Below the pieces are notes generated by a model that was given only the letters and a program-made list of their open reading frames with translations, ran no database searches and was not told where the DNA came from. This document shows positions 1 through 64,000 of a DNA stretch of 64,000 nt, one piece after another; positions within the stretch are counted from its first letter, which is position 1, and each line of letters begins with the position of its first letter. The DNA lies in NCBI RefSeq assembly GCF_026409565.1, contig NZ_CP112881.1:2797501-2861500 (forward strand), read 5' to 3'. Both the position numbers and the translations under genes were made by a program. This stretch comes from Sneathiella aquimaris. Its GTDB lineage: Bacteria > Pseudomonadota > Alphaproteobacteria > Sneathiellales > Sneathiellaceae.

Positions 1-1237
1 CAAGTGCATAGGCAGGCGAAAGGTTACCAACGACAGCGCCCGCCAATGGCTGCTGTCCCGTCAACTCAAAGATATCTCGTGCTGGCTTTTCCGGTGCTGT
101 CATCAACGGGATTGCCAAATCAATTTCCTGACCGTTTCGGAAGACCGTGATAATGGCTTTCTCTCCTATTATTCCAGTGGAAATACGGTACAGCAATGCC
201 TGGGGATCCAAAACTTCGTGTCCATCAACCGCCAAAATAACATCCCCGGTTTCAAGCTTCCCAACGTCAGCCGCACTATCTGCATAAACATTGTTGATCA
301 GGACACCACCGGTCCGCTTCAGTCCCAGCCCCTCGGCGACATCCCGTGTGACAGTCTGCCCTTCGGCACCCAGCCATGGACGAATAACCTGCCCTGTTGC
401 CAGGCCATTACTCAAAACGGACTGGACAAGATTAGCAGGAATAGCGAAGCCGATCCCCAAGGAGCCTCCCCCCTTACTGAAAATCGCAGAATTGATCCCG
501 GCAATTTTTCCATCCATTGTTAAGAGCGCACCGCCTGAATTGCCCGGATTGATCGCCGCATCCGTTTGAATGAAAGACCGAATATCGTTGCGCACCCCGG
601 TAGACCGCCCTAGCGCTGAAATTATGCCGGTTGTAACCGTCTGCCCCACTCCGAACGGATTACCGATTGCAAGCACGAGGTCGCCCACTTCAAGGTCATC
701 TGAATCCCTGAACTCCAAAAACGGCAGTTGTTCACTTTCAGCATCGATTCGCAACACCGCCAAGTCTGTGCGTTCGTCCTCCAACACAAGCGTCGCGTCA
801 AATTCACGCCGATCCTGAAGGGCCACCGTAATTTCATCCGCGCCGGCGATCACGTGATAGTTGGTCACAATCGTCCCATCCGGGTTCACGATGACTCCGG
901 ACCCCAACGAACTTTGAGTGCGCTTTCTGCTTTTTTTATCCCGGATTCCAGGACCAAAAAACTGTTCAAAAAAGGGATCGCTAAACAAACTCGGGCGGGC
1001 GGCCTGCACGACGGTTTTCTTTGTAAAGATGTTCACAACAGCCGGCGATGCCCTCTTCACCAAAGGCGCAAAGGACAATGTAATTTCGCTTCGGCTTTGA
1101 GGGACCGTTTTCTGGGCCTGTGCTTGGGCCATATTCCCAAGCAAGACAGCAATCGCCAACCCGGTAATCAGGGAATTAACGAGTGCCGCCAATCGCTGCT
1201 GTGGGTATCTAATCTTATTTGATCGCCGTATCGTCAT
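1..1237 (-). CDS. DegP/DegQ-type periplasmic serine protease (Do family), partial at left edge
   Basis: HtrA/Do proteases degrade or refold damaged envelope proteins in the periplasm. The gene reads leftward and its 3' end lies outside the window, so about 412 codons are seen. ATG at 1237 is followed by a signal-peptide-like hydrophobic stretch (about residues 20-40). The chymotrypsin-fold triad is visible as His128 (in NYHVI), Asp158 (in RTDLAVL) and Ser234 (in NPGNSGGAL). A PDZ domain follows at about residues 280-360 (GVLINNV, GDVILAVDG). A second PDZ is expected beyond the edge but cannot be confirmed. It is divergent from the CigR-like gene, with a 17-bp perfect dyad in the 120-bp gap. 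DegP versus DegQ cannot be decided here. Confidence 0.92.
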   Translation of the reverse strand, partial: MTIRRSNKIRYPQQRLAALVNSLITGLAIAVLLGNMAQAQAQKTVPQSRSEITLSFAPLVKRASPAVVNIFTKKTVVQAARPSLFSDPFFEQFFGPGIRDKKSRKRTQSSLGSGVIVNPDGTIVTNYHVIAGADEITVALQDRREFDATLVLEDERTDLAVLRIDAESEQLPFLEFRDSDDLEVGDLVLAIGNPFGVGQTVTTGIISALGRSTGVRNDIRSFIQTDAAINPGNSGGALLTMDGKIAGINSAIFSKGGGSLGIGFAIPANLVQSVLSNGLATGQVIRPWLGAEGQTVTRDVAEGLGLKRTGGVLINNVYADSAADVGKLETGDVILAVDGHEVLDPQALLYRISTGIIGEKAIITVFRNGQEIDLAIPLMTAPEKPARDIFELTGQQPLAGAVVGNLSPAYAL

Positions 1238-1273
1238 AATTTCGTCAATTCTTTTTACCATGAATGAATATGT

Positions 1274-1290
1274 ATACTGTTGTACAGTAT
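1274..1290. promoter_or_regulatory. 17-bp perfect inverted repeat in divergent promoter region
   Basis: The sequence ATACTGTTGTACAGTAT has two exact 7-bp arms (ATACTGT/ACAGTAT) around a TGT centre. It sits between the divergent starts of the protease gene (1237) and the CigR-like gene (1358), where an operator for either or both would lie. No regulator is assigned. Confidence 0.45.
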
Positions 1291-1357
1291 TTTGGTCCAG
1301 AATGTGTGCCTGAATAAACTGAATTAGTGCCTGCATTCCTTTGTTAAGGAGAAGATT

Positions 1358-1810
1358 TTGAAACGAAGAACAGCAACTTTCTTAACTCTGGCCACGATTT
1401 TTGCCTTCGGCGCCCAAGCGGTTCCTAATACTTATGCCGCAAGTGAATCCAATCTATCAGGAAAAGAAATCGCCCGTGTGGTCTTTAGTGAGATCGAAAA
1501 GCGGATCATCGACGACTATTTTAAAGACCGCGCGGAGTCTCCGAAAAACGATAAGAAGAAAGGCAAAAAGAAAGGTCTTCCACCGGGGCTTGCAAAAAAA
1601 GAACAACTTCCTCCCGGGTTGCAAAAACAACTGGAACGGAACGGTACTTTACCCCCTGGTCTCCAAAAACGCTCATTGCCGGACGATCTGCTAAGTCGCC
1701 TTCCAAAAAGGGGCAGCCGCTTTGATCGCGTTATTGTCGACAACGATATCGTCCTTCTTGAACGTGGTACGAACCTGATACTTGATATCCTGAAAGGCGC
1801 GGCCAAATAG
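1358..1810 (+). CDS. Small exported CigR-like protein with LPPGL repeats
   Basis: A 150-residue protein starting at TTG (1358), chosen because AAGGAGAAG lies just upstream and a signal peptide follows directly (residues 1-27, ending TYAAS). The middle is very basic (KNDKKKGKKKG) and leads into three LPPGL motifs at about residues 71, 83 and 97. The C-terminal part (DRVIVDNDIVLLERG, LILDILKG) resembles the CigR family, inner-membrane or periplasmic proteins named from a Salmonella anti-virulence factor. The molecular role of most homologues is unknown. The gene stands alone, divergent from the DegP-type protease, and ends at the bidirectional terminator shared with rplQ. Family assignment is by motif recognition only. 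Confidence 0.6.
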   Translation: MKRRTATFLTLATIFAFGAQAVPNTYAASESNLSGKEIARVVFSEIEKRIIDDYFKDRAESPKNDKKKGKKKGLPPGLAKKEQLPPGLQKQLERNGTLPPGLQKRSLPDDLLSRLPKRGSRFDRVIVDNDIVLLERGTNLILDILKGAAK

Positions 1811-1843
1811 ATCAGCCCTCCCTGGAACCAACCGCCAAACAAC

Positions 1844-1876
1844 AAAAAAGGCAGTCATCACTGACTGCCTTTTTTA
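1844..1876. terminator. Bidirectional intrinsic terminator between the CigR-like gene and rplQ
   Basis: The arms AAAAAAGGCAGTC and GACTGCCTTTTTT form a GC-containing stem with A/T runs on both sides. It can therefore stop the plus-strand CigR-like transcript and the minus-strand ribosomal transcript ending at rplQ. Confidence 0.85.
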
Positions 1877-1895
1877 ATTGGTATCGAAGGGCACG

Positions 1896-2330
1896 TTACG
1901 CGACGGCTTCGGCTTCCAGAACTTCTTCTTCTGCGTTCTGGTCTGGTCCACTGTCCTGACCTTTGGCGTCAAGGTCACGATCGACAAGTTCGATCACGCC
2001 CATTGGCGCCGCATCACCGGTCCGGAAACCAGCTTTAAGGACACGCGTGTATCCACCGTCACGATCAGCATACCGTTCAGCAATTGTTGTGAACAGTTTG
2101 TCGACGATCGCTTTGTCAGAAAGCTGAGCCAACACCTGACGACGTGCATGAAGATCACCCCGTTTGCCAAGTGTGATCAGTTTTTCGACAATCGGACGAA
2201 GATCTTTCGCCTTCGGCAGTGTCGTTTTGATTTGCTCATGCTTGATCAATGATGCTGCCATGTTGGCAAACATCGCCATGCGATGAGATGAAGTTCTGCT
2301 GAACTTACGTCCAGATTTACGATGACGCAT
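1896..2330 (-). CDS. rplQ: 50S ribosomal protein bL17
   Basis: bL17 lies near the polypeptide exit of the large subunit. The 144-residue product opens with the family signature [17 protein letters not shown] and keeps the [15 protein letters not shown] block. It is about 17 residues longer than the 127-residue E. coli protein because of an acidic tail ([13 protein letters not shown]). It is the last gene of the alpha operon, 30 bp after rpoA, and is followed within 20 bp by the bidirectional terminator at 1844-1876. This marks the end of the long ribosomal block. Confidence 0.98.
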
Positions 2331-2360
2331 TTTATCTACTCCAAAGCAGTGCTGGCTGCC

Positions 2361-3374
2361 CTAAAAAGGTTCTTCTAGCCGTTTGGCCAATTCTTCAATA
2401 TTTTCGGGCGGCCAGTTCGGCACTTCCATTCCAAGATGCAGACCCATCTGAGCCAGCACTTCCTTGATTTCATTCAAGGATTTACGACCGAAATTCGGTG
2501 TGCGAAGCATTTCTGCTTCTGTCTTTTGAATGAGATCCCCGATATAAACGATGTTGTCGTTTTTCAGGCAGTTTGCAGAACGAACAGAAAGTTCAAGTTC
2601 GTCAACTTTACGAAGCAGGTTCCGATTAACTTCTGGTTCCTGATTCTCTTCCTTAACAACAACTTCTTCAGGCTCATCAAAATTGATGAACAACTGGAAC
2701 TGTTCCTGAAGGATCCGTGCTGCATAAGCAACCGCATCTTCCGGGCTAACGGTTCCGTTCGTTGTGACTTTCAAAGTCAGTTTATCATAGTCCAGTACCT
2801 GGCCTTCACGCGCCGCATCAACTTTGTAGCTGACTTTGCGCACTGGGCTGTACAGACTGTCCATCGGGATAAGACCAATCGGTGCATCTTCCGGACGGTT
2901 AGCCGCACCGGCCACATACCCTTTACCCGTATTGACTGTCATTTCCATGTTAATGGTTGCACCGTCATCAAGGGTAAGGATTACCCGGTCTGGATCCATG
3001 ATTTCAATATCTGACCCAGTATCGATCATGCCTGCTGTAACAGCACAGGGGCCAGACGCACGAAGTGAAATCCGCTTCGGACCTTCAACGTGACTACGAA
3101 TAGCCAGTTTTTTCAGGTTCAGAACAATATCTGTGACATCCTCGCGGACACCGGCAATTGACGAAAACTCGTGAAGAACATTGTCAATCTGGATCGATGT
3201 AATCGCGGCACCCTGCAGACTTGAAAGCAGGACACGACGTAACGCATTACCCAAAGTTAGACCGAACCCTCTTTCAAGCGGTTCGGCGACGATTGTCGCT
3301 TCACGATCGCCCTGATCTCCCGGTTCGATGGAGAGATTGGCCTGGATTAGCTCTTTCCAGTTTTGCTGAATCAC
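2361..3374 (-). CDS. rpoA: RNA polymerase alpha subunit
   Basis: The alpha dimer scaffolds assembly of beta and beta prime, and its C-terminal domain contacts UP elements and activators. I place the start at GTG 3374, giving 337 residues beginning (M)[10 protein letters not shown]. This matches the usual family start and has GAGGT upstream; an ATG at 3407 would add 11 unlikely residues. The N-terminal dimerisation domain (about 1-230) contains [19 protein letters not shown]. The C-terminal domain (about 245-325) contains [11 protein letters not shown] and the helix-hairpin-helix region ending [11 protein letters not shown]. It lies between rpsK and rplQ in the conserved alpha operon order. 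Confidence 0.97.
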
Positions 3375-3472
3375 GGCGTTGACCTCATAGCTTTGCAGGC
3401 CCACCATGGGCCTGCGTTATCTCTAAACTCTCAGTGTAGTCACTAATGACGACACTTACCACATATACCTAA

Positions 3473-3862
3473 TTAAACGCGACGGCGTTTTGGCGGGCGG
3501 CAGCCATTATGTGGAATCGGTGATACATCGCGAATTGACGTAATTGTAAAACCGACAGCCTGAAGCGCACGCAGTGCTGATTCGCGTCCTGAGCCTGGGC
3601 CCTTAACTTCGACCTCTAGGGTCTTCATGCCGTGGTCCATAGCTTTTTTACCAGCGTCTTCAGCAGCAATCTGTGCAGCGAAAGGTGTTGATTTACGTGA
3701 ACCACTAAACCCCTGAGAACCTGCAGATGACCAGGCAATCGCATTGCCCTGTGCATCCGTGATCATGATCTTAGTGTTGTTAAACGTCGCGCTTACGTGA
3801 GCCACACCAGAGATGATGTTTTTCCGCTCGCGGCGGCGAATACGTGTCTTATCTTTAGCCAT
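3473..3862 (-). CDS. rpsK: 30S ribosomal protein uS11
   Basis: uS11 is part of the small-subunit platform near the E site and the Shine-Dalgarno helix. The 129-residue product starts at ATG 3862 ([15 protein letters not shown]). A longer open frame upstream overlaps rpsM and has no family similarity, so it is rejected. Signatures seen are [10 protein letters not shown] and the invariant basic C-terminus [11 protein letters not shown]. Only one base separates it from the rpsM stop, so coupling is likely. A 98-bp gap follows before rpoA. Confidence 0.98.
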
Positions 3863-3863
3863 A

Positions 3864-4232
3864 TTACTTCTTCTTTCCAGCGATAGGCTTTGCCGGGCCC
3901 TTACGGGTACGGGCATTTGTATGTGTCCGCTGACCGCGCACAGGCAAGCCGCGACGGTGGCGCAGGCCACGGTAACAGCCAAGATCCATCAGGCGTTTAA
4001 TGTTCATTGCAGTCTCACGACGCAGGTCACCTTCAACGACATGATCACGATCGATTGTTTCGCGAATGCTAAGTACTTCAGCATCGCTAAGTTCGTTCAC
4101 ACGGGTCTCTGATTTCAGACCAACTGACTTACAGATTTCTTTCGCCTGAAAGGAACCAATGCCATGAATATAGGTCAGTGCAATCTCGACCCGCTTGTTA
4201 GTCGGGATATTCACACCAGCAATACGAGCCAC
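3864..4232 (-). CDS. rpsM: 30S ribosomal protein uS13
   Basis: uS13 sits in the head of the 30S subunit and bridges to uL5 and the P-site tRNA. The 122 residues begin [14 protein letters not shown], contain the helix-hairpin-helix ALTYIHGIG, and end in the basic tail [17 protein letters not shown] that reaches the decoding centre. It is the first gene of the alpha operon here. The ribosome-binding sequence GAGGAG lies upstream, and a near-consensus promoter at 4306-4333 sits just after adk, so the four downstream genes can be expressed independently of the spc genes. Confidence 0.98.
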
Positions 4233-4305
4233 GCTAGTTTCTCCTCATCACCATAAATCGGGCCAAATCGACCCGTTTGAATCTTGCGCTTTCGGGAAGC
4301 GCGCG

Positions 4306-4333
4306 ATTATATAAATTTGTTTCACCTAGTCAA
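4306..4333 (-). promoter_or_regulatory. Near-consensus sigma-70 promoter for rpsM-rpsK-rpoA-rplQ
   Basis: On the minus strand TTGACT (4333-4328) and a perfect TATAAT (4311-4306) are 16 bp apart, just upstream of rpsM and after the adk stop. A 6-bp hairpin (GCGCTT/AAGCGC, 4286-4302) overlaps the expected start point. Confidence 0.75.
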
Positions 4334-4337
4334 CACT

Positions 4338-4988
4338 TTAGATGTTCTGCAATTCTGCTTCTATCTGCCGGGTCACTTCATTAATTTCGGCCATTCCGTC
4401 AACTTGCTTCAGAATGCCTTTTCCCTTGTAGTAGGGAAGGAGTGGTGCTGTCTGTGCATGATAGGCTTTCAACCGTGATGTCACGGTTTCTGCATTATCG
4501 TCACTACGCCGGGTAAATTCTTGCCCACCGCATTTGTCGCAAACACCTTCTTTCGCCGGCTTCAGGAAACTATCGTGATAGCCGGCTCCACAGTTGGCAC
4601 ATGTATAACGGCCAGTGACCCGTTCGACAAGTACCGCATCGTCTGTTTTCATCTCAATAACGGCATTTAATGACAATTTCTTGTCGTTAAGCATATTATC
4701 AAGGGCTTCCGCCTGCGCTTCCGTGCGGGGAAAACCGTCCAGAATGACGCCATTGGCGCAATCTGGTTGATCAAGGCGATCAGAAATGATTCCCGTCATG
4801 ATGTCGTCGGACACCAATTCGCCTCTTTCCATAACTTCTTTGGCTTTTTTGCCAACATCAGTACCGGCAGCAACCGCTGCCCGTAACATGTCTCCGGTAG
4901 AAAGCTGAACCAGTCCCCTGCTGTCTTGTAACCGCTGGGCCTGTGTTCCCTTCCCTGCTCCCGGTGCTCCCAATAAAATGAGAATCAT
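4338..4988 (-). CDS. adk: Adenylate kinase, zinc-LID type
   Basis: Adenylate kinase interconverts ATP plus AMP with two ADP in the cytoplasm. The 216-residue product begins with the P-loop GAPGAGKGTQ (residues 7-16). It has the AMP-binding DGFPRT and a long LID domain. The LID carries a four-cysteine zinc site, CANC at about 129 and CDKC about 20 residues later, as in the zinc-binding class found in Gram-positives and many alphaproteobacteria. ATG 4988 overlaps the secY stop by four bases, so the two are translationally coupled. The gene closes the spc set, and the alpha operon promoter follows immediately. Confidence 0.97.
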   Translation of the reverse strand: MILILLGAPGAGKGTQAQRLQDSRGLVQLSTGDMLRAAVAAGTDVGKKAKEVMERGELVSDDIMTGIISDRLDQPDCANGVILDGFPRTEAQAEALDNMLNDKKLSLNAVIEMKTDDAVLVERVTGRYTCANCGAGYHDSFLKPAKEGVCDKCGGQEFTRRSDDNAETVTSRLKAYHAQTAPLLPYYKGKGILKQVDGMAEINEVTRQIEAELQNI

Positions 4989-6331
4989 TTACGCCGTCCC
5001 CCAAGTTTGGATTTCTTGATCAGACCATCGTATTGGTGCGCCAGTAGATGACTTTGAATCTGAGCAACAGTATCCATCGTTACCGAAACAACAATCAAAA
5101 GTGAAGTACCACCGAAATAAAACGGGACCTGCCATTGGGATACGAGAATCTCCGGCAAAATACAAACAAGCGAGAGATAGGCTGCGCCAACAACGGTGAG
5201 GCGTGTCAGGACATAGTCAAGATATTCAGCAGTTCTTTTGCCTGGACGCATCCCAGGAACAAAACCGCCATGCTTTTTCAAGTTATCAGCTGTTTCGTCC
5301 GGGTTGAACACAACCGCTGTGTAGAAGAAACAGAAAAACACGATCCCTGTAATATACAGAAGCATATAGAGTGGCTGACCACGGCCAAGCAGCGTGGTCA
5401 CTGTTGTCAACCATTCAGGTCCTGTACCGGAGGCGAAGCTCGCCACGGTAATCGGCATCAGCAAAAGGGATGAAGCAAAAATCGGAGGAATTACACCCGC
5501 TGTATTGAGTTTAAGCGGCAAGTGTGAATTCTGTCCACCGTAGGTTTTGTTCCCTCGTTGCCGCTTTGGATATTGAATGAGCACTTTGCGCTGCGACCGT
5601 TCCATGAAAACGATGAACGCAATAACCGCAACAGACATAACCAGCAGGAACAGGATAACAGCTGTATCCAGGGCCCCTGTGCGACCGAGTTCGAGAGTTC
5701 CGACCAGGGCGCTCGGGAGCGCAGCCACAATGCCGGCAAAGATAATAAGGGAAATACCGTTACCAACGCCGCGTGCGGTGATCTGCTCACCAAGCCACAT
5801 CAGGAACATTGTACCGCCCACCAGTGTTATCACAGTGGTAATACGGAAATAAAGCCCGGGGTCACCAACAGCAGACTGTCCGGTTGACAAAGACATGCCT
5901 TCCAACCCCACAGCGATACCGTACCCTTGAAGGGTCGCCAGTAACACGGTTCCGTACCGGGTATACTGATTAATTTTCTTACGGCCCTGCTCGCCTTCTT
6001 TTTTCATCTGCGCCATCTGAGGCGAGATAGATGTCATCAACTGCATGATGATTGAAGCAGAGATATAAGGCATGATGTTCAACGCAAAAATGGTCATGCG
6101 CCCAAGCGCACCGCCTGCAAAAACGTCGAACATACCCAGAATGCCACCCGAATTCTGTGAGAACACATCCGCAAGTACGGTTGGATCAACACCAGGAATC
6201 GGAATGTAGGTACCAATACGGTAAACAATCAGCGCAAAAAGCGTGAACCACAAACGCTTCTTGAGCTCAGTCGCCTTTGAAAAGGCTCCAAAGCTCATGG
6301 AGGAAGCCATTTGTTCTGCTGCAGACGCCAT
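4985..6331 (-). CDS. secY: Preprotein translocase channel subunit SecY
   Basis: SecY is the inner-membrane channel for exported and membrane proteins, working with SecE (encoded at 31983-32180), SecG and SecA. The 448 residues show about ten hydrophobic helices and the family blocks YRIGTYIPIPGVDP (about 41-54), the plug-side GGALGRMTIFALNIMPYIS, and YPKRQRGNKTYGGQ in the large cytoplasmic loop. The N-terminus MASAAEQ and the length are typical of alphaproteobacteria. It sits between rplO and adk as in most bacteria. The last four bases overlap adk. Confidence 0.98.
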   Translation of the reverse strand: MASAAEQMASSMSFGAFSKATELKKRLWFTLFALIVYRIGTYIPIPGVDPTVLADVFSQNSGGILGMFDVFAGGALGRMTIFALNIMPYISASIIMQLMTSISPQMAQMKKEGEQGRKKINQYTRYGTVLLATLQGYGIAVGLEGMSLSTGQSAVGDPGLYFRITTVITLVGGTMFLMWLGEQITARGVGNGISLIIFAGIVAALPSALVGTLELGRTGALDTAVILFLLVMSVAVIAFIVFMERSQRKVLIQYPKRQRGNKTYGGQNSHLPLKLNTAGVIPPIFASSLLLMPITVASFASGTGPEWLTTVTTLLGRGQPLYMLLYITGIVFFCFFYTAVVFNPDETADNLKKHGGFVPGMRPGKRTAEYLDYVLTRLTVVGAAYLSLVCILPEILVSQWQVPFYFGGTSLLIVVSVTMDTVAQIQSHLLAHQYDGLIKKSKLGGRRK

Positions 6332-6384
6332 TTAGTGATACTCCAGGTTAAAAGGGCAGCCTGAGCTGCCCTATACGCTTTTCC

Positions 6385-6864
6385 TTATTCGGCTTTTGCG
6401 GCAGCTGGGGCTGTCAATGTGACAGTACCACCTGCTTTTTCAACAGCTTCAACTGCTGATTTAGAGGCACCTGAAACTTCAAAATTAACTTTTGTTTTCA
6501 GTTCACCTTTGGCCAATAGACGAACACCGTCTACGACCTTACCGACGACGCCAGCTTCTTGAAGCTTGGCAATAGTCACAGTTTCCTTGGCATCGAGTTT
6601 ACCAGCTTCAATCGCTTCCTGTACACGACCGAGATTCGCAACAGCAAATTCCTTACGGAAAATGTTGTTAAAACCACGTTTCGGCAGACGACGGTGAATA
6701 GGCATCTGACCGCCTTCAAAGCCTTTGATCGCGACACCAGAACGGGACTTCTGACCCTTCTGACCAGCACCGGCAGTTTTACCTTTGCCGGAACCGATAC
6801 CACGACCTACACGCTTACGGTCTTTAACTGCACCACTATTATCGGAAAGTTGATTCAAACGCAT
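6385..6864 (-). CDS. rplO: 50S ribosomal protein uL15
   Basis: uL15 is a late-assembling large-subunit protein whose extended glycine-rich N-terminus threads into 23S rRNA. The 159 residues start [11 protein letters not shown] and include [19 protein letters not shown], followed by [17 protein letters not shown]. The globular C-terminal half ends in an Ala-rich tail (APAAAKAE), giving about 15 residues more than the 144-residue E. coli protein. It lies between rpmD and secY, with 30 bp separating it from rpmD. Confidence 0.98.
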
Positions 6865-6894
6865 ATCATATATTCCTTATCCTACGGGCCTGCC

Positions 6895-7083
6895 TTAAGA
6901 GGCTTCTTCGACCCGCACGAGATGGTGAACTTTACGGATCATACCCCGAATTGAAGGGGTATCTTCCAGCTCGACCGTCCGGTGCATTTTATTCAGACCA
7001 AGACCGACCAGTGTAGCACGCTGTGATTTGTGCCGACCGATAGGGCTTCCGGTTTGAGTTACTTTGACTGTTGCTTTAGCCAT
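6895..7083 (-). CDS. rpmD: 50S ribosomal protein uL30
   Basis: uL30 is a small peripheral 50S protein. The start is placed at ATG 7083 ([17 protein letters not shown]), giving 62 residues, the normal size. A longer in-frame reading up to 7158 lies wholly inside rpsE and adds no family similarity. The motif [20 protein letters not shown] is diagnostic. The start overlaps the rpsE 3' end by 8 bp, indicating coupled translation. Confidence 0.97.
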
Positions 7084-7627
7084 CTGCATTCTCCTTAGCC
7101 GCGTTACTTGAACGGCGACCCAAGATTTCAGACGCTTTTTTACCGCGTTTCTGCGCAACCTGACGTGGAGATGTCGTGTTTTGCAGAGCCTCGAAAGTCG
7201 CCTTCACCATGTTATATGGGTTTGAAGTACCAACAGATTTAGTCACAACGTCTTGAACACCGAGTGTTTCGAAAACCGCACGCATTGGTCCACCAGCAAT
7301 AATACCGGTACCCGCAGGCGCTGAGCGAAGCAACACACGTCCTGCACCGAAATGACCTTTTGAGTCGTGGTGCAGTGTCCGGCCCTCACGAAGAGGAACG
7401 CGGATCATGTTCCGTTTTGCAGCTTCAGTTGCTTTACGGATGGCTTCTGGAACTTCACGGGCCTTACCATGACCGTATCCAACGCGGCCATTCTGGTCAC
7501 CTGCAACCACGAGGGCCGCAAAACCAAACCGACGTCCACCTTTTACAACTTTGGCCACACGGTTAATGTGAACAAGTTTGTCGACGAATTCTGAATCGCC
7601 TTTGTCTTGTTGATCAGGTCTCATCAT
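7076..7627 (-). CDS. rpsE: 30S ribosomal protein uS5
   Basis: uS5 helps hold the small subunit in its accurate decoding state and is a classical ram and spectinomycin site. ATG 7627 is preferred over the in-frame TTG at 7633 because GGGGA lies about eight bases upstream, giving 183 residues. The double-stranded RNA-binding block [16 protein letters not shown] and [17 protein letters not shown] are clear, followed by [15 protein letters not shown] basic C-terminal extension ([14 protein letters not shown]) makes it longer than the 167-residue E. coli protein, as is common in alphaproteobacteria. Confidence 0.97.
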
Positions 7628-7639
7628 AATCAAATTCCC

Positions 7640-8002
7640 CTAGAAGGACAGCCCGCCCTCGCGGGCGGCTTCGGCGAGGGCTTTGACCCGGCCATGATAT
7701 TTATAACCACCGCGATCGAAAGTGACTTCTTTCAAGCCAGCTTTCAACGCACGCTCTGCAATCAGTTTCCCGACTTCAGTGGCAGCGTTTTTATCGCCAC
7801 CCTTGCCAAGCTTTTCGCGCATATCTTTCTCGATGGACGAGGCTGCACAGAGTGTGCGACCTGCTACATCATCAATGATTTGTGCGTAAATCTGACGGTC
7901 TGAACGGTGAACTGAAAGCCGTAAACGGCCTCCAGAAACTTTGCGAAGCTGCGAACGATTTCTGCGGCGACGACGATCGAACAATTCTTTTGAGTTTGCC
8001 AT
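7640..8002 (-). CDS. rplR: 50S ribosomal protein uL18
   Basis: uL18 binds 5S rRNA together with uL5 in the central protuberance. The 120-residue protein has an Arg-rich start ([15 protein letters not shown]), the block [18 protein letters not shown], and the conserved end [23 protein letters not shown]. The order rplF-rplR-rpsE is the standard spc order. Gaps are 9 bp to rplF and 12 bp to rpsE, so all three are surely on one transcript. Confidence 0.98.
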
Positions 8003-8011
8003 GGTCGTATC

Positions 8012-8545
8012 CTACTTCTTCTTGCCTTCTTTGCGGAAGATGAACTCGTCCGCATATTTGACACCCTTACCTTTGTAAGGCTCAGGCTTCCGATAAGAGC
8101 GGATCTCGGCAGCAATCTGCCCGACCATCTGCTTATCAGCGCCAGTGATTTCGATAGCAGTCGGAGACGGACACTTCACTTCAATTCCTTCTGGAATTGG
8201 GTAGTTGATGTCATGACTGAAACCAAGGTTCAAATTCAGAGTTTTCCCCTGAACCGCTGCCCGGTAACCGACGCCAACAACTTCCAGTTTTTTGGTGAAG
8301 CCATTGCTTACACCTTCAACCAGATTGTTCAGCAAAGTCCGTTGCATACCCCACATCTGACGAGCACGCTTGCCCTCATTCCGTGGTTTTACCCAGATTT
8401 TGTCGTCTTCGCGTTCAACAATAACATCCTCGACGAATGTCATGCTCAGAACACCTTTGCTACCTTTAACGGTTACGTCCGCTTCTGACAGTTGTACGTC
8501 AACGCCGGAAGGGATTGTCACCGGATGTTTACCAATTCGAGACAT
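8012..8545 (-). CDS. rplF: 50S ribosomal protein uL6
   Basis: uL6 lies near the sarcin-ricin loop at the factor-binding site. It has 177 residues starting [15 protein letters not shown]. Two related alpha/beta domains are seen, with the family signature [14 protein letters not shown] in the second and [21 protein letters not shown] at the junction. It is followed by a lysine-rich end (FRKEGKKK). The gene starts 9 bp after the rpsH stop. Confidence 0.98.
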
Positions 8546-8554
8546 AATTCCTCC

Positions 8555-8953
8555 TTAGTAGACTTTGCAAAGCACTTCGCCGCCAACATTGGCTTCACGT
8601 GCTTCACCGTCAGAAAGGACACCGCGAGGTGTAGACAAGATGGAAATACCCAAACCATTACGAACCGTAGGCATATCTTTAACGCCTGTATAAACACGGC
8701 GACCTGGTTTGGAGATACGGCTGACATGCTCGATGACGGCCTTACCCTGATAATATTTCAGTTCAATACTTACTTCGGCCTTCCCTGGCTCTGGCTCTGA
8801 AACTTCATAACCGCGAATAAAACCTTCGCGTTTCAGAGCTTCAAGAACGTTTACCCGCAATTTAGACGCTGGGCTCTTAACAGAACCTTTGCGTGCTTTT
8901 TGACCATTGCGGATACGAGTCAGCATATCGCCGAGAGGATCACTAAATGACAT
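8555..8953 (-). CDS. rpsH: 30S ribosomal protein uS8
   Basis: uS8 is a primary 16S rRNA binder and, in E. coli, the autogenous repressor of the spc operon through a site in the uL5 message. The 132 residues begin MSFSDPLGDMLTRIRNGQ. They end with the RNA-binding signature STPRGVLSDGEAREANVGGE and CKVY. The uL5 start region was not examined deeply enough to claim the same repressor site here. It lies between rpsN and rplF. Confidence 0.98.
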   Translation of the reverse strand: MSFSDPLGDMLTRIRNGQKARKGSVKSPASKLRVNVLEALKREGFIRGYEVSEPEPGKAEVSIELKYYQGKAVIEHVSRISKPGRRVYTGVKDMPTVRNGLGISILSTPRGVLSDGEAREANVGGEVLCKVY

Positions 8954-8965
8954 TGTTAATCTCCT

Positions 8966-9271
8966 CTACCAGCTTGACTTGACCATGCCTGGGATCTGAC
9001 CAGTTGAGGCCAGGTCACGCAGACCGATACGGGAAAGCTTCAACTTCCGATACACACCACGAGGACGCCCTGTCAACTGACAGCGGTTCCGTGTGCGTGT
9101 TTCAGAAGAGTTGCGAGGAAGAGCTGCCAACTGAAGACGCGCAGTAAAACGTTCTTCTTGTGGCAGGCTTTCGTCTTTACTGATCGCTTTAAGAGCGGCG
9201 CGCTTTGCTGCGTATTTCTCAACAAGGCGACGACGCTTAAGATCGCGCTCAACGGCACTTTTCTTAGCCAT
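8966..9271 (-). CDS. rpsN: 30S ribosomal protein uS14, zinc-independent form
   Basis: uS14 is in the head of the small subunit. At 101 residues it is the longer form that lacks the CXXC...CXXC zinc ribbon; only one cysteine remains ([15 protein letters not shown]). Such C-minus forms are the usual housekeeping version in Proteobacteria and need no zinc. The C-terminal block [17 protein letters not shown] is typical. It lies 17 bp after rplE and 12 bp before rpsH. Confidence 0.97.
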
Positions 9272-9288
9272 TTTCTATTCTCCTAGGA

Positions 9289-9840
9289 TCAATTGATCTT
9301 GAACGGCATGTTGAAACCACTCAGAAGCTCGCGCGCTTCTTCATCAGTTTCAGCAGTCGTGCAGATCACGATATCCATTCCCCGTACATCGGCTACATCA
9401 TCGTAATCGATTTCCGGGAAGACGATTTGCTCTTTAAGGCCCATGGCATAGTTGCCACGCCCGTCAAAGCTTTTAGGTGACACACCACGGAAGTCACGTA
9501 CCCGAGGCAGAGCAATATTGACCAAACGGTCAAGGAACTCATACATCTGGTGTTTACGCAGTGTCACTTTCGCACCGATCGGCATGCCTTCACGCAATTT
9601 GAACGTTGCGACAGATTTCTTAGCCACTGTGACGACAGGTTTTTGACCCGCAATTTTAGCCAGCTCGGCTTCAACTGCTTTGATCTTTTTGGAGTCACTG
9701 ACGGCTTCACCACAACCAACATTGATGACGATCTTTTCCAGTTTTGGAATTTTCATCTCGTTGGAGTAGTTGAATTTTTCCTGAAGCTCCGCACGGAGCT
9801 TTTCGTTGTAAAGTTCTTTAAGTCTAGGCGCTGACATCAT
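9289..9840 (-). CDS. rplE: 50S ribosomal protein uL5
   Basis: uL5 binds 5S rRNA and contacts the P-site tRNA. The product is 183 residues from ATG 9840; a second ATG at 9837 is equally plausible given AAGGATGGA upstream. Recognisable blocks are [37 protein letters not shown] and [16 protein letters not shown]. It ends in the usual GFNMPFKI. It sits between rplX (8-bp gap) and rpsN. Confidence 0.97.
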
Positions 9841-9848
9841 TCCATCCT

Positions 9849-10172
9849 TTACTGGTCAATGACTTCGCCGGAACGCTTCGCGAAGCGAACTTTACGGCCA
9901 TCATCAAGAGTTTTATAGCCAACACGGGTTGCTTTACCATCTTTAGGGTCCTGCAACGCGAGGTTTGACAAATGGATGGAAGCTTCTTTTTCAACAATGC
10001 CGCCAGCGTCTGTCTGGCTCTGCTTTGTGTGACGCTTGACCATATTTACACCAGCAACAAAGGCCCGGCGATCTTCGCGTACTACGCTCAGAACTTCACC
10101 TGACTTACCTTTGTCTTTACCGGCGAGGACGACAACCTTGTCGCCTTTTTTCACGGTAAATTTTTCAGCCAT
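9849..10172 (-). CDS. rplX: 50S ribosomal protein uL24
   Basis: uL24 initiates 50S assembly and lies at the exit tunnel rim. It has 107 residues. The KOW motif near the N-terminus is seen in [20 protein letters not shown], followed by [12 protein letters not shown] and the typical [13 protein letters not shown]. The start codon at 10172 shares one base with the rplN stop, so translation is coupled. Confidence 0.98.
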
Positions 10173-10540
10173 TACAGTACCTCCGGTGCAAGAGACACGA
10201 TTTTCATCATGTTTTTAGCGCGAAGCTCGCGTGTTACTGGACCAAAAATACGGGTGCCAACTGGCTCACCGGCTTTATTGATCAGAACAGCAGCGTTCGT
10301 GTCAAATCGGATTGCGGTACCGTCTGTGCGGCGGATCTCTTTCTTCGTGCGAACGATGACAGCGCGTTGCACGTCACCTTTTTTCACGCGGCCACGCGGA
10401 ATAGCTTCTTTAACAGAGACAACAATAACGTCGCCAATAGAAGCTGTTTTCCGTTTGGATCCGCCCAAAACTTTAATGCACTGCACCCGTCTTGCGCCGG
10501 AATTATCGGCAACTTCCAGGTTGGTTTGCATTTGAATCAT
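10172..10540 (-). CDS. rplN: 50S ribosomal protein uL14
   Basis: uL14 forms intersubunit bridges and is the docking site of the silencing factor RsfS. It has 122 residues starting [18 protein letters not shown]. It keeps the signature [20 protein letters not shown] and the end [20 protein letters not shown]. It is the first gene of the classical spc set, 34 bp after rpsQ, with no terminator between, so S10 and spc genes are probably one transcript. Confidence 0.98.
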
Positions 10541-10574
10541 AGTCTTTACCTTCGTTTGGTATACGAGCGTCTAA

Positions 10575-10811
10575 TTAGACGTTTTCGTAAAGGACTTCCC
10601 AACGTTTCAGTTTAGAAAAGGGACGACATTCCTGAATACGGACTTTGTCACCGATCTTGAACTGATTCTTCTCATCATGGGCATGGTACTTTTTGGACCG
10701 GCCAATGTATTTTTTGTAAAGCGGGTGCATCACCTGACGCTCTACTTTGACAACAACGGTTTGATCGTTCTTGTCGCTTTCTACTGTTCCTTGCAGGATA
10801 CGCTTCGGCAT
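10575..10811 (-). CDS. rpsQ: 30S ribosomal protein uS17
   Basis: uS17 is a primary 16S rRNA binder with an OB fold. The 78-residue product starts [18 protein letters not shown], has [19 protein letters not shown], and the end [12 protein letters not shown]. It is the last gene of the S10 set and lies 11 bp after rpmC. Confidence 0.97.
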
Positions 10812-10822
10812 ATCTAACTCTC

Positions 10823-11014
10823 CTAAGACGCAGCTTGCGACGACATTACCGTCTTGATTTTGGCAATGTCGCGGCGAACTTGACGTACGCGCGCCGTATT
10901 TTCCAACTGGCCACCAGCCTTCTGGAAGCGCAAATTGAACTGTTCTTTTTTGAGCGCAATCAGCTCACTTTTCAGCTCATCGGCGCTTTTGCCCAGCAAA
11001 TCTTGTGCCTTCAT
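10823..11014 (-). CDS. rpmC: 50S ribosomal protein uL29
   Basis: uL29 is a two-helix protein at the tunnel exit where trigger factor and SRP dock. The 63 residues are almost entirely helical. They include [19 protein letters not shown] and the family signature [16 protein letters not shown]. The start ATG is two bases after the rplP stop, so it is coupled to it. Confidence 0.97.
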
Positions 11015-11016
11015 AA

Positions 11017-11436
11017 TTAACCCCCTTCACCGAGACGGGTAATAAACTTGGTTTTGATCGGCAGCTTAGCAGCGCCACGTTCAAAAGCTTCTCTGGCAAG
11101 TTCCAACGGAACACCATCGAGTTCAAACATGACTTTGCCTGGCTGGATACGTACCATCCAATATTCCGGAGAACCCTTACCTTTACCCATACGGACTTCA
11201 GTAGGCTTCTTTGAAACCGGAACATCTGGGAAGATGCGGATCCAAACACGACCTGAACGTTTAATGTGACGAGTTACCGCACGACGGGTAGCTTCGATCT
11301 GACGTGCAGTGATACGTCCGGGCTCCAAAGCCTTAAGGCCGTAAGCACCGAAGTTCAGCGTTGTACCTGAAGTTGCGACGCCCTTCAAGCGTCCTTTGTG
11401 CGCTTTGCGAAATTTTGTGCGTTTCGGTTGCAGCAT
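11017..11436 (-). CDS. rplP: 50S ribosomal protein uL16
   Basis: uL16 helps shape the A-site tRNA cleft and joins late in 50S assembly. The 139-residue sequence begins [16 protein letters not shown]. It contains [40 protein letters not shown] and [19 protein letters not shown], all strongly conserved. It lies between rpsC (17-bp gap) and rpmC. Confidence 0.98.
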
Positions 11437-11453
11437 GAGACTTTCCCTTTACC

Positions 11454-12161
11454 TTAACCGCGACGACCGGAACGGTTTGCAGGACGTCCAGCAGCTTGCT
11501 GTTTTTCCTGAGCCTTTTCCTGCGCCATTGGGTCATGTTCCATGATTTCGCCTTTGTAAATCCACACTTTGATACCGATGATACCGTATGTAGTCAAAGA
11601 ACGAGCGGTTCCGTAGTCGATATTCGCACGGAGTGTGTGCAACGGCACACGACCTTCACGATACCATTCAGTACGGGCGATTTCTGCACCACCGAGACGG
11701 CCGGCACAATTGATCCGAATACCTTCAGCACCAAGGCGGAGAGCGGACTGAACAGCCCGTTTCATTGCCCGACGATAAGCTACACGGCGTGCCAACTGCT
11801 GACCGATATTTTCGGCAACCAGTTTCGCATCGATTTCAGGCTTACGGACTTCAACAATATTCAGGTGAACTTCTGAAGTTGTCATTTTGGCAATTTTAGA
11901 ACGGAGTTTTTCAATGTCCGCACCTTTTTTACCAATAATCACACCTGGGCGTGCTGAATGAATTGTTACACGGCATTTCTTTGCAGGGCGCTCAATGATT
12001 ACCTTGCTAATGCCAGCCTGAGCCAGTTCAGTTTCAACAAACTCACGAATACGAAGATCTTCGTGCAGCAGATCGGCGAATCCACCTTCTGCATACCAAC
12101 GAGAATCCCATGTCCGGTTAATACCGACGCGCAGGCCAATTGGATTGACTTTCTGACCCAT
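11454..12161 (-). CDS. rpsC: 30S ribosomal protein uS3
   Basis: uS3 lines the mRNA entry channel and contributes to helicase activity there. It has 235 residues beginning [13 protein letters not shown]. The KH domain carries [17 protein letters not shown]. The C-terminal domain carries [20 protein letters not shown] and [15 protein letters not shown] basic and Gln-rich tail ends [10 protein letters not shown]. Its first base is also the last base of rplV. Confidence 0.98.
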
Positions 12162-12541
12162 TATGCTTGCTCCTCGCGTTCACGGACCACGATAGTGATG
12201 TTGCTAAACGGTTTTTGAATACCACTGGCTCGACCACGGCCACGAGCGCGGAAACGCTTCATAACAAGTGCCTTACCAACATGTGCTTCTGCAACAACCA
12301 ACTGATCAACGTCAAGCTGGTGATTGTTTTCAGCATTTGCAATGGCGGACTGCAAAACCTTTTTAACGTCACGTGCGATTGCACGCTTAGAAAAAGTGAG
12401 TTCTGCCAGGGCGGCTTCCGCGGATTTTCCGCGAATAAGCCCTGCCACGAGGTTCAGCTTCTGTGGGCTGACACGCAGACGAATACCTTTCGCCTGTGCT
12501 TCAGTATCCGCAAGCTGCCTTTCGAGGGACTGCTTACCCAT
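12161..12541 (-). CDS. rplV: 50S ribosomal protein uL22
   Basis: uL22 reaches with a beta hairpin into the exit tunnel constriction, a macrolide-related site. It has 126 residues. An N-terminal extension ([19 protein letters not shown]) typical of alphaproteobacteria precedes [20 protein letters not shown]. The hairpin [14 protein letters not shown] is intact, with no deletion of the kind linked to macrolide resistance. It lies two bases after rpsS. Confidence 0.97.
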
Positions 12542-12543
12542 GA

Positions 12544-12822
12544 TTATTTCCTCCGGGCCTTCTTGTCGGCCGCATGGCCGTAATATGTACGGGAAGGAGA
12601 GAATTCTCCGAACTTATGTCCCACCATATCTTCATCAACCAGAACAGGAACGAATTTTTGGCCATTATAGACACCAAAAGTAAGCCCAACGAACTGAGGG
12701 AGAATGGTTGACCGGCGAGACCAGGTCTTAATGATTTGTTTTTTACCGCTTTCGCGTGCAGCTTCAGCTTTCTTAAGCATATAGCCATCAACAAAAGGGC
12801 CTTTCCACACTGAACGTGCCAT
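12544..12822 (-). CDS. rpsS: 30S ribosomal protein uS19
   Basis: uS19 is in the 30S head next to uS13. The 92 residues start [18 protein letters not shown]. They include [20 protein letters not shown], the signature region, and [20 protein letters not shown]. It lies between rplB (10-bp gap) and rplV. Confidence 0.98.
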
Positions 12823-12832
12823 CTAGCGCTCC

Positions 12833-13669
12833 TTATTTCTTCCGCTTTTGCGGACGGCGCCGCATGATCATTTTGTCAGTAGACTTGTTAGACCGTGTCC
12901 GTTTACCCTTTGTAGGTTTACCCCAAGGAGAAACAGGATGACGACCACCGGATGTCCGGCCTTCACCACCACCATGCGGGTGATCGATCGGGTTCATGGC
13001 AACACCACGAACGGATGGGCGACGTCCCAACCAACGTGAACGACCGGCTTTCGCAAGTTTAATGTTTTTCTGATCCTGGTTTGAAACAGCACCAACAGTT
13101 GCCATGCATTCCGCAGGAACAATCCGCTGTTCGCCAGATGCCAACCGAAGTTGAGCAAAACCAGCATCTTTACCAATCAACTGAACATATGTTCCAGCAG
13201 AACGCGCCATCTGACCGCCTTTACCTGGCTTCATCTCCACATTGTGGATAATGGTACCAACAGGCATATTCTTCATCGGCATTGCGTTACCAGGCTTGAT
13301 ATCAGCGGTCTTACCGGAGATCACTTTGTCTCCAACTGAGATACGCTGTGGCGCCAGAATGTATGACAGCTCACCATCTTCATAACGGATCAACGCAATA
13401 AAGGCTGTCCGGTTAGGATCGTATTCGAGCCGCTCAACTGTCGCTGATACATCAAATTTCCGACGTTTGAAGTCGATGATGCGGTAGCTGCGCTTGTGTC
13501 CACCACCACGCCGACGCGCGGTAATACGGCCGTTATTGTTACGACCACCACTGCCGGACAAACCCTCAGTCAGGGTTTTAACCGGCTTGCCTTTATGCAA
13601 TCCTGAACGATCAACGAGGATAAGGCCACGCTGAGCAGGAGTTGTAGGCTTATAACTTTTAAGAGCCAT
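12833..13669 (-). CDS. rplB: 50S ribosomal protein uL2
   Basis: uL2 is one of the largest and most conserved 50S proteins, required for subunit association and close to the peptidyl transferase centre. It has 278 residues, usual length. The start is [15 protein letters not shown]. The domain near the catalytic centre contains [20 protein letters not shown], with the key histidine in PHGGGEG. It lies between rplW and rpsS. Confidence 0.98.
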
Positions 13670-13672
13670 TTT

Positions 13673-13966
13673 TTAAATCCCCGTAGTCACGTCGATGGTT
13701 TGACCATCAGCCAGGGTTACCATTGCTTTTTTGAAGTCAGACCGCTTGCCTACCCGACCACGAAAACGTTTTTCCTTACCGTTAGTACGGTTCGTGTTTA
13801 CGTTCACAACCTTCACATTGAAGAGTGTCTCCACAGCTTCTTTGATTTCTGGTTTCGTAGCGTCCAGGGATACACGGAAGGTAACCTGATTGTACTCTGA
13901 TCCCATAGTTGACTTTTCGGTAACTACCGGTGCCAACAGGATATCGTAAATGCGTTCCTGGTTCAT
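13673..13966 (-). CDS. rplW: 50S ribosomal protein uL23
   Basis: uL23 is at the tunnel exit and is the main docking site for trigger factor and SRP. It has 97 residues. The start region [16 protein letters not shown] and the RNA-binding [19 protein letters not shown] are diagnostic. The extended loop has [19 protein letters not shown]. The start overlaps the rplD stop by four bases (13963-13966). Confidence 0.98.
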
Positions 13967-14583
13967 TTAAGTCGTGCCTCCAGGCTTTCTACTGCACTCT
14001 TTGTCAAAACCAGGGTGTCACGGCGTAGGATGTCATAAACATTCGCGCCTGATTCTGGAAGAATGTCCACACGTGGAAGATTACGTGTAGAAAGTGCAAA
14101 ATTTGCTTCCGGCTCGCCAGCATCAATGATGAGGGTTGAATCCCATCCAAGAGCCTTAAATTTGCTCGCCATGAGTTTGGTCTTCGCATCCGCTGATGTC
14201 AGCGCATCGACAATTACCAGTTTGCCTTCAGCCTGCTTAGCGGACAAAGCCGTTTTCAGCGCCAACTTACGAACTTTCTTAGGCAGAGAGTGCGCATGTG
14301 AGCGAAGAACCGGACCATGAGCCACACCACCACCACGCTGATGAGGTGCCCGTTTCTGACCCTGACGAGCACGGCCTGTGCCCTTCTGAGCAAACGGCTT
14401 GGCACCCGTACCAGATACTTCAGAGACATCTTTTGTCTTATGAGTACCCGCACGACGACCAGCAAGCTGGAATTTGACCATCCGTTGGAGAAGATCCGCA
14501 CGCGGAGCCAATCCAAATACCTCTTCAGCAAGCTCGATATCTCCAGCTGCCTTATTTTCGAGGTTGATAACTTTAACCTTCAT
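13963..14583 (-). CDS. rplD: 50S ribosomal protein uL4
   Basis: uL4 lines the exit tunnel and in E. coli also represses the S10 operon by attenuation. It has 206 residues. The tunnel loop is visible as [20 protein letters not shown], with the basic tip intact. It lies 14 bp after rplC. Whether the uL4-binding S10 leader exists here is doubtful, since rpsJ is only 57 bp from tuf; the short gap holds a simple hairpin (15676-15697). Confidence 0.97.
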
Positions 14584-14597
14584 TTGGACCAGTCCTC

Positions 14598-15332
14598 TTA
14601 TTCTTCAGCTGGGGCGCTCTCGACAGGCGCGTCCTCGGCTGGTGTTTCAGATGCAGCAGGTGCAGAAACGGCTGCTGGGAAAGGAACGCCTTCAGGGCGG
14701 GCTTTCTTCACAGCGTCAGCCACGAACACCCATCCGCCTTTAGAACCAGGAACGGCTCCTTTGACGAGGATCAATCCGCGCTCAACATCCGTTGAAACTA
14801 CTGTCAGGTTCTGTGTCGTTACACGGGCAGCACCCATGTGACCGGCCATTTTCTTACCTTTGAAAACGCGTCCAGGATCCTGACACTGACCAGTTGAACC
14901 ATGCGCACGGTGAGAAACAGACACACCGTGAGTTGCGCGCATACCACCGAAGTTATGACGTTTCATGGCACCGGCAAAACCTTTACCAATGCTTGTCCCA
15001 ACAACATCAATCGGCTGGTCAGGCACAAAATGATCAACGGTAATTTCTGAACCGACTTCAACAAACGCGTCGTCTTCGATCCGGAACTCTGCCAGTTTCA
15101 TTTTTGGCTCAACATTGGCTTTCGCATAATGTCCACGCATCGCTTTGGAAACGTTTTTCACTTTTGCTTTACCAACGCCAACCTGCAAGGCGTTATACCC
15201 ATGAGTTTCTGTTGTACGGTGAGCAACAACCTGCTGGTTGTCCACTTCCAGTACTGTCACTGGAATATGACGGCCATCTTCAGCGAAGACTCGGCTCATT
15301 CCCAGTTTTTTTGCAATCATTCCACAGCGCAT
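14598..15332 (-). CDS. rplC: 50S ribosomal protein uL3 with Ala/Pro/Glu-rich C-terminal tail
   Basis: uL3 nucleates 50S assembly, and its loop reaches the peptidyl transferase centre. It has 244 residues, about 35 longer than E. coli. The core begins [16 protein letters not shown] and includes the [17 protein letters not shown]-like loop (read here as [20 protein letters not shown]) and [18 protein letters not shown]. After [16 protein letters not shown] comes a low-complexity tail of Ala, Pro and Glu (about 30 residues). Such tails are common in alphaproteobacterial uL3. It lies 6 bp after rpsJ. Confidence 0.97.
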
Positions 15333-15338
15333 ATCGCC

Positions 15339-15653
15339 TTACCCCAACAACTTGATGGACACGTCTACGCCAGCGGCGAGGTCCAGTTTCATCAGTGCAT
15401 CCACGGTTTGTGGCGTTGGCTCAACGATATCCAAGACACGTTTGTGTGTCCGGATTTCAAACTGCTCACGTGATTTCTTATCGATATGCGGTCCACGAAG
15501 AACCGTATATTTATCGATATTAGTCGGCAGCGGGATCGGGCCACGAACCTGAGCGCCTGTGCGCTTGGCTGTATTCACGATCTCGTTAGTCGACGAATCG
15601 AGCACGCGGTGATCAAACGCTTTAAGGCGAATGCGAATATTTTGGTTTTCCAT
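15339..15653 (-). CDS. rpsJ: 30S ribosomal protein uS10
   Basis: uS10 (NusE) is both a 30S head protein and a partner of NusB and NusG in antitermination. I place the start at ATG 15653 ([16 protein letters not shown]), giving 104 residues. A GTG four codons earlier is open, but GGAG is spaced correctly only for the ATG. Signatures are [20 protein letters not shown] and [17 protein letters not shown]. It is first of the S10 set, directly downstream of tuf. Confidence 0.97.
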
Positions 15654-15675
15654 TACTCTGGTCACTCCAGAAAAT

Positions 15676-15697
15676 GGCCGCGCCCACTAGCGCGGCC
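15676..15697 (-). terminator. Strong hairpin between tuf and rpsJ, probable partial terminator or attenuator
   Basis: The arms GGCCGCGC and GCGCGGCC form an 8-bp all-GC stem with a 6-base loop in the short tuf-rpsJ gap. On the transcript it is followed only by ATTTTC, so full termination is unlikely. A read-through or processing element between the str and S10 gene sets is the better guess. Confidence 0.55.
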
Positions 15698-15710
15698 GAA
15701 ACAATTCTTT

Positions 15711-16901
15711 TTACTCGACGATAGATGAGACGACGCCGGCGCCGACTGTCCGTCCACCTTCGCGAATAGCGAAACGCAGACCTGCATCCATAGCGATCGG
15801 AGCAATCAATTCAACATCCACTTTGATGTTATCACCAGGCATGACCATTTCGGTCCCTTCTGGCAATGTTACAACACCGGTTACGTCCGTTGTACGGAAG
15901 TAGAACTGTGGACGATAGTTTGTGAAGAATGGTGTGTGACGACCACCTTCATCTTTCGTCAGAATGTAAGCTTCTGCTGTGAATTTCGTGTGCGGTGTAA
16001 TCGTTCCTGGATGTGCCAGAACCTGACCACGCTCAACATCTTCACGTTTCGTACCACGAAGCAGAACACCAACGTTATCGCCAGCTTCACCCTGATCGAG
16101 CAGCTTGCGGAACATTTCAACGCCTGTGCATGTTGTTTTGACAGTGTCTTTGATACCGATGATTTCGATCTCTTCACCAACCTTAACAACACCGCTTTCG
16201 ATCCGGCCTGTTACAACAGTACCGCGACCGGAAATTGAGAACACATCCTCAATTGGCATCAGGAATGGCTTGTCAACATCACGCTCTGGAAGTGGGATGT
16301 AGTCATCAACTGCCTGCATCAGTTCCAAAATAGCGTTCTTGCCGATTTCGTCATCACGACCTTCAAGCGCTGCAAGAGCAGACCCTTTAACAATCGGGAT
16401 ATCGTCACCTGGGAAGTCGTATTCGCTCAGAAGCTCACGAATTTCCATTTCAACAAGCTCAAGAAGCTCTTCGTCGTCGACCTGGTCAACTTTGTTCATG
16501 AAAACAACGAGGGCTGGAACACCAACCTGACGCGCAAGCAGGATATGCTCGCGAGTCTGTGGCATTGGTCCGTCAGCGGCTGACACAACAAGGATACCAC
16601 CATCCATCTGTGCGGCACCAGTGATCATGTTTTTCACATAGTCAGCGTGACCTGGACAGTCAACGTGAGCATAGTGACGACCTTCTGTTTCATATTCAAC
16701 ATGTGCTGTTGAAATCGTGATACCACGCGCTTTTTCTTCAGGCGCTTTATCGATTTCATCAAATGCGAATGCGGCGCCACCGCTCTGCTCAGCAAGAACT
16801 TTCGTGATTGCTGCTGTCAGTGTGGTTTTACCGTGGTCAACGTGACCAACAGTACCGATATTCGCGTGCGGTTTATTACGCTCAAATTTTTCTTTGGCCA
16901 T
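15711..16901 (-). CDS. tuf: Elongation factor Tu, copy 1 (str operon)
   Basis: EF-Tu delivers aminoacyl-tRNA to the ribosomal A site using GTP. The 396 residues have the G motifs GHVDHGKT (residues 19-26), DCPGH and NKVD. Domain 2 follows, and domain 3 ends [14 protein letters not shown]. It is the last gene of rpsL-rpsG-fusA-tuf, 38 bp after fusA. The gene is nearly identical to the second copy at 32433-33623: by base-by-base reading four differences are seen, corresponding to positions 15750, 16533, 16746 and 16887. The two proteins are identical. Confidence 0.99.
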
Positions 16902-16939
16902 TTTAATTCTCCGTTATCTCCGGCTGCCTCAGCTCTGTG

Positions 16940-19015
16940 TTACGCCAATTTCGCCAGAACTTCGTCTGAAACGTGTTGTGGCACTGGTTCATAGTGATCA
17001 AATACCATTGTGAATGTCGCACGGCCCTGAGTCTGAGACCGAAGATTGTTCACATAACCAAACATGTTGGCCAATGGAACCATCGCATTCACAACCTGCG
17101 CGACACCGCGCTGTTCTGTACCGGTTACCTGACCACGGCGACTATTCAAGTCACCCATCACATCACCGATATATTCGTCTGGGGTCACAATCTCGACCTT
17201 CATCATTGGCTCAAGAAGACGCAGACCAGCTTTACGGGCCAGTTCGCGCATTGCTGCACGGGCAGCGATCTCAAACGCCATGACGGAGGAGTCAACATCG
17301 TGATACGCACCATCAATCAACTCGACATCCACATCGATCAGAGGGAAGCCTGCAAGAACGCCGGTTTCGACGACGTCTTTAATACCCTTCTGAACACCTG
17401 GGATATATTCCTTAGGAACAGAACCACCGGTGATGCTGTCGTGGAAATTCAAACCACAACCTAGTTCGCCGGGCTGCGCAATCAACTTGATCCGCGCAAA
17501 CTGACCTGAACCACCAGACTGTTTCTTATGGGTGTAATCCAGCTCGGCTTTCGTTGTGATTGATTCACGGTAAGCAACCTGTGGTGCACCGATATTCGCC
17601 TCAACCTTGAATTCACGCTTCATGCGATCGACAATGATGTCCAGGTGGAGTTCGCCCATACCCTTAATAATAGTCTGTCCACTTTCGTGGTCACTGGAAA
17701 CGCGGAAAGAAGGATCTTCCTGAGCCAAACGGTTCAGCGCGACACCCATTTTTTCCTGGTCACTCTTGGTCTTAGGTTCAACAGCAATCTCGATCACAGG
17801 CTCCGGGAACTCCATGCGTTCCAGAATTACTGGTTTCGCTGAGTCGCAAAGGGTATCACCGGTTGTTGTGGCCTTAAGACCAGCAATCGCAACAATATCA
17901 CCTGCGCGGGCTTCCTTAACGTCTTCCCGAGAGTTCGCATGCATCTGAAGCATCCGACCAACCCGCTCGCGGTTATCTTTAACTGAGTTCAAAGTCTGAG
18001 TACCAGCTTCAAGAACACCAGAATAAACACGAACGAATGTCAGCGAACCAACAAATGGATCTGTCATTACCTTGAAGGCAAGTCCTGCAAAAGGCTCATC
18101 ATCAGAAGGGTTACGCTTGATTTCCTTGTCAGTCTTAACATCGATGCCTTCTGTACCCCCAATATCAAGCGGAGATGGCATAAAGTCGATGACCGCATCC
18201 AGAAGTGGCTGAACACCTTTGTTCTTAAAGGCCGTTCCTGTCAAAACAGGAACAAACGCAGCTTCCAGCGTACCAAGACGAATACAACGACGGAGCGTGT
18301 CTTCATCAGGCTCTTCACCTTCCAGATACGCTTCCATAACAGCTTCATCCATTTCGATGGCTGTTTCCAACATTGCTTCGCGGTATTCCGCAGCTTTGTC
18401 AGCAAGATCAGCGCGGATATCGCGATATTCAAACGCGGCACCCATTTCCTCACCTGTCCAGACGATTTCCTTCATCTTGATCAGGTCAACAACGCCTTCA
18501 AATTCAGCTTCTGAACCAATTGGCAACTGAAGAACAAGTGGCTTCGCACCCAGACGCGTTTTGAACATTTCCACACAGTTGTAGAAGTTCGCACCCGTAC
18601 GGTCCATTTTGTTCACAAAGCACATGCGCGGAACACGATACTTATCAGCCTGACGCCAAACTGTTTCCGATTGCGGCTCAACACCCGCAACACCATCAAA
18701 CACGGCAACCGCGCCATCGAGGACACGCAAAGAACGCTCTACTTCAATTGTGAAGTCAACGTGGCCTGGTGTATCAATGATGTTGATCCGGTGATCATTC
18801 CAAAAACAAGTCGTCGCAGCAGAAGTAATTGTAATACCCCGCTCCTGCTCCTGTTCCATCCAGTCCATAGTGGCTGCGCCATCATGAACTTCACCAATTT
18901 TGTGAGAAACGCCTGTATAATACAGAATACGTTCTGTTGTCGTTGTTTTACCGGCGTCAATATGAGCCATGATACCGATATTACGATATTTTTCGATGGG
19001 CGTCGTGCGTGCCAT
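16940..19015 (-). CDS. fusA: Elongation factor G
   Basis: EF-G drives translocation and, with RRF, ribosome recycling. The 691 residues begin with the GTPase domain containing [19 protein letters not shown] (about 17-35), DTPGHVDF and [10 protein letters not shown]. Domains II-V follow with [18 protein letters not shown] and [18 protein letters not shown] near the C-terminus. Length and motifs match the canonical translocase, not the EF-G2 paralogue. It lies 30 bp after rpsG and 38 bp before tuf. Confidence 0.99.
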
Positions 19016-19045
19016 GAGAGGAAATCCTGTCCTTAAGCTTAGCTT

Positions 19046-19899
<854 letters not shown>

Positions 19900-20067
19900 T
19901 CTTATTCCTATCCAATCGTTTCCGCAAATAGCACAGCCGCGCACAGCTGCGGACCTGAGCGCGGTCGGGTTTTTTGCGTCTACCCGAAGAGACATAACAC
20001 GTGCACCTTCCTTCAAACACCTGACCGCGCACGGAAATTGATGAAACATCGTTCGTCAGGAGGGCGC

Positions 20068-20096
20068 AATATATGAGTGGACCCGCCATCAGTCAA
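20068..20096 (-). promoter_or_regulatory. Near-consensus sigma-70 promoter of the str operon (rpsL)
   Basis: On the minus strand TTGACT (20096-20091) and TATATT (20073-20068) have exactly 17 bp between them. It is the only such pair noticed in the gap and would give a leader of about 160 bases before rpsL. Confidence 0.75.
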
Positions 20097-20237
20097 GTAG
20101 AAATGTAAGGAAAACTGCGTGCTCTGCGACTCTTTTAGATTCTCGCAGTTTCGCGGCCATTTCCATCGATAAAATCAAAGAAATCACGAAGACAATCATC
20201 CGTTTTTCTCCCATTAGGGGAAATACTCTACTGGAAT

Positions 20238-20272
20238 CAAAAACGGCGCCCCGATAAAGGGCGCCGTTTTTA
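20238..20272. terminator. Intrinsic terminator after rpoC
   Basis: AAAACGGCGCC and GGCGCCGTTTTT form a strong GC stem around a 9-base loop, with T-runs on both strands. It lies 50-80 bases past the rpoC stop and separates the rpoBC transcript from the str operon promoter. Confidence 0.85.
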
Positions 20273-20320
20273 GAATCTCAGAAAAGCATCAGACCCCTAT
20301 CGGGATCTGATTCTAGGACA

Positions 20321-24517
<4,197 letters not shown>

Positions 24518-24588
24518 CTATTGATCCCGGGCTTGCCGGGGGGCCGCCAGTTTGACGGCCAAAATTAGTAACGTGACGATAATGGAAG

Positions 24589-24608
24589 GCTCCGGCCAAA
24601 GCCGGAGC
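24589..24608. other. GC-rich hairpin in the rpoB-rpoC gap
   Basis: GCTCCGGC, CAAA and GCCGGAGC form a perfect 8-bp stem with a four-base loop, directly after the rpoB stop. There is no T-run on the transcript side, so RNA stability or processing is more likely than termination. Confidence 0.45.
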
Positions 24609-24614
24609 ATCCAA

Positions 24615-27600
24615 TTAGTAACCGATCTGGGACAGCTCAACATTCAGACACAAGGAACGCATTTCCTTGACCAGAACGTTAAAGCTTTCCGGAATACCGG
24701 CTTCAAATGTGTCATCACCACGAACAATTGCTTCATATACTTTCGTACGACCCGCAACGTCGTCAGACTTGACAGTTAGCATTTCCTGCAAGGTGTAAGC
24801 AGCACCATAAGCCTGCAATGCCCAAACCTCCATTTCACCGAAACGCTGTCCACCGAACTGAGCTTTACCACCAAGCGGCTGCTGAGTGACCAAGCTGTAT
24901 GGTCCAATTGACCGGGCGTGGATCTTGTCATCCACAAGGTGATGAAGTTTCAACATGTAAATGTATCCAACTGTCACCTTACGGTCGAAGGTTTCACCTG
25001 TACGGCCATCAATCAATGTCACCTGACCGGATGTATCCAGACCCGCAACCTGAAGGAGACGATCAATGTCTACTTCTTTCGCGCCGTCAAAAACAGGTGT
25101 CGCCATTGGCACACCGTTTCTTAGATTTTCACCCAGTTCGATGAACTGATCATCGGCCATGTCAGAGATTTTCTCACCATATTCCTCATCGCCATAAACT
25201 TCATTCAGTTTACTTTTCAGAGGTTCAAGGTCAGAAGCACCCCGATAGATGCGTTCCATAATCTCGTTAATCTGAACTCCGATACCATGGCTGGCCCACC
25301 CTAAATGGGTTTCCAGAATCTGACCGACATTCATACGGGACGGAACACCCAATGGGTTCAGTACGATATCAACAGGCTTTCCGTCTTCAAGATAAGGCAT
25401 GTCTTCTTCCGGAAGAATGCGCGAGATAACACCTTTGTTACCATGACGACCCGCCATTTTGTCACCTGGCTGAAGCTTACGCTTAACCGCAACAAAGACT
25501 TTGACCATCTTCATCACCCCAGGAGGCAATTCATCACCACGCTGAAGTTTATCCACTTTATTTTCAAAGCGGGCACGAAGACGACCAATCGCTTCATCAT
25601 ACTGTTTCTTCAATGCTTCGATGTCTGTCATGACATCGTCATTGTCGACACTGAGCTGCCACCAGACACCGGAATGGATGTCCATCAGTTTTTCGGACGT
25701 AATCTCTTCGCCCGCTTTAAACTCGGCTGGTCCTGAAATAACAGTCTGACCGGCAAGCAACCCTTTCAAGCGATCATAAATTGTCCGCTCAAGGATCGCT
25801 TTTTCGTCATCCCTGTCTTTTGCCAGATGTTCAATTTCATCCCGTTCAATCGCCAGAGCACGTTCATCTTTTTCAACACCATGACGGTTAAAGACACGCA
25901 CCTCAACCACTGTACCGGCCACACCTGGCGGCAAGCGCAACGAAGTATCCCGAACATCGGATGCTTTTTCACCAAAGATGGCCCGCAGAAGTTTCTCTTC
26001 TGGAGTCATCGGGCTTTCACCCTTAGGTGTAATCTTACCAACCAGGATATCGCCTGGCTGAATTTCAGCACCCACATATACGATACCGGCTTCATCAAGG
26101 TTTTTCAGGCCTTCTTCACCGACATTTGGAATATCCCGAGTAATTTCCTCAGGGCCCAATTTCGTATCCCGTGCAGCAACTTCAAACTCTTCGATATGAA
26201 TTGAAGTGAAGACGTCGTCTTTAACGATCCGCTCCGAAATCAGGATCGAATCCTCAAAGTTATAGCCATTCCACGGCATAAACGCGACCAGCACGTTCCG
26301 TCCGAGAGCCAGCTCTCCAAGATCAGTCGACGGCCCATCACAGATGATGTCGCCTTCTTCAACCCGATCACCAACCTTTACGAGTGGACGCTGGTTTATG
26401 CAGGTATTCTGGTTAGACCGCTGGAATTTCAGCAGGTTGTAAATATCAACACCAGACTTGCTCAAATCGGTTTCTTCTGCCCGAATAACGATACGGGTAG
26501 CATCCACCTGATCAACAATACCGCCGCGTTTGGCAACCGTTGCAACACCAGAGTCCCGTGCGACACGCTCTTCCATACCAGTACCAACAAACGGGGCTTC
26601 CGCTTTTAGGAGTGGAACGGCCTGACGCTGCATGTTCGAGCCCATCAAGGCACGGTTCGCATCATCGTTTTCAAGGAACGGAATAAGGGACGCACCCACG
26701 GATACCAGCTGTTTTGGTGATACGTCGATGAAGGTCACTTCTTCAGGTTTAACAACAACATATTCGCCTTGTGCACGACAACGGACAAAATCCTCCGTAA
26801 ATTGGCCGTTTTCATCCAGTGCCGCATTGGCCTGCGAAATTGTATGCTTGCTCTCTTCCATTGCGGAGAGATATTTTACTTCGCCGGTCAGCTTATTATT
26901 TTCAACCCGCTGATATGGGCTTTCAATAAAGCCATACTTATTGACCCGCGCGAATGTAGCAAGCGAGTTGATCAAACCAATGTTTGGACCCTCTGGCGTT
27001 TCAATCGGGCAAATACGACCATAGTGCGTTGGATGAACGTCACGGACTTCAAAGCCTGCGCGTTCTCGCGTAAGACCACCTGGGCCAAGCGCCGACAAAC
27101 GGCGTTTATGGGTAATCTCTGACAATGGGTTTGTCTGATCCATAAACTGGCTAAGTTGTGACGAACCGAAGAATTCACGAACAGCGGCAGCAGCCGGTTT
27201 CGCATTGATCAAGTCATGCGGCATGACCGTATCAATTTCGACAGAACTCATCCGCTCACGAATAGCACGCTCCATACGAAGCAAACCAATACGATACTGA
27301 TTTTCCATCAGTTCACCAACGGAACGAACCCGGCGATTACCCAGGTTATCAATATCGTCGGTTTCACCGTGGCCGTCTTTAAGGCGCACGAGTGTTTTTA
27401 CAACTTCAAGAATGTCTTCCTTGCGAAGAACACGTACCGTATCCTCAACGTCCAGATCCAGACGCATGTTCATTTTCACACGGCCAACCGCAGACAGGTC
27501 ATAGCGTTCTGAATCGAAGAACAACCCGTGGAACAATGCTTCAGCAGTTTCCTCGGTTGGCGGCTCACCCGGACGCATCACACGGTAGATGTCGATAAGC

Positions 27601-28715
27601 GCCTGCTCACGAGTGGAGCTTTTATCAACTGCAAGAGTGTTGCGGATATAGGGGCCAACATTGACATTATCGATGTCCAGAGTGGAAATCTCGTCAAAGC
27701 CGGCAGCTTCCAACTGATCCACCAAAGCTTCTGTAAGCTCGTCACCGGCTTCAACAAAGACTTCCCCGGTTTCAGGGTTAATCATGTCTTCCGCTGCAAA
27801 ACGTCCCACCAGTTCAAGGTGACTGACCAGCATGTCTTTCAAGCCGGCATCAACCAATTTCTTGGCCAGACGCTGTGTGACTTTTGTGCCTGTTTCGGCA
27901 ACAACTGTTTCTGTATCTGCGTCGACGAGATCCCGGATAAGACGGCTTCCACGAACCCGTTCAACATTAAACGGAGTCCGCCAGCCTTTTTTATCCAGCT
28001 TGTAATCAACACGATCGTAGAAATAATTCAGGATATCTTCCTGACTCAGCCCCAGAGCCTGAAGCAAGGCAGTCACCGGAAGTTTACGGCGACGGTCAAT
28101 CCGAACATGGACGATGTCTTTGGCATCAAACTCAAAATCGAGCCAGGAACCACGATATGGGATAACCCGAGCCGCAAACAAAAGTTTACCGCTTGAATGG
28201 GTTTTACCTTTGTCATGATCAAAGAAAACACCGGGGCTCCGATGCATCTGCGACACGATTACGCGCTCGGTACCGTTAATAATAAAGGTACCTTTATCCG
28301 TCATGAGCGGCATATCGCCCATGTAAACGCTCTGTTCTTTAATATCCAAGACAGATTTAGCTTCTGTATCGGGGTCTACCTCAAACACGATCAGACGAAG
28401 CGTCGCTTTCAATGGCGCCGCGAATGTCATACTGCGTTGCTGACATTCCTCTTCGTCATATTTCGGAGGTTCGAATTCATAACTCACGAATTCCAAGCTA
28501 GCCGTATCCGCAAAATCCTTTATCGGAAAGACTGACTTAAAAACGCTTTGAAGACCTTCGTCACCCCGCTCATCCGCTGGAATATTTTCCATAAGGAAAG
28601 CGTCGTAGGAGGTTTTCTGAACCTCAATAAGATTTGGCATTGTTGTCGCGGCTGCGATACGCCCAAAATCTTTACGAACACGTTTCCGACCGGTGAACGA
28701 CTGCAAAATGCCCAT
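24615..28715 (-). CDS. rpoB: RNA polymerase beta subunit
   Basis: Beta forms one pincer of RNA polymerase and binds rifampicin. The 1366 residues start [19 protein letters not shown]. The rifampicin cluster reads as wild type ([20 protein letters not shown] followed by [17 protein letters not shown]), so no resistance change is seen. C-terminal blocks [20 protein letters not shown] and the end [10 protein letters not shown] are canonical. It lies 271 bp downstream of rplL, a gap with hairpins typical of the attenuator that separates rplJL from rpoBC. Confidence 0.99.
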
Positions 28716-28918
28716 GCGAAATCCCCGTAATTCTGTTGCCTAACTGAGATGTAGCCCAAAATGGTCTACAAATTTAAACTCTGACCGGCTTTTTTGCCCA
28801 TAATGGCGTTTAACCAGATCAAAATTCAACATATTTCGTACCAAATTCAGACCATTGGTGCCGGTCACGTGTTTAAAATCCCGTCAGATTGAGCCGCTCT
28901 GTTTTCAAAAGCGGTTGC

Positions 28919-28946
28919 GGGGAAGGCAGCAAATGCCACCTTCCCC
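28919..28946 (-). terminator. Probable attenuator hairpin in the rplL-rpoB gap
   Basis: GGGGAAGG and CCTTCCCC form an 8-bp stem about 40 bases after rplL. A second short stem (CCGCT/AGCGG, 28894-28914) follows on the transcript. In E. coli the same interval holds an attenuator that lowers rpoBC relative to rplJL. The weak T-run here fits partial rather than full termination. Confidence 0.5.
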
Positions 28947-28986
28947 GGCTTATTTAACGATCAGCTGATCGCTGGCAATGTTGAGC

Positions 28987-29364
28987 TTATTTAAGTTCAA
29001 CAGAAGCACCAGCACCTTCGAGCTGTTCTTTAAGTTTAGCAGCTTCATCTTTAGAAGCGCCTTCTTTAACAGGCTTCGGTGCGCCTTCAACCAGTTCTTT
29101 AGCTTCTTTCAGACCCAGGCCAGTGATGGCGCGGACTTCTTTAATCACGTTAATTTTCTTCTCACCAGCGGCAGTCAGAATAACGTCGAACTCGTCTTTT
29201 TCAGCAGCAGCAGCTTCGCCGCCGCCAGCACCTGGAGCTGCAGCAACAGCAACTGGTGCTGCGGCAGAAACGCCCCATTTGTCTTCTAGAAGTGTTGCAA
29301 GTTCTGCAGCTTCCAGCACTGTAAGTGCGGAAAGGTCTTCGGCAATCTTTTCGAGATCGGCCAT
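28987..29364 (-). CDS. rplL: 50S ribosomal protein bL12
   Basis: bL12 dimers form the stalk that recruits translation GTPases. It has 125 residues. The N-terminal dimerisation helices [20 protein letters not shown] lead through an Ala/Gly hinge (about 36-53) to the C-terminal factor-binding domain. That domain carries [19 protein letters not shown] and [20 protein letters not shown]. It is 61 bp after rplJ. Confidence 0.99.
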
Positions 29365-29425
29365 TGTACTATTCTCCTCAGGTAAACCGTTAGGTTTTCA
29401 ATAAATAAATAACTGGCTTTTACAT

Positions 29426-29935
29426 CTAACCCTGTTCGGCTTTCGCCGACAGGACACGGGCCAACTGTCCAGCTGGTGCTTGTAGAACGCCTGCGATTTT
29501 CGTCGCTGGAGCCTGTACAAGACCAACAAGTTTTCCACGAAGTTCGTCGAGAGATGGAAGGCTTGCAAGAGACTTAATGCCATCAGCATCAAGCTCAGTT
29601 GCACCCATTGCACCACCAATAACAACAAACTTGTCATTCCCTTTTGCGAATTCTGTAACAACCTTAGGGGCTACTACAGGATCCTCAGAATATGCAATAC
29701 CGACTGGGCCTTTCAGCTTGTCGGCAAGAGAACCATAGTCCGTGCCATCAAGAGCGAGACGTGTAAGCCGATTTTTCGTCACTTTGAAGTTGGCGCCTGC
29801 TTCGCGCATCTTTACACGCATGGCTGTCATTTCTGCTACAGTGAGGCCACTGTATTCTGCAACAACAACTACGCCAGCGTTTGCAAAGACACCGCTCATT
29901 TCGGCAACCAGAGCTTCTTTTTGCGATCGGTCCAC
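29426..29935 (-). CDS. rplJ: 50S ribosomal protein uL10
   Basis: uL10 anchors the bL12 dimers to 23S rRNA and, as the L10-L12 complex, represses its own message. The product is 169 residues from GTG 29935, chosen because GGAG lies 8 bases upstream and the usual start [13 protein letters not shown] follows. The RNA-binding N-domain ([31 protein letters not shown]) is clear. The C-terminal helix that binds bL12 ends [11 protein letters not shown]. The leader upstream (29936-30209) has the conserved L10-leader core. Confidence 0.98.
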
Positions 29936-30209
29936 TCGTCGTCTCCAGTAAATGAAATGTCACCTAAATGGTAAACATCCCGGTTAAAAAAGAATTCGGC
30001 CCAAATGGGTCAAATCCGTTTTACTGTCCCAGGTCCACCTGAATTGCTGACAAGCAGCGAATTTGTAGCTTCCCTGTCTATGCAGGCAACATTCGTTTTT
30101 AAATTCGAGTCCCTAAAAAGGAACCTGAACACCTACGGTCTTGGACAGCTGAGCCTGACTAGCAGGCTCAGGCATCTGCCGCAAAAGCGGCAAATCCTTT
30201 AAAGCAAAC
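29936..30209 (-). promoter_or_regulatory. L10 leader region between rplA and rplJ
   Basis: On the transcript this interval contains CCAAGACCGTAGGTG (about 30131-30145). That motif closely resembles the kink-turn core of L10 leaders, where the L10-L12 complex binds to repress translation. It also has a 7-bp stem (GAGCCTG/CAGGCTC, about 30151-30171). A small stem GCCGC/GCGGC sits just after rplA. No convincing promoter was seen. Confidence 0.6.
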
Positions 30210-30902
30210 TTACGAAAGTTCGCTAATTTCTACTTTGACACCTGGGCCCATAGTGGAGCTCAATGCCATTCTTTTCAGATACTGACCTTTAGCGCCTGCT
30301 GGTTTGGCTTTAACAACCGCTGCAACAAAAGCTTTGATATTTTCGTTCAGCGCATCGGCAGTAAAGCTTGATTTTCCAACACCTGCGTGAACAATACCGG
30401 TTTTCTCAGCGCGGAATTCAACCTGACCGCCTTTGGCCGCCTTAACAGCGTCCGCAACGTTTGGTGTAACCGTACCCAGCTTTGGATTTGGCATCAGACC
30501 ACGTGGGCCCAGTACCTTACCAAGACGGCCAACAACAGCCATCATATCTGGAGTTGCGATACAACGATCGAAATCCATGTTGCCGCCCTGAATGATTTCC
30601 ATCAGGTCTTCAGCACCAACGAGTTCAGCACCAGCAGCTTTCGCTTCGTCGGCCTTATCGCCCCGTGCGAACACAGCAACGCGAACAGATTTACCAGTAC
30701 CATTAGGCAGCTGAATAACACCACGAACCATCTGATCAGCATGACGTGGGTCAACGCCCAGGTTCATTGCGATTTCAACAGTTTCGTCGAATTTGGAAGT
30801 TGCGTTGGATTTAACCAGTTCTACAGCTTCGTTCAGTGCATAGAGCTTTTCAGAATCGATAGCGTCTGCTGCAACTTTTTGTCTTTTAGTCAATTTCGCC
30901 AT
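30210..30902 (-). CDS. rplA: 50S ribosomal protein uL1
   Basis: uL1 forms the mobile L1 stalk near the E site and in many bacteria represses rplKA. It has 230 residues. Signatures are [39 protein letters not shown], and the RNA-binding [18 protein letters not shown]. It begins 4 bp after the rplK stop, the usual tight pairing. Confidence 0.98.
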
Positions 30903-30906
30903 GTCT

Positions 30907-31335
30907 TCAGCCCTCTACCGCATAGCCCATAGAACGGGCAGAGCCTTTGATGATTTCCATCGCGGCTTCGATATCATTTGCATTGAGGTCAACCATTTTC
31001 GCTTCAGCGATTTCCTTGACCTGAGCCAAAGTAACTGTCGCTGCAACATCACGACCAGGTGTGCTACCACCTTTTTTCTGACCTGCTGCCTTCTTAAGGA
31101 AATAAGAGGCTGGTGGCGTTTTAGTAATGAATGTGAAAGACCGGTCAGCAAACACTGTGATCACAGTAGGGATCGGCATGCCGCCTTCCATACTACCTGT
31201 CGCAGCATTAAATGCTTTACAGAATTCCATAATATTCACACCCTGTTGACCCAAAGCCGGACCAATCGGTGGTGAAGGATTTGCCTGTCCCGCCGGGACC
31301 TGCAGCTTGATATAGCCTTGTATCTTCTTTGCCAT
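30907..31335 (-). CDS. rplK: 50S ribosomal protein uL11
   Basis: uL11 binds the GTPase-associated centre and is needed for RelA sensing of uncharged tRNA. It has 142 residues. The proline-rich N-domain is [20 protein letters not shown], a thiostrepton-related segment. It is followed by [19 protein letters not shown], and the C-domain ends [12 protein letters not shown]. It lies 90 bp after nusG; the gap has only a short 5-bp stem (31396-31413) and no clear terminator. Confidence 0.98.
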
Positions 31336-31425
31336 TTTCTTCCCTATTCAATTTTAAGGGTCTGCGGTGCGGCCATGGCAGGCCTTCCGCAACTCTGTCG
31401 CACCATTACGACAAAATTCTAATTC

Positions 31426-31977
31426 TTAGCTTTTCTCAACTTGAGAATAATCGAGCTCTACCGGGGTGGATCGACCAAAGATTGAAACGGATACCTTCAA
31501 CTTGGCTTTATCTTCATCCACCTCCTCAACAACCCCCATAAAGGTTGCAAAAGGACCGTCACTGACGCGGACTTCTTCGCCGATTTCAAATGTAACAGAT
31601 GGTTTCGGACGTTCGATCCCTTCCTGAACCTGGTTCAGAACCGACATCGCCTCTTTCTCAGAAATTGGCTGCGGTTTGTTCTGGTTGCCCAAAAAGCCTG
31701 TAACCTTGGGAAGATTCTTCACAAGGTGATAGGTCTCATCGTTCATTTCCATATTTGCCAGAACATAACCGGGGAAGAATTTGCGCTCAGCACTCACTTT
31801 TTGACCGCGGCGCACTTCCACAACTTCCTCGACAGGAACCAGAACATCTTCAAATTTGTCAGCCATCCCTTTCAGGATAGCCTGCTCTTTCACAGCTTGA
31901 GCAACTTTTTTCTCAAAACCGGAATAAGCATGAATAATATACCAACGTTTTCTGGGCTTGCGTTCAGTCTCAGACAT
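31426..31977 (-). CDS. nusG: Transcription elongation/antitermination factor NusG
   Basis: NusG binds the RNA polymerase clamp through its N-domain and Rho or uS10 through its C-terminal KOW domain. The 183 residues include RKRWYIIHAYSGFEKKVAQ (about 9-27), FFPGYVLANMEMND and TGFLGNQNKPQPIS. The KOW domain contains EIGEEVRVSDGPFATFMG. It begins 5 bp after the secE stop, so the two genes are probably coupled. Confidence 0.99.
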   Translation of the reverse strand: MSETERKPRKRWYIIHAYSGFEKKVAQAVKEQAILKGMADKFEDVLVPVEEVVEVRRGQKVSAERKFFPGYVLANMEMNDETYHLVKNLPKVTGFLGNQNKPQPISEKEAMSVLNQVQEGIERPKPSVTFEIGEEVRVSDGPFATFMGVVEEVDEDKAKLKVSVSIFGRSTPVELDYSQVEKS

Positions 31978-31982
31978 ACCAA

Positions 31983-32180
31983 TCAGGCTCCCGCTTCCAG
32001 AATAAGCTTAACAATTGCCTGAATACCTGTATCCACGGCAAAGAAGAAAATCGACGCAAGAAAGACCATAACGAACACCATACCAGTGGTGATCATTGTC
32101 TCTTTGCGAGTTGGCCACGTTACCTTGGAAGCCTCTTGCCGCACCTGGCGGATAAAAGCACCTGGAGTTACCTTTGCCAT
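31983..32180 (-). CDS. secE: Preprotein translocase subunit SecE
   Basis: SecE clamps the SecY channel. At 65 residues it is the short single-helix form common outside enterobacteria. A basic amphipathic start (FIRQVRQEASKVTWPTRKE) with the family motif KVTWPTRKE leads into one membrane helix (GMVFVMVFLASIFFFAV). It lies between tRNA-Trp and nusG. Its partner secY is at 4985-6331. Confidence 0.98.
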   Translation of the reverse strand: MAKVTPGAFIRQVRQEASKVTWPTRKETMITTGMVFVMVFLASIFFFAVDTGIQAIVKLILEAGA

Positions 32181-32255
32181 TCTTTCCTCAAATCAGTTTT
32201 CAACAACCGGGTGACCCGGCGGTATACAGGATTTCTTTCCAGAGATCAACCAGAC

Positions 32256-32331
32256 TGGCAGGAGTGGAGGGGATCGAACCCCCAACCCCCGGTTTTGGAG
32301 ACCGGTGCTCTACCAATTGAGCTACACTCCT
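32256..32331 (-). tRNA. tRNA-Trp (anticodon CCA)
   Basis: The 76-base minus-strand sequence begins AGGAGTGTAGCTCAATTGG and folds as a cloverleaf with a 7-bp acceptor stem (AGGAGTG/CACTCCT). The anticodon loop TCTCCAAAA gives CCA, the T-loop is GGTTCGATCC, and the 3' end has an encoded CCA. It lies between tuf copy 2 and secE. Confidence 0.97.
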
Positions 32332-32351
32332 GCGGTCTGTAGTGGCACATA

Positions 32352-32422
32352 GAGCCGCCGAAAATTTTCCCGACGGCTCAATGCCAACTCTCTAGTCTGA
32401 CGAAATCAGAAATTTCGTCAGA
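32352..32422 (-). other. Two hairpins between tuf copy 2 and tRNA-Trp
   Basis: A perfect 11-bp stem (TCTGACGAAAT/ATTTCGTCAGA, 32396-32422) directly follows tuf. A second imperfect stem (GAGCCG/CGGCTC arms, 32352-32379) lies nearer the tRNA. Neither has a T-run on the transcript. They may protect the tuf 3' end or guide RNA processing of a tuf-tRNA transcript. Confidence 0.5.
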
Positions 32423-32432
32423 AGAAACGAAT

Positions 32433-33623
32433 TTACTCGACGATAGATGAGACGACGCCGGCGCCGACTGTTCGTCCACCTTCGCGAATAGCGAAACGCA
32501 GACCTGCATCCATAGCGATCGGAGCAATCAATTCAACATCCACTTTGATGTTATCACCAGGCATGACCATTTCGGTCCCTTCTGGCAATGTTACAACACC
32601 GGTTACGTCCGTTGTACGGAAGTAGAACTGTGGACGATAGTTTGTGAAGAATGGTGTGTGACGACCACCTTCATCTTTCGTCAGAATGTAAGCTTCTGCT
32701 GTGAATTTCGTGTGCGGTGTAATCGTTCCTGGATGTGCCAGAACCTGACCACGCTCAACATCTTCACGTTTCGTACCACGAAGCAGAACACCAACGTTAT
32801 CGCCAGCTTCACCCTGATCGAGCAGCTTGCGGAACATTTCAACGCCTGTGCATGTTGTTTTGACAGTGTCTTTGATACCGATGATTTCGATCTCTTCACC
32901 AACCTTAACAACACCGCTTTCGATCCGGCCTGTTACAACAGTACCGCGACCGGAAATTGAGAACACATCCTCAATTGGCATCAGGAATGGCTTGTCAACA
33001 TCACGCTCTGGAAGTGGGATGTAGTCATCAACTGCCTGCATCAGTTCCAAAATAGCGTTCTTGCCGATTTCGTCATCACGACCTTCAAGCGCTGCAAGAG
33101 CAGACCCTTTAACAATCGGGATATCGTCACCTGGGAAGTCGTATTCGCTCAGAAGCTCACGAATTTCCATTTCAACAAGCTCAAGAAGCTCTTCGTCGTC
33201 GACCTGGTCAACTTTGTTCATGAAAACAACGAGGGCTGGAACACCAACCTGACGAGCAAGCAGGATATGCTCGCGAGTCTGTGGCATTGGTCCGTCAGCG
33301 GCTGACACAACAAGGATACCACCATCCATCTGTGCGGCACCAGTGATCATGTTTTTCACATAGTCAGCGTGACCTGGACAGTCAACGTGAGCATAGTGAC
33401 GACCTTCTGTTTCATATTCAACATGTGCTGTTGAAATCGTGATACCACGCGCTTTTTCTTCAGGCGCCTTATCGATTTCATCAAATGCGAATGCGGCGCC
33501 ACCGCTCTGCTCAGCAAGAACTTTCGTGATTGCTGCTGTCAGTGTGGTTTTACCGTGGTCAACGTGACCAACAGTACCGATATTCGCGTGCGGTTTATTA
33601 CGCTCAAACTTTTCTTTGGCCAT
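32433..33623 (-). CDS. tuf: Elongation factor Tu, copy 2 (tRNA-linked)
   Basis: This gives the same 396-residue protein as the copy at 15711-16901, with [13 protein letters not shown] and NKVD. By reading both copies base by base I find four differences, at positions 32472, 33255, 33468 and 33609, all silent, so about 99.7 percent identity. Flanks differ completely: this copy lies between tRNA-Gly (106 bp upstream) and tRNA-Trp (101 bp downstream). The leader has a 10-bp stem with one mismatch (33664-33688). Confidence 0.99.
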
Positions 33624-33663
33624 ATCTCTGTCGTCCTGAACTATTTAATTCTCACAGCCCAAA

Positions 33664-33688
33664 GATACCGAAGCTGCACTTCAGTATC
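33664..33688 (-). other. Leader hairpin upstream of tuf copy 2
   Basis: GATACCGAAG and CTTCAGTATC pair over ten positions with one mismatch around CTGCA, about 40 bases before the tuf start. It could mark the processing boundary between the upstream tRNAs and the tuf message. Confidence 0.4.
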
Positions 33689-33729
33689 ACAAAATTCACG
33701 ATCCGGTTTATATAGCGCTGATCGGCGCT

Positions 33730-33803
33730 TGGAGCGGGTGAAGGGAATCGAACCCTCGTCGTAAGCTTGGAAGGCTTCTGCTCTACCATTGAGCTACACC
33801 CGC
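33730..33803 (-). tRNA. tRNA-Gly (anticodon TCC)
   Basis: The 74-base minus-strand sequence begins GCGGGTGTAGCTCAATGG. The acceptor GCGGGTG pairs with CACCCGC, the anticodon loop is CTTCCAA giving TCC, the T-loop is GGTTCGATTCC, and CCA is encoded. It lies between tRNA-Tyr and tuf copy 2, in the same order as in E. coli. Confidence 0.97.
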
Positions 33804-33849
33804 ATAGTCAGCGCCCGATCTTCTCCATAGACTGGCAACTGTAAAGTAA

Positions 33850-33934
33850 TGGTGGAGGGAGTTGGATTTGAACCAACGTAGGCATAGCCAGCGGATTTAC
33901 AGTCCGCCCCTTTTAACCGCTCAGGCATCCCTCC
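33850..33934 (-). tRNA. tRNA-Tyr (anticodon GTA)
   Basis: An 85-base class II tRNA beginning GGAGGGATGCCTGAGCGG. It has the acceptor GGAGGGA, a long variable arm, anticodon GTA (in ACTGTAAAT), the T-loop GGTTCAAATCC and an encoded CCA. It is the first element of the tRNA-tuf-secE transcript, just after the promoter at 33977-34004. Confidence 0.97.
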
Positions 33935-33976
33935 GGTATTACTTTCACCTTCCGACATCGCCGTAAGGTGTGCGGC

Positions 33977-34004
33977 ACTATCGAAAATTCACGAACAAAG
34001 TCAA
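33977..34004 (-). promoter_or_regulatory. Promoter for tRNA-Tyr/tRNA-Gly/tuf transcript
   Basis: Minus-strand TTGACT (34004-33999) and GATAGT (33982-33977) are 16 bp apart. A GC-rich discriminator (GCCGCAC) follows, as at stringently controlled stable RNA promoters, about 45 bases before tRNA-Tyr. Confidence 0.6.
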
Positions 34005-34101
34005 CCGAAAAAGTGAAAAATAATCAATTAAATCGATTTTTTTCAATCCATCTGTAAAAGCTGGCTTGTTGCGCGAGGCGAAGCGCAATATAAGCGAGGG
34101 C

Positions 34102-34953
34102 ATGACGACACGCAAGCCACCAAAAGGCCAAAAATCGAATTTTTTTGAAAAGGGCGGAAAACCGGGCTTTTCAAAGGGAAAAAAAGAGAGAACTGGTCCA
34201 CAAAACTCACAAAAGGATGCTTGGCTCTATGGAGACCATGCTGTTCTTGCCGCTCTTTCTAACCCTGATCGGAAAATCAGGCGCCTCCTGCTGACCAAAT
34301 CGAAATTGGACAAGCTGGAATTGGACATGCAGGAGCGTGTTCAAAAAATTCCGACGCTAGAGCTGGTATCCGCGGATGATATCCGGGCTCTATTGCCAGA
34401 CCAGGCCATTCATCAAGGCATCGCTTTAATGGCGTCCCCTCTTAAAGAACTTGATATAGAAGATGTGGTTGCACTGGTTGATAACAGTCCCGGGAATGCT
34501 GTCGCAATTTTGGATCAAGTCACGGACCCACATAATGTAGGGGCAATTTTAAGGTCAGCAGCGGCCTTTAACATTGCGGCCGTAATTCTCCCCGACCGGC
34601 ATTCGCCGCCTGTAACCGGGGTACTGGCCCGCTCTGCATCCGGCGCTGTGGAAACGGTTCCGATGGTTCGGGTTGGAAACTTGTCACGCGCAATGGACAG
34701 ACTTGCTGAAATGGGGTTTTGGCGAATCGGAATGGATGGAACAGCCGCTCAAACTTTGGAACAAGCGGTAAAAGGAACAGACCGCCTCGCCATTGTTTTG
34801 GGATCAGAGGGAAAGGGCCTTCGAAGACTAACGTCAGAAAAATGTGACCTCCTCGGCAAGCTTCCGATGAGCGACTCTATCGAAAGTTTGAATGTCTCGA
34901 ACGCAGCAGCGATTGCTTTTTACGAAATAAACCGGGCTAATCAAGTCGATTAA
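34102..34953 (+). CDS. rlmB: 23S rRNA 2'-O-ribose methyltransferase, TrmH/SpoU family
   Basis: RlmB-type enzymes methylate a conserved guanosine ribose in the peptidyl transferase loop of 23S rRNA using S-adenosylmethionine. The start is placed at ATG 34102 (MTTRKPPKGQKSN), giving 283 residues; a TTG at 34066 is open but less likely. A basic, probably disordered N-terminus precedes the substrate-binding domain (GDHAVLAALSNPDRKIRRLL). The knotted SPOUT domain carries LDQVTDPHNVGAILRSAAAF, IVLGSEGKGLRRL and SDSIESLNVSNAAAIAFYE, the three SpoU motifs. The gene is divergent from the tRNA-Tyr transcript and followed by tRNA-Thr. Confidence 0.88.
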   Translation: MTTRKPPKGQKSNFFEKGGKPGFSKGKKERTGPQNSQKDAWLYGDHAVLAALSNPDRKIRRLLLTKSKLDKLELDMQERVQKIPTLELVSADDIRALLPDQAIHQGIALMASPLKELDIEDVVALVDNSPGNAVAILDQVTDPHNVGAILRSAAAFNIAAVILPDRHSPPVTGVLARSASGAVETVPMVRVGNLSRAMDRLAEMGFWRIGMDGTAAQTLEQAVKGTDRLAIVLGSEGKGLRRLTSEKCDLLGKLPMSDSIESLNVSNAAAIAFYEINRANQVD

Positions 34954-35004
34954 TGGCAGTTTTCTGCGCTTTAAAAAAAGTTCTGAAAAAAATGAATTTT
35001 TTAC

Positions 35005-35033
35005 TTGCCCAATTGTAACAAGCTGACTATTTT
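35005..35033 (+). promoter_or_regulatory. Candidate promoter of tRNA-Thr
   Basis: TTGCCC (35005-35010) and TATTTT (35028-35033) are 17 bp apart and end 14 bases before the tRNA, so the start point would be within a few bases of the mature 5' end. Confidence 0.5.
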
Positions 35034-35046
35034 CCGGCTCCACAAC

Positions 35047-35122
<76 letters not shown>

Positions 35123-35128
35123 GAATTC

Positions 35129-35163
35129 AAAAAAACCTGCGCTGAAAAGTGCAGGTTTTTTTT
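35129..35163 (+). terminator. Intrinsic terminator of tRNA-Thr
   Basis: AAAAAACCTGC and GCAGGTTTTTTTT pair around a 10-base loop, with eight T residues after the stem, seven bases after the tRNA 3' end. Confidence 0.85.
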
Positions 35164-35375
35164 GATCTGTTGGCCGAACCCAGTCTTTCTTTTGGGCATA
35201 TGCCCCTCACGACCGAGGAAGCATCTCATGCAGCGCAGGTTTACAACAGCTCCCGTTCAATTTGCCTCACATTGCCTATTATCCGTTTTTATAATTGTCC
35301 CTCAGGCGCCCCTAGTGATAGCTTTCAAATTGATTAGGCGATTCTATGAGCCCCCGCTCAACAAAAAGGATTCAC

Positions 35376-35894
35376 ATGGTTCAGTTCGTTAAACCCCTTA
35401 TTCTTTTGATTTCAGTCCTGACGGCTACTGTATTATTCAGTTCATCCGCCTCGTCTTTGGAAAAACCAGGCACCCCTGTTTTGCTGGAGATCAGCGGGAA
35501 CATCTCCCAAAGCAACACTGATGGATCAAAAGCGCTTATTGACCGATCCCTGCTGACATCGCTGCCTCGAACAAAAATTGACACCATGACACCATGGACC
35601 GATGGGCGAACCGTTTTCGAAGGTGTTCTGGTCAGGGATTTACTTGATTTGGTGGGTGCCGACGGCACGACAGTACAAGCCATTGCCATTAACGATTACA
35701 TGGTAGAAATTCCAATGGAGGATTTTGTCAAATATGATGTAATCCTTGCCGACCATAAAAACGGGGATACAATGTCTATCCGGGATAAAGGCCCCCTATG
35801 GATAATCTACCCGTGGAATACCAACCCCGAACTAGTCAACGAAGTTTATCACTCGCGATCGATCTGGCAGCTGAAAAAACTCATTATTAAGTAA
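35376..35894 (+). CDS. Exported sulfite-oxidase-fold (molybdopterin-binding-domain-like) protein without cysteine
   Basis: A 172-residue protein from ATG 35376, chosen for AAGGA five bases upstream; an in-frame ATG at 35346 is less likely. It has a signal peptide (about 1-28, SSSASS) and one domain resembling the oxidoreductase molybdopterin-binding family: TPVLLEISGNIS, TPWTDGRTVFEGVLVRDLLD and KGPLWIIYPWNTNPEL. Unlike sulfite oxidase or MsrP it has no cysteine at all, so it cannot ligate molybdenum in the usual way. A ligand-binding or sensory role is therefore more likely than catalysis (inference). It ends 22 bp before the hybrid kinase on the same strand, so the two are likely co-transcribed. 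Confidence 0.65.
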   Translation: MVQFVKPLILLISVLTATVLFSSSASSLEKPGTPVLLEISGNISQSNTDGSKALIDRSLLTSLPRTKIDTMTPWTDGRTVFEGVLVRDLLDLVGADGTTVQAIAINDYMVEIPMEDFVKYDVILADHKNGDTMSIRDKGPLWIIYPWNTNPELVNEVYHSRSIWQLKKLIIK

Positions 35895-35916
35895 TCCCGC
35901 TACGTAGGCAGAATTC

Positions 35917-37803
35917 ATGTCCCGTTTTCTCAAATTACTCTATGGATCGCTCATTATAGGAACGATCCTGATGGCGGGTGCAGCCTATTGGATGATTTCC
36001 TCTCTTGTTAGCGAGTCAAAACGTATTGAAAACAGCGCACGGGACACGTTGATCGGCATTACCTCGCAAACAGACTACGAGTTACTAAAATTCATCGATA
36101 CACTTTATCGGATTGAACTAGGCGAGAACAGCGTAACCCGTGAGCAGCTCATCAACCAACAGGACATCTTGTGGAGTCGCCATTCGACCAATACTTCGGG
36201 CAAAGCCGGGGCAACCTATCTGGCGCTTCCCGGCGCAAGGAAAGCCATGTCGGACCTTCTAGCGATTCTGGAAGCCACCGAAAAAGAGATTGCGGATGTC
36301 CCTTTTACGGACAAAGCGCGCATTAAGCAGCTTATTTCTCAGTATCGACCGCTCATTCCGACCCTCCATAGTGTGACGACGGAAGCGATCCGATACCGCA
36401 CCAGATCCATCGCCAGTCTTCACGATCACTTGCAACAGGTTGGCTTCTGGGCCCAGATTTTTCTGCCCGGAATGTTGTTGAGTGGCTTTCTTGTCAGTTT
36501 GATTCTTAGGCGGGAACACCGCAAACTGAATCGCCTTGCCAAAAATCTGGAAGAGACTATCCAATCCAGAACACAAGATCTGCAGGATGCCAATCAGGCT
36601 CTTGTTGAGGAAATTGACCAACGAAAGGAAATTGAACAAAAGCTCGTTCAGGCCCAGAAGATGGAAACAATTGGCCAACTGACCGGTGGTATTGCCCATG
36701 ACTTCAATAATTTTTTGGCAATCATTCAGGGCAACGCTGAATTGTTGGAAGATGAACTCGATTCTGATCTGAAGAAAATGGTTAAATCCATTCTGAAAGC
36801 CACCGAACGAGGAGCAGAATTAACACAGAGGCTTCTGGCTTTTTCCCGGCAACAACCGCTTCGGCCCCAACAATTTAATTACAGCGACCTAATCTCCAAT
36901 ATTCACGTGCTGCTCAAACGTACTGTCGGGGAAACGATTTCTTTAGAAGTCTCGATTGAAGACGGGTTATGGGATGCCGTTGCCGACCCCGGTCAGGTCG
37001 AAAACGCCTTGATCAATATGTTGATTAACTCTCGTCACGCCATGCCCAAAGGGGGTAAAATTCGCCTGCAAACCAGAAATTTTGTCGCCGATGAACAGTT
37101 TCACAAGGCCAACCCGGAATTACCAGTAGGCGACTATGTCATTCTGTGTGTATCCGATACAGGAGCCGGCATACCCGAAGATATCCAGCCTCATGTTTTC
37201 GAACCGTTCTTTACAACCAAGAAAGTTGGGGAAGGCACGGGCCTCGGCTTATCGATGATATATGGTTTCGCACGCCAATCGGGTGGCATTGTCACTTTAT
37301 ATAGTGACGCGGGTAAAGGAACGACTGTTGAATTAATCCTCCCAAAAGGAGACTCCGCAAAAAACAATCAGCCTTTAGACAATAATGGCGAAGAAGCGAT
37401 CACCGGAGACAATCAGCTTGTCCTTGTTGTTGAGGATGAACCCGATGTTCGTCTTCTGGCTGAAAATATTCTGACCTCTTTAAACTATCGAACACGGTCG
37501 GCCAAAGATGCAAATGAGGCAACTCAGATACTTGAAAAAGAAAAGAATATTTCGCTCATTCTGTGTGATGTCGTCCTGCCCGATGGCAAGAACGGACCGG
37601 AGTTTTTTGATTCTATTTCCATGATCTATCCGGACGTGAAGGTGGTTTTTATGTCTGGCTACCCCGCAGAAGTTGCCAAACGACGGAAACTGATATCTGC
37701 ACATCACGATCTTTTATCAAAACCATTTCAACGGCACCGATTGGCGCACGCTATCCATAAAGCCCTAAACAAAGCACGTGTGGAATCACCTGCGGCAAAT
37801 TAA
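35917..37803 (+). CDS. Membrane hybrid sensor histidine kinase with C-terminal receiver
   Basis: The 628-residue protein has membrane helices at about 8-30 and 173-195. A periplasmic sensor of about 140 residues lies between them, with no family I recognise. A coiled coil follows (about 196-245). The dimerisation/phosphoacceptor domain has GGIAHDFNNFLAIIQGN with His261, and the ATPase domain has DPGQVENALINMLINS, DTGAGIPEDI and GTGLGLSMIYGF. The C-terminal receiver has phosphoacceptor Asp551 in LILCDVVLPDG, the acidic pair in VVEDEPDVR, and Lys in LLSKPF. No output regulator gene is adjacent, so the phosphate target is elsewhere. The small exported Moco-domain-like protein upstream is a plausible periplasmic partner of the sensor. 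Confidence 0.88.
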   Translation: MSRFLKLLYGSLIIGTILMAGAAYWMISSLVSESKRIENSARDTLIGITSQTDYELLKFIDTLYRIELGENSVTREQLINQQDILWSRHSTNTSGKAGATYLALPGARKAMSDLLAILEATEKEIADVPFTDKARIKQLISQYRPLIPTLHSVTTEAIRYRTRSIASLHDHLQQVGFWAQIFLPGMLLSGFLVSLILRREHRKLNRLAKNLEETIQSRTQDLQDANQALVEEIDQRKEIEQKLVQAQKMETIGQLTGGIAHDFNNFLAIIQGNAELLEDELDSDLKKMVKSILKATERGAELTQRLLAFSRQQPLRPQQFNYSDLISNIHVLLKRTVGETISLEVSIEDGLWDAVADPGQVENALINMLINSRHAMPKGGKIRLQTRNFVADEQFHKANPELPVGDYVILCVSDTGAGIPEDIQPHVFEPFFTTKKVGEGTGLGLSMIYGFARQSGGIVTLYSDAGKGTTVELILPKGDSAKNNQPLDNNGEEAITGDNQLVLVVEDEPDVRLLAENILTSLNYRTRSAKDANEATQILEKEKNISLILCDVVLPDGKNGPEFFDSISMIYPDVKVVFMSGYPAEVAKRRKLISAHHDLLSKPFQRHRLAHAIHKALNKARVESPAAN

Positions 37804-37822
37804 CCGTCGAATGAACAGCCTC

Positions 37823-37853
37823 TTGACCTTCCAGTGGATGGAAGCTTTATGTA
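37823..37853 (+). promoter_or_regulatory. CueR/MerR-type copper promoter with 19-bp spacer and operator dyad
   Basis: TTGACC (37823-37828) and TATGTA (37848-37853) are separated by 19 bp, the overlong spacer typical of MerR-family activators. Inside lies the dyad ACCTTCC-N7-GGAAGCT (37826-37846), matching the CueR box pattern. It is 34 bp before the copper ATPase, whose operon encodes a CueR-like protein. Confidence 0.82.
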
Positions 37854-37886
37854 AGAGACATCAGAATACTTAAAGGTAGAAAACCG

Positions 37887-40256
37887 ATGTCTTCGAGTGA
37901 AAGTTGCTGTGGTGGCCATTCGGGCCCCACCGATGAAACGAATGTACAAATCGATCCAGTATGCGGGATGTCCGTTGCCGTCAATGCTGGCAAGCCGTTC
38001 TTGTCATTTGAGGGCAAGGATTTTCATTTTTGCAGCAATGGATGCCACGATAAATTCGATATTGATCCAGAATTTTACCTCACCGGGCGCCACAAACTAA
38101 AAGCGCAATATGCGCCCAAGGCTGCCCAGTACACCTGCCCCATGCACCCTGAAATCATCAGAGATGAATTCACCGACTGCCCGTTATGCGGTATGGCCCT
38201 GGAGCCTATTGGCGCACCGGTGGACGGACCTAATCCTGAACTGGTCGACTTTACAAGGCGTTTTCTAATCGCTGTTGCCTTTACTATTCCTATCCTCATT
38301 ATAGCGATGGGGCCAATGCTCGGCCTGCCCGTCAAAAATCTTTTGGGACCTAAAGTCTCCTCTTGGGCCGAAATGCTGTTTTCGGTTCCGGTTGTGCTTT
38401 GGGCAGGACTACCGATCTTCAAACGTGGTTGGAGCTCAATCCAGAACAGAAGCCCGAATATGTGGACGCTGATTGCCATTGGCGTTGGCGCGGCTTTTCT
38501 CTATAGCGTGGTCGCCGTTGTTTTACCGAACCTGTTCCCTGTAACCTTGCAAAGCGCAGATGGAACGCTGCCTGTCTATTTTGAATCAGCGGCGGTGATT
38601 ATTGCGCTTGTCTTTATCGGTCAGATTTTGGAGCTACGAGCCCGAACTCAAACGGGCGCCGCTATCAAAGCACTCGTCGAGCTTGCGCCCAAAACCGCTT
38701 GCCGTGTCAACGAAAACGGCACTGAACGGATCGTCCCACTGGACCATATTCTTCCTGATGATCACGTTCGCGTTCGGCCGGGCGAGAAAATTTCTGTCGA
38801 TGGGGTCGTGATTGAGGGCCAGTCAGAAATTGATGAGAGCATGCTCACTGGCGAAGCAGTTCCCGTTCTCAAACAAGTAGGGGATCCTGTGATCGGTGGC
38901 ACGCTTAACACCACAGGTACCCTCATCATGCGAACCGAAAAAGTTGGAACTGAAACGGTACTTGCATCCATCATCGATATGGTCTCCGCAGCGCAACGCT
39001 CACAGGCTCCCATACAAAAACTGGTTGATAAGGTCGCCGCTTTTTTTGTACCCGCCGTGATCCTGTCCGCCATTCTTGCGTTTGTGATCTGGTTTTTTAT
39101 CGGCCCGGAACCCACTTTGGCTTTTGCGCTTATTGCCGCAGTTTCTGTTCTGATTATTGCCTGCCCGTGTGCCTTGGGACTAGCGACACCCATGTCGATC
39201 ATGTCAGCAACCGGTCGCGGTGCGCTTGAGGGCATCCTGATACGAAATGCTGAAGCAATTGAAACTTTGTCAAAAGCCAACATTCTGGTCATTGACAAAA
39301 CAGGCACGCTAACGGAAGGAAAACCCGTTGTAGAGACCATCGATCTCTATGATGCAGGTTCCGAGGACATATTGCTTGAAAAGGCCGCCAGTCTGGAAAT
39401 CGGATCAGAGCATCCAATCGCCAAAGCCATCCTGAAAGAGGCCGAGACGCGCAACCTGCCCCTTAAAAAAGCGTCCCAATTTAATGCGGTATCCGGATTA
39501 GGTGCAAAAGGGTTCTTGAACGAACAAAAGATCGTTGTTGGAAATCAGACCTTTATGGAACAAGAGAAAATCGATCTTTCTGAATTCCTTAAAAAACTAA
39601 GCCAAACCGGGGGACAGAGACCTGCAAAAACGCTTATTTTTGTAGGGATAAATACCCGACTTGCCGGTGTTATTGCCCTTCAGGATCAGGTAAAGCCGCA
39701 TGCCAAAGCAACCATTAAGCAGTTGCAAAACAATGGTATAAGAGTGCTGATGGCAACCGGAGACAATGAAGGGACAGCTGCTGCCGTCGCCACGACACTG
39801 GGGCTGAGCGATTATCGGGCAAATCTATTACCCGAAGACAAACAGACGATCATCTCTGAGCTGCAAAATGAAGGGTATATCGTCGCTATGGCTGGCGATG
39901 GCATCAACGATGCCCCGGCCCTTGCGCAAGCCGATATTGGGCTGGCAATGGGCACAGGCGCTGATGTTTCACTTGAAAGCGCGGATATCACACTGATGAA
40001 AGGTGATCTTCGGTCGATCAATAAAGCGCGGGCCCTTTCAACGGCAACCGTTGATAATATCAAACAGAATTTGTTCCTCGCCTTCGGCTATAATAGTATC
40101 TGTATTCCAATTGCCGCAGGTGTTTTGTACCCCCTGACAGGAACAATGCTGTCGCCCATGCTCGCGGCAGCGGCGATGAGCCTGTCTTCTGTTTCCGTCA
40201 TTTCCAATGCATTAAGATTAAGGACATTAAACATCAAGGATCAGGAGGCCTCATGA
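37887..40256 (+). CDS. copA: Copper-exporting P1B-type ATPase with YHS and heavy-metal-binding N-terminus
   Basis: P1B ATPases pump Cu(I) or Ag(I) across the inner membrane. The 789 residues begin with a Cys/His cluster (SCCGGHSG). Next comes a YHS domain (DPVCGMSV, about 23-60), then a metal-binding ribbon ([25 protein letters not shown], about 84-115), in place of the usual ferredoxin-like CXXC domain. Eight membrane helices are expected. The ion-site motif is Cys426-Pro-Cys428 ([11 protein letters not shown]), the phosphorylation site Asp470 (DKTGTLTEG), then EHPIAKAIL and [10 protein letters not shown] from residue 670. This layout resembles SilP/CopA proteins. The stop overlaps cueR by four bases, and the CueR-type promoter lies upstream. 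Confidence 0.95.
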
Positions 40257-40651
40257 ATATCGGAAAAGCAGCGAAAGCATCGGGCCTGTCGCAAAAGACA
40301 ATCCGCTATTACGAAGACATCAAACTCATAAAACCAGGGCGGGCAGAAAACGGCTACCGGGATTACTCAAACGAAGACGTACATTTTCTGGGCTTCATCA
40401 GGCGGGCAAGGGATCTTGGTTTTTCTATTGAAGAATGCAGGGTTTTACTGTCGCTGTATCTGGATAAAAACAGAAGCAGTGCAGAGGTAAAATCTCTGGC
40501 AATGAGCAAAATAACATCCATCGAAGAAAAAATTGCTGAACTGGAACTGATGAAAGGGCTTCTGAAACGGGTGGCAAACAATTGCCATGGCGACGCCCGC
40601 CCTGACTGTCCGATTTTGGATGAAATCGCTGGCCATTCTGTCGAGGTTTAA
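40253..40651 (+). CDS. cueR: CueR-type copper-responsive MerR regulator
   Basis: The 132 residues start [20 protein letters not shown], the MerR winged helix, with a dimerisation helix after about residue 80. The metal loop has Cys111 and Cys119 separated by seven residues (CHGDARPDC), the CueR spacing for a linear two-thiolate Cu(I) site. The third ligand of dithiol-mercury or zinc sensors is absent. It overlaps copA by four bases, so regulator and pump are made together. This gives a self-activating circuit through the promoter at 37823-37853. Confidence 0.92.
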
Positions 40652-41187
40652 AAGCTGTAGATCCCTGAAGCCACTTAGCGAAACACAGAGGCGTGAGTTT
40701 GAAACAAGCCCGAAAATGCCAATCGGTGCCAAAGAAGATCCCATATGGCACAAGATCCGACAATTGCCATAAATGACTGCGGTTACAGGGTTGCTCGATC
40801 CGCTATTTCCAGCACCTCCAGTCCATGCCTTACCGTTCATAAAAATGGCTGCACCCGTTCCGATCTTTGTTGGTTCAAGAACCGTTTCGATGGCCGGAGG
40901 TCCGGATCGGATCCTTAAGCACCCCTTTTTAAACCTCCTGCGCGGCCTCTCTCGCCGCACCGATCAGATTTCCGCGAACAGTGAAATTAAGAGCCGAAAC
41001 TATATTTCGTGCACCCTGAAACCGTTGATGTGGATGATCGATTTACCGGTCTAGCAAACAAGAGGCATACCTCCCCTGTTTATTGTTCCTTTACAGTGCT
41101 CCTCTAAATCAAGTGATCAGCCTTGCTCATGTAGCGGAATTCAGATACATGCGAGGAGTGCCTTCTTCTGAACTAATCGGATCCTTC
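40652..41187. other. Long gap between cueR and the DMT exporter, possible coding remnant
   Basis: No intact gene is convincing over these 536 bases. Short open frames exist on both strands. On the minus strand short protein-like stretches occur in different frames, for example NFTVRGNLIGAAREAAQEV followed by a stop at about 40943, and SGPPAIETVLEPTKIG with GGAGNSGSSNP at about 40800-40910. This may be a decayed gene or simply antisense chance. I recognise no family. Confidence 0.3.
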
Positions 41188-42096
41188 ATGAAAAGCCTGC
41201 CTCCTCAAATATTCGGAACACTCCTAACCGTTATTGGTGTTCTTATTCTGACTCCCGACGGGCTCCTGGTTCGATTGGTAAATCTGGACAGCTGGACTTT
41301 ACTCTTTTGGCGCGGCTTACTTTTCGCCGCGGCGATATTGGGGTTTTATCTTCTTCGCTATCGCAGTCAATTTCCATTTATTCTTAAAAGGATGGGCTGG
41401 CGCGGTGGCCAGGCAGCAGCTTTCTTTACATCAAGCACCATCTTTTTTGTGTTGGCCATTCACAATACGACCGTCGCCAACACCCTGGTGATCATTGCGG
41501 CGGCGCCTCTTTGTTCTGCTGTTATCTCACGCATCTTTCTAAAAGAAACGGTATTAGGATCCACTTGGCTTGCCATTTTGATCAGTTGCGGTGGGATTAG
41601 TATTTTGTTTCTTGGGAACTTGTCGTCCGACAACAGGATTGGAGATTTTTTCGCGTTTTGCTGTGCCCTGTCAATCGCCAGTCAAATAACGACAGTCCGC
41701 CTTGCAAAAAATGTTGATATGGTCCCATCGCTCGGAATTAGCGGATTAATGATCGCTGCCATCGCATTACCCCTTGCTGCGACTCCTTTTGATATCACCA
41801 GCAGGGATTTTTCAATCCTGTTTCTATTGGCCTTCATTATCCTGCCAATTTCATTTGGGTTGATTACCATCGGGCCGCGCTACATTCCAGCAGCGGAAGT
41901 GAGCCTTATCATGCTTTTAGAGACTTTTCTTGGTCCCATCTGGGCTTGGCTCGTCATCGACGAAATGCCCGAAAAGGAAACAATCATCGGCGGAGCGCTG
42001 ATCATTTCGACGTTGATATGCCATACGCTCTATACGGCGCGACGAGCCAAACAACGGATCAAGAAAAGTGAAGCAGTACCATCAAAAATTAAATGA
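41188..42096 (+). CDS. EamA-family drug/metabolite transporter (DMT superfamily)
   Basis: This is a membrane exporter or permease of unknown substrate. From ATG 41188 (MKSLPPQIFGTLLTVIG) it is 302 residues, the usual size for the two-EamA-repeat family with ten helices. Starts at 41083 or 41149 would add a non-hydrophobic leader and are less likely. Two repeats are seen: the first includes LLFWRGLLFAAAILGFYLL and NTLVIIAAAPLCSAVISRIF, the second YIPAAEVSLIMLLETFLGPI with AWLVIDEMPEKETIIGGALI. The last 8 bp overlap the convergent wall hydrolase gene. Confidence 0.85.
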   Translation: MKSLPPQIFGTLLTVIGVLILTPDGLLVRLVNLDSWTLLFWRGLLFAAAILGFYLLRYRSQFPFILKRMGWRGGQAAAFFTSSTIFFVLAIHNTTVANTLVIIAAAPLCSAVISRIFLKETVLGSTWLAILISCGGISILFLGNLSSDNRIGDFFAFCCALSIASQITTVRLAKNVDMVPSLGISGLMIAAIALPLAATPFDITSRDFSILFLLAFIILPISFGLITIGPRYIPAAEVSLIMLLETFLGPIWAWLVIDEMPEKETIIGGALIISTLICHTLYTARRAKQRIKKSEAVPSKIK

Positions 42097-42811
42097 TGCG
42101 ATCCCGATAGAAAATGTGACGTCCGATTTCACCGACTTTATTCAAACGCAATCGCCAGTTCGGGCTTACATAAGAAGCATGATAGTGTGTTGCCCGTTTC
42201 GCAACACCGCTTCTTTCACCTGCCATCACAAGCGCGACAATTTTCAGGGATTTTTCCCATGCGTTTAAATCACTAGGGCGATCTGGTTTGCCATCACAGG
42301 CGAACGAGAACTGGCATCGGTTGGGCATATGTTTGTTTTGAAACACAACCTTACAGGCATTATCCGGATATTTGCGATCAGCCACCCGGTTAAGGACAAC
42401 CTCTGCGATAGCAACTTGCCCGATCAACGGCTCGCCGCGCGCTTCAAAATACACAGCCTGTGTCAAACAGAGTTCATCTTTGCTAAAAACCCGTTCAAAC
42501 AAATCGACATTTTCCAACGTCGCCTCAACATTCCCAGCGACGGGCATATCCAGATCTTTCAGATATTTATGACCGCTGCCTTGAACCAGGTCCACCTCTG
42601 CAAGCTTGCGCTCCAACTCATAATTCGTAGAAGCGCTGTATTTTGCTACCAAATACTTATTCTGGATTTCACGATCGGCTGCGCCGAACTGGAACAAAAG
42701 AGAAAAGCTTGTCGCCGTCAAAAGCAGAACGGCCACAATACCAAGTGCCAATCCCGTCCTGTAAGAACGTACTGCTGGCCTCCTGTCAGAAAAATAGCTC
42801 ATCCGTTTCAT
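42089..42811 (-). CDS. Membrane-anchored SleB/CwlJ-type cell wall hydrolase
   Basis: Proteins of this family (Hydrolase_2) cleave peptidoglycan and are related to spore cortex hydrolases, but in Proteobacteria they act in wall remodelling. The 240 residues have a basic N-terminus and one membrane helix (about 20-42, LALGIVAVLLLTATSFSLLF), then a coiled linker. The catalytic domain (about 112-240) has LCLTQAVYFEARGEPLIGQ with the key Glu, AEVVLNRVADRKYP, CQFSFACDG and ATHYHASYVSPNW. The domain should face the periplasm. It is convergent with the DMT gene, overlapping by 8 bp. Confidence 0.88.
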   Translation of the reverse strand: MKRMSYFSDRRPAVRSYRTGLALGIVAVLLLTATSFSLLFQFGAADREIQNKYLVAKYSASTNYELERKLAEVDLVQGSGHKYLKDLDMPVAGNVEATLENVDLFERVFSKDELCLTQAVYFEARGEPLIGQVAIAEVVLNRVADRKYPDNACKVVFQNKHMPNRCQFSFACDGKPDRPSDLNAWEKSLKIVALVMAGERSGVAKRATHYHASYVSPNWRLRLNKVGEIGRHIFYRDRII

Positions 42812-43552
42812 CCTGATTCTAAACTTGATACATTCCCATAAGACCGTGCAACGTAAAGTCTGTTCTTAAGGTTTCATTAACATATCAAAATTGAAGACAC
42901 TCTTTCATCCCCCAAACATGGGGTAAAAAACACCTAATTGTCGTTTCGTGTTAACCAAAGTAACGGCCTGAACGGCTCGCATACTCATACATTTGACGCA
43001 GACTGTGTTGTTCAGTCATAAAAAAATCCAACAAATACAGAACCATAACGAAAACGCGGGCTACTTCTCTGTATCTCTTAGACAGTGCTTGGATTATACC
43101 GCATATAGGTAAGCAATGTTATCATACAATGGAAATGTGACTGCAAATTGGCAAAAAATGGCAATTTTCATTTCTTAAGATTGTATAAATTTTCCTCCAA
43201 ATCTATCAGCACGATTTTTCAGAACTCGAATCAAATTTCAGAACACAATTTTGTTTTTTTGGCACTTTTTACGTTCCACTAACCAGTTAATGCCGTAACG
43301 GAAACAACATCTCGACGCCTCTGTTTGGACCGATCAAAGACCCCTTTTTCAAAAATAAAACAGTTTTTTAAAATATTAAAATAAACCTATATAAAGAATT
43401 CAGTCTGGTTAGAAAAACCTCACAAATCGTTATTCTGTAACGGATATTACGTTTTCTTCACTTTTTTCAATTGTTTTGCTTGCATCAATACGACGATTTG
43501 TTATATCAGCGGATAGAAATTTTCACTTATTTATTAGTAATTGGTTGAGTAA
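42812..43552. other. 741-bp AT-rich intergenic region
   Basis: No gene or credible small ORF is seen. The DNA is much richer in A/T than its surroundings, with several T and A runs (about 43240-43400). One small stem (AAATTG/CAATTT, 43145-43167) is followed by T-rich sequence. It holds the promoters of the divergent hydrolase and ArsR genes, but is far longer than needed for that. A small RNA cannot be excluded. Confidence 0.5.
43480..43507 (+). promoter_or_regulatory. Candidate promoter of the ArsR-type gene
   Basis: TTGCAT (43480-43485) and TATATC (43502-43507) are 16 bp apart, 46 bases before the ATG. The match is moderate. Confidence 0.35.
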
Positions 43553-43873
43553 ATGGACATCACATCACTTCAGGGCAAAGCACTCGAAGCTAGCCGTTTC
43601 CTAAAAGCAATGTCTAACAAACATCGGTTGTTGATTCTGTGCAATCTTGTAGACGCAGAGCGTTCTGTTGGCGAGCTCGAAAAAATCGTTGGTTTGAGTC
43701 AGTCAGCCTTGTCACAACATCTTGCGCGTCTTCGTAAAGAAGAAATCGTAAAAACTCGGCGTGAAGCACAGACTATCTATTATTCTCTCGACGATGAGAG
43801 CGTAATTGATGTTCTGGAAGTTCTGTACGATATCTTTTTAGGCGAAGAAGAGAATCTGGCAGACGTCGCTTAA
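43553..43873 (+). CDS. ArsR/SmtB-family winged-helix repressor with a single cysteine
   Basis: A 106-residue DNA-binding protein (HTH at about 42-62, VGELEKIVGLSQSALSQHLA, then the wing TRREAQTIYYSLDD). Overall sequence is close to the BigR/HlyU/SqrR branch, which senses sulfide or oxidants through two cysteines. Here only Cys30 (in LLILCNLVD) is present; the C-terminal cysteine position is VLYDIFLG. No metal-binding ELCVCDL-type motif is seen either. So the usual thiol switch within one subunit is unlikely. It is monocistronic, preceded by the long AT-rich region and convergent with the oxidoreductase gene. Confidence 0.85.
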   Translation: MDITSLQGKALEASRFLKAMSNKHRLLILCNLVDAERSVGELEKIVGLSQSALSQHLARLRKEEIVKTRREAQTIYYSLDDESVIDVLEVLYDIFLGEEENLADVA

Positions 43874-43920
43874 GGCGTCTCTTCTTCTTACCTTATTTTA
43901 TGCCAAGATGGGCGTCAGGG

Positions 43921-44925
43921 TTAATCTCCAGCGTCGCCCATCTTAATGATCTGCTTGCCCGTCACATGACGCTTTTCCATAGCCAGCAACGCCTTCCCCA
44001 CTTCATTAAAATGCCAACTCCTCCCAATGTAGGGCTTTAGGCCGTGTTTTTCGGTTAGCGCCATCAATTCACTTTGGGCTGATAGACCAGCGGCGGGATT
44101 GCGTCGCCCATACTCCCCGGCTCGAACCCCTACAAGGGTCGCCCCTTTTTCGCGCAGCAAATCCAAGGGGACATGCCCAAACGAACCACTTGCAAATCCC
44201 ACGGTCAACAGACGTCCCTGCCAGGCAAGACTGCGAACGCTTTCCTCTAAAAGATCTCCGCCCACTGGATCGAGGATGACACCGGCCCCCTGGCCATGCG
44301 TGATCCGCGACACCGTTTCGGCAAACCTATTTCCATCATATCTTATCAGATAGTCGGCCCCTGATGCCTTGGCAATTTCGAGCTTATCATCACTGCTCGC
44401 CGCTGCGATAACGCTGGCCCCAAGAGCCTTACCAACGGCAACACTGGCTTGCCCGACACCGCCTCCAGCGCCCAATACCAGAAGATATTCCCCGGCTTGT
44501 AACCGGGCCCTCCTCCTTAAAGCAATATAGGCCGTCGAAAATGTGACTGAAAAGGCTGCCCCCTCTTCAAAAGTAAGGCTCTTCGGAAGGAGGAGAACCT
44601 GAGCCATATCAACACAAATCATATGCCCGCACGCCCCTGTTTTTCCCTTAAACATCACCTTGTCACCAATTTGAAAAGGGCAATCAGACCTGCCAACTGC
44701 GGTAACGATGCCGGCGCCTTCCATTCCGACGACAAACGGAAGTGGCGGTTTGAATTGGTATTTCCCATAAGTCATAAGGAGGTCAGGAAAATTCAGGGCC
44801 GCCGCCCTAACATCAATCAGCACTTCGTTTTTCTGCAACGGCCCAGCTTCAATTGTTTCAAGGCGAACTTGTTTTGGGCCCTCCAGATGAGTGCATATCG
44901 CAGCAGTGAATTTTGTTGTTTTCAT
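43921..44925 (-). CDS. NADPH:quinone oxidoreductase-like medium-chain dehydrogenase
   Basis: The 334-residue protein belongs to the zinc-free quinone oxidoreductase branch of the medium-chain dehydrogenase/reductase superfamily. The catalytic GroES-like domain has LNFPDLLMTYGKYQFKPPLP and VVGMEGAGIVTAVG. The Rossmann domain has LVLGAGGGVGQASVAVGKAL (about 146-165), with KLEIAKASGADYLIRYD after it. The structural zinc four-cysteine loop of alcohol dehydrogenases is absent. Reduction of quinones or enones with NADPH is expected; the substrate is unknown. Homologues are often near acyl-CoA genes, but nothing nearby supports that here. It starts at ATG 44925 and is divergent from ccdA. Confidence 0.85.
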   Translation of the reverse strand: MKTTKFTAAICTHLEGPKQVRLETIEAGPLQKNEVLIDVRAAALNFPDLLMTYGKYQFKPPLPFVVGMEGAGIVTAVGRSDCPFQIGDKVMFKGKTGACGHMICVDMAQVLLLPKSLTFEEGAAFSVTFSTAYIALRRRARLQAGEYLLVLGAGGGVGQASVAVGKALGASVIAAASSDDKLEIAKASGADYLIRYDGNRFAETVSRITHGQGAGVILDPVGGDLLEESVRSLAWQGRLLTVGFASGSFGHVPLDLLREKGATLVGVRAGEYGRRNPAAGLSAQSELMALTEKHGLKPYIGRSWHFNEVGKALLAMEKRHVTGKQIIKMGDAGD

Positions 44926-45070
44926 ACTGAGCTTTTCTTGTTTTTAAATCAGTACCATTTGTCGCATGGATATAACATCAATTCTTTCCTACAATAATGT
45001 GACTGGCAAAGTTTCATAGGAACATATATTTCGTCGGTAGCGTACTATTTTTCCAAGGTTGGGTAATATC

Positions 45071-45814
45071 ATGGCAGCATCTGAAATTTCATACCTGGTC
45101 GCCGCAGGTGGCGGTCTTGTCAGTTTTCTAAGCCCTTGTGTTTTGCCACTGGTCCCAGCCTATATCTGCTTGGTCGCGGGAACAAGTTTGGAAGAACTGG
45201 AAGCCGATACTGCCGAGCGGAAGGCGATTAACCTAAAAGTCCTGTCTATGGCTCTGTTATTTGTACTGGGTTTTTCGACCGTCTTTATTTTGCTCGGTGC
45301 CGGTGCGTCTTACATTAATCAGATCCTGCTGCAGCATTTGGACATACTGTCAAAAATCGCTGGTGCGGTGATTATGATTTTTGGCATTCATTTGAGCGGC
45401 CTGGTGAGGATACCGCTTTTGTATAGGGAAGCCAGATTTAACGACATTGACAAGCCTCAGAACTGGTTTGGTGCCTATGTCATCGGCCTCGCCTTTGGTT
45501 TTGGCTGGACCCCGTGTATCGGCCCTATTCTGGGGACAATCCTAGCTATTGCTGGCAGTGATAGTTCGCTGGCGCATGGTGTGAGCCTGCTAGGGGTGTA
45601 TGCCCTGGGATTAGGCATTCCCTTTCTTCTGGCGGCGCTTGCCATCAATCCTTTCCTGAAATTCATGCAAGGCTTTAAACGGTATTTCAAAGCAATGGAA
45701 ATTGGGACCGGCATTGTCATCTTTGCCACAGGGCTGCTGATTTTTACAGGTCAGTTTCAGGTTCTCGCCTATTGGTTCCTGGAACTCATTCCCGGATTAG
45801 CAACTCTGGGATAA
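45071..45814 (+). CDS. ccdA: CcdA-type cytochrome c biogenesis/thiol-disulfide membrane transporter
   Basis: CcdA moves reducing equivalents from cytoplasmic thioredoxin across the inner membrane to periplasmic thioredoxin-like proteins for cytochrome c assembly. The start is placed at ATG 45071 (247 residues); an in-frame TTG at 45059 is open. Six helices are expected. The two redox cysteines lie in LSPCVLPLVPAY (near residue 23) and FGWTPCIGPILGT (near 155), both in the conserved helix-start Pro-Cys context. No other cytochrome c genes are adjacent, so a general periplasmic reductant role is possible. Confidence 0.88.
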   Translation: MAASEISYLVAAGGGLVSFLSPCVLPLVPAYICLVAGTSLEELEADTAERKAINLKVLSMALLFVLGFSTVFILLGAGASYINQILLQHLDILSKIAGAVIMIFGIHLSGLVRIPLLYREARFNDIDKPQNWFGAYVIGLAFGFGWTPCIGPILGTILAIAGSDSSLAHGVSLLGVYALGLGIPFLLAALAINPFLKFMQGFKRYFKAMEIGTGIVIFATGLLIFTGQFQVLAYWFLELIPGLATLG

Positions 45815-45820
45815 ACTGTG

Positions 45821-46009
45821 TCAGTTTGCTTCGATGGCCTTGGCTGCGCCTGCATCCGCCATATCATTTCCTTGAATAACATAATTGATCGAAGGGCTGA
45901 CATCATCTTCTAAACTTGCGAGGCTAGGTTCGGTTACCAGAGATAAAACAACCAACAAACTAAACATAATGCCCGCGAGGATCCAAGTTGCTGTAAGTTT
46001 TGTATACAT
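45821..46009 (-). CDS. Small single-helix exported or membrane protein, unknown
   Basis: The open frame encodes 62 residues from ATG 46009. A hydrophobic segment (LTATWILAGIMFSLLVVLSL, about 4-23) can be a signal peptide or anchor, followed by an acidic, Ala-rich part (SLASLEDDVSPS). It resembles no family I know. It starts near a weak AGAG ribosome site and ends 6 bp from the convergent ccdA stop. Small proteins of this kind are often real, but support here is only composition and placement. Confidence 0.45.
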   Translation of the reverse strand: MYTKLTATWILAGIMFSLLVVLSLVTEPSLASLEDDVSPSINYVIQGNDMADAGAAKAIEAN

Positions 46010-46276
46010 TGCTCTGTCGCTCTTTTTTTAATCAGGGGACGAAGATAGTTGCTTCGCTTGTTTATCGATCTAGGGTTTACCAGCGCCCTTTCAATAGCGC
46101 TTGATCACCCCTCACGTCGATTTTACCCGCTACATCTGTTGAATGTGCGGAGCGTCACAAAACTGGACACCATTTTCTCGTATCCCCTTCTTATATAAAG
46201 TTTAATCGTTCTAGTATGTAAGTAGAAAAGTGTGATATAGGTTCATCTAACCGATCGAGATTTTGGATGGAAAACC

Positions 46277-46969
46277 ATGTGCGCACGCTTCAGCATAAGT
46301 AGCCCACTTGATATGCTCAGGACACTTTTCAGCTTCAGTCCTGATTTCCACTTCTCTCCCTCCTATAATATTGCGCCGGGATCACAGGTTCCGATCATCC
46401 GCAAGGACATCGCGACAGGTGAAGCCGTCGTATCAAATGCCCAATGGGGTTTAATCCCTGGCTGGTCAGGCACATCAAAGCCACGCTCGAACCTTATCAA
46501 CGCACGACTTGAAACAATCGACATCAAACCATCGTTTAAACATGCGTTCGCTGGGCAGCGCTGCCTCATTCCCTGTACGGGTTACTATGAATGGAAAACA
46601 GATAGTCTTGGTGAAAAGCAGCCCTATTTGATTTTTTCAGCCTCCAATCCACTCTTCTTTCTTGCAGGCCTATGGGACACGGGATCAGCCCCACAGGAAC
46701 ATGATCTTGATTGCTGCACGATCGTTACAACGGAGGCAACCGGAACTCCAGCGGAAATCCATTCAAGAATGCCTCTAACCGTTACTCGAGATTATTTCAC
46801 AGAATGGCTTGGAGGAATGGACAGAACAAGCGTTCCGTCGCCATCCTACCGTGAGACTTTCAGCTATTACCCCGTTCATAAAAAAGTCGGCAATGTCAGA
46901 AACAACACTGCCGACTTGATTGAAAAAATCAATTTGGATGAACAGCCCTCCCAAGGAAGCCTGTTTTAG
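46277..46969 (+). CDS. SRAP-domain protein (YedK/HMCES family)
   Basis: SRAP proteins form a covalent thiazolidine crosslink with abasic sites in single-stranded DNA, shielding them from breakage. The 230 residues begin MCARF; after Met removal Cys2 is the crosslinking residue. Other active-site blocks are present: SYNIAPGSQVPII, WGLIPGW, NARLETI with the asparagine and glutamate, CTGYYEWK, and the conserved histidine in IHSRMPL. Length matches bacterial YedK (about 222). It stands alone; the 3' end is 4 bp from the convergent rpoH stop. Confidence 0.93.
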   Translation: MCARFSISSPLDMLRTLFSFSPDFHFSPSYNIAPGSQVPIIRKDIATGEAVVSNAQWGLIPGWSGTSKPRSNLINARLETIDIKPSFKHAFAGQRCLIPCTGYYEWKTDSLGEKQPYLIFSASNPLFFLAGLWDTGSAPQEHDLDCCTIVTTEATGTPAEIHSRMPLTVTRDYFTEWLGGMDRTSVPSPSYRETFSYYPVHKKVGNVRNNTADLIEKINLDEQPSQGSLF

Positions 46970-46973
46970 AAGG

Positions 46974-47861
46974 TCAACTCAATCGATGAGGCGACATGCT
47001 CGCTTCGCGACTGATGCGTACCATGGAAAGCTTTAGCTTTTCGAAGGCTTTATGCTCGATTTGCCGGACCCGTTCTTTGGTAATTCCCAATCGGTCGCCC
47101 AAAGCTTCCAGGGTTACTTTATCCTCATTAAGCCGCCGTTCCCTGATAATCATTTGTTCCCGGTCTGATAATTCATCCAAAGCGGACACTAGCCAGCGCC
47201 CCCGGGTATCTCCATCACAGGTTCGGATTGTAATATCTTCAGGAGACGGTTTGTTATCGACAAGAAAGTCTTCCAAACTATCATCACCATCCTCACCAAT
47301 GGGCGTACTTAAAGACTGATCCCGCGAGGCCAGCCGGTTCGACATCGCCTCTACCTCTTTGATCCCAACCCGAAGTTTTTTTGAGATGGTTTCAAGGGTA
47401 TCTTCTGGAATGGTGCCGCTTTCGCTTGCCTGAATCTTGGCGCGAAGCCAACGTAGATTGAAAAACAGGGATTTTTGGGAGGCACTTGTACCGGATCGAA
47501 CAATCGACCAGTTTCTCAAAATATAGTCCTGCATCGCGGATTTTATCCACCAGCTGGCATAGGTGGAAAATCGAATTTCGCGCTCGGGTTCAAATCTGAA
47601 GGCCGCCTGCATAAGACCGATATTGCCTTCTTGAACCAAATCCCCTTTCGGCAAGCCATAATTATTGAATTTTGACGCCATGGACACCACTAGTCTGACA
47701 TAAGCCAATACAAGCTCATGAAGTGCAGCTTCATCTTCCGAGTATCGCCATCGTCTGGCAAGCTCAAATTCCCGTTCCCTCGTAAGCATTGGAACGGACA
47801 TCGCAGATGAGATAAAGGCTCTGTTCCTTTTGACAGTAGCTGTCGCATCGTATGTTGCCAT
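46974..47861 (-). CDS. rpoH: RNA polymerase sigma-32-type factor RpoH
   Basis: RpoH directs heat-shock transcription; alphaproteobacteria often have a second RpoH for oxidative stress. The 295-residue product has region 2 (LVLAYVRLVVSMASKFNNYG, GDLVQEGNIGLMQAAFRFEP, STYASWWIKSAMQDYILRN). It carries the RpoH-specific box QKSLFFNLRWLR, which separates it from RpoD. Region 4.2 has LGDRLGITKERVRQIEHKAF. Which paralogue it is cannot be told with certainty; an RpoH2-like identity is a guess from length and context. The upstream gap holds a 14-bp palindrome and a CRP-like site. Confidence 0.92.
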   Translation of the reverse strand: MATYDATATVKRNRAFISSAMSVPMLTREREFELARRWRYSEDEAALHELVLAYVRLVVSMASKFNNYGLPKGDLVQEGNIGLMQAAFRFEPEREIRFSTYASWWIKSAMQDYILRNWSIVRSGTSASQKSLFFNLRWLRAKIQASESGTIPEDTLETISKKLRVGIKEVEAMSNRLASRDQSLSTPIGEDGDDSLEDFLVDNKPSPEDITIRTCDGDTRGRWLVSALDELSDREQMIIRERRLNEDKVTLEALGDRLGITKERVRQIEHKAFEKLKLSMVRISREASMSPHRLS

Positions 47862-47950
47862 TTTACTCCACCCTTCTCAGTAGCTTTATTAGTTTCCTTC
47901 CCAGGTCGTGCTTCTTTTATTATAATATTTCTAAACTATGAATGTTTTTA

Positions 47951-47964
47951 CTTGATATATCAAG
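47951..47964. promoter_or_regulatory. 14-bp perfect palindrome upstream of rpoH
   Basis: CTTGATATATCAAG is self-complementary and lies about 90-103 bases before the rpoH start. The half-site TTGAT matches FNR-type half-sites, but the 2-base spacing (FNR needs 4) argues against that regulator. Confidence 0.4.
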
Positions 47965-48020
47965 ATAATTTTTATTTCTCTAATATTAAAGAAATACTCA
48001 TATGCACACAGTCATTTTCT

Positions 48021-48036
48021 TGCGATTTAAATCACA
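48021..48036. promoter_or_regulatory. CRP/FNR-superfamily-like operator upstream of rpoH
   Basis: TGCGATTTAAATCACA matches the TGTGA-N6-TCACA CRP pattern with one mismatch and is a near-perfect dyad. It lies 160-175 bases before rpoH, in the gap after the MFS gene stop. Confidence 0.4.
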
Positions 48037-48048
48037 AATGTGTGAATA

Positions 48049-49296
48049 CTATGATGTTGGAGTAACGGTCTGTTTCATTGGATCGACAGACGCAAGGTAA
48101 AGAAGAGCCGCGATTCCCAGAACGATGGCAATGCTGACAAAGGAAATTTGATACCCGGTAGTGGGATAGAAAGCTAATCCCCAGCCAAACATAGACTGCA
48201 TGAAACCAACCCCTAAAATACTGGTCAGATTAAGGGTTGAGTTCGCCCGCCCTACCATATAATCGGGAAATGTTGCGCGGCAATGAGCTGCCAGAACGAC
48301 ATAATGCTGCTGCAAAAAACCGATTGAAGTAAATAAAATACAAATCGACCACAGTGGTAATCCATCCAAAAGGCCCAACAATAGAAAGGCCAGTATTTCG
48401 GCTAGCACCGACACGATAACGATCTTCTTGCGGCTTTCTGTATTTCTCTCAACCCAACCAAAGAACAAGGCACCAGCAGGAACTGCAAGAACCATTAAAA
48501 GTAGTATCTCGCCGCGTTGCACGCCGTCCAGACCATAAGCCTGCTCCAGAAACGGACCACCCCACATACCAAGAATGGCCGTGGCAGGCCCAAATGCAAC
48601 AAAGCCCATTGCCAGCAAGAAAAAGAACCGGGGATAAACGATAACCGAAACATACCCCCTAACGCTCTCACCGATTGATGTCGGCTGCTGGGCGTCTCGT
48701 TCATAGCCTTCGGGTTCATCCTGAATGATCAGCATGCCGGCAACAACAGCAACTAGCGTAAATAACGCCACGATCAAATAGGCTGGACGCCATCCGAATT
48801 CTTCAATGAAAAATGCTAATGGATAGGACGCCAGAATGCTGCCAATGCTGGAGGCTGCCATCATCCATGAAGCCACCGTCGCAAATCGGTCAACCGGATA
48901 CCATTTCGCAAACAGGACATAGGCTGACATCATTGTGATAGAGAACCCGCCCCCAAGCAGCATTCTGGAAATCAACAATTCTTCATAAGACGTGGCATAG
49001 GAAAGAATGACACATCCCAAAATCGCAAAACCAACATAAACAGGCATTACTTTCCGAGAACCGAACCTATCCAGAAGCATTCCGTTCGGCACCTGCAACA
49101 CAGCGGATGTAAAAAATAACACCGCCGCAAGAAACCCCAAACTATCCACAGAGATTCCAAGGTCCGAAGCCACAGGAGGCAGAGTAACCGCTCCGGACAA
49201 CCGGTGAAACTGGCCTAGACCAAAGAGGATCGCACTAATGATAAAAATATAAAAGGCGCGACGTCGCACAGACACTGAACGGTTATCATTGTTCAT
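48049..49296 (-). CDS. MFS transporter
   Basis: A 415-residue major facilitator superfamily protein with twelve predicted helices. The loop 2-3 motif is MLLDRFGSRKVMPVYVG (about 71-87), and the family-like QFHRLSGAVTLPPVASDLG occurs in helix 1. A mid-protein cytoplasmic loop (about 190-215) contains QDEPEGYERDAQQ. The substrate cannot be read from the sequence; oxalate/nitrate-type and organic acid carriers share this outline. It lies upstream of rpoH on the same strand, with a 187-bp gap, so separate transcription is likely. It is divergent from the lipoprotein gene. Confidence 0.85.
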   Translation of the reverse strand: MNNDNRSVSVRRRAFYIFIISAILFGLGQFHRLSGAVTLPPVASDLGISVDSLGFLAAVLFFTSAVLQVPNGMLLDRFGSRKVMPVYVGFAILGCVILSYATSYEELLISRMLLGGGFSITMMSAYVLFAKWYPVDRFATVASWMMAASSIGSILASYPLAFFIEEFGWRPAYLIVALFTLVAVVAGMLIIQDEPEGYERDAQQPTSIGESVRGYVSVIVYPRFFFLLAMGFVAFGPATAILGMWGGPFLEQAYGLDGVQRGEILLLMVLAVPAGALFFGWVERNTESRKKIVIVSVLAEILAFLLLGLLDGLPLWSICILFTSIGFLQQHYVVLAAHCRATFPDYMVGRANSTLNLTSILGVGFMQSMFGWGLAFYPTTGYQISFVSIAIVLGIAALLYLASVDPMKQTVTPTS

Positions 49297-49459
49297 AGAC
49301 AGAAATTCTTTCTTTTCTTTCCAGCTTCTGCCTGAACGGGCCAGTTGTCAACGGTCACAAAAACTTCCACTTCACGACCACCACCGAAAGTGTTATTAAA
49401 TTGTAATATAAAAACCCTCAGGTTATCACTGAGCCTAAAACACACGATAAAGTAAAAAA

Positions 49460-51244
49460 ATGCTAAGAAACGGCAATACGATGATTTTAAGAAACCTTTT
49501 TCCTTTCTGCGCCTTGTTGGTCCTTTCGTTTGGTCTTGGCGCCTGTTCGTCTGTTACAAAGGGAACCACTCAGGAGATTTACGTAGAAACCATTGATGTT
49601 GAAGATGCCAACTGCACCCTAACCAACGACAAAGGGAACTGGACAGTCAGCAATACACCTGGATTTGCGACCGTTACTCGCGGAGGCGGTAGCCTCCGTG
49701 TGGAATGTCAAAAAGCAAGCTACGAAAAAGCCGAAGAATTGATTTCCGAAAAATTTGAAGAAATGACTTTGGGCAATGTTCTGATTGGCGGACTCGTTGG
49801 CATCGCTGTTGATGCTGCATCCGGCGCTGCTTTTCGTTATCCAGAAACGATTTCAATACCAATGACCCTGCTGCCAGGCCACCAGATACCTCTATCACCC
49901 GGTCAAGTTCCGGTCGCAAATACTCTTGTTTCGCCATCAGGGATCCAACGAGCCGCTGTTTCTCCACCTTCCAACAACCCTGAGCTTAAAAAGCTTCAGG
50001 GTAACTGGATGGGGTATGCCGGTCATGGCTGTATTGATGTTTCTGGTCGCGCCTCTGAAGTTACCATTAAAGGTGAAATTGAAGCAGACAATCTCAAGAT
50101 TGAAATCAACACGGCGTCTATTCAGGCTGGCAAGGCACCGCCCTACTATGCAGAAGCAAAGATACCTTCTTCAAAGACAATCACCTTTCTGGAACCCTAT
50201 CAAACGATCCAGAAACTTGATATCAATATGAATAATTCAAGCCGTTGGATAAGCGCAGTGTTTGATAACAATTGCGAGGTCAAATTAAAGCGGTCCCCAC
50301 GAACCAGAATTTCCAAGGAATTTGATCCCAGCAATGCCAAAATCAAGGCACAGCCAACGCCTGCATCGCTCACCTCTTTACAACCCGCCGATTTACAACC
50401 CGCCGAAAAAATCAGCGTTCAACAGACTATGCCGGCCTCCCCAACCATTTGGCGGGGACGCAGTCCCTATGGATGCGTTTATCACAATACACGCCCTGCC
50501 GAAATATTAGCGGACGCAAGCATTAAAGACGGTAAGATTTCTTTAGGACTACTTTTAAAAAACGTTGGTGACATGTCGCCAGAAGTTTTTAATGGGGAAT
50601 TACCGATCCCTCCGACTGATTTAGTCGTCTTCGAACGCCCGTTTTCATCTGTTGAAAAAGCGTTTGTTTCTATTAACCGACAACAGAATAGTATTTTCAT
50701 CAAATTAACTGAGCAATGTGAAATTAACCTTCAAACTGTCACGATTACAGCTCCAGGAACAGTTCCGCCGAAACAAACAACCCGTTCTTTCCAGCAAGCA
50801 CCCGCTCATCAGGAGGCGGCCCCAAAGGTTCCAGGAATTCAACCTTTGAATGCCAAGGCTCTGAAACAGATGCAAGGATATTGGACAGGGTATGAAGGCC
50901 TTGGTTGCGTACATACAATTGGGAGTTGGCCGGCCTCGGTAACCGTTGGCGCCCACGTCAAAGACGAAAGGATCAAGTTGCTGTTTGAAATCAGAAATGT
51001 ATTTGCAACCCAAAGCATGGGTGACTTCCAGGGGGAAGGCATTATTCCTGCCACTCAAAAGATGCGATTTGAAAAACCTATTGGAGACGCAAATTTCGCG
51101 CTAATCAACTTCTCAAAATCGGGGCAGTATATTTCGGTTGACTTGGACAATACCTGCACAATCCGGCTTAAAAAGACCAACAGACGAACGATACCAGCAG
51201 ATTTTAAAGGCAAACCACCTGAAATCCAAAAAGCCGCCCTCTAA
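49460..51244 (+). CDS. Lipoprotein with three tandem copies of an unrecognised domain
   Basis: The 594-residue product has a lipoprotein signal with lipobox LGAC and lipidated Cys29. An N-terminal part (about 30-150) contains SLRVECQKASYEKAEE and a glycine-zipper-like stretch (NVLIGGLVGIAVDAASGAAF), as in outer-membrane PEGA-like lipoproteins. Three repeats of about 100 residues follow (about 178-278, 329-430, 470-575), separated by Pro/Gln-rich linkers. Each opens with W-x-G-x4-GC (NWMGYAGHGCI, IWRGRSPYGCV, YWTGYEGLGCV) and closes with a second cysteine in CEVKLK, CEINLQ or CTIRLK. This suggests one disulfide per domain. Function is unknown. An in-frame ATG at 49481 is an alternative start. 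Confidence 0.7.
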   Translation: MLRNGNTMILRNLFPFCALLVLSFGLGACSSVTKGTTQEIYVETIDVEDANCTLTNDKGNWTVSNTPGFATVTRGGGSLRVECQKASYEKAEELISEKFEEMTLGNVLIGGLVGIAVDAASGAAFRYPETISIPMTLLPGHQIPLSPGQVPVANTLVSPSGIQRAAVSPPSNNPELKKLQGNWMGYAGHGCIDVSGRASEVTIKGEIEADNLKIEINTASIQAGKAPPYYAEAKIPSSKTITFLEPYQTIQKLDINMNNSSRWISAVFDNNCEVKLKRSPRTRISKEFDPSNAKIKAQPTPASLTSLQPADLQPAEKISVQQTMPASPTIWRGRSPYGCVYHNTRPAEILADASIKDGKISLGLLLKNVGDMSPEVFNGELPIPPTDLVVFERPFSSVEKAFVSINRQQNSIFIKLTEQCEINLQTVTITAPGTVPPKQTTRSFQQAPAHQEAAPKVPGIQPLNAKALKQMQGYWTGYEGLGCVHTIGSWPASVTVGAHVKDERIKLLFEIRNVFATQSMGDFQGEGIIPATQKMRFEKPIGDANFALINFSKSGQYISVDLDNTCTIRLKKTNRRTIPADFKGKPPEIQKAAL

Positions 51245-51406
51245 TCTGAATTTTGTTTGAGGATAACAATGACCCCAAACTTTGGGGTCGTTGTTGACTT
51301 TTTGTCAATTTGCTTGATCATTCCAACCTGATTGCCTACTTTCCATAGCAAAGTCAGGCGCTATCGTTAGCGCTCAGAAAAACAAAAAGCAAACTGAGAG
51401 TACAAG

Positions 51407-52252
51407 ATGAAATTCCAAGGTACAGACAATTACGTTGCGACTGAAGACCTTATGATTGCGGTCAATGCTGCTATTACTTTGCAGCGCCCCCTTCTTATTA
51501 AAGGAGAGCCGGGCACTGGTAAAACCGTTTTGGCTCAGGAAGTCGCAAAATCACTCGGCAAAAAATTTATTGAATGGAACATTAAATCCACAACTAAAGC
51601 CCAGCAGGGTCTGTACGAGTATGACGCAGTTTCCCGCTTAAGAGATTCTCAGTTAGGGGATGATAAAGTACATGATATTAAAAATTACATCCGCCCGGGC
51701 AAACTTTGGGAAGCCTTTACCGCTGATGAAAGCCCTGTCCTGCTGATTGACGAAATTGATAAAGCTGACATTGAATTTCCAAACGATCTGCTGCAGGAAC
51801 TCGATCGGATGGAGTTCTTTGTTTATGAAACACAGGAAACGATCAAGGCGGAACAACGGCCTTTGGTGATCATCACATCCAATAATGAAAAAGAATTGCC
51901 AGACGCCTTTTTACGCCGCTGCTTCTTCCATTATATCAGCTTCCCGGATGCTGAAACCATGGAACGCATTGTTGATGTTCATCATCCGGATGCAAAACAG
52001 GAACTTGTGCGGGATGCACTGCAGGTATTCTTTGACGTACGCGAAACGCCTGGCCTGAAGAAAAAACCGTCAACAAGTGAATTGCTTGATTGGCTCAAAC
52101 TTCTGATGAGCGAGGATCTGCCAGAAGACATTCTGAAATCAAAAGATCCATCGAAACTTATTCCGCCGCTTCATGGAGCATTGTTGAAAAACGAACAGGA
52201 CGTTCACTTGTTCGAACGCCTGGCATTCCTTTCCCGGCGTGAGCAACGCTAA
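51407..52252 (+). CDS. MoxR-type AAA+ ATPase
   Basis: MoxR ATPases act as chaperones that assemble or activate partner protein complexes, nearly always with a VWA-domain partner. The 281 residues have Walker A GEPGTGKT (about 34-41), Walker B VLLIDEIDKAD, sensor 1 IITSNNEKELPDAFLRRC with the arginine finger, and a C-terminal lid. The partner VWA gene begins 15 bp later. In carbon monoxide dehydrogenase clusters (CoxD/CoxE) such a pair matures the enzyme; no such enzyme is nearby here, so the client is unknown. Confidence 0.93.
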   Translation: MKFQGTDNYVATEDLMIAVNAAITLQRPLLIKGEPGTGKTVLAQEVAKSLGKKFIEWNIKSTTKAQQGLYEYDAVSRLRDSQLGDDKVHDIKNYIRPGKLWEAFTADESPVLLIDEIDKADIEFPNDLLQELDRMEFFVYETQETIKAEQRPLVIITSNNEKELPDAFLRRCFFHYISFPDAETMERIVDVHHPDAKQELVRDALQVFFDVRETPGLKKKPSTSELLDWLKLLMSEDLPEDILKSKDPSKLIPPLHGALLKNEQDVHLFERLAFLSRREQR

Positions 52253-52267
52253 GCGGAGGTCGTTCCC

Positions 52268-53446
52268 ATGTTTGTGAAATTCTTTTTCACTCTAAAGGAC
52301 GCGAAAATTCCCGTCACCTTGCGGGAATACCTGACGTTGATCGAAGCATTAAAAGCGGGCTGCGCAGAATATTCTGTGAACGACTTTTATTTTCTGGCCC
52401 GGACAACCTTGGTGAAAGACGAAAAGAACCTGGACAAATTTGATCAGGTTTTTGGCCATTGTTTTAATGGCATTGAATTTATCGGCGATGATCAAACTGT
52501 TGAAATTCCTGATGAATGGCTGAAAAAACTGGCTGAACTCTCGCTAACAGACGAAGAGAAGGCACAGGTTGAAGCCCTTGGCGGGTGGGAAAAACTAATG
52601 GAAACCCTTCAGGAGCGCTTGAAGGAACAGGAAAAACGCCATCAGGGTGGCAACAAATGGATTGGAACGGCTGGTCGCTCCCCGTTTGGTGCTTATGGTT
52701 ATAATCCTGAAGGGGTCCGTATCGGACAGAAGGAAAGCCGTCATCGTCGCGCGGTAAAGGTCTGGGATAAACGGGAATACAAAAACCTGGATGCGGATGT
52801 CGAACTGGGCACCCGAAATATTAAAGTCGCGATGAAACGACTGCGTCAATTTGCCCGCGAAGGCGCCGCTGACGAGCTGGATCTGGATGACACCATCCGG
52901 TCAACAGCTCGCAATGCAGGTTTTCTGGACCTCAAAATGCGCCCGGAACGCCACAATACGGTCAAGGTCCTTATCCTGTTTGATATCGGTGGTTCTATGG
53001 ACGATCATATTAAAGCCTGCGAGGAACTGTTTTCTGCTGCCCGTACTGAGTTCAAGCACCTGGAATTTTATTACTTCCACAACTGCGTTTACGAAAAGCT
53101 TTGGAAAGATAACAAGCGTCGCCATGCAGACTTTAAAGCCACATGGGATGTCCTTCACACCTATCCGGCTGACTACAAACTGATTATCGTCGGCGACGCC
53201 ACGATGTCCCCGTATGAAATCGCCTATGCCGGGGGCAGTGTTGAACATTGGAATGAAGAGCCTGGACAGGTCTGGATGGAAAGAATGCTTAACATCTATC
53301 ATAAAGCGGTTTGGCTAAATCCGGTTCCTGAAAAATATTGGGACTACACACCTTCTGTGCAAATGGTCAAACAACTCATGACAGACCGCATGTACCCTCT
53401 GACCATCGGCGGGCTTGAAGATGCCATGAAAGAGTTGAGCCGCTAG
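52268..53446 (+). CDS. VWA-domain protein, CoxE family
   Basis: The 392-residue protein is the partner of the MoxR ATPase. The N-terminal helical half (MFVKFFFTLKDAKIPVTLRE, LYxxAR-like FYFLARTTLVKDE) is typical of CoxE proteins. A Gly-rich linker with KWIGTAGRSPFGAYGYNPEG follows. The VWA domain (about 230-390) has the metal site D-I-G-G-S in LILFDIGGSMDDH, a non-classical DxGxS form with serine kept, then FHNCVYE and IIVGDATMSPYE. The gene is followed by a strong stem and T-run (53462-53492), so the pair forms a two-gene operon. Confidence 0.92.
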   Translation: MFVKFFFTLKDAKIPVTLREYLTLIEALKAGCAEYSVNDFYFLARTTLVKDEKNLDKFDQVFGHCFNGIEFIGDDQTVEIPDEWLKKLAELSLTDEEKAQVEALGGWEKLMETLQERLKEQEKRHQGGNKWIGTAGRSPFGAYGYNPEGVRIGQKESRHRRAVKVWDKREYKNLDADVELGTRNIKVAMKRLRQFAREGAADELDLDDTIRSTARNAGFLDLKMRPERHNTVKVLILFDIGGSMDDHIKACEELFSAARTEFKHLEFYYFHNCVYEKLWKDNKRRHADFKATWDVLHTYPADYKLIIVGDATMSPYEIAYAGGSVEHWNEEPGQVWMERMLNIYHKAVWLNPVPEKYWDYTPSVQMVKQLMTDRMYPLTIGGLEDAMKELSR

Positions 53447-53461
53447 GGCTTTTCAGACTTA

Positions 53462-53492
53462 TAGGCCGCGTTCTCGCGGCCTAATCTTTTTC
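53462..53492 (+). terminator. Intrinsic terminator of the moxR-coxE operon
   Basis: AGGCCGCG and CGCGGCCT form an 8-bp stem with TTCT loop, followed by AATCTTTTTC. It overlaps the 3' end of the convergent minus-strand gene. Confidence 0.8.
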
Positions 53493-54032
53493 TTCAACAA
53501 ACTTGATGGACGCAAGCAGTCTGGTGACCCGTGCCAAGGTTAGTTTTTGCAAAATAATGCTGATCAAAAGATAATATACAGCGACATGCAAAACTGTGTC
53601 GTTCAATAACGTTCTCGAATAATAGATGCCTGCAATCACTGCCATCATTACGAAGAACCATAACCGGCCACAGGTTTTCGCCCGTGGGATCAATTTTTGC
53701 AATTTATCACTATGAAGCTCATGCTTGTACCAAAGGTCAAAAACCGTCGAGATGCTTAAAACGGGAATAACAACAAACAACACCAGCAATCCGACACTAT
53801 AGGCACCATGCCCGGTCTTAACCAATTCCATGGCAGCAATGACCAGAGAATACTGACCATCCAGCCCAAGATATCCGTTCAACGTGACCAGAGGGGCAGC
53901 CACGCCAAATCCCAAAAGCGCTGCTGCAAAAATCGTCAACAGCCCCACAAATCGATCGAACCCGACCGCATGCTTGGAAATGGTATTATATCCGGATCGA
54001 CCGACCAATAGTCGCTCAAAAAACTGACGCAT
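53481..54032 (-). CDS. Four-helix membrane protein, PqiA-like
   Basis: The 183-residue protein has about four hydrophobic helices (LLTIFAAALLGFGVAAPLVT, GLLVLFVVIPVLSISTVFDL, LWFFVMMAVIAGIYYS, VAVYYLLISIILQKL). The pattern PLVTL...GHGAYSVGLLVLFVVIPVL resembles one half of a paraquat-inducible protein A. PqiA helps lipid transport across the envelope with MCE proteins, but none is nearby and the protein is half-length, so function is uncertain. It starts at ATG 54032 after AGGGA. Its own promoter (54062-54089) sits just past the terminator of the RHS gene, making it the next gene on that strand. Confidence 0.55.
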   Translation of the reverse strand: MRQFFERLLVGRSGYNTISKHAVGFDRFVGLLTIFAAALLGFGVAAPLVTLNGYLGLDGQYSLVIAAMELVKTGHGAYSVGLLVLFVVIPVLSISTVFDLWYKHELHSDKLQKLIPRAKTCGRLWFFVMMAVIAGIYYSRTLLNDTVLHVAVYYLLISIILQKLTLARVTRLLASIKFVEEKD

Positions 54033-54061
54033 CTTTGTTGTCCCTGTCCTTTTCTTTTAGG

Positions 54062-54089
54062 TTTATCGTATTGACATAGCGAATGGCAA
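54062..54089 (-). promoter_or_regulatory. Candidate promoter of the PqiA-like gene
   Basis: Minus-strand TTGCCA (54089-54084) and GATAAA (54067-54062) are 16 bp apart, between the RHS terminator and the ATG at 54032. Confidence 0.4.
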
Positions 54090-54107
54090 CAAAAGTTCTT
54101 TATCATA

Positions 54108-54143
54108 AAAAAAGGGCGGCAAATTCGATGCCGCCCTTTTTAT
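54108..54143. terminator. Bidirectional intrinsic terminator after the RHS gene
   Basis: AAAAAGGGCGGC and GCCGCCCTTTTT form a long GC stem around a short AT loop, with A/T runs on both sides, 27 bases past the RHS stop. Confidence 0.85.
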
Positions 54144-54169
54144 ATTTAGACCAAAGAACAGAAGTCGGT

Positions 54170-57100
54170 TTAGTCAATGGTCCCCGGGACAGAAGGACGT
54201 TCTATCGCGGGCCCTTCCGCCCGATCCGACCATTCTGAAGAGTGCCGACTTTCGCTAACAGGCTGTGTGACCGATTCAGACTCCGAATTTTCACCGCTCC
54301 GTTCAACGCCAGGACCTTGGCCTCCATCCGAAGACACTTCCGCATCTGAACCGGCATCTGAGTGCCCATACTGTCCATCCCATTGCACTTCATGCTGCCT
54401 CAGGATTGCCATCCACTCATCCGTTGGCAAAAAGGCTCTGTCATCAAATTTTGCCAACCGCAGTCCCTGCACCGGTCCTAGAGCGCGGAACCAGAAGCCA
54501 CTTGTTCTTGGATTTGCGGAACTACGCTGCTTAATGATCGTAAACGATTTTCGGCTCCAGGCGTTGATATAGGCCAATGGACTGGCCGCAGGCGCCAATA
54601 TTATCAGCGCCAGGTTTCGCAACCAAGCCGTTCGAAAATCGGCCCAGTCATGATTGGGAAGTGCCGGAAAAATAGCCGCAAGGCCGCCATAATATCCTGC
54701 GGATCCAACAAGATACCACGCATACATCTGCATAACATAGGCAGGATACCATAGGGACTGCAAACGTGCATTCCATGAACCAGGCTCAAAATGCCTCGCA
54801 AAAAACCCACCTCTGGCATTAAATTTACGATAGGCGATCGAGGCTTTGATGATCGTCCGACGCCACCACGGCATTGCGGCGAGATCCTCCTCCGTCATAT
54901 TCTGGTCGTAAGTTGGGTTTGGTGCCTTCGTCATAAGATAATAGGGCAGAAGAGCCGCAGAGCCGAGGAAACTAAACACAAAGGTGCGAAGCAGTCTCCA
55001 ACCGATTTCTTCACCAAAATCATTCATTCCGTCCGAAACCATTGGGAACCCACGGGCCCAGCGCGCCAGATACGTGATTGCCGTGAAAGCAACCAATTGA
55101 ACCGATACTTTCCAGAACATGCGACGCAGGGAGGCTGATAAGTAGTCTTTGCTTGTCGCACCTCGTTCAGCAATTCCTTTCCAATAGTACGCTTCGTTCG
55201 CTGTATACCCCTTTCCATATGCCGAGAAGGCCGTAACAGTCATCGCGTATAAGCCCAGATCCTTGAAAAAGCCTGGTGTCACCACGTTCCCATCGGAAAA
55301 TGTATACGACGTCGGGAACCACCATGCGAGCAAGGCCGACCCAAGCAAACTTTGCAAATAGCCCCCCGTTCGCGTCCACCCTTGCATGTAACCCGATTGT
55401 GCAATTCGATCATAGGCAGCCTTATCCTGCGCGTCCGGCTCGTCACCCACGGGCGCAGGGCCCACTTCCGGTGCCTGTGCGCCCGGCAGGATGCCAAAGG
55501 TCCAACTCCAGAAACTTGGATAACGCACCCAATTTTCAGGTGCCGGCAAAACGTCACCTCCGTCATCACTAAGGGACACTTCTCTCAAGCGAACAATCTG
55601 CGGATCCGCCATAGCCTGTTCTTCAAGGGATCCATCGGACGCGTTGGATTTTACTTCAAGCTCTACGCCCTGAAGAATTGGATCAGGCCGGGATGGGAGT
55701 GCAGATCGTCCTGCCTCAATATCCATGGCATATGTTGGACTTTCCATCCGACCATCACGGTCAACAAAATTGACCGGGTCGCCACTGGTGTACGCATAGG
55801 CGTCTTTAGTCGCGCGGGCAGGATCAATGCTCAAATATTTACCGATCGTCGGGTCAAGCAAACGGGCGCCCCCATTTATCAGCTGGGTTTCCGTGTCATA
55901 TTCGAGCCCCGCAAACTTGAACCGGAAATTATTATTACCGCCAGTCAGGCCGTTATCCTGGATCATTCCGTATGGATGATAAAAGACCGACGCAGTCTGA
56001 TGACCTGCTTCGTCAGACACAGAAATCACACTGCCGCGAATATCATAGTGAAAATAAACCGAATGAGCTGCTTTAGGAGTTCCGTCCCCCCCTTCCAACG
56101 CCGCGTGGGCCGCTGGCGTTAAAATTGCCATGAGAAAGGACGCCATTACGAAAGAAGACACAATCGTCATAGCCGGGTTTCTACGGGATGAAGACATAGG
56201 GAAGACGACCCTGTTCGACCGATCGGTAACTCTTTCGAAAACTGCCAGAGAAAATATCGCAATTGAAAAAATGCCGAGCAACATCATCAATCCAGTGTTC
56301 AAATGGCTGCTTCCTGCTGCAATCGCTTTATCAATAAGGGTGCTCAACTGATGCTGAAAAGTCCCATGTGTTTCATTTCCAGAAGCAGGCGCAAAACCAG
56401 CAAAATCATCCTCTTCCAGTATTTTGGTAAAGGCCGCAACACGACCCATATAGTCCCAAACATACCGGGTCGCCTGCATACGACCCTCGTCTAAGAGCGA
56501 TACCTCATAAAAAGGATCAACGTAAAAGGTAGTGGATCCTTCTTCAGCCCGTTTTTCTAACCGCTGTCCTGTATGATCATAAACGAACTCAGTCACCGCT
56601 GATACACCGCCAGAACGAAGGTTGCTTTTCAGAAGATTATTTTCAATATCGAATAGAAATTCTCTGACTTCACCGCGTCGCGTAAGTTGATTGATATTGC
56701 CAAATTTGTCATAATTTATGCCGGTTTCCTGCCCAGACACATTGACGCTTTCAGGGTCCCGCTGACGGATTTCGGTGCGATGGTTAAACCGGTCGAACGA
56801 TTGACGTGCAACGACGCGCCCATCGATTGTGTCCTTATAGGTCTTTAGACGTTGATCTTCTGTATAGGTATAGTCCCGTTTGGCATGACGAACGGTCTTG
56901 CGTTCTTTCAAGTAACGATTTTCTTCGGATACCAAATCCGTGCCGGGCTTGAAATCATACGCGAGCCGCGAAAAAACCTGTTCCGGGTCCTGTTCACCGC
57001 GGTATGTAACAATTTCCGTTATTTTACCGTCGTTCCCCCACTGATAAGTTTCGACAACCTCATTGCCAAGAAAACGGCTTAGCTTCTTTGTCCCGTCTTC

Positions 57101-59833
57101 AGAAATTTCAGGACGATATTCAATGATCGGTTTATCCAGGCGTCCCCATCCATCCGGCGCCTGCTCCAACCAGTTGATCCGGGCAAGACGGCTTCCCTCA
57201 TAGGTGTAACTAATTTTAGAACCATCGGGATAGGTTACTGTCTTCAACTGATCATTCTGATAGTCATAAAGCAGTGTAAAGCTCAGAAACTCTTCATCAG
57301 AAACAGGAAAGCGTACGGTTTTTTCCGTTACAAGGCCTTTGGTCGAGTATAAGAACTCAACTTCATGCCCCTCAGGTAAAATGGCCTTTCCAATTTTCTG
57401 CGGGTGTTGGTTTGAATAGGTAAATTCATAGAATTTCCGATTGGGTAGGGTTTTGCGTTTAAGTCTGTTCTGGTCGTCATACTCCAAAAAGAGAGTTTCA
57501 TCCGCCCGGCTTATCTCGGAAACAAGGCCCTGTTTGTTATAGTCAAAAGACGTATCGCCATACCCTTCCTTAACCTCACGTATAATTTTCCCTTCCCGAT
57601 TATACGTTATCTCCTGAAAGCGACCGGCTTCATCCATTACTCTGGTGACCTGCCCTTGCGGAGAATAGGCATTCTCAAGGTAGCTTTCGGAGCGCTGTGT
57701 CCCGTCCGGCCCGATCTCCTGACCCGATATTTTCACAACACGTCCCAAACTGTCTGTTACTTTTTCAGCCCGTTTGGTAAGCAGGAGTTGATCATCCTCA
57801 GAGAACATTTTGACATTATTCAGAACACGCAAATAACCGTTTGCCAGGGTCTCTTTCGTGACTTCCTTTACAATTGACACCTTTGAAGACGATGCTTTTC
57901 GCGGGTCCGCGATGTCAACGCGCTGCCCGACCTCAAGGCCCGCCGCATCCAGGATCAGCTGAGTTCTAGACCCATTGGGCAAGACCTCTTTGATAACCCG
58001 TCCCGTCCCTGCATCATATTCCAAGAACGCCGATGTTAATGTTTTCCCTTCCTGCATTTCCACGGAAACCGGAAATGTTTTAAAAGCATCATCATATTTA
58101 ATGCGTGTTTCAGTATTTCCCTGACGGGCAACAATAATATTTCCGTGTCTGTCCAGCTCTTGAGAGGATGTCTTATTTTCCAATACTTGCCCCGCACGGG
58201 TTCCGGTAATGGTTGACCCGGTTAACAGATCACCGTCGAAGCGGTAAGCCCATTCCTTGGTTGAAACCTCTGAAGTCTCAGCGGATTTGAACTGGCGTGA
58301 CACCAACAGATTGCCTGCATCTTCCGCCACAGGACGAAGTGCGACCTGATCCAGATAGGTGAAAGAATGCTCTCCCTCCTCTGTCGTGATTGAAACGATC
58401 CTGCCTTTGGCATCATACTTACGTTTGTGAGTAAGCATCGTTGTTATCTGCCCTGACGGATTGTATTGCTGCGCAATCGTTTCCTTCAGGAGTGTACTGG
58501 TTACATGTGCCGCTTTGTGCGGTGCATAGACATAAGTTTCATCAGATAAGGGCTGGAAAACAGGGGCTGGGTCACCGTCTTCAAAAGTAACATCAGCAAC
58601 TGTTTCTTTCACAAGTATGCCCGCAGTTTCCCCTTCTCCAAACTCCGTTAAGGACCCAATCCCGCCATCAGCCGGATAGCTTTTGGCCAAACCAAACCCT
58701 ACTCTTTTTCCCTCCTTAATCTGAGGCTTTTCAAACAGATAATTTTCTACCCCCATAAAACGTCCCTGATCTTTCAGAACAAGGGAAGAAAGAACTGGGC
58801 CGGACTTGGTTTTGCCATAAGTAAACTCTGTTTCCCCGCCCCGGCCATTTTGAACGGCTGACAAAAGGCCCCCTTCTTTGGTCCAGGAAAATTCATAAGG
58901 CGCGAAGCAAGAAAGCGATTTACCTTCTCCCTGGGCGCATTCACTGAGTGTGGAAAGCATCCCTGACCGGGAATATGTCAATTGATAGGCCCGCACCAGT
59001 TTTTCAGCGACAGAACTTGTAAGGCCAATAAGCCGCTCTGGATTTTTGTCATCATAGGTTAAATGAACCGCACGCAGGTTCCGCTTTTCGGCCTTATCCT
59101 GACCATAGTAAATTGTACTGATGGCACCTGTTTTTGCGTCATACCGGTATAAAACAAAATTTTCAAACCGGTCAAAAATAGTGTTAATTTCCCACGGCCC
59201 TGTTTCCAGCGTATCCATAGTTGGTGCCGTATAATATTGACGCAGCCCATTCCCATCCTTCAGCAGAAAACCCACATCAGATTTCTGCAAGAGAATACGC
59301 GGATCATTGGGTAAAGAATACAAAGTCCCAGACTTCGCCCCGGTTACTGGTATCAATGGCACGTTGCCAAGACAGTATTTTCCCCCCTGACCACACTGAG
59401 TAATGCTTTCAGGATGGGTCAGTGCAACTTCAAATCCGGCGTTCTGATCGACTTCGGATTTCGCAATACGGATCTTTAGATCCGGTTGCAGGCCGTTGGT
59501 GCCCGGTGCGATACCGATTGGAAAACGAGCTTCTGGCATTCCACGATACCGGTCGACAGTCACATAAAACTGGGCGTCTTCTCGCTCAAGGGTAGAGCCT
59601 TGTTCAGGCGGTAATTTAATGTGTGGGCGAAGTTTTAAGATCAGCGAGAGTTCTTCATCAAGCTTTTTTCCGATGAGACTGGGTTCAAAATCCAAAATTG
59701 TTTCGGCAGTCACCGTTTGGGTTGTGTTTGCATAAACCCCAGTACCCATCACCAGACAGGAAAGGCCAGCTGACAACAGCATTGCCTTGATCAGAGCTTT
59801 AAATCTGCAGGGCAGAGTTTCCGTTCGTTTCAT
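54170..59833 (-). CDS. Giant RHS/YD-repeat exported protein with multi-helix membrane C-terminal domain
   Basis: A 1887-residue protein. Residues 1-35 form a signal peptide (ending GVYA). RHS/YD repeats fill roughly 230-1180, with many units of the type G-x2-(x)-x-YDxxGxL (for example YEYDDQNRLKRKTLPN as read in LFLEYDDQNRLKRKT). Two membrane helices follow at about 1183-1203 and 1221-1243, joined by an Arg-rich loop. The RHS-associated core ends INGGARLLDPTIGKYLSIDP...DRDGR at residue 1362. The 525 residues after it vary in RHS proteins and often carry a toxin. Here they hold about six hydrophobic segments (near 1492, 1524, 1571, 1614, 1694, 1738) and a Ser/Glu/Gly-rich tail from about 1800. 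No nuclease, deaminase or protease motif is recognised. No secretion genes or VgrG are nearby. Confidence 0.85.
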   Translation of the reverse strand: MKRTETLPCRFKALIKAMLLSAGLSCLVMGTGVYANTTQTVTAETILDFEPSLIGKKLDEELSLILKLRPHIKLPPEQGSTLEREDAQFYVTVDRYRGMPEARFPIGIAPGTNGLQPDLKIRIAKSEVDQNAGFEVALTHPESITQCGQGGKYCLGNVPLIPVTGAKSGTLYSLPNDPRILLQKSDVGFLLKDGNGLRQYYTAPTMDTLETGPWEINTIFDRFENFVLYRYDAKTGAISTIYYGQDKAEKRNLRAVHLTYDDKNPERLIGLTSSVAEKLVRAYQLTYSRSGMLSTLSECAQGEGKSLSCFAPYEFSWTKEGGLLSAVQNGRGGETEFTYGKTKSGPVLSSLVLKDQGRFMGVENYLFEKPQIKEGKRVGFGLAKSYPADGGIGSLTEFGEGETAGILVKETVADVTFEDGDPAPVFQPLSDETYVYAPHKAAHVTSTLLKETIAQQYNPSGQITTMLTHKRKYDAKGRIVSITTEEGEHSFTYLDQVALRPVAEDAGNLLVSRQFKSAETSEVSTKEWAYRFDGDLLTGSTITGTRAGQVLENKTSSQELDRHGNIIVARQGNTETRIKYDDAFKTFPVSVEMQEGKTLTSAFLEYDAGTGRVIKEVLPNGSRTQLILDAAGLEVGQRVDIADPRKASSSKVSIVKEVTKETLANGYLRVLNNVKMFSEDDQLLLTKRAEKVTDSLGRVVKISGQEIGPDGTQRSESYLENAYSPQGQVTRVMDEAGRFQEITYNREGKIIREVKEGYGDTSFDYNKQGLVSEISRADETLFLEYDDQNRLKRKTLPNRKFYEFTYSNQHPQKIGKAILPEGHEVEFLYSTKGLVTEKTVRFPVSDEEFLSFTLLYDYQNDQLKTVTYPDGSKISYTYEGSRLARINWLEQAPDGWGRLDKPIIEYRPEISEDGTKKLSRFLGNEVVETYQWGNDGKITEIVTYRGEQDPEQVFSRLAYDFKPGTDLVSEENRYLKERKTVRHAKRDYTYTEDQRLKTYKDTIDGRVVARQSFDRFNHRTEIRQRDPESVNVSGQETGINYDKFGNINQLTRRGEVREFLFDIENNLLKSNLRSGGVSAVTEFVYDHTGQRLEKRAEEGSTTFYVDPFYEVSLLDEGRMQATRYVWDYMGRVAAFTKILEEDDFAGFAPASGNETHGTFQHQLSTLIDKAIAAGSSHLNTGLMMLLGIFSIAIFSLAVFERVTDRSNRVVFPMSSSRRNPAMTIVSSFVMASFLMAILTPAAHAALEGGDGTPKAAHSVYFHYDIRGSVISVSDEAGHQTASVFYHPYGMIQDNGLTGGNNNFRFKFAGLEYDTETQLINGGARLLDPTIGKYLSIDPARATKDAYAYTSGDPVNFVDRDGRMESPTYAMDIEAGRSALPSRPDPILQGVELEVKSNASDGSLEEQAMADPQIVRLREVSLSDDGGDVLPAPENWVRYPSFWSWTFGILPGAQAPEVGPAPVGDEPDAQDKAAYDRIAQSGYMQGWTRTGGYLQSLLGSALLAWWFPTSYTFSDGNVVTPGFFKDLGLYAMTVTAFSAYGKGYTANEAYYWKGIAERGATSKDYLSASLRRMFWKVSVQLVAFTAITYLARWARGFPMVSDGMNDFGEEIGWRLLRTFVFSFLGSAALLPYYLMTKAPNPTYDQNMTEEDLAAMPWWRRTIIKASIAYRKFNARGGFFARHFEPGSWNARLQSLWYPAYVMQMYAWYLVGSAGYYGGLAAIFPALPNHDWADFRTAWLRNLALIILAPAASPLAYINAWSRKSFTIIKQRSSANPRTSGFWFRALGPVQGLRLAKFDDRAFLPTDEWMAILRQHEVQWDGQYGHSDAGSDAEVSSDGGQGPGVERSGENSESESVTQPVSESRHSSEWSDRAEGPAIERPSVPGTID

Positions 59834-60027
59834 TATACGTGCACCTTTTTCAAGCTGAATGTAGTTCGCTCGCGTCTCAAAAGACGGCTTTCATTAAAAG
59901 GAGAACGCAGGAAGAGCAGAGTCTGTGAGGAACCCATTTAAAAATCATACGATTTCACGAAAGGCCTGGTTGCGCTGTCTTAGTAAACATCAACAAAATT
60001 AGATTGTTACAGACAAAGGTATCTCAA

Positions 60028-63000
60028 ATGAAAAAAAACTTGCTAAAAAGGAGCATATTAGCGTGCACTGCATTGGCTATATTAATGGGCTGGAATTCCG
60101 CCGCGACAGCATCCTACAAAGTCTCCCGAGATGAATTTGGTGTCCCGGCGATTGAAACTGACGACACATTGGAAATGTGGTTCTCTTATGGTTTCATGCA
60201 GGCACGCGATCGCCTGCTTCAACTTGAAATTCTAAGACAGGAAGCCTACGGAAATCTGCTTACGGATGAAAAATTTCTGGCAGAATCCGATACACTGGTT
60301 AGCCGGCAAACGCGCAACTGGCGCAGAAAACATTTATTTCCAGACTTACGCAACACTTTAAAGCAGGAACTCTCAGATCTGCCCGGTGGCTATGGAATGC
60401 AGGAAAAGCTGACCTGTTTTGCCAAGGGCATCGAAGCTTTCAAATCCCTTCTGTTACCTACAAGCGCCCAACAGGATGATCTCAGTGCAGATTGTATTAC
60501 GTCAGAGAACCTCAGCAACCTGCTCGTCGCGGAGTTTGGTCCGGACAAACAAGTACCGCCCCAAGAGGTGGCGTTTTTAAACGGCAAATTCCAGTCAGTA
60601 TTGTTTGGAAAAGACGAAAAAAAACATGCCGATTTTTATACCCCCTGGTCAGCGATCGACAGCATGGCACTTTTCCAGCTTCGGGTAATGCATGAATTTT
60701 CACTTCGTAACACCGAGATGAAAAACCTCACTTTGCTAAAGTCTCTTATCGACCAGAACAATCAAAATACGCAGGTTGCGGTTCAAAAGTTCAACTCTGT
60801 GAAGTGGGCCCTTCTTGAAACAGCAAAGACAACCCTGCCGACAACCGCTGATCATGTTGAGATAGCAGCGAAGCAGAGGCGCCAGTATCATCAGGCGCTA
60901 ATTGAAAACACCCGGGTGATTGGCAAAGGCTATTCGATAAATGGCTGTGAAATTCAAAATCCGGAAACTTTAAATGGTCGGCTTGAGGAAGCCGTAAGAT
61001 TGGCTTCTCATAAGACCGAAGCGCCCTTTGCCATGAACGCGAGCAACTGGTGGGTCATTTCTCAGGAAAACTCCGGTAATATAAACAGCCTCCTGTATAA
61101 CGGGCCCCAAGTACCGGCACCAGATCCAAGCCACACCTATCAAGTCTCGTTGACCAGCAATCAGGAAGATGATCCGTTTCGATTTTCCGGAAGCGGTTTT
61201 GTCGGGACATTGAATTTTTGGCAGGGTCACAACGAGACAATGGCGTTTGGTTTGACAGCAGGAAACGCAGACGTTTCAGATGTCTTCTGTGTGTCACTTG
61301 AAAGAAAGAGAAGCGATGAAAACTGGTCTTTTCAAGGACATCCCTTCCTTCCAATTCTGGAAGGAAACGACCTCAAAGAATTCCAAAAGGTCGCCAGTAC
61401 ATATCAGAGGTTGTTTAAAAAGGAACTGCAAAATATTTACACACTCGGGAATACAGGCTGGCCCGTTCTTACGGTCGATGAAAATGCTGGTGGGAAAACC
61501 GCAACGGCATACATTCTACGTTATAACTGGCAAGGGCTTACCGCAAAAACAATCCAAAATTGGTTAAAAGCGACACAGGCGAAAAACCTCAACGAGTGGA
61601 ACCGTTCTCTAGATGGTGTCGCTGGCAATTTCAACCTGTCTGCCGCCCACAAGGATGGTAGCATCGGATATCGGCTTGTCGGTGCGCTTCCCCAAAAAAA
61701 AGGGACATCCTTCAAGAGCCACGATCCGAAAGAATGGCAATATTATCCAGACTACGATCCGCGCCTGCCCGCACCGTTTTCGCCCTTTGATGGTTGGGAA
61801 AATGATGGCGGCTGGATCCTGCATGGGAAATATAATCCCGTAACGACGTTCCATAAGCTTTCATTGGATCAGGATCAAGCTCCGACAGCAAGCAACGCGC
61901 GTATTCAGTATATTGCCAACTGGAACCAAAAGCCGTTTATCAATATGCCGGACACGGATCTGGATTACGACAGCTACACGCCCTACGATCGCGTCTTCAT
62001 TCTGGAGCAGGAAATGCAGGGCCGGGCGGAGCCATGGACGTTGGAAGCATTATTGGATTTTAACGGCCGCTTACAACGGATGGACGTCAATTACTTTGCG
62101 TTCAAACCATTTCTTACATACCTTGAGGTTCAATCGCAAAGGCTTGATGAACAGACAATAAAGGCGATCAGTCTTATCAATAGCTGGAACGGGATGAGAG
62201 GTAACTATCGCGGCAACGATTTACGGGGCCTGCATAAAGGTCATGTTCTTTTTTACCATTGGCTGGAAAGCCTGAACCGGCATATCGCCGCAAGACTTTC
62301 TGATGACAACCTTGATGTTAGCCTGGCTGAAAGCGATACCTTTCTCTTAGGTCTTCATGAAGAGAAAAAGGACGACGGTGATGCGGATCCCTCAAAAATT
62401 CAAAAGGAAAACCTGAAAAAGTGGTCGAAAACTTTTATAGGCCAGCTTGAAGCGGGCCAGATGAAATTGAAACAACCCAAACTCAATCATCCTGGCACGG
62501 AAATTCCAACAATTGAAACCAGTCATAATATTCATCTGGCAAGCCGGATTATTCTTCAAAGCCTGCACGCGGCCTTTGCCGATGAACGCTTGACGATATC
62601 CGGCATGAGTGAATTCCCGGAATTCTCATATGACAAATATCAGTTCTTTCTCTTGAAAGACGCCGCCGATGCCAAGTCAGTTATGCAGTCTGCCTTGTCG
62701 TATGCATTGAAAAAAACGGCCGAAGACTGGCCTGAGTATGATAGCCCTTCGGCCTATATGGAACGCGAATCTGCTACCTATACAGGCCTAACGAAAACGC
62801 TGGGGGCCAAGGATACCCAAATCGGTTTTAGACCTGAAGCCCTTAACACCCGGCATTTCCGAAACCGGGGAGCCTTCAACATGGGGGCCGCGCTGGGTTG
62901 GTATGGCGTCGACGCAAAGAATATCAGTTCACCCGGCATTCGTGAATATCGCAATGCGCCGGGAGCAGGTCATCCAACGCCTGGTAATGGAATTGAAACC

Positions 63001-63060
63001 GACAATAGCGTCAATCAGCTCCCGCTCTATCAGGAAAATGACTATCGGGATATGAAATAA
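60028..63060 (+). CDS. Penicillin-acylase-family Ntn hydrolase, exported
   Basis: Members of this family are autoprocessed periplasmic amidohydrolases acting on penicillins, acyl-homoserine lactones or other amides. The start is ATG 60028 with AAAGG upstream (1010 residues); a TTG at 60004 is rejected. A signal peptide covers about 1-28. The alpha chain has FSYGFMQARDRLLQLEILRQ. The predicted autocleavage is before Ser339 in MNASNWWVIS, which becomes the N-terminal nucleophile of the beta chain. Other beta-chain blocks are AFGLTAGNADVSDVF, GNFNLSAAHKDGSIGY and the late GAGHPTPGNG. It is 150-250 residues longer than typical members. It is divergent from the RHS gene, and a stem follows the stop. 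The substrate is unknown. Confidence 0.9.
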   Translation: MKKNLLKRSILACTALAILMGWNSAATASYKVSRDEFGVPAIETDDTLEMWFSYGFMQARDRLLQLEILRQEAYGNLLTDEKFLAESDTLVSRQTRNWRRKHLFPDLRNTLKQELSDLPGGYGMQEKLTCFAKGIEAFKSLLLPTSAQQDDLSADCITSENLSNLLVAEFGPDKQVPPQEVAFLNGKFQSVLFGKDEKKHADFYTPWSAIDSMALFQLRVMHEFSLRNTEMKNLTLLKSLIDQNNQNTQVAVQKFNSVKWALLETAKTTLPTTADHVEIAAKQRRQYHQALIENTRVIGKGYSINGCEIQNPETLNGRLEEAVRLASHKTEAPFAMNASNWWVISQENSGNINSLLYNGPQVPAPDPSHTYQVSLTSNQEDDPFRFSGSGFVGTLNFWQGHNETMAFGLTAGNADVSDVFCVSLERKRSDENWSFQGHPFLPILEGNDLKEFQKVASTYQRLFKKELQNIYTLGNTGWPVLTVDENAGGKTATAYILRYNWQGLTAKTIQNWLKATQAKNLNEWNRSLDGVAGNFNLSAAHKDGSIGYRLVGALPQKKGTSFKSHDPKEWQYYPDYDPRLPAPFSPFDGWENDGGWILHGKYNPVTTFHKLSLDQDQAPTASNARIQYIANWNQKPFINMPDTDLDYDSYTPYDRVFILEQEMQGRAEPWTLEALLDFNGRLQRMDVNYFAFKPFLTYLEVQSQRLDEQTIKAISLINSWNGMRGNYRGNDLRGLHKGHVLFYHWLESLNRHIAARLSDDNLDVSLAESDTFLLGLHEEKKDDGDADPSKIQKENLKKWSKTFIGQLEAGQMKLKQPKLNHPGTEIPTIETSHNIHLASRIILQSLHAAFADERLTISGMSEFPEFSYDKYQFFLLKDAADAKSVMQSALSYALKKTAEDWPEYDSPSAYMERESATYTGLTKTLGAKDTQIGFRPEALNTRHFRNRGAFNMGAALGWYGVDAKNISSPGIREYRNAPGAGHPTPGNGIETDNSVNQLPLYQENDYRDMK

Positions 63061-63074
63061 ACGAAAGATCATGT

Positions 63075-63106
63075 TTGAAAGCCCGCCGTAATTTGGTGGG
63101 CTTTCA
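63075..63106. terminator. Intrinsic terminator-like stem between the acylase and LysR genes
   Basis: TTGAAAGCCCGCC and GGTGGGCTTTCAA form a long stem with an AT loop just after the acylase stop and 3 bp before the convergent LysR stop. The T-run is short, so efficiency is uncertain. Confidence 0.6.
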
Positions 63107-63108
63107 AC

Positions 63109-64000
63109 TTACAAAGCTGCGACTGTTTTCTCGATCCAACGATAAAAACTTTTTATAATAGGATCGTTCGCATTTTCCGGAAGTGTCAGTAAATAGTACC
63201 CGGAATTGAGGGATAACTGCTGAGCACCAATGGCAACCAGTTTTCCTGATGCAATATCAGTATGCACCAGACACTTTTTGGCAAGAGCAACACCTTCACC
63301 ATTTATCGCCGCTTCAATGACCATCCACTGCTGAGAGAATTCTCTCAAGTTCAAATGGCTTGTATCCTCAACACCCTGATTTTTCAAAAACTCCTGCCAG
63401 GAGGGATAATCCTGAATAACAGAAGGGTGTTTATCCATGAGCAACGGAAAATCGGTAAAGTTTTCAAGCGACAGCGGGCGACCATCCACTCCCTGCAAAG
63501 TAGCGGAGGCCACCAGCATAAGTTCGTCCCGTAGGATTTCTCGTGTCCACATATTAGCCTGATGGGCATGCCCATACCGAATGCCCACATCACCATCGGA
63601 AGGATTGAATTCATTCACTAATTCGACTGTTGATACAGAAATATCCAAATCGGGCCACAAGGAACGAAAGTCGGTTAGCCGAGGGAGTAGAAACTTCATC
63701 GCAAAAGATGCCGTTACCGAGATGATCAGGTTTTTCCGGATCTCAGGCCGTCCCACCGAACGGGTGGCACCCCGAATTTCATCCATCGCCTTTGAGATTG
63801 CTTCAAAATACAGTTGACCGGCCTCTGTGAAAGACAGCCCCCGGTTACTGCGTTGGAATAAACGACAGCCAATCCATTTTTCCAGCGCATGCACCTGCTG
63901 ACTGATCGCACCAGAGGACACCCCTAATTCTTGTGCCGCTCGGGCAATATTCAAATGCCGTCCGGCCATTTCGAACGAACGCAACGCATTTAGGGGGGGT
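63109..64000 (-). CDS. LysR-family regulator (GcvA-like), 5' end beyond window
   Basis: The gene is transcribed leftward and its start is outside the window: the frame stays open to the right edge and reads PPLNALRSFEMAGRHLNIAR, the usual region 8-10 residues after the LysR start. The winged-helix part has AAQELGVSSGAISQQVHALE and LFQRSNRGLSFTEAGQLYFE. The substrate-binding domain follows (ISVSTVELVNEFNPSDGDVG, GIRYGHAHQANMWTREIL), a pattern shared with GcvA/AmpR-type proteins. It is convergent with the penicillin acylase gene. Its target cannot be read from what is present; a divergent gene to the right is the common arrangement. Confidence 0.92.
   Translation of the reverse strand, partial: PPLNALRSFEMAGRHLNIARAAQELGVSSGAISQQVHALEKWIGCRLFQRSNRGLSFTEAGQLYFEAISKAMDEIRGATRSVGRPEIRKNLIISVTASFAMKFLLPRLTDFRSLWPDLDISVSTVELVNEFNPSDGDVGIRYGHAHQANMWTREILRDELMLVASATLQGVDGRPLSLENFTDFPLLMDKHPSVIQDYPSWQEFLKNQGVEDTSHLNLREFSQQWMVIEAAINGEGVALAKKCLVHTDIASGKLVAIGAQQLSLNSGYYLLTLPENANDPIIKSFYRWIEKTVAAL

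What the first reader, a model, noticed from the sequence alone, without database searches (positions are those of the whole stretch)
54170..55748. RHS protein whose post-core domain is a six-helix membrane domain
Seen: after the RHS core motif ending DRDGR (residue 1362) there are about 525 residues with about six hydrophobic segments and a Ser/Glu/Gly-rich tail. Known: residues after the core in RHS proteins vary and commonly carry toxins such as nucleases or deaminases. Inference: this one could be a membrane-inserting or pore-forming effector, or a non-toxic envelope protein. No known toxin motif is recognised, so the domain may be undescribed.
Basis: partly seen in the sequence, partly recalled or inferred. 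Interest (0 to 1): 0.75.

Follow-up and report, generated by a model that had tools for sequence, protein, structure and literature searches.

The report
RHS protein with six-helix membrane tail
A marine bacterium of the genus Sneathiella makes a very large exported shell (RHS) protein whose tail is not a swappable toxin but one constant, undescribed six-helix membrane domain, an arrangement seen before in a mosquito saliva protein (SGS1) whose shell hides six membrane helices.

Summary
After the RHS core (ends R1362), residues 1363-1887 form an acidic linker, six weakly hydrophobic segments kept at the same places in nine homologues, a basic motif and an acidic Ser/Glu/Gly tail. No Pfam, NCBIfam, PHROG or PDB match. 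The genus is Sneathiella; the domain was found only there.

It is not a polymorphic toxin module. All nine homologues with a readable end carry the same domain, and it is better conserved (44-49%) than the RHS repeats (22-32%). No dedicated immunity gene was found: the membrane protein downstream is a PqiA-type gene present in every complete Sneathiella genome, with or without the RHS gene. The genus has no T6SS (TssC/VipB 0/25).

The closest solved core is mosquito SGS1, aligned through its cleavage site, which is followed by six predicted membrane helices hidden in the shell.

Most likely an exported, self-cleaving RHS shell carrying a constant membrane-inserting cargo; a resident inner-membrane protein is the main rival. 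New variant of a known kind.

The parts
54170..59833 (-). RHS gene, 1887 codons, about 210 kDa
   Evidence: ORF; Pfam RHS_repeat E 4e-17; TIGR03696 and YD repeats
59726..59833 (-). N-terminal signal peptide (res 1-36, VYA|N), predicted
   Evidence: hydrophobic segment after basic N-terminus; present in all homologues with a complete start
56324..59725 (-). N-terminal domain and YD/RHS repeats (res 37-1170), the predicted shell
   Evidence: 22-32% mean identity within the family
56237..56293 (-). TM-a, strongly hydrophobic helix inside the RHS core region (res 1181-1199)
   Evidence: present in all family members
56105..56173 (-). TM-b with signal-peptidase-like AxA|(A/L) end (res 1221-1243); basic loop before it
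   Evidence: P[TSA]xxA|(A/L) end conserved in 8 of 8 aligned
55751..55981 (-). RHS-associated core (res 1285-1361)
   Evidence: TIGR03696 E 1e-14; best PDB match SGS1 8fjp
55760..55825 (-). Putative aspartyl autoprotease pair D1337 and D1358, predicted cut R1362|M1363
   Evidence: both Asp kept in all aligned homologues, spacing 21 as in SGS1
54173..55747 (-). Post-core domain (res 1363-1887)
   Evidence: found only in Sneathiella
55424..55747 (-). Acidic, poorly conserved linker (res 1363-1470, pI 4.1)
54557..55369 (-). Six-helix region (res 1489-1759; segments near 1489, 1526, 1572, 1617, 1705, 1741)
   Evidence: six peaks in nine-sequence average; all-helical low-confidence models
54389..54556 (-). 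Conserved basic motif RKSFTI..NPRTSGF..LGP..GLR (res 1760-1815)
   Evidence: 49% mean identity
54173..54388 (-). Acidic Ser/Glu/Gly-rich tail (res 1816-1887)
   Evidence: conserved in character, not in sequence
53481..54032 (-). Downstream 183-aa PqiA-type membrane protein; a core gene of the genus, not a dedicated immunity gene
60004..63060 (+). Divergent penicillin-amidase-family gene; orthologues only in RHS-positive genomes, adjacent to the RHS gene in several

Best explanation
An exported RHS shell protein of the SGS1/Tse5 type whose constant six-helix C-terminal moiety is a membrane-inserting cargo. Shown by sequence: signal peptide, YD repeats, RHS core with both autoprotease aspartates, six conserved weakly hydrophobic segments, basic motif, acidic tail. 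Inferred: the protein leaves the cytoplasm by Sec; the in-core helix pair (TM-a/TM-b) tethers the shell to the inner membrane and is cut by signal peptidase after TM-b; the core aspartyl protease cuts at R1362|M1363 (by homology with SGS1 and Tse5); the freed 58-kDa moiety stays held by the shell until a cell is contacted, then its marginal helices insert into a membrane and permeabilise it or form a channel. It is a fixed payload, not a swappable one, and no dedicated self-immunity gene was found, which suggests a non-kin or eukaryotic target, or an activity that needs release.
For: Closest solved core is mosquito SGS1 (8fjp, E 1e-9), aligned through its autocleavage site, with the same Asp spacing of 21. 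SGS1 has six predicted membrane helices after the cut, hidden in its shell (PMC9935623). Tse5 shows an RHS shell delivering an integral-membrane toxin (PMC10684867). Both Asp are conserved in all aligned homologues. The six segments are far less hydrophobic (crude insertion score +0.8 to +3.4) than TM-a/TM-b (-3.2/-1.2) or most helices of the neighbouring MFS transporter, and the six-segment mean is weak in all seven members tested, as expected for helices that must stay soluble before insertion. L082, an alphaproteobacterial RHS protein outside the genus with a hydrophobic region, a HINT-like region and a further C-terminal domain, has the same in-core helix pair. Patchy presence (9/25 genomes) at two sites.
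Against: No activity was tested. The moiety (58 kDa, about 70,000 A3; helix part with basic motif about 47,500 A3) exceeds the 32,000 A3 cavity reported for Tse5, so full encapsulation in a shell of ordinary size is unlikely. No immunity gene. No sequence homology of the domain to the SGS1 helices. No known delivery machine: T6SS absent.
Confidence: 0.45

Rival explanations
1. Resident envelope protein: the RHS shell sits in the periplasm, anchored by TM-a/TM-b, and the six-helix domain is permanently folded in the producer's own inner membrane as an anchor, sensor or transporter-like module; no toxin is released.
For: Constant domain, better conserved than the repeats; no immunity gene; moiety larger than a typical cavity. 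Basic loops 2-3, 4-5 and post-6 all lie on one side, a regular positive-inside pattern. The second RHS family, without signal peptide, also ends in six helices, more hydrophobic ones in several members.
Against: After a signal peptide and a helix pair the domain starts on the periplasmic side, which puts its basic loops outside, against the positive-inside rule. Helices are unusually weak for a resident transporter. Conserved autoprotease aspartates would have no evident purpose. Patchy distribution.
Confidence: 0.35
2. Ordinary toxin-immunity pair: the C-terminal domain is a pore-forming toxin and the 183-aa four-helix protein downstream is its immunity protein.
For: The membrane protein lies directly downstream on the same strand in the window and in all RHS genes at that chromosomal site; immunity to ionophore toxins is often a membrane protein (general knowledge).
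Against: It is present in 23/25 genomes (18/18 complete) including those without the RHS gene, in the same place next to the vWA/AAA genes. It is a PqiA-domain protein (12/13 members, best E 2e-8). RHS genes at the second site have no such neighbour (L027, L029/L030).
Confidence: 0.08
3. Two-protein system with the divergent penicillin-amidase-family enzyme: the RHS protein and the amidase act together (for example on an N-acyl amide signal or substrate hydrolysed by the enzyme).
For: Orthologues (>=41% identity) occur in 7 of 9 RHS-positive and 0 of 16 RHS-negative genomes, divergently adjacent in G000, G005, G015, G017, G024.
Against: G012 has the RHS gene without it; in G008 and G019 it is elsewhere; both genes follow one clade of the genus (tree), so shared ancestry may explain the association. 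The amidase sits in a larger M20/MmgE/TRAP block that may be the real unit.
Confidence: 0.07

Closest known systems
[quoted passage not shown]
   Same: RHS shell, aspartyl autoprotease core with the same Asp spacing, followed at the cut site by six predicted membrane helices and a further tail; nearest core in PDB by sequence
   Different: SGS proteins are 3360-3400 aa with receptor domains, lack a signal peptide, have a Tox-SGS domain, and are eukaryotic; no sequence homology of the helices was detected
Tse5 (Pseudomonas aeruginosa T6SS Rhs effector)
   Same: RHS shell delivering an integral-membrane, pore-forming C-terminal fragment freed by the core autoprotease (PMC10684867)
   Different: 16-kDa fragment, PAAR-like N-terminus, T6SS delivery; here 58 kDa, Sec signal, no T6SS in the genus
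Bacterial teneurin-like proteins (PMC13018210)
   Same: surface RHS shells with autoprotease core and C-terminal moieties, one of which disturbs membranes
   Different: highly variable C-termini with cognate immunity genes; here one constant C-terminus and none
Second Sneathiella RHS family (L053-L058)
   Same: RHS core followed by six hydrophobic segments and an acidic tail, same genus
   Different: no signal peptide, no in-core helix pair, and a domain with no demonstrable homology (hhalign probability 0.3%)

Membership tests
RHS/YD-repeat proteins | YD repeats and RHS-associated core | tested here: met
   RHS_repeat E 4e-17; TIGR03696 54.9 bits over cut-off 32.5
RHS polymorphic toxins | C-terminal domain variable between close homologues | tested here: not met
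   same domain in 9 of 9 homologues, better conserved than the repeats
RHS polymorphic toxins | dedicated immunity gene downstream | tested here: not met
   downstream gene is a PqiA-type core gene of the genus; none at the second site
RHS polymorphic toxins | two catalytic Asp of the core autoprotease | tested here: met
   D1337 and D1358 in all aligned homologues; spacing 21, first motif DPAR instead of DPxG
RHS polymorphic toxins | actual autocleavage and toxicity | not testable with these tools
   needs protein work
T6SS Rhs effectors (Tse5 type) | T6SS in the genome | tested here: not met
   VipB/TssC absent in 25 of 25 Sneathiella genomes, control E. coli positive
SGS1-like RHS shells with membrane-helix cargo | SGS-like core followed by six predicted membrane helices at the cut site | tested here: met
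   six-helix prediction by hydrophobicity only
SGS1-like RHS shells with membrane-helix cargo | helix region homologous to that of SGS1 | tested here: inconclusive
   profile against PDB sequences gave no match at E<=1; fold model too poor
SGS1-like RHS shells with membrane-helix cargo | helices housed in the shell | not testable with these tools
   needs cryo-EM; size argument speaks against complete housing
TcdB/TcaC-type (SpvB) export | SpvB domain at the N-terminus | tested here: not met
   no SpvB match in Pfam at E<=0.01

The most novel reading that the evidence does not exclude
Sneathiella carries a bacterial class of SGS1-like proteins: self-cutting RHS shells with a fixed (not polymorphic) six-helix membrane-inserting cargo and no immunity gene, arisen on two RHS chassis (one Sec-exported) with two unrelated six-helix domains. 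It would be a bacterial counterpart of the mosquito SGS architecture.
Probability: 0.3. Interest if true: 0.72.

Novelty: new variant of a known kind. Interest (0 to 1): 0.52.

Why it matters
RHS shells are thought of as carriers of exchangeable toxins guarded by immunity genes. Here the cargo slot holds one constant polytopic membrane domain with no guard, and a second, unrelated version exists in the same genus. If the moiety inserts into other membranes, it gives a tractable bacterial model for how an RHS shell keeps six membrane helices soluble and releases them, the open question raised by mosquito SGS1. If it stays in the producer, RHS proteins have an envelope role that is not toxin delivery.

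Tried and rejected
Downstream gene as immunity: rejected. T6SS delivery: rejected. Known family for the domain: nothing in Pfam, NCBIfam, PHROGs, PADLOC or PDB sequences, plasmids or viral contigs. Homology between the two six-helix domains: not demonstrable. Structure prediction with only five admissible sequences failed twice (pLDDT 46 and 53); the Foldseek search has no match below E 0.9 and is not used. Recombination between two distant RHS loci as the origin of the window arrangement: rejected as first framed, because the p166/CheY/MarR genes lie just beyond the amidase block. Two scans failed because the nine-row alignment was too divergent; the four-row one worked. One wrong coordinate put a foreign piece into alignment A6; it was redone as A7.

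Full report
OBSERVATION. The gene (54170-59833, minus strand, 1887 codons) carries RHS repeats and an RHS-associated core ending at residue 1361. The 525 residues after DRDGR were translated. In one sequence the hydrophobic segments are only modestly above chance, but the average over nine homologues has exactly six peaks, never approached by column shuffles. They lie near residues 1489, 1526, 1572, 1617, 1705 and 1741. Around them are an acidic linker (1363-1470), a conserved basic motif (1760-1815) and an acidic Ser/Glu/Gly tail (1816-1887).

WHO HAS IT. The window is from Sneathiella (Alphaproteobacteria): close relatives were identified by name as Sneathiella chinensis and unnamed alphaproteobacterial genomes. 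The domain occurs in 8 of 25 Sneathiella genomes, always behind an RHS core; a ninth genome, G017, has the RHS gene cut by a contig end. It occurs in none of the other genera in samples of 398 Pseudomonadota and 385 Alphaproteobacteria, nor in plasmids; the viral-contig scan found none. The G009 copy (23% identity, fragmented assembly) may be a contaminant.

NOT POLYMORPHIC. Mean pairwise identity: repeats 22-32%, core 51%, six-helix region 44%, basic motif 49%, tail 21%. All nine homologues share the domain. In about 22 RHS core loci of other Alphaproteobacteria the post-core parts are unrelated and mostly 20-330 aa; some are Gly/Ala-rich hydrophobic stretches followed by toxin-like domains, and none resembles this domain.

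NO IMMUNITY GENE. The 183-aa membrane protein downstream (53481-54032) is found in 23 of 25 genomes, 18 of 18 complete ones, in the same place beside the vWA and AAA genes with or without the RHS gene in nearly all loci read. Twelve of 13 members match PqiA, best E 2e-8. At the second RHS site (G015, G024) convergent unrelated genes follow.

Complete homologues start with a signal peptide. All have two strongly hydrophobic helices about 180 and 140 residues before the end of the core, separated by a basic loop, the second ending in a conserved P[TSA]xxA|(A/L) signal-peptidase-like site although the helices themselves vary. An alphaproteobacterial RHS protein outside the genus (L082), with what looks like a HINT region and another C-terminal domain, has the same helix pair ending PAFA|T, so the helix pair belongs to a wider exported RHS chassis. 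Both core aspartates (D1337, D1358) are present in all aligned members with spacing 21; the first motif is DPAR rather than DPxG, a substitution also reported in teneurin-like proteins, where an autoprotease is proposed (PMC13018210).

CLOSEST PRECEDENT. Against all PDB sequences the core best matches mosquito SGS1 and SGS4 (E 1e-9 and 8e-9), aligned through the SGS1 cut site 2733|2734, which corresponds to R1362|M1363 here. In SGS1 the cut is followed by about 230 residues with six predicted membrane helices, only partly folded and shielded in the shell (PMC9935623). Tse5 is the bacterial precedent for a shell that delivers an integral-membrane toxin (PMC10684867). No sequence homology between the Sneathiella helices and SGS1 was found, so this is likeness of architecture plus homology of the core, not membership in the SGS family.

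CARGO OR RESIDENT. For cargo: conserved autoprotease, the position, and the marginal hydrophobicity of the six segments in all seven members tested, far below TM-a and most helices of the neighbouring MFS transporter. For resident: constancy, no immunity gene, and a moiety of about 70,000 A3 against a cavity of 32,000 A3 reported for Tse5. The charge pattern puts both ends and the basic loops on one side: as a co-translational inner-membrane protein that side would be the cytoplasm, which conflicts with export by the signal peptide; for insertion from outside it would be the side of entry. I give 0.45 to cargo and 0.35 to resident.

SECOND FAMILY. Six other RHS genes of the genus (L053 in the same genome, L054-L058) and an internally deleted remnant (L065) lack a signal peptide and the in-core pair, yet end in a different six-segment domain plus acidic tail. 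hhalign finds no reliable homology between the two domains.

NEIGHBOURHOOD. In RHS-less genomes the p166 or CheY/MarR genes abut the PqiA-type gene; the RHS gene sits between them in RHS-positive genomes. In the window genome a penicillin-amidase/LysR/M20/MmgE/TRAP block also lies there. The amidase orthologue is confined to RHS-positive genomes (7 of 9 versus 0 of 16), but both follow one clade.

LIMITS. Only five homologues could be used for structure prediction, and both models are too poor to name a fold. The insertion score is a crude home-made one. Hydrophobicity alone defines the helices, and the signal peptide and cut sites are read from sequence, not predicted by a dedicated program. 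No function is demonstrated.

Noticed in passing
L053:5346-10256 (G000 chromosome about 385,345-390,255); L054-L058: Second RHS family in the genus, no signal peptide, ending in an unrelated six-segment membrane domain with paired Cys in loop 3-4 of several members and an acidic tail.
   Followed up: partly
L065:883-1806 (G006): Family-2 RHS remnant in which the N-terminus is joined in frame to the end of the C-terminal domain: an internal deletion of more than 1200 codons.
   Followed up: no
window 60004-63060: Penicillin-amidase-family gene divergent to the RHS gene; orthologues in 7 of 9 RHS-positive and 0 of 16 RHS-negative Sneathiella genomes; tandem duplicate in G008 (L100).
   Followed up: partly
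L082 (G531), about 95 and 64 residues before the core: An alphaproteobacterial RHS protein outside Sneathiella, with a HINT-like region, has the same in-core TM pair with signal-peptidase-like PAFA|T end; a possibly general exported RHS chassis.
   Followed up: partly
G000:C1:301913-302106: Isolated fragment of an RHS core in two short frames, probably a broken RHS gene.
   Followed up: no
window 49460-51244: 594-aa protein between the MFS and AAA/vWA genes with no Pfam, NCBIfam or PADLOC match.
   Followed up: no
window 53481-54032: Single-domain PqiA-type membrane protein, core to the genus but fast evolving (38-68% identity where the neighbouring vWA protein has 87-94%).
   Followed up: partly
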